From Nitrospinota bacterium (lineage in GTDB: Bacteria > 2-12-FULL-45-22 > JACOWJ01): DNA of 19,085 bases. Shown piece after piece: positions 1 to 19,085 of this stretch (positions within the stretch are counted from its first letter, which is position 1; each line of letters begins with the position of its first letter). The stretch lies in assembly GCA_016176845.1 (NCBI GenBank), contig JACOWJ010000009.1:1-19085 (forward strand), in the 5' to 3' direction. Made by a program: the position numbers and the translations under genes. The notes below the pieces were generated by a model, which saw only the letters and a program-made list of their open reading frames with translations, was not told the origin of the DNA and made no database searches.

Positions 1-434
1 AACAGGGCAGGCAGCCACAAGTCTCGCAACCGGTATAGACCGCTCCATTTGCGGTCGTGAAAATACTTGGCCAGGGCCAGGATGAGGCTGAGCTTGGCCA
101 GCTCCGAAGGCTGAAAGGAGACGGGGCCCAATACCAGCCAGCGTTGGGAGCCGGAGACGGTCTTTCCGATCGCCTCCACGGCGATCAGGGCCAGGATGGT
201 AAACACATAGAGCGGATAGGCCAGGCGGCAGATGGTTCGGTAATCAAACAGGATAATGACCAGCATCACCGTCAGGCCAATCAGGATCCAGATGGTCTGG
301 CGGACGTAGAAGGCCCGCAGCCCCATTCCCTCGCTCTCGGTAGCGGTGTAGATAGTCAGCACCCCGACCGAAGCGATGGCCAGCGTCAGGAACAACAGGA
401 TCCAGTCGAAGTTAGTCAGCTTCCTCCGGTCCAA
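1..434 (-). CDS. rodA: RodA, SEDS-family peptidoglycan glycosyltransferase (partial, N-terminal 144 residues)
   Basis: Reading the minus strand from a TTG at 434 gives a protein beginning MDRRKLTNFDWILLFLTLAI, with several hydrophobic segments and the SEDS-type stretch GSQRWLVLGPVSFQPSELAK, then running off the left edge. RodA polymerises glycan strands in the inner membrane and works with the class B transpeptidase encoded just upstream. The TTG start is inferred: it gives the usual short charged leader before FDW and lies after a purine-rich GGAGAG. The frame overlaps the 3' end of mrdA by 23 bases, which suggests translational coupling. Catalytic and C-terminal parts are outside the window. 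Family assignment is firm; the exact start is less sure. Confidence 0.9.
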   Translation of the reverse strand, partial: MDRRKLTNFDWILLFLTLAIASVGVLTIYTATESEGMGLRAFYVRQTIWILIGLTVMLVIILFDYRTICRLAYPLYVFTILALIAVEAIGKTVSGSQRWLVLGPVSFQPSELAKLSLILALAKYFHDRKWSGLYRLRDLWLPAL

Positions 435-2385
435 CGTCTCTCTCCTCAAGGATCTTGCGCGAGGGGGGAGCCACCTTGGGGCGGGGCCCTCTTACCCCCG
501 GAGTAGTCAGGGTCCTCTGGGAAAAATCAGGGATCACGCCCAGCTCTGGAGGTTTTGGCATGCCGGGCAGTGGATGGAGCTGAAAGTATCTCTCGATGAT
601 TGCCCCAGCAATCGGCGCCGCAGCCGACCCACCATGGCCTCCGTGCTCTAACAGCACGGCCACCGCCATCTGGGGTTTATCGAAGGGGACAAAGGCCACG
701 AATAAGGCATGATCTTCCGTCTCGATTCCCTTCATGCCGTATTTCTCTCCCCCAATCGATTGAGCCGTTCCCGTCTTACCGGCCACTTCCACCCCGGGGA
801 ACTTCGACCGAGCCTTGGAGGCCGTGCCTCCGGGCTCGTTGACCACACCCCAGAGGGCCTTCCGGATAAACTCCAGGTTTTGGGGATTAACCGGCAGCCG
901 CCAGCGGAGCTCGGGCTCAAACTCCTTCTCCGCCCGACCCTCGGGCGTTTCGATCCGCTTCACCAAATAAGGACGATAGACCTTTCCCCCATTGGCTACC
1001 GCGCTGATCATGACGGCCAGTTGCATGGGGGTCATCTGGTTGTAGCCCTGTCCAATGGCGACCGAGATCGTCTCTCCCGGATACCAAGGCTGGTGGAACC
1101 GCTGCCTCTTCCAGGAGGTGGAGGGGACGGTGCCGCCCTTTTCGTGGTCCAGCCCCAACCCCGAAGGCTCCCCGAAACCATATAGATGGGAGTACTTGGC
1201 AATAGCGTCTATCCCCAACCGACGGCCTAACTGGTAAAAATAGACGTCGCAGGACTCCACCAGCGCCCGGTGGAGGCTGACGCTGCCATGGCCCCGCTTG
1301 CGCCAGCAACGGAAGCTACGGCCGCCGAAGTAGAAGGATCCCGGACAGAAAAAAGCCGTGTCAGGCCGGATTACCCCCTCCTCCAGGCCTGCAGTCGCCA
1401 TGATGATCTTGAAAACCGAGCCCGGAGGATAGAGCCCTTGAAGGGCCCGATTCTGCAAGGGATGCTTCTTGTCCGTCACCAGGCCGGCCCAGATCTTCCT
1501 GGGGACCCCTGCGGCAAAGAGGTTGGGATCAAAACTGGGCCGGCTGGCCATGGCCAGCACCTGTCCCGTGTTGGGGTCCAGCGTCACCACGGCGCCCCCT
1601 TTGCCGGTCGCTGCCAGAAGCTCTTCCGCCGCTTGTTGAATGTCCACGTCGAGGGTGAGGCTCAGGCTGTGGCCGGGAATAAACTGCTCGGGGCGGAGTA
1701 GCCTTAGCTCCCGGCCCAGGGCGTCCACTTCCAGCAGCCTGTCGGCCCTCATCCCCTTTAAGAAGGGCTCGAGCCCCTTTTCCAATCCATACTGGCCGAC
1801 CATATCCCCCATGCGGTACTCCCCATCGGATTGAGCCTTCAGCTGATGCTCGCTGATTTCCCCCAGGTAGCCCAGGGCGTGGGCCGCCAGGTCGTTGTAT
1901 CGGTAATAGCGTAGGGGTTGAATCTGGAGGGTGATCCCCGGCAGGTAAATCTTGTGCTCTTCGATAAAGGCCAGCTCCTGGCGAGAGATATCCCGCTTGA
2001 GCGCCAGGGAGGCATAGGGATAAGCGGACTCGATCTTCTTTTTGACCTCCTCCAGGTCCAAATCGAGATGGCCCTTGAACAACTGCAAGATGGCGTCCAG
2101 ATCCAGAAGGTCATCGGGGACCACAGTAAGGTTGAAGGCCGGCCGGCTGCTGGCGATGACCCGCTTGTAGCGGTCGTAAAGGACACCCCGAGGTCCCTGC
2201 ACCGCGATCGTGCGGACGCGATTGTTTTCCGCCAGCTGCCGGAATCTCTCCTCATGGATCACCTGGAGGTACCATAGACGGAAGAACAATACCCCAAACA
2301 GGAGAAGGATTCCCCCCCGCAGCAGGAACAACCTGGCCCTTAGCCCGGTCATCCCGGTGGCGTGAAGACTTTTCAAATCGATCAT
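412..2385 (-). CDS. mrdA: Penicillin-binding protein 2, class B peptidoglycan transpeptidase
   Basis: This 657-residue inner-membrane enzyme cross-links peptidoglycan during elongation, as partner of RodA and MreBCD. Visible features are a membrane anchor at about 19-43, a PBP dimerisation region at about 60-230, and a transpeptidase domain. The active-site motif SVFK has Ser323 and Lys326 (preceded by PPG), the second motif is SCD at 378-380, and the third is KTG at 537-539 in the context AGKTGTAQ. Length is close to the usual 600-650, with a proline- and arginine-rich tail after about 605. It starts 30 bases after mreD and its end overlaps rodA, so it belongs to the mre operon. No strong Shine-Dalgarno is evident before the ATG. 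Confidence 0.97.
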   Translation of the reverse strand: MIDLKSLHATGMTGLRARLFLLRGGILLLFGVLFFRLWYLQVIHEERFRQLAENNRVRTIAVQGPRGVLYDRYKRVIASSRPAFNLTVVPDDLLDLDAILQLFKGHLDLDLEEVKKKIESAYPYASLALKRDISRQELAFIEEHKIYLPGITLQIQPLRYYRYNDLAAHALGYLGEISEHQLKAQSDGEYRMGDMVGQYGLEKGLEPFLKGMRADRLLEVDALGRELRLLRPEQFIPGHSLSLTLDVDIQQAAEELLAATGKGGAVVTLDPNTGQVLAMASRPSFDPNLFAAGVPRKIWAGLVTDKKHPLQNRALQGLYPPGSVFKIIMATAGLEEGVIRPDTAFFCPGSFYFGGRSFRCWRKRGHGSVSLHRALVESCDVYFYQLGRRLGIDAIAKYSHLYGFGEPSGLGLDHEKGGTVPSTSWKRQRFHQPWYPGETISVAIGQGYNQMTPMQLAVMISAVANGGKVYRPYLVKRIETPEGRAEKEFEPELRWRLPVNPQNLEFIRKALWGVVNEPGGTASKARSKFPGVEVAGKTGTAQSIGGEKYGMKGIETEDHALFVAFVPFDKPQMAVAVLLEHGGHGGSAAAPIAGAIIERYFQLHPLPGMPKPPELGVIPDFSQRTLTTPGVRGPRPKVAPPSRKILEERDVGPEEAD

Positions 2386-2415
2386 AGCGCCCAGCTCAGC
2401 CCCCAGCTTCCAGCT

Positions 2416-2919
2416 TTATAGGACCGACCGCCTACCCCTCATCCTCTCTTTCTCTCCCGTCAGCCTGTTTAAGAGAAGCACGATCAGCGGACCCAGGACG
2501 GCATTGATCAAGGTCTGAAACAGCAAGCTCTCCAGGAATACCTCCTTCGGGAAACCGAGGGCCAGCAGATACCGGGTCAGTAACAGAAAGAGAGCTCCCT
2601 CGAAAAGGGTCGCCAAAAAAAAGAGAAGCATAAGGGCCGGATAAGAGAGAATGAGAAGCTGCCTCTGGATCACCTCGCCCAGCAACCCCAACAATCCCTT
2701 GGAAAGGGTGTTCAGTCCCAAGATTCCTCCCCCGGAGAGGTCTTGCAGTAACCCCACAATCACCCCGTAATTTCCTCCTTGGGCTCGAAAAAGCCCCATG
2801 TATAAGGCCATGATCAGGCAAAGATCTGACCTGGAGCCCCCGAGGGAGACATATTGGACCACGGTGGGTTGCAGAAAAACGGTCAAACCGATCAGAACTG
2901 CGGGCGATGACCAGCTCAT
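2416..2919 (-). CDS. mreD: MreD, rod shape-determining membrane protein
   Basis: This 167-residue, very hydrophobic protein has about five membrane-spanning stretches (for example LIVLLLNRL near the C-terminus), as expected of MreD. MreD is the small integral membrane member of the MreBCD elongasome and is thought to link MreC to the RodA/PBP2 enzymes. Its ATG overlaps the mreC stop in an ATGA arrangement (2916-2919), typical of coupled translation. MreD sequences diverge strongly, so the call rests mainly on size, hydrophobicity and position between mreC and mrdA. Confidence 0.93.
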   Translation of the reverse strand: MSWSSPAVLIGLTVFLQPTVVQYVSLGGSRSDLCLIMALYMGLFRAQGGNYGVIVGLLQDLSGGGILGLNTLSKGLLGLLGEVIQRQLLILSYPALMLLFFLATLFEGALFLLLTRYLLALGFPKEVFLESLLFQTLINAVLGPLIVLLLNRLTGEKERMRGRRSVL

Positions 2920-3740
2920 GAGGAGGCGCTCTCTTCGTTTTTCCCCGTGATGACGAGCACCTCTTCCAATTTGTTCATATCCACGCTCAAGGCGACTTCG
3001 GCTTCCTGAAAGAATCCCCGGCCCTTTTTATTGACCCGGACGATTCGGCCAATGGGCAATCCCTTCGGAAAGATCCCTCCCATGCCCGAGGAGATCACCC
3101 AGTCCCCCGGATGTACATCGGCATTCATGGGCAGATACTTCATCTCGCAGATCTCCCTGGAGGAGCCTATCAGGATGCCACTGTGGCGGCTCCTCTGAAT
3201 TAAGGCATCCACCGAGCTGCGAAAATCGGTGATTAGCAACACTTTGGACCCATGGGGTGACACTTGAAAGACTTGCCCGACCAGCCCCTCGGGAGCAACC
3301 ACCGCCATCCCATTTTTGATCCCATCCCGGGTGCCTCGGTTGATGATCACCACCTCATACCAACTGGTAGAATCCCTGGCCACTACCTCGGCAGCTACCG
3401 TCTCATAGGCCAGGCGGGCCTTAAAATCGAGGAGTTTCGCCAGGCGCTGGTACCGCTTCTCGATCTCATGGTGCCGATGGCTCTCTACAGTCAGTTGCTG
3501 GAGCTTTTTCTTTAAAAGCTCGTTCTCCTCTTCAACCTGGAGCAGGTCGAGGTAGCGGTCCCACACAGAACTGACTTGACGAACCGTTTTCGTAACCAGA
3601 GATTGTACAGGGGTGAGAAAGGCAATGACATAGGGCTCCAACGAAAAAGGAACCCCGATCTTTTTCACATTGAAGGTGATCAGGAAAAGAGAACATCCCA
3701 TCACAACCACCAGCACCGTTTTGTTTCGACTTTTCACCAA
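2916..3740 (-). CDS. mreC: MreC, rod shape-determining periplasmic scaffold
   Basis: This 274-residue protein starts MVKSRNKTVLVVVMGCSLFL: a short basic cytoplasmic end and one membrane segment at about 9-27. A charged coiled-coil region follows at about 62-105, then a beta-rich MreC domain with a typical pattern (EVVIINRGTRDGIKNGMAVV, and VISSGMGGIFPKGLPIGRI). MreC is a bitopic protein that bridges cytoplasmic MreB filaments to PBP2 in the periplasm. Two adjacent starts are possible, TTG at 3740 or GTG at 3737. The gene lies 64 bases after mreB and overlaps mreD by 4 bases. Confidence 0.95.
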   Translation of the reverse strand: MVKSRNKTVLVVVMGCSLFLITFNVKKIGVPFSLEPYVIAFLTPVQSLVTKTVRQVSSVWDRYLDLLQVEEENELLKKKLQQLTVESHRHHEIEKRYQRLAKLLDFKARLAYETVAAEVVARDSTSWYEVVIINRGTRDGIKNGMAVVAPEGLVGQVFQVSPHGSKVLLITDFRSSVDALIQRSRHSGILIGSSREICEMKYLPMNADVHPGDWVISSGMGGIFPKGLPIGRIVRVNKKGRGFFQEAEVALSVDMNKLEEVLVITGKNEESASS

Positions 3741-3804
3741 ATGATTTGCAACCTGCGGATCAAGTAAGGTAAAAGGGGAAAGGGATTGAACGGCTGACTG
3801 TCCC

Positions 3805-4869
<1,065 letters not shown>

Positions 4870-5052
4870 TCAAGCGGGTATCAGGGGGATGCCAACCGCC
4901 TCCCAAATTGCTAAATAATAACAATCTAGCCCTTGAATAGCAACCCGAATTTTCCCGCTTGAAGCCAGGCGGAGAGGCTGAAAGGAATAGGACAGGGAAA
5001 AGATCGGATGGACTTGGATCAAGGGTTGCAAAATCCCCCCACCTCGGCTATT

Positions 5053-5080
5053 ATTATAACCTGGTTTTCGCTCAGGTAAA
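5053..5080 (-). promoter_or_regulatory. Putative sigma-70-type promoter of the mreB operon
   Basis: On the minus strand a perfect TATAAT (plus-strand 5053-5058) is preceded after 16 bases by TTTACC (5075-5080). It would start transcription about 215 bases upstream of the mreB start codon, giving a long leader. This is motif matching only; no experimental signal is available. Confidence 0.45.
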
Positions 5081-5101
5081 GGACCCACCGAATATTGTCA
5101 A

Positions 5102-5136
5102 GTTAGGGATTAGGGATTAGGGACTAGGGGCTAGTG
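5102..5136. repeat. Tandem 7-base repeat (TAGGGAT/C units)
   Basis: Four consecutive degenerate copies of TAGGGA followed by T or C sit about 100 bases upstream of the foldase gene: TAGGGAT, TAGGGAT, TAGGGAC, TAGGGGC. It is one of several unrelated short-word tandem repeats in the intergenic regions of this window. Confidence 0.75.
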
Positions 5137-5230
5137 AAGAAGAATTTTTGCTAACACTTAGCCTGTGGCTTTTAGCGCATCAAAAATGGAAATTCCTATC
5201 CGATCAAGATAAACAGAGGGCAAGCCGAAA

Positions 5231-7147
5231 ATGTTCACTACCTTAAGGGAGTTTACCCGCTCTTGGTGGTTCAAAGGGATCTTGCTGTCCATCGTGGGCA
5301 GCTTTATCCTGACGATCTTCTGGGCTTGGGGTCGAGGGCGTGAGGAGTCCCCGTCTCGGGTGATCGGGACCATCCAGAATGAAGAGATCACGTATGACGA
5401 TTTTAACCAGACTTACGATGACGTCCGCAGGCTCTACAGTCAACTCTTCGCCAACGCGGACGAAGAGATGATGGATCCCAAGACGCTCAGGAGGATCGCC
5501 AGGGAACAGCTGGTCCGCAAGAAGCTGCTGCTCATCCAGGCCAAGAAGCAAGGGCTGAAGGTCTCCGACAGCGAGCTGGCCGAGCGGATCCGGGAGCTCT
5601 TTCGGGTGGATGGGAGGTTTGAATCCTTCCGATATACCAGCTATCTGAGGTCAGAGCGAATCGGCCAACAGGAGTTCGAGGAGAGGCTCAGGCAGGCCAT
5701 GCTTCTGGAGAAGCTGGAGCACCTCATCAAGGATGGGATCCATGTCTCCGAGCAGGAGGTCAAGGAAGCCTATCAGCGAGAAAAGGAGCAGATCCGGGTG
5801 GAGTATGCCTTTCTGAGCCCTTCCATCTTTGCCGACAAGGTCCAGCCTCCAGAGAAGGAGATCGCGGAGTACTACGCACAGGTGAAAGGGGAGCTAAAGC
5901 GACCGGCCAAGGTCATGGCAGAATATATCCGTTTCGATCCCGCAAGTTACCGCTCGAAGGCCGTCGTTTCCGAGGAGGAGATCGCCGCTTATTACGAGGA
6001 GCACGCCAGCGAATACCTCCTCCCCCGTCGAATCCGGGCCCGCCATATCCTGTTCAAACTGCCTCCGAAGGCGGATGCCCAAGCGGAGGCCCAGGCCAGG
6101 AAGAAGAGCGAAGAGCTGCTCCAGCAGATCCGGAAGGGGGCGGACTTTGCCCAGCTGGCCCAGCGCATCTCTGAAGATCCCGGTAGCGCCAGTTCAGGGG
6201 GGGACCTGGGCTACTTCAAGCAAGGGGAGATGGTGAAACCCTTCGAGGAGGCCGCATTTGCCTTGAAGGCGGGTGAGGTCGGCGGCCCGGTTCGGACCGA
6301 GTTCGGCTACCACCTCATCAAAGTCGAGGAGGTTCAGGAAGGCGGGCAGGCCTCCTTGAGCCAGGTCAGGGAGGGGATCCGGCAGGTCCTCATCCAAGAG
6401 AGGGCCACGCGGTTGGCGCGCCGGGACGCCAAGCGGTTTCGTCAAGCGCTCCTCTCCGAAAAGAAGGGATTCGCCCAGGCCGCCGCCGCTCAAGGGTTAA
6501 CCCTTCAGACGACGGGCCTCTTCGCTAAAAACGACCCGATCCCCGGAATCCAAAGTACCGCTGAGTTTGCGGCTGCCGCCTTCGCCACCCCCTCCAGCGA
6601 GGTGAGCGAGGCGATTAAGGCGGTCGAGGGTTACTATCTGATCCGCTCGGTAAAGAGGGTGGAGCCTTCCATCCCCTCGTTCGAGGAGGCCAAGGAGGTG
6701 GTCAAGGCCAGGCTGATCACCAAGAAGAGCCGTGAACAGGCCATCCAAACAGCCCGGGAGTGGGGGAAGAAGGCGAAGGAAGGCGCCGACCTGGCTGAGC
6801 TGGTCGCTCCTTGGGGCCTGCGGCTGGCAGCGACCGAGTATTTCTCTCGCCAGCCTCCTTCTCAGGGATCCACCACCGGCCCCGAGAAGGACGGGTCCTT
6901 CACGAAGGCGGCCTTCGGCTTGCCAGGGGGAGAGGTGGGATTCGTGGAGGTCCCTGCAGGGCTCTATCTCTTGAGGGTAGCAGATCGGAGGAGCGCGGAC
7001 GAGTCCGCTTTCCAGAAGGAAAGGGATCCATACCGGCGTCGCCTGCTGCAGCAGAGGCAGGAGCAAGCCTTCCAGGGCTGGGCAATTCGCCTTCAAGAAC
7101 AAGCCACCAAGAAGGGCGAGGTCAAGATCAACGAAGCGCTTCTGTAA
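5231..7147 (+). CDS. Membrane-anchored SurA/PpiD-type peptidyl-prolyl isomerase
   Basis: This 638-residue protein has an N-terminal membrane anchor at about 14-33 (FKGILLSIVGSFILTIFWAW). A SurA-N-like helical chaperone region follows at about 40-260, then a parvulin rotamase domain at about 268-367 with the hallmarks RARHILF, DPGSASSGGDLGYF and EFGYHLIKV. A helical C-terminal region contains a second, degenerate parvulin-like stretch. The architecture matches PpiD: tethered to the inner membrane, facing the periplasm, and helping envelope proteins fold after Sec export. The length is close to E. coli PpiD. The ribosome site before the ATG is weak (AGAGGG, about 11 bases away). It is transcribed divergently from mreB. 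PpiD versus another SurA-like foldase cannot be settled from sequence alone, so no symbol is given. Confidence 0.9.
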   Translation: MFTTLREFTRSWWFKGILLSIVGSFILTIFWAWGRGREESPSRVIGTIQNEEITYDDFNQTYDDVRRLYSQLFANADEEMMDPKTLRRIAREQLVRKKLLLIQAKKQGLKVSDSELAERIRELFRVDGRFESFRYTSYLRSERIGQQEFEERLRQAMLLEKLEHLIKDGIHVSEQEVKEAYQREKEQIRVEYAFLSPSIFADKVQPPEKEIAEYYAQVKGELKRPAKVMAEYIRFDPASYRSKAVVSEEEIAAYYEEHASEYLLPRRIRARHILFKLPPKADAQAEAQARKKSEELLQQIRKGADFAQLAQRISEDPGSASSGGDLGYFKQGEMVKPFEEAAFALKAGEVGGPVRTEFGYHLIKVEEVQEGGQASLSQVREGIRQVLIQERATRLARRDAKRFRQALLSEKKGFAQAAAAQGLTLQTTGLFAKNDPIPGIQSTAEFAAAAFATPSSEVSEAIKAVEGYYLIRSVKRVEPSIPSFEEAKEVVKARLITKKSREQAIQTAREWGKKAKEGADLAELVAPWGLRLAATEYFSRQPPSQGSTTGPEKDGSFTKAAFGLPGGEVGFVEVPAGLYLLRVADRRSADESAFQKERDPYRRRLLQQRQEQAFQGWAIRLQEQATKKGEVKINEALL

Positions 7148-7184
7148 GGGACTCAAAAATAATTAAATGTCCTAGATAACGGTT

Positions 7185-7213
7185 GTAAGGGCGACCCGGT
7201 GGGTCGCCCCTAC
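7185..7213. repeat. 29-base perfect-arm hairpin repeat
   Basis: Thirteen-base arms (GTAAGGGCGACCC and GGGTCGCCCCTAC) flank a GGT loop with only one mismatched pair. It lies 38 bases after the foldase stop and may act as a terminator or be a copy of a dispersed palindrome. No T-run follows it immediately, so it is not a classical intrinsic terminator. Confidence 0.75.
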
Positions 7214-7311
7214 GCTGACCTGTTGGGCGGTGTCTGGAATAGTTTATTTTTATTGGACTGCGGAAAGACTCTGGAATTTTCACGTTAAAACCCTTTCCAG
7301 GGAGGTAGACC

Positions 7312-7749
7312 ATGGCCGAGAAGAAGCTGTTGCTTTACGATGATCTGGAAGTGGGCAAGCGGTTCAAGCCCTTCGTTTACGTCCTCTCCCAAGAGACCAT
7401 CCGGAAGTATGCCGAGGCGGTAGAGGATACCAATCCCCTCTACCTGGACGAGAATTACGCAGCGAAATCCTCCTTCGGGGGGACGATCGGTCATCCCACC
7501 ACGGCGGCCATCTATAGCCTGAGCGCCATCATGACCGAAGGGGAGATGCCTCCCGGGGGGATCCATGCCAAACAATACTTCGAGTTCAGGACCCCTCCTC
7601 GACCTGCGGACATCCTGACCACCACGGCTACCGTAGCCGACAAGTATATCCGCAGAGAGAGAAAGTATGTAGTCTTCGAGACGAACACGGTCAATCAGAA
7701 CGGGGAAACGGTCGTCGTGGGGAAGATGACGGCGATCTGGCCGCAATAG
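7312..7749 (+). CDS. MaoC-like dehydratase, probable non-catalytic subunit (HadA-like)
   Basis: This 145-residue single hot-dog-fold protein is of the MaoC/FAS1-type dehydratase N-terminal family: N-terminal strand region, YAEAVEDTNPLYLDENYA at about 33-50, then IGHPTTAAIYSL. Active MaoC hydratases carry a D-x4-H pair at this place. Here Asp39 is kept but the His position is Tyr44. A strong Shine-Dalgarno, GGGAGGT, precedes the ATG by six bases. The next gene encodes a homologue with both catalytic residues, so the pair probably forms a heterodimer acting on 3-hydroxyacyl thioesters, as in mycobacterial HadAB. The substrate is unknown. The gene's TAG stop is also the first three bases of a tandem repeat. 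Confidence 0.85.
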   Translation: MAEKKLLLYDDLEVGKRFKPFVYVLSQETIRKYAEAVEDTNPLYLDENYAAKSSFGGTIGHPTTAAIYSLSAIMTEGEMPPGGIHAKQYFEFRTPPRPADILTTTATVADKYIRRERKYVVFETNTVNQNGETVVVGKMTAIWPQ

Positions 7750-7814
7750 CTCATAGCTTGTAGCTCATAGCTCGTAGTTCATAGCAAAAGCTTTGAGCTA
7801 TGAGCTATGAGCTA
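7747..7814. repeat. AGCTCATAG tandem/inverted repeat between the maoC genes
   Basis: Several degenerate copies of TAGCTCATAGCT are followed, after AAAAGCTTT, by reverse-orientation copies GAGCTATGAGCTATGAGCTA. The RNA could form a long imperfect hairpin. It fills the 82-base gap between the two dehydratase genes and starts in the first gene's stop codon. Confidence 0.85.
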
Positions 7815-7831
7815 GATTCAGGAGGTGCCCC

Positions 7832-8254
7832 ATGGGAGCAATGGAGTTCGAGAAGATTCAGGTGGGAGATGATCTGCCCTCGTTTACCAAGGAGATCTCG
7901 CAGGAAAAAATCAACCGTTACGCCGACGCCTCCGGGGATTACAATCCGCTTCATATCGATCCCGAGTTCGCCCAGAAGACGATGTTCCAAGGCACCATTG
8001 GCCACGGGCTGATGACGCTGGCCTATCTCTCAGAGATGATGACCCGCTATTTGGGCGAGGGGTGGATCTCCGGGGGCAACATGGAGGTGACCTTCCTGGC
8101 CCCCACTCGGCCGGGCAAGAGTTACACCACCAAGGGGAAGGTGGTGGACAAGAGGGAGGAGGCCGGTGCCCGGCTGGTGGAGTGTGAGGTCTGGTGCGAG
8201 GATGCCGAGGGGAACAAAGTGGTCTCGGGAAAGACCGTCGGGAAGGTGCTCTAA
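7832..8254 (+). CDS. MaoC-like (R)-specific hydratase/dehydratase, catalytic subunit (HadB-like)
   Basis: This 140-residue hot-dog-fold protein carries the hydratase-2 motif ASGDYNPLHIDPEFA, with Asp36 and His41 as the expected catalytic pair, and IGHGLMTLAYLS after it. It should catalyse reversible hydration of trans-2-enoyl thioesters or dehydration of (R)-3-hydroxyacyl thioesters. The preceding gene encodes a homologue lacking the histidine, so a heterodimeric dehydratase is likely. From memory, HadB of mycobacteria uses an Asp and His at the same numbers. The ATG at 7832 follows AGGAGG by six bases. Whether it serves fatty-acid synthesis, beta-oxidation or polyhydroxyalkanoate supply cannot be told. 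Confidence 0.88.
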   Translation: MGAMEFEKIQVGDDLPSFTKEISQEKINRYADASGDYNPLHIDPEFAQKTMFQGTIGHGLMTLAYLSEMMTRYLGEGWISGGNMEVTFLAPTRPGKSYTTKGKVVDKREEAGARLVECEVWCEDAEGNKVVSGKTVGKVL

Positions 8255-8278
8255 GCGCATAAGAGCCGAAACCCTCGG

Positions 8279-8310
8279 GTCGCCCCCCGCGCGAGGGCGT
8301 GGATTGAAAC
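8279..8310 (+). repeat. Solitary type I-C CRISPR repeat-like sequence upstream of radA
   Basis: These 32 bases begin GTCGCCCCCC, contain a GC-rich inverted pair (CGCCC with GGGCG), and end GTGGATTGAAAC, the hallmark 3' tail of many CRISPR repeats. Compared from memory with the common type I-C repeat of the same length, they differ at two positions (11 and 16), the second introducing a C-A mismatch in the stem. There is no second copy within a spacer length on either side, and no cas gene in the window, so this is not an array. It ends one base before the radA ATG. Confidence 0.8.
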
Positions 8311-8311
8311 G

Positions 8312-9673
8312 ATGAACAACTCGAAGACTTACTACGTTTGTCAATCTTGTGGACATATTTCCCCCAAGTGGCTGGGGCGGTGTCCGGATTGCGAGAGCTG
8401 GAACGCGCTGGTGGAAGAGCGAGAGGCGCCGCCCCGGCCGTCCCGTGGCCAGCGGGGCAGCCGGGGCCAAAGCCCTATCCCCATCACCCTGGTGGGCGGG
8501 GAAAGGGAAGAGCGTTTCTCTTCGGGGATTCAGGAGCTGGACCGGGTGCTAGGCGGGGGGGTCGTCCCAGGATCCCTCGTCCTGATCGGGGGGGATCCCG
8601 GCATCGGCAAATCCACCTTGCTGTTGCAGTCCTCCGGGAAGATCAGTCAGGAGGGAAATCTTGTCCTCTATGTTACGGGGGAGGAGTCCGCCAGCCAGAC
8701 CCGGATGCGGGCCAATCGGCTGGAGGCCCTGGCCGACAGCCTCTACCTGTTGACGGAGACCTGTCTCGAGGACATCATCGACCACATCTGTCGCCTGACC
8801 CCTGCCATCGTCGTGGTCGACTCCATCCAAACCCTCTATACCCAGCACCTGCCCTCGGCGCCAGGCAGCGTCGCTCAGGTGCGGGAGACCGCCGGCGAAT
8901 TGATGTCGCTGGCCAAAAGCAGCCAGATCCCCATCTTCCTGATCGGCCATGTCACCAAGGAGGGCTTTCTGGCCGGGCCGAGGGTCCTGGAGCATATCGT
9001 GGACACGGTCCTCTATTTTGAAGGCGATCGAGGCCACGCCTTCCGGATCCTGCGGGCAGTGAAAAACCGGTTCGGGTCCACCAACGAGATCGGGGTCTTC
9101 GAGATGAAGGGGCACGGCCTGCAGGAGGTGGCCAACCCCTCCGAGCTCTTCCTGGCGGAGCGACCCACGGGGGTGCCGGGCTCGATCGTCGTGGCCTGCC
9201 TGGAGGGGTCTCGCCCAATCCTGTTGGAACTGCAGGCCCTGGTGAGTAATTCGAACCTGGGCACGGCCCGTCGCATGGTCACCGGCCCGGACTATAACCG
9301 GGTCTCTCTGATGATCGCCCTTTTGGAGAAACGGGTGGGCCTGCAACTGGCGGGGGAGGACATCTTCCTGAACGTGGCGGGCGGGGTGAAGGTCGAGGAG
9401 CCGGCCATCGACCTGGGGATCATCCTGGCCATCGCCTCCAGTTTTCGAGATCAGCCGATCGATGGGAAAACCGTGGCCATCGGGGAGGTAGGCCTGGCGG
9501 GTGAGGTCCGGGCGGTCCCTCAGCTGGAGATGCGGGTCCGCGAAGCGGCCAAGCTAGGGTTCGAGCGGTGCTTGGTTCCCTGTAAGAACGCCCTGAAATC
9601 GGAACAGGAGATGGGCATTGGCCTCCTGCCGGTGGATTCCATCGGGGGTGCCCTGGAGATTCTGTTCTCGTAA
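8312..9673 (+). CDS. radA: DNA repair protein RadA (Sms)
   Basis: This 453-residue protein is a RecA-like ATPase that drives branch migration in homologous recombination and repair. It has an N-terminal zinc finger (C10-x2-C13 ... C24-x2-C27), Walker A GDPGIGKS ending at Ser101, Walker B IVVVD at about 166-170, and the RadA-specific KNRFG at 251-255. The C-terminal third is a Lon-protease-like domain without expected protease activity. Length matches the family. The start is set by the usual spacing to YVCQSCG. The 5' leader is unusual: the CRISPR-repeat-like sequence takes the place of a normal Shine-Dalgarno, with only the GAGGG inside it as a candidate. Confidence 0.97.
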   Translation: MNNSKTYYVCQSCGHISPKWLGRCPDCESWNALVEEREAPPRPSRGQRGSRGQSPIPITLVGGEREERFSSGIQELDRVLGGGVVPGSLVLIGGDPGIGKSTLLLQSSGKISQEGNLVLYVTGEESASQTRMRANRLEALADSLYLLTETCLEDIIDHICRLTPAIVVVDSIQTLYTQHLPSAPGSVAQVRETAGELMSLAKSSQIPIFLIGHVTKEGFLAGPRVLEHIVDTVLYFEGDRGHAFRILRAVKNRFGSTNEIGVFEMKGHGLQEVANPSELFLAERPTGVPGSIVVACLEGSRPILLELQALVSNSNLGTARRMVTGPDYNRVSLMIALLEKRVGLQLAGEDIFLNVAGGVKVEEPAIDLGIILAIASSFRDQPIDGKTVAIGEVGLAGEVRAVPQLEMRVREAAKLGFERCLVPCKNALKSEQEMGIGLLPVDSIGGALEILFS

Positions 9674-9728
9674 AAAACCGATATGGCCAAGCTGGCTTGG
9701 TCGCTGATCGCTTTTCGAGGAATGAGAC

Positions 9729-10496
9729 ATGGGCAGTAAATCATTGGAGAAAGAGGGAATCCGACTGCAGAAGATCCTCTCGCAGGCCGGAGTGGCCTCT
9801 CGCCGGAAGGCAGAGGAGATGATCCTGGAAGGCAGGGTCTCCGTCAACGGCCAGGTGGTGGGCTCTTTGGGAACCAAGGCCGATCCCCTGCGCGATAAGA
9901 TCAAGGTGGATGGAAAGCCCTTGCGAAAGCCGGAGCCTAAGGCTTACTTGCTGCTGAACAAGCCCAGAGGATATTTGACTTCCATGGCCGTGGAGGAAGA
10001 GAGGCCCACCATCGCCCAGCTGCTAAAGGGGGTTAAGGTGAGGGTCTTCCCGGTAGGCCGATTGGACTACGATGCCGAAGGGGTCTTGTTGCTGACCAAC
10101 GATGGCGAGCTCGCTCTGACGTTGTCCCATCCCCGGTATGAGATTCCCCGGAGGTACCTGGTCAAGGTGCGGGGGATCCCCTCTCCGGATAGGCTGAAGG
10201 AAATGAAGAGGGGGCTCAGACTGGAGGATGGATGGGCCTCCGCCCTGGCCACGATGAAAGAGGTCACGGATCAGGACAATAGTTGGCTGGAGATCACCGT
10301 GCGGGAGGGGAGAAACCACCTGGTCAAGCGGCTCTGCCAGCGCATCGGGCATCCGGTCCAGAGACTGAAGCGCATCCAATACAGTTTTTTGACCGCGGAA
10401 GGGTTGAAGCCTGGCACCTACCGCTTCCTGACCTCCGAAGAGATCCAGAGATTGCAGGAGTTGGCCTCCCGCAAGCGGAAGTTGACGAAAGCTTGA
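9729..10496 (+). CDS. 23S rRNA pseudouridine synthase, RluB/RsuA family
   Basis: This 255-residue protein has an N-terminal S4 RNA-binding domain (about 11-58; IRLQKILSQAGVASRRKAEE) followed by an RsuA-type synthase domain. The catalytic aspartate lies in GRLDYDAEG (Asp113). The family isomerises uridine to pseudouridine in ribosomal RNA; an RluB-like role on 23S rRNA is the best guess, but RluE/RluF/RsuA relatives are similar. The ATG follows GAGGA by seven bases. Its TGA stop overlaps the start of the next gene. Confidence 0.9.
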   Translation: MGSKSLEKEGIRLQKILSQAGVASRRKAEEMILEGRVSVNGQVVGSLGTKADPLRDKIKVDGKPLRKPEPKAYLLLNKPRGYLTSMAVEEERPTIAQLLKGVKVRVFPVGRLDYDAEGVLLLTNDGELALTLSHPRYEIPRRYLVKVRGIPSPDRLKEMKRGLRLEDGWASALATMKEVTDQDNSWLEITVREGRNHLVKRLCQRIGHPVQRLKRIQYSFLTAEGLKPGTYRFLTSEEIQRLQELASRKRKLTKA

Positions 10497-11044
10497 GCGC
10501 TACCATCGTAAATTTAGCCAACGCGATCACCCTGCTTCGGATCATCCTGATCCCTTTTTTTATCTATTTCCTGATCTACGAGCACCGGTTGCTCGCCTTC
10601 CTGACCTTTTGTACCTCAGCCCTGAGCGATGGCGTCGATGGCTTTATTGCCCGAATGAGGCATCAGAAGACGGAACTGGGGACGGTCCTCGATCCGTTGG
10701 CCGATAAGCTGCTGTTGACCACGGCTTACGTGACCCTGGCCATCCTGCACGTGACCCCCGTTTGGCTGACCCTGATCGTGGTCAGCCGAGACTTTATAAT
10801 CGTTGTGGGGGCAATGATCGTCCACATCCTCACCGGTCGCCTGACCGTTTCCCCCACGATCTGGGGAAAGATGACCACCTTCCTTCAGCTCATGACCATC
10901 TTCCTGGCCCTCTTGCTTTACTGGTGGGGACGGAGATCCTTCTGGATGGAAAGGGTCGCGCTCCTCACGGCCCTATTTACCATCACCTCCGGTTTGCATT
11001 ACATGTACTGCGGCATGTCGATGCTCAATGGCAACCGGAAATAA
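10493..11044 (+). CDS. pgsA: CDP-alcohol phosphatidyltransferase, probable phosphatidylglycerophosphate synthase
   Basis: This inner-membrane enzyme would transfer a phosphatidyl group from CDP-diacylglycerol to glycerol 3-phosphate, the first step to phosphatidylglycerol. The signature D-x2-D-G-x2-A-R-x8-G-x3-D-x3-D is visible in DGVDGFIARMRHQKTELG and the following TVLDPLAD. Several membrane segments surround it. I place the start at the TTG at 10493 (MSATIVNLANAITLLRI, 183 residues), overlapping the rluB-type stop as TTGA; the frame is open further upstream but shadows the previous gene. The C-terminus GLHYMYCGMSMLN looks natural. Its last 46 bases are overlapped by the antisense integrase fragment, so it sits at the edge of the accessory DNA. 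Confidence 0.85.
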   Translation: MSATIVNLANAITLLRIILIPFFIYFLIYEHRLLAFLTFCTSALSDGVDGFIARMRHQKTELGTVLDPLADKLLLTTAYVTLAILHVTPVWLTLIVVSRDFIIVVGAMIVHILTGRLTVSPTIWGKMTTFLQLMTIFLALLLYWWGRRSFWMERVALLTALFTITSGLHYMYCGMSMLNGNRK

Positions 11045-11169
11045 AGGATAAGGTCTTTCAGGGCTAGCTCTGCAAGCTTCTTATCCTTGCCTACGTACTT
11101 GTTATGGCGCTTGCCATCCTGGCGCCAGTCCAGGTAGTAGCGGTTATTGCGACGGCGGAGAGTGGCCAT
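10999..11169 (-). pseudogene. Truncated tyrosine recombinase (phage integrase), N-terminal fragment
   Basis: From the ATG at 11169 the minus strand encodes MATLRRRNNRYYLDWRQDGK, then a lysine-rich stretch and KKLAELALKDL, the typical start of a phage-type integrase (arm-site DNA-binding domain). After about residue 40, near 11047, the frame runs into antisense pgsA and stops at 10999. Residues 41-56 are therefore not integrase sequence. The core-binding and catalytic domains with the Arg-His-Tyr residues are absent. This marks the accessory region as a former integrative element and puts a deletion junction within a few bases of the pgsA stop. The frame is only 56 codons, so it is easily missed. 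Confidence 0.75.
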
Positions 11170-11278
11170 TACTCTACCCTGGCCATCTTGAACGAGGACT
11201 TGGCCATCTTGAAGCTCCCCGGCCCATTTCCCCTTGCCTCAAATACGTAGAAAGGAACAGGATCTATCCATGGCAACG

Positions 11279-11303
11279 CAGAGCCTGCCCCGGACCCGGG
11301 TCC
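11279..11303 (-). repeat. Shortened copy of the 34-base palindromic element
   Basis: On the minus strand this reads GGACCCGGGTC and then CGGGGCAGGCTCTG. It matches the copies at 17513, 17777 and 17977 but lacks several bases of the central loop and stem. It is non-coding here, unlike the other copies. Confidence 0.6.
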
Positions 11304-11338
11304 CAGGGGTCTACCCCCGGGAGAGGATTGGGCCTGAC

Positions 11339-11438
11339 ACCCCCTTCGGGGGAAGGCAAAATGAAGAATGCAAAGTGCAAAATGCAAAGTCGAGATTCCC
11401 ATTTTTCATTCTGCAATTTGTAATGGAGCGAAGCGACC
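11339..11438 (-). repeat. 100-base dispersed element, copy A
   Basis: On the minus strand it begins GGTCGCTTCGCTCCATTACA, has a core of degenerate TTTGCATT-like words, and ends CCCCCGAAGGGGGT, itself a small hairpin. Copy B at 18101-18201 in the opposite orientation shares both ends almost exactly but has a different core. It starts six bases beyond the stop of the coiled-coil gene at 11444. Confidence 0.75.
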
Positions 11439-11443
11439 AGGGC

Positions 11444-11830
11444 CTATCGCATGGTGGTGAACAGGGTGATCATAATCCCAACAATAGTTACCCATGAGCC
11501 GATCATAATGGCCATGGTCCAGCGGAAGTTATCCTGGATCTGCTGGCTGAGATGGACCTGGAGGCCCTCAACCTTGGATTCAAGAGATGACACCCTGCTC
11601 TCCAGGGCCGAGATCCGCCCTGCTATCTCAGAGCGCAGGTCGTTAATTCGACCCGTCAACTCCTCTCGCAGGTCGTTAATTCTCCCGGTCAGCTCTTCCC
11701 GCAGGTCATCCATTCGCTTTGATAACCCGGCAATCTGCCCCGAAGTCTCAGCCCGCAGGTCAGTGATCCGCTCGCTCATTTGCTCCAGGATGCCCTCGAT
11801 CCTGGCGGTACGTTCTTCAATCTGTGGCAT
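11444..11830 (-). CDS. Coiled-coil protein with C-terminal membrane anchor
   Basis: This 128-residue protein of unknown function has a long heptad/hendecad coiled coil at about 1-98. Within it the 11-residue unit DLREELTGRIN occurs twice in tandem, followed by the variant DLRSEIAGRIS (about 42-74); the underlying DNA is a 33-base tandem repeat. One hydrophobic segment lies near the C-terminus (about 105-124; MAIMIGSWVTIVGIMITLF), so it is probably a tail-anchored inner-membrane protein. Similar small coiled-coil/TM proteins are common in environmental genomes without a known role. No good Shine-Dalgarno is visible before the ATG. It lies between the integrase fragment and hicBA and is likely cargo. 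Confidence 0.7.
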   Translation of the reverse strand: MPQIEERTARIEGILEQMSERITDLRAETSGQIAGLSKRMDDLREELTGRINDLREELTGRINDLRSEIAGRISALESRVSSLESKVEGLQVHLSQQIQDNFRWTMAIMIGSWVTIVGIMITLFTTMR

Positions 11831-11895
11831 GGTTTTATTTCAGTATCCTATCCACGGGTCCATCTGACTCTGCCTGGCTTACCCTTATACAAAAC

Positions 11896-11929
11896 TCCAC
11901 CAACAGAACCGCCCTCCGCCCCGGCGGAG
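11896..11929 (+). repeat. 34-base repeat flanking hicBA, left copy
   Basis: It begins TCCACCAACAGAACC and ends CCGGCGGAG. It matches the right copy at 12329-12362 at 26 of 34 positions without gaps, by my alignment, in the same orientation. It lies 9 bases beyond the hicA stop. Confidence 0.6.
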
Positions 11930-11938
11930 ACATATTTG

Positions 11939-12112
11939 TCATGATAATCTCTTGATTATTCTCTTAGCAAGACCGTCTTCTATTTCAGTATGTCTTGGAA
12001 TGGGCTGACTTTTCCCTGTTTTAGGATTTCTATACCACTCGTGATTGCTGCCATGACGAACAAAAACACAGCCATTTGATTGAATTATTTTCAATAATTC
12101 TTTCCTTTTCAA
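11939..12112 (-). CDS. hicA: HicA-family mRNA interferase toxin
   Basis: This 57-residue protein, MKRKELLKIIQSNGCVFVRH then GSNHEWYRNP and KSQPIPRHTEI, has the compact double-stranded-RNA-binding-like HicA fold pattern. The catalytic histidine is expected in the RHGSNHEW segment (His20 or His24). HicA toxins cleave mRNA until neutralised by HicB. The start is a TTG at 12112 overlapping the hicB stop in a TTGA arrangement; the order is antitoxin first, which occurs in part of the family. The frame is intact. It is AT-rich compared with the core genes, suggesting transfer. Confidence 0.88.
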   Translation of the reverse strand: MKRKELLKIIQSNGCVFVRHGSNHEWYRNPKTGKSQPIPRHTEIEDGLAKRIIKRLS

Positions 12113-12300
12113 ACTTCTACTTCCAACAATTGAGCAGGCCTGGCATCAGGAACTAAACCTTTGTTGATATCTTCATAAATATCCAGCAAATTTTCTTTTA
12201 ATTCATCCAATGTTTTGCCTTGACTTTCATAGTCAGGATATTCTTGCACATGTCCAACAAACCACCCATCTTCTTCTTTGTAAACAATATTTATCTTCAT
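12109..12300 (-). CDS. hicB: HicB-family antitoxin
   Basis: This protein has the HicB partial RNase-H-like fold: MKINIVYKEEDGWFVGHVQE, then YPDYESQGKTLDELKENLLD. I use the ATG at 12300 (63 residues) because AGGAGG ends five bases before it; a GTG two codons upstream (12306) is less likely. It lacks the C-terminal DNA-binding domain of longer HicB proteins, so any autoregulation must use another mechanism. It is translationally coupled to hicA. The pair probably stabilises the element. Confidence 0.88.
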   Translation of the reverse strand: MKINIVYKEEDGWFVGHVQEYPDYESQGKTLDELKENLLDIYEDINKGLVPDARPAQLLEVEV

Positions 12301-12328
12301 ACACACCTCCTATACGATCAACGGAGAT

Positions 12329-12362
12329 TCCACCAGCAAAACCTCCCCCTATGCCGGCGGAG
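12329..12362 (+). repeat. 34-base repeat flanking hicBA, right copy
   Basis: This copy reads TCCACCAGCAAAACC to CCGGCGGAG, in the leader of hicB. With the copy at 11896 it brackets the toxin-antitoxin pair in direct orientation, about 433 bases apart. Confidence 0.6.
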
Positions 12363-12479
12363 GATGGTCATGATTACCTCTTTGGCTCAATATATGGATA
12401 CGTAGGTTCGCTTGAGCAGGTTCTTCCACTGTCTCTCTTCGGGAGTTAATTCCATTAGTTATGCTTTCTCAACAGAAAT

Positions 12480-12513
12480 TATGCCAGCAAAATTTACCCC
12501 CTGACCGTCGAAG
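12480..12513 (+). repeat. Degenerate third copy of the hicBA-flanking repeat
   Basis: TATGCCAGCAAAATT to GTCGAAG aligns to the copy at 12329 at 22 of 34 positions. The preceding bases (TCAACAGAAATT against TCAACGGAGATT) extend the match. It is weaker than the first two and could be questioned. Confidence 0.4.
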
Positions 12514-12550
12514 ATTCCCAATTTTAATAACTCTGACTTTGGAAACCTTT

Positions 12551-13039
12551 TCAAGCGCAAGCCTCTTTTTGTAGTTTCTCCCATACCTGATATTCCGGGT
12601 AAAGACGTTTCAGCATTTCTTCCAATCCAATTATCTGTTCATCTGACGCTTTTTCGCAGAAGTCCTCTATCCAACCTTTCATCCGCATTTTGACAAGGTT
12701 TCTCAGGGGAATCGGCGGCTTAATTTGGGCCTCACCGGTAAGGGGGGGCTGGACCTCGATGGGGGAGGTTTCGATAAGGACACTCTTAAGCATTTGCCCT
12801 TCACCGGTAGCAAGCCATTTGGCGCTTATCCCCAAACTTTCTACTGCACCGGGAAAATCTATGGGGATTTTCTTTGCCTTCCCCAATTCCAGGTGCTGGA
12901 TTTGATACCACTTTAACCCTATTTTCTCGCCCAAGCCTCCTTGTGTGAGTCCTAAAGCCTCCCGCGCCTGTTTCAGACGCTGCCCAAATTCTTTAAAAGA
13001 AATTTTATGTTCCACGGAAATTTTACGTTTGACATTCAC
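12551..13039 (-). CDS. CI-like phage repressor, XRE-family HTH
   Basis: This 162-residue protein has an N-terminal XRE helix-turn-helix (about 15-70; FGQRLKQAREALGLTQGGLG, then YQIQHLELGKAKKI). It is followed by SLGISAKWLATGEG, the phrase seen after the HTH in phage CI-type repressors. The rest is a short acidic/proline linker and a helical tail, with no LexA-like peptidase Ser-Lys pair visible. It is probably the lysogeny-type master repressor of the element. It is divergent from the gp16-like gene 67 bases away. No Shine-Dalgarno is visible before ATG 13039. GTG 13015 is an alternative, and a leaderless message as for lambda cI is possible. Confidence 0.85.
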   Translation of the reverse strand: MNVKRKISVEHKISFKEFGQRLKQAREALGLTQGGLGEKIGLKWYQIQHLELGKAKKIPIDFPGAVESLGISAKWLATGEGQMLKSVLIETSPIEVQPPLTGEAQIKPPIPLRNLVKMRMKGWIEDFCEKASDEQIIGLEEMLKRLYPEYQVWEKLQKEACA

Positions 13040-13053
13040 AGAAAATTTTTGTA
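12999..13053. promoter_or_regulatory. Three operator-like direct repeats between repressor and early gene
   Basis: GAAATTTTATGTT (12999-13011), GAAATTTTACGTT (13017-13029) and GAAAATTTTTGTA (13041-13053) are tandem, same-strand copies. The second touches the -35 and the third overlaps the -10 of the early promoter. This arrangement fits binding sites for the adjacent CI-like repressor or the gp16-like regulator. Confidence 0.5.
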
Positions 13054-13057
13054 TGCT
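13029..13057 (+). promoter_or_regulatory. Early promoter of the element
   Basis: A consensus TTGACA (13029-13034) is separated by exactly 17 bases from TATGCT (13052-13057). It lies about 50 bases upstream of the gp16-like start codon and is interleaved with the operator-like repeats. Confidence 0.7.
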
Positions 13058-13105
13058 TTCCTGGTAAAGATTACAGAATTTTTCTGCTTCCTATGGAGAA
13101 TCTAC

Positions 13106-13393
13106 ATGAATTCTGAAGAAAGAGCAAGCGCAATTTTTGAACTTCGGGGGGAATTGCTCAAGAAAGGGCTTACCCTCCAGGCCTTCGCAAGGAAGGAAGG
13201 ATTTGATATCCGCACGGTTTTCGCGGTTATCCAAAGATATTGGGGAACCGGCGAAAACCCTCCCCGGGGCATAATCGCTCAGGCCATCCTGGAGCGCCTG
13301 CGGGCTTACGTCGAACATCCCGAACCTCCTTCTGAGCAAGAAGAGTGTGAAAACCAACCCGTGTCCCTTGTTGAGAACGGGCCTTACTGTTGA
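13106..13393 (+). CDS. BcepMu gp16-like phage regulatory protein
   Basis: This 95-residue protein starts MNSEERASAIFELRGELLKK, then LTLQAFARKEGFDIRTVFAV and RYWGTGENPPRG. The HTH pattern and length resemble the BcepMu gp16 / Ner-type early regulators of temperate phages. I use the ATG at 13106, preceded by GGAGA at six bases, rather than the longer frame from 13007, which would include the promoter. It is the first gene of the rightward operon and is coupled to the next gene by a TTGA overlap at 13390. Confidence 0.7.
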   Translation: MNSEERASAIFELRGELLKKGLTLQAFARKEGFDIRTVFAVIQRYWGTGENPPRGIIAQAILERLRAYVEHPEPPSEQEECENQPVSLVENGPYC

Positions 13394-13935
13394 GCTCTTA
13401 CCTCGCCAAGGAGGCGGGCTATGCCATCGTGGAGCTGCCCCAGAAGCCAGTAGCCCTCCCAGAGGCAGTGGAAGCTGGCGCCCATGCCCTGCATGAGTGC
13501 GGGGAGATCATAGAGATGTATGGCCAGGCAATCCGGGATAGGAAGGTTACAGCACAGAAGCTGCGGGTCATCCGACATGAAGTGCGGGAGGCCCTAAACG
13601 CCCTGGTGACGCTCTCTGGCGGTGGCGGAGAAGATGAATGGAGGGCAAGAACAATGAATGATCTGGTCCTTTTCCAAAAACACCTGCTCGCCAATGACGT
13701 GCAGGGCGTCCAGCAGTTCCTTGTCGAGTGCAAACAAGAGAGCGCCAATGAGGGGTTGCGTCAAGCCAGGGAGGCTTTTGGGTTTCCAACGGCACAAATT
13801 GAAAGCATTCGCTGGAAATCATTCCCTTTACCCGGCCCAAGGGAACCAATGCTGTCCGCTTCTACCGGCCGGCCATCGACAAGTGGATGTCGAGCTATCG
13901 GCGGAAGGGGCGATCGACCTACCAACTCGATATAA
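13390..13935 (+). CDS. CII-like regulator C-terminal domain, frame continuing into an HTH protein
   Basis: The first 75 or so residues (from TTG 13390: SSYLAKEAGYAIVELP, then HECGEIIEMYGQAIRDRKVT and IRHEVREALNALVTL) resemble the C-terminal part of the P2-type phage CII regulator family. The N-terminal DNA-binding half of that family is missing; the preceding gp16-like protein may supply DNA binding. The frame has no stop before the next probable start (ATG 13654), so as read it is one 181-residue frame whose last 40 residues are probably out of frame. See the separate entry for the second half. Confidence 0.5.
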   Translation: MSSYLAKEAGYAIVELPQKPVALPEAVEAGAHALHECGEIIEMYGQAIRDRKVTAQKLRVIRHEVREALNALVTLSGGGGEDEWRARTMNDLVLFQKHLLANDVQGVQQFLVECKQESANEGLRQAREAFGFPTAQIESIRWKSFPLPGPREPMLSASTGRPSTSGCRAIGGRGDRPTNSI

Positions 13936-13952
13936 AGCTCAAAGGGATCTGA
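13654..13952 (+). pseudogene. Excisionase-like HTH protein, one-base frameshift
   Basis: From ATG 13654 (after GGAGG) the frame reads MNDLVLFQKHLLANDVQGVQ ... AREAFGFPTAQIE. The continuation of an HTH/excisionase-type protein then lies in another frame from 13809: SLEIIPFTRPKGTNAVRFYR, PAIDKWMSSYRRKGRSTYQL, ending at TGA 13950-13952. Adding one A to the AAA run at 13802-13804 joins them. RFYRP-x4-W is the usual end of the winged part of excisionase-like domains. Such a protein would direct integrase or act as a regulator. Either the gene is broken or the assembly lacks one base. Confidence 0.55.
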
Positions 13953-13973
13953 CGTCCGGTAAAGCGGTGTGCG

Positions 13974-14028
13974 GTGAGCAGTGAGCAGTCCACTGCCCAC
14001 AGTCCACTGCCCACAGTCCACTGCCCAC
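13974..14028. repeat. 14-base tandem repeat AGTCCACTGCCCAC
   Basis: Three exact tandem copies of AGTCCACTGCCCAC (13987-14028) are preceded by two copies of GTGAGCA. CACTGC and GCAGTG words allow partial self-pairing. It lies just after the excisionase-like gene. The rest of the gap to 14139 holds only a weak hairpin (CCCCT-GGAAAG-AGGGG at about 14099-14114) followed by TTTAATTTT, which could be a terminator. Confidence 0.85.
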
Positions 14029-14138
14029 CGAACTGCGAGGAGTGGGTAGCCCCCGGGAATAGCCCCGCCTATGAGGCTATCCAAACCCTTTGCCTTCTTC
14101 CCCTGGAAAGAGGGGTTTAATTTTGTGGAGAGAAAAAC

Positions 14139-14628
14139 ATGGAAACGGCAGCAGAAGAGATCAAAAATATCGACCTGAGGCAGCTTTTCTCATTGCTCAT
14201 CCCAGGGATCTCGTCAAATTCCCTCTGCTGCTGTGCCCCCTTCATGCCGATCGGAATCCCTCGCTCAATCCTGCCTATACCGGCGCAGACGGCAGGCAGC
14301 GATGGCATTGCTACGGCTGTGGCGCGGGCGGCGATGCCATCGATCTCGTCCAGGCGGTGGCCCGGCTGGGCGGCGTGGAACTCTCTTTTCCCGGAGCATT
14401 GGGACAGCTCTCCGAGCTTACGGGCATCGAGGTGGAGGGACAAGAACGCAGTGGGGCGGGGACCCACCTTCTCCGAAGCTTACCAGGCCCGCAAGGCTCC
14501 AGCGGGAGCGGCTAAAGACTGTGGCAAACTACTTCAAAGAGTGCCTGAAGATTCATCCCGCGGGCCCTGGGGCTCGTGGCCTTCCACACGAGCCCCCCGC
14601 CTTTCCCTGGAAGGAGGGGCAAGGTTGA
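14139..14628 (+). pseudogene. CHC2 zinc-finger primase-associated protein, two one-base frameshifts
   Basis: The start ATG 14139 (GGAGAG six bases before) gives METAAEEIKNIDLRQLF. The frame of 14090-14515 then gives HPRDLVKFPLLLCPLHADRN and RWHCYGCGAGGDAIDLVQAV: a DnaG-type CHC2 zinc finger (C-x2-H ... C-x2-C). A third frame gives RERLKTVANYFKECLK, the helical piece that usually follows, ending at TGA 14626-14628. One added base in TTTT (14185-14188) and one near CCC (14463-14465) restore about 163 residues. CHC2 fingers bind template DNA in primases. It is coupled by a TTGA overlap to the primase gene, so the two probably act together. No Toprim domain follows, so this is not a complete DnaG. 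Confidence 0.65.
14569..14596. repeat. Perfect 10-base-pair stem-loop before the primase start
   Basis: GGGGCTCGTG and CACGAGCCCC flank an 8-base loop. It lies within the end of the CHC2 frame, 28 bases before the TTG start and just upstream of AAGGAGGGG. It may tune translational coupling of the primase. Confidence 0.6.
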
Positions 14629-17054
14629 AAATCAGCAATGAGCAGCAAGTAAAAGCCATTACCGGGGTGAAAAGGCTCTTCTTCCATCGAGCGGATGTCT
14701 ACGCCGAAATGTGGAAGGCCAGGGATGGCCGGATCGGCTACTCTCCCGTGTGCCAGCAGGGCAAACCCTGGCGCTGCGGCAAGCAAGATCTGATCGAAGA
14801 GGATGGCCCCCGTTGCGGCCGCAACTGCCATAGTTTCTCTCCCGTACCCCTCACCGACGAGGCGATCGCCAGGCATCTGGCGGGCAGGGTCACGCTGGGG
14901 GCCTACCTGCTGGCCGCTGACAATACCTGCAAGGCCGGCGTCATCGACTGCGACATCAATAAAGGCGCCGATCCTGACGCCAACCGCCCCAGGTGCGGGG
15001 AGCTGGCGAGGCTTATCTATCGGACCTGTCGGGGCATGGGCCTGTCTGCCCTTCTGGAAGACTCCGGCAACAAAGGCTATCACCTCTGGACCTTCTTCTC
15101 TGAGCCCATGCAGGCCCGTGAGGTACAGCGGCTGGGAAGGCTAATTGTGTCCAGGGCGCTGGAAGAACAGGAGTTTAGTGGCATTCATGCCGAGGTATTC
15201 CCCAAGCAGGAGGAGAAGGACCACTTTGGCAACCTGATTAAGGTCCCGCTCTCTCTACACCTGAAGACCGGGAGGCGCTGCCTCTTCCTGGACCCCGAGA
15301 CCTTCGAGCCCTACGAGGATGAGCAGCAGCTTAAAACACTGCTCTCCGTGGAAACAAACACACCGGAGCAGGCGCGAGAGATCTTCGAGGAGTATAGAGC
15401 AGAGGAAGAGACATTCGGCAGGGACGAGCAGAGGGGAAGGACAGCTCAGGAAAGAGATGGCGACTCCCGGTTCCCTCTGGTAGAGGAGCCTGTAGGCGCG
15501 ATCCTCAAAAATTGCGAGCGAGCTGAGGCCCTCCGCCGGCAAGCCGAGGAGGAAAATCATCTCCTCCACGGCGAGCGGATCTTCGTGGCCAATCTGTTCG
15601 GATCCATCGGCCAGGCCGAATGGGCCATCGATCATCTCCTCTCCCTCTGCTCCGATTTCGATCGAGGGGAGACCGAGAAGCAGTTCGCCTCCCTCAAGGG
15701 CAAAGGCCCTCTCTGCCTGCCCAGGAATCGTGGGGGCGATCCAACGGCTTGCCTGGATCTTTGCGAGAGGATCAAGGCCCTTGGAAAGAAGTCCCCAGTA
15801 GCCTTCGCGTACCAGAAGGGAGGAGGAAAGGAAAGCCCGGAGGAGGAGCTCTCCCACGTCCGGAAGCGGATCGAAGAGGCCCTCGATGCGGGCGCGATCG
15901 AGGCCGCCTTTGACGCAGCCGAAAGCCTTTCCCGGCTGCCGGCCGATGAGTACGGCAAAACCAAGGCAAAATTTAAGAAGCGGCTGGGCAAAGAGCTAAA
16001 CCTCAGAGACCTGGATAGGGCCGTCAGGGAAGCCCGGCAGCAGGCTGCCAAAAAGCGGGCTCAGGAGCAAAGGAACCACACCCCTTTCATTTTTGTCCGG
16101 GGAGGCTACCTGACCCGAATCAAGATCGATGAGAACGGCCGTGCCCTGGCGGAGCCCCTGACCCTGCAATCGGCCCGCGGAATTTTGGAGCGATCGGCCA
16201 ACTTTCTGAGAGTCCTGGAATCCAATGAGGGGATCTCTTACTCGCCCATCCCTCCCCCGCTCGATGTAGTCAATGACCTGATGGCCCTCTCCGACTGGCC
16301 GGGGATTCTCCCCCTGATTGGGGTGACCACGGCCCCGGTGGTGGCCCCTGACGGGACCCTGGGGCTCGCGCCCGGCTACCAGAAAGGCTCAAGGCTCTAC
16401 TACCACGCCAGCAAGCCCTTAAACCTGGGAGATACCACCCCCACGGACGAAGCGGTGGCGAAAGCCCAAAAGCTCCTGTTGGAAGAGCTGTTAGTTGACT
16501 TTCCCTTCAAAGATGAGGCCTCCAGGGCCAAAGCCCTGGCCCTGCTGTTGTTGCCCTTCGTTCGGCCACTGATCACCAGCCCTACTGCGCTCCATCTGAT
16601 CGATGCGCCCACGCCGGGGACCGGCAAGAGCCTGCTGGCCGACATTGTAACCCTCCCCTTCTCCCCCACGGGCGCCTCCGTGATGACGGCAGGCCGGGAC
16701 GATGAGGAGTGGCGCAAACGGATCACCGCCAGGTTGATCGACGGGCCTTCCCATATCCTGATCGACAATGTCCAGGGCCGCCTGACCTCGGCCGACCTGG
16801 CCGCCGCCATTACGGCACCGTTTTGGTCCGACCGGCTCTTGGGGCAGAGCAAGACCATCACGGTGCCCGTCCGCTGCTGCTGGATGGCGACCGGCAACAA
16901 CGTGTTACTGAGCGGCGAGCTGGCCCGGCGGGTGTGCTGGATCCGGCTGGATGGCAAAGCAGAGTGCCCGTGGGAGAGGAACGGGTTCAGACACCCCAGT
17001 GTCTCCTCCAGTGGGCCAGGGAGCACCGGGGGGAGCTGGTCACTGCGGCCCTGA
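14625..17054 (+). CDS. TOTE-like archaeo-eukaryotic primase with P-loop helicase domain
   Basis: I start at TTG 14625 (AAGGAGG seven bases before; overlaps the CHC2 stop). The in-frame sequence back to 14139 belongs to the previous gene. Residues 1-245 form an AEP primase resembling TOTE conflict-system primases: zinc cysteines C43, C51, C64, C68; catalytic VIDCD with Asp108 and Asp110; SGNKGYHLW with His153; GNLIKVPLSLH. Residues about 295-400 resemble the helical PriL-like part, with C342, C364, C376, C380. A coiled linker follows, then a helicase-type ATPase: Walker A PTPGTGKS (Lys668), Walker B ILIDN (Asp714), sensor ATGNN and an arginine pair in ELARRV. It should prime and unwind DNA for element replication. 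The frame breaks at about 16994; see the next entry. Confidence 0.8.
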   Translation: MKISNEQQVKAITGVKRLFFHRADVYAEMWKARDGRIGYSPVCQQGKPWRCGKQDLIEEDGPRCGRNCHSFSPVPLTDEAIARHLAGRVTLGAYLLAADNTCKAGVIDCDINKGADPDANRPRCGELARLIYRTCRGMGLSALLEDSGNKGYHLWTFFSEPMQAREVQRLGRLIVSRALEEQEFSGIHAEVFPKQEEKDHFGNLIKVPLSLHLKTGRRCLFLDPETFEPYEDEQQLKTLLSVETNTPEQAREIFEEYRAEEETFGRDEQRGRTAQERDGDSRFPLVEEPVGAILKNCERAEALRRQAEEENHLLHGERIFVANLFGSIGQAEWAIDHLLSLCSDFDRGETEKQFASLKGKGPLCLPRNRGGDPTACLDLCERIKALGKKSPVAFAYQKGGGKESPEEELSHVRKRIEEALDAGAIEAAFDAAESLSRLPADEYGKTKAKFKKRLGKELNLRDLDRAVREARQQAAKKRAQEQRNHTPFIFVRGGYLTRIKIDENGRALAEPLTLQSARGILERSANFLRVLESNEGISYSPIPPPLDVVNDLMALSDWPGILPLIGVTTAPVVAPDGTLGLAPGYQKGSRLYYHASKPLNLGDTTPTDEAVAKAQKLLLEELLVDFPFKDEASRAKALALLLLPFVRPLITSPTALHLIDAPTPGTGKSLLADIVTLPFSPTGASVMTAGRDDEEWRKRITARLIDGPSHILIDNVQGRLTSADLAAAITAPFWSDRLLGQSKTITVPVRCCWMATGNNVLLSGELARRVCWIRLDGKAECPWERNGFRHPSVSSSGPGSTGGSWSLRP

Positions 17055-17653
17055 CGCTGATCCGCCGGTGGCTGGAGGCCGGCCAGCCACCGGGCGAGCT
17101 GGTGGTGGGCAAGCTGGAGAGCTGGGCCGCGACGATGGGTGGCCTCTTGAAGACCATCGGCCTCCCGGGGTTCATGACCAACACCGCTGCCCTCTACGAG
17201 AAGCTGGACACGGAGCGAAGGGCCTGGGGAGCTTTCCTCGAAGCCTGGTGGGACCGCTTCGGAGTCTCCCCGGTCGGTGTGGCCGACTTATTTCCCCTGG
17301 CCAGCGCCCCCGAGGACCGGAAGAACGGCGAAGGGGCCCCCGAGGGCCTCGACCTTTTGAGCGAGCAGCTGGGCGGCGGCTCGGACCGCGCGCGGCGGAC
17401 GCGATTGGGGCACCTGCTCAAGGGCAAGGTGGATTGCGTTTATAGCGGCCTGAGAATCCTGGACGCCGGTACAAAATGGCGGGCAGCCCGGTACCGGTTG
17501 GAGGAGGTTTCAGGCCCCGGATCGAGCCCGGGGCAGGCCCTGCGAGGTTCTACCCAGGCTTCACAAGCTGACGGGGATGATCCTGAGCGGGAGGTGTTCG
17601 AGCCGGGGCAAAGGCTCTATCCCTGGCAGAAAGTTTTAGGTTTTAAGTTTTAA
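16997..17653 (+). pseudogene. C-terminal part of the primase-helicase, shifted frame
   Basis: Adding one C to the CCCC run at 16994-16997 turns FRHP followed by nonsense into FRHPQCLLQWAREHRGELVT, the usual continuation after the ATPase core in phage-type helicases. The frame then stays open to 17653 (LLKTIGLPGFMTNTAALYEK, RRAWGAFLEAWWDRFG, KWRAARYRLEEV). The joined protein would be about 1,010 residues. Near the end PGSSPGQALRG is encoded by a palindromic repeat (17513-17546), and the final GFKF plus stop come from the TTTTAAG repeat. It is probably a winged-helix/origin-binding tail. Confidence 0.65.
17513..17546 (+). repeat. 34-base palindromic element, copy 1 (in-frame)
   Basis: GGCCCCGGATCGAG then CCCGGGGCAGGCCCTGCGAG. 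It encodes GPGSSPGQALRG within the C-terminal part of the primase-helicase. Confidence 0.75.
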
Positions 17654-17690
17654 GTTTTAAGCCCTAAAACCTAAAACTTAAAACCTATTA
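17631..17690. repeat. TTTTAAG tandem/inverted repeat at the primase 3' end
   Basis: Repeated TTTTAAG/TTTTAGG words on the left arm are followed by CCC and complementary CTAAAAC/CTTAAAAC words on the right, so a long AT-rich hairpin can form. It contains the primase-frame stop codon (17651-17653) and ends about 13 bases before the next gene. Confidence 0.85.
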
Positions 17691-17702
17691 TCCCATTCGA
17701 CC

Positions 17703-18155
17703 ATGGGAAAGTTATTGGGTCGCCAGTCCTTAAGGGTTAATTGTCCCCATGGGGGATACGTTCTCAGAGGCGACGTGGACCCCGGGTCGAGCCCGGGGCA
17801 GGCTCTGGGGCAGGAGGGCCTTGAGAAGCCATCCGCCTTCCCGGAGCGGTGGTCTGCCATGGCGGATAGGAGCCCGCACCATAACGCCGTCCAGGAACAG
17901 GACGAGGTCCTGTTCCTCTTTGCCTGCGAGCTGATTCAAGATCCCGGCCGGGGCCGGTTCCCTGGAGATCTCCCCAGGACCCTGAATCAAGTTCAGGGCA
18001 GGCTCTGGAGCCACTACTCCCCTTTCTGGCGTGAGGGGCTTCCCCAGGAGGCTTTCGAGGAGCTGGAGCGCAGCATCCGCCGGCGGCTGGAGGAGGGGCC
18101 GGTCGCTTCGCTCCATTGCAAATTGGAAATTGGAAAGTGGAAAGTGCAAATTTAA
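17703..18155 (+). CDS. Hypothetical protein carrying two palindromic repeat insertions
   Basis: This 150-codon frame shows no recognised domain. Credible protein-like parts are QEQDEVLFLFACELIQDPGR and PFWREGLPQEAFEELERSIR. PGSSPGQALG (17777-17810) and TLNQVQGRLW (17977-18010) are encoded by two copies of the palindromic element, the latter in a different phase. The last 15 or so residues and the stop come from copy B of the 100-base element. The start ATG 17703 has no clear ribosome site. It may be the front half of a gene whose back half is the zinc-ribbon frame after 18202. The original gene function is unknown. Confidence 0.4.
   Translation: MGKLLGRQSLRVNCPHGGYVLRGDVDPGSSPGQALGQEGLEKPSAFPERWSAMADRSPHHNAVQEQDEVLFLFACELIQDPGRGRFPGDLPRTLNQVQGRLWSHYSPFWREGLPQEAFEELERSIRRRLEEGPVASLHCKLEIGKWKVQI
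17777..17810 (+). repeat. 34-base palindromic element, copy 2 (in-frame)
   Basis: GGA, then stem CCCCGGG, loop TCGAG, stem CCCGGGG, then CAGGCTCTGGGG. It encodes DPGSSPGQALG, in the same phase as copy 1. Confidence 0.8.
17977..18010 (+). repeat. 34-base palindromic element, copy 3
   Basis: GGA, then stem CCCTGAA, loop TCAAG, stem TTCAGGG, then CAGGCTCTGGAG. Three stem pairs differ from copy 2 on both arms, so pairing is kept. It starts exactly 200 bases after copy 2. Confidence 0.8.
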
Positions 18156-18201
18156 AATTTCCAATTTGCAATCTTCAATTTCCAATTCCCCCGAAGGGGG
18201 T
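18101..18201 (+). repeat. 100-base dispersed element, copy B
   Basis: It begins GGTCGCTTCGCTCCATTGCA, has a core of GGAAATTGGAAA-type words facing complementary TTTCCAATTTGC words, and ends CCCCCGAAGGGGGT. Its ends match copy A (11339-11438, opposite strand) almost base for base while the cores differ. Confidence 0.75.
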
Positions 18202-18504
18202 AGGCTCCCCGAACCTCTGCCTCCTGCTGGCTCCTGCCCGGCTTGCGGAGGGAAGGAGTATTGGGTATCGACAGGGAGAGCGCGCTTCTGTCTTGCGTGC
18301 CACCCTCCGCATTACCGGGAAGCGATCACGGTGGGCCGGCTCGAGCGGCCCGAGGAGCCGGCCCGGCCCCAAGCCCGGGGGCGAAAGAAGAGGGCAGAAC
18401 GTGGGGGGAAAGAGGGGAACGTCGGTCCCTCTATGCCGGGCTTGTTCTCTGAGGGCTCTGCCCTCCATGGTGCTGTCGAGACAGGATCACGAGAGAGAAG
18501 ATAG
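18202..18504 (+). pseudogene. Zinc-ribbon protein fragment
   Basis: In the frame ending at 18504 a zinc ribbon is readable: CPACGGKEYWVSTGRARFCL followed by ACHPP, a C-x2-C ... C-x2-C pattern common in replication-linked proteins of mobile elements. A basic tail follows (RPQARGRKKRAERGGKEG). There is no ATG, GTG or TTG between the 100-base element and the ribbon in this frame, so it looks like a C-terminal fragment cut from the 17703 gene by that element. The call rests on the cysteine pattern alone. Confidence 0.45.
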
Positions 18505-18822
18505 TCCTTTGTTTCAAGGCAGCTGCCAGGCTGAGGCTAGATGAGGAATAGGACCTGGGGGAGTGGGTTGGGTGATGTGCAGGCCTGGCTCTGGGAAGAT
18601 CGCCATCCGCAGGAGGAAGGAGGTATGGGAGACGACCGGCGCGGCATGGACAGTGTCCCTGGTGTCTCATCCCCTCCGCTTCCGGCCGGCAGTGTGACCG
18701 GGACGATTCTCACGGAGTATGCCCCGTACTGCTGGGATGGCATCCCCAGGGTGAAGACCATGGAGCACATCGGGAAGACCCATGAACCACCCTATCACAA
18801 TCCATTTAAAAGGAGTCGCATT

Positions 18823-19085
18823 ATGGACCATGAGACCCCCATCGACGAAACCGCAGAGTTCGACCTGGGTATGTTCGACGAGGTTCCTCCGGACCAGTTT
18901 GGCCCGACATCAATCCTGTATCCGGCATGGCGAGCAAGGCCTTTCTGGCCGAGGTGATCCAGGCAGTGGGCAAGACCTTGAAAGATCCCGCCTCCCGCAT
19001 CGTCCGGGCAGCTCGTGGCCCCAAGCATCCCGGGGTCCCGCTTCGCTCCTTCTGGGTCACCATCGGCTACAAGAAGGCCCCGACC
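18823..19085 (+). pseudogene. Unknown protein with one-base frameshift, runs off the right edge
   Basis: ATG 18823 follows AAGGAG by seven bases and gives MDHETPIDETAEFDLGMFDE, then VPPDQFGP, after which this frame ends at 18957. Adding one base to CCC (18903-18905) continues as DINPVSGMASKAFLAEVIQA, VGKTLKDPASRIVRAARG and LRSFWVTIGYKKAPT to the window end. I do not recognise the family. The frame upstream of 18823 (from 18541, GTILTEYAPYCWDGIPRVKT) might also be coding, and a 40-codon frame from ATG 18574 (MCRPGSGKIAIRRRKEVWET) is an alternative; neither is supported well enough to list. Confidence 0.45.

Follow-up and report, generated by a model that had tools for sequence, protein, structure and literature searches.

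Known solitary CRISPR repeats

Solitary repeat units carried on mobile elements can act as RNA anti-CRISPRs (Racr), a role that is now established (PMC10651486). One of these, RacrIC1, is a type I-C solitary unit co-transcribed in a single mRNA with acrIC5, and another, RacrIF1, loses its activity when its stem-loop is disrupted (PMC10651486). Ectopic chromosomal repeats are also known from CreTA (PMC9458426).

The locus described here lies in a 19,085-nt stretch of DNA from a Nitrospinota bacterium, referred to below as the window. To judge from its sequence, the segment at 8279-8310 is a genuine, full 32-nt orphan type I-C CRISPR repeat standing in the leader of radA. Like RacrIC1, it is a single intergenic I-C repeat, probably co-transcribed with its neighbors, and has no adjacent cas genes (PMC10651486). 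Unlike Racr units, which are carried by viruses or plasmids, it sits beside a housekeeping gene among core genes in conserved order, with a phage-like block more than 4 kb away; no acr gene or promoter-like site was seen, and its hairpin is altered. A Racr is also a solitary repeat of the host subtype: the radA-leader repeat is solitary, and type I-C is present in a relative of the same order but was not found in the 68%-complete genome itself. Like CreA and CreTA (PMC9458426, PMC8501985), the unit is a chromosomal repeat of the host that is not part of an array. However, there is no second, degenerate repeat within 200 nt, no spacer-like segment with a target and no link to a cas operon on the contig, the examined ORFs of the window including no cas gene. 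No toxin RNA was noticed either, and CreTA repeats are much more degenerated than this one.

A type I-C repeat one base before radA

The repeat and its neighbors are as follows.

7312..7749, + strand: MaoC-like dehydratase 1; the order maoC-maoC-radA is conserved in the relative G001/L011
7832..8254, + strand: MaoC-like dehydratase 2 (maoC2); ends 24 nt before the repeat, leaving no room for a CRISPR leader
8279..8310, + strand: solitary type I-C CRISPR repeat, GTCGCCCCCCGCGCGAGGGCGTGGATTGAAAC; one mismatch against the array repeat of genome G355 and three against the I-C array repeat of G001
8294..8294, + strand: A at repeat position 16, where every listed array repeat has G; predicted hairpin switch from 3-9/15-21 to 9-14/19-24
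8312..9673, + strand: radA ORF of 453 aa; no Shine-Dalgarno sequence at normal spacing; the best candidate, GAGG, is part of the repeat and 15 nt from the ATG

The genes maoC2 and radA are 57 nt apart, and the repeat occupies part of this spacer; one G (8311) separates it from the radA ATG (8312), as the sequence-only reading of this DNA had described. Its length of 32, GTCGC head and GTGGATTGAAAC tail are those of type I-C repeats. That reading had counted two differences from the I-C repeat; there is only one, G16A (8294), when the unit is compared with GTCGCCCCCCGCGCGGGGGCGTGGATTGAAAC, an array repeat present in 43 copies in G355. A repeat copy from the I-C array of a Nitratidesulfovibrio plasmid matches at 96.9% identity. 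The 12-nt tail occurs once in the whole window against 0.08 expected in shuffles, and an Rfam search returned no match.

Within 200 nt on either side and on either strand, the best candidate for a second repeat has 14 mismatches, so the repeat is solitary and there is no array of at least two repeats with spacers, in agreement with the earlier claim. In contrast to ordinary type I-C repeats, it stands alone, without spacers or leader, and has a predicted hairpin that is shifted by A16. The maoC2 stop codon is just 24 nt away, and the I-C leader motif GCGAACC..AAGC..GGTTCGC, which is found in this or a close form in G001, Tistrella and Nitratidesulfovibrio, is absent here. The suggestion that the unit is the fossil of an array is weakened because there is neither a leader nor a degenerate neighboring repeat; a search of the entire genome allowing three mismatches gave two copies only, and a decayed array was rejected. 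An off-target Cas1-Cas2 event, also proposed earlier, is a weak explanation: such integration inserts a spacer, not a repeat, and no target-site duplication was found flanking the unit. The GAGG in the repeat is created by A16 and is too distant from the ATG to serve as a normal Shine-Dalgarno sequence; radA has none better.

The order maoC-maoC-radA is kept in the nearest relative, at 75, 70 and 70% identity, respectively. To judge from the radA region, this relative, G001, is either the same organism as Nitrospinae bacterium RIFCSPLOWO2_12_FULL_45_22 (L011) or a very close one. Its maoC-radA gap is short, has a normal ribosome binding site and contains no repeat. Nor does a repeat precede radA in any of the 80 radA loci that were fetched, which show no conserved radA leader. 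The sequence-only reading was to fall if the 32-mer was missing upstream of other radA genes and the lineage had no matching array; the first of these was found, whereas G001 does carry a related array.

Type I-C machinery in the lineage

The window belongs to a metagenome-assembled genome (G000) of 1.53 Mb in 61 contigs. Cas1, Cas5 and Cas7 were not found in it, but at 68% completeness cas genes may be missing. G001, the only genome of the same order that was compared, encodes a type I-C locus with Cas5, Cas7 and cas4-cas1-cas2, and its array repeat is three bases off the radA-leader repeat. The description of the unit as an orphan I-C repeat is upheld, and type I-C is present in the lineage. 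A separate observation concerns G001: immediately upstream of a second cas1 there is a prim-pol-like ORF (L092:2371-3840) that, by eye, looks similar to the TOTE primase in the window, an arrangement known from CRISPR-associated prim-pols.

A second solitary copy and a shared upstream motif

A pattern search, for which a reversed control pattern gave no match in 1.53 Mb, recovered exactly one more I-C repeat in the genome. This copy, GTCGCTCCCCGCGCGGGAGCGTGGATTGAAAC, lies on the minus strand of another contig (C27:10761-10792), is likewise solitary, and is upstream of and co-oriented with an ORF of the Uma2 family. The likely start codon of this ORF lies 48 nt from the repeat, after an AAAC microsatellite and a Shine-Dalgarno sequence of good quality. 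The neighbor of this copy has no homolog in G001. Positions 6, 16 and 18 distinguish the two copies; 6 and 18 form one stem pair, C-G in one copy and T-A in the other. Because these differences include a compensatory pair, the copies are probably, on sequence grounds, two variants of the I-C repeat and not the product of a recent duplication of one sequence.

A further feature connects the two loci.

8262..8276, + strand: AGAGCCGAAACCCTC, of which the antisense is 14/15 identical to sequence just upstream of the C27 repeat; GAGCCGAAA-N0-3-CCTC lies beside both copies

The near-identical 15-mers are in opposite orientations, and the C27 version, AGAGCCGAAAACCTC, on the opposite strand, makes up one side of a strong hairpin (fold z-score -2.7). 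In the 1.53 Mb of the genome, GAGCCGAAA-N0-3-CCTC is present at two places, each next to a repeat copy. None of 19737 random windows reached the same score, a flattering figure given that the pattern was picked after both loci had been seen. The inverted motif upstream of the C27 copy was considered as an I-C leader, as in Tistrella and Nitratidesulfovibrio, and rejected: its distance and sequence differ, and it is absent from the G001 leader. The shared motif is the one loose end of the case and is worth pursuing. The C27 repeat locus also carries an interspersed element of the genome, readable as NNPDQPGLIAPANEKVLQKDPGIFTV. On the same contig it appears as the apparent N-terminus of an ORF resembling an adenosine-specific kinase (L003:4951-5514), and six more occurrences are spread over contigs C2, C61, C28, C33, C50 and C51.

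Predicted loss of the canonical hairpin

It is established that processing by Cas5d in type I-C depends on the hairpin of the repeat (Nam 2012 and Garside 2012, as cited in PMC10651486). A stem pairing positions 3-9 with 15-21 dominates the predicted fold of the normal I-C repeat. Folded in its sequence context, the radA-leader copy is predicted to occupy the canonical stem of 5-7 bp that Cas5d recognizes only 2% of the time (0.02) with A16, against 95% (0.95) when position 16 is read as G. The GC-rich stem noted earlier therefore has to be qualified: A16 displaces the canonical stem as the predicted fold. Because G16A is predicted to cost the repeat the hairpin needed for Cas5d processing, the folding model argues that the radA-leader copy is decaying as a processing site. 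The minor canonical fold may still be captured by a protein.

Solitary I-C repeats in other genomes, plasmids and viruses

A degenerate I-C pattern matched 18 of 386 genomes. Among the single-copy places inspected, L112, L115 and L118 proved to be arrays cut by contig ends, L121 lies near a contig end beside a cas3 fragment (read by eye), and L119 combines a leader-like region with a second repeat that is truncated. Truly solitary I-C repeats were found at L116 and L122, neither directly before a gene. The genomes with solitary repeats, leaderless or with only a leader, are G168, G066 and G226, and two more such repeats are on two Azospirillum plasmids, one with a leader-like motif. The exact C27 repeat is solitary in two IMG/VR viral contigs (L144 and L145), followed in one by a terminator-like hairpin and lying in the other 29 nt before an ATG; these units are candidate RNA anti-CRISPRs. 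The exact radA-leader 32-mer is absent from viral contigs. Such stray units are therefore recurrent, and the radA-leader repeat belongs to a known kind, the solitary I-C repeats found in unrelated genomes, plasmids and viral contigs.

Two further cases were noted by eye. Viral contig L147 (10912-10950) shows the spacing found at radA, with a single base between a solitary I-C repeat and an ATG, but the ORF has only 13 codons; the frame after the repeat lacks a start, and the unit may stand in place of a gene start. At L122 (about 1030-1213), which belongs to an unrelated genome of 1.0 Mb, the solitary I-C repeat has a type I-E-like repeat, GGTCCATCCCCACATGTGTGGGGAACTC, about 30 nt ahead of it, and the two form a mixed-type pair.

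Origin and possible roles of the radA-leader repeat

The best explanation, and one held as somewhat better than an even bet, is that a stray, decaying I-C repeat is passively carried in the radA leader. A repeat unit from an I-C array of the lineage, or one borne by a mobile element, would have come to lie as an ectopic solitary repeat in the maoC2-radA spacer. There it would form a passively transcribed radA leader, probably as part of a maoC-maoC-radA message, while decaying. Since G16A is predicted to disrupt the canonical hairpin for Cas5d, the repeat would give rise to no guide RNA and to no selected coupling of radA to Cas proteins. The close I-C match, the solitude of the unit, the two copies in the genome, the I-C locus in the same order, the lack of a repeat at 80 radA loci, the loss of predicted hairpin occupancy and the recurrence of stray units elsewhere all speak for this account. 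Against it, the unit does not look like an old fossil, since 31 of its 32 bases are intact and it has a perfect head and tail. In addition, each copy precedes a gene that runs in the same direction, and each adjoins the same short motif, a hint of a larger unit and not of random debris. The compensatory change at 6/18 is expected under selection for a hairpin, yet it equally distinguishes unrelated I-C arrays from one another. The event cannot be dated from a close relative, as none exists. As it stands, the locus indicates that intact I-C repeats do stray into host leaders, and G16A with its lost predicted hairpin offers a test case for separating live ectopic repeats from debris.

The main rival is an origin on a mobile element or a past role like that of Racr. 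The unit, transcribed in a message, would bind Cas5d/Cas7 or mimic a crRNA for them and titrate Cascade, and mobile elements would have carried in the radA and Uma2 copies, as relics or still working, together with the GAGCCG..AAACC..CTC motif. This is unlikely. In its favor, RNA anti-CRISPR repeat units are established, among them the I-C one with acrIC5 (PMC10651486), the exact C27 repeat is solitary in viral contigs, a phage-like block lies about 4 kb downstream, beyond radA, and both copies have the upstream motif. However, the radA copy lies between core genes outside a mobile element, has no promoter-like site upstream and is unmatched as an exact 32-mer in viral contigs, and its canonical hairpin is predicted lost, whereas RacrIF1 needs its stem-loop (PMC10651486).

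In the coupling proposed in the sequence-only reading, Cas5d would cut a hairpin in the maoC-radA message and release radA as a separate mRNA carrying an 11-nt 5′ handle, so that RecA-related repair would be tied to the expression of CRISPR-Cas. Such a coupling, although possible, has no support and is judged improbable. The cut would fall between repeat positions 21 and 22, leaving UGGAUUGAAAC and a sharp 5′ end at UGGAUUGAAACGAUG. The position of the repeat one base before the ATG, its intact tail and the Cas5 of the same-order relative fit such a model, and the cas genes may be missing from an incomplete assembly. It is disfavored because the repeat is not conserved at radA, in the nearest relative or in the 80 other loci, and because the hairpin is changed; moreover, Cas5 was not found in the 68%-complete genome, and the cut message would keep no Shine-Dalgarno sequence. 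If functional, the repeat would link CRISPR RNA processing directly to a housekeeping recombination gene. Few cases of such non-defense roles have been shown.

CRISPR repeats are classic knots in assembly graphs, and the genome, in 61 contigs and 68% complete, is probably a metagenome bin. An array, or unrelated contigs, may accordingly have been collapsed at one repeat node, but this is a distinctly improbable account: the flanks are syntenic with the relative (maoC-maoC-radA) and so belong together, a leader is lacking and the left side offers just 24 nt, and the C27 locus is also solitary and carries the interspersed element of the genome. A more doubtful idea still is that the two chromosomal composites, each a GAGCCG..AAACC..CTC motif with an intact I-C repeat, are Cas5d-binding leaders of radA and the Uma2-family gene, through which CRISPR-Cas expression would tune a recombination gene and a putative nuclease. 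Chance resemblance has a GC-rich composition and nothing more in its favor and is refuted by the 31/32 match to a known array repeat, with two matches only in 1.53 Mb and none for the reversed control.

Other features of the window

The phage- or plasmid-like block spans 12551-18957 and encodes a CI-like repressor, a CII-like activator, a CHC2 zinc finger and an AEP-TOTE primase/helicase. The AEP-TOTE ORF (14139-17054) and the zinc finger (14090-14512) are in different frames, which suggests a frameshift. Short AT-rich, palindromic, tandem-like intergenic sequences at 7747-7814, 17637-17687 and 18115-18190 (TAGCTCATAGC, TTTTAAGTTTTA and AATTGGAAATTGG) suggest that the genome is rich in small intergenic repeats.
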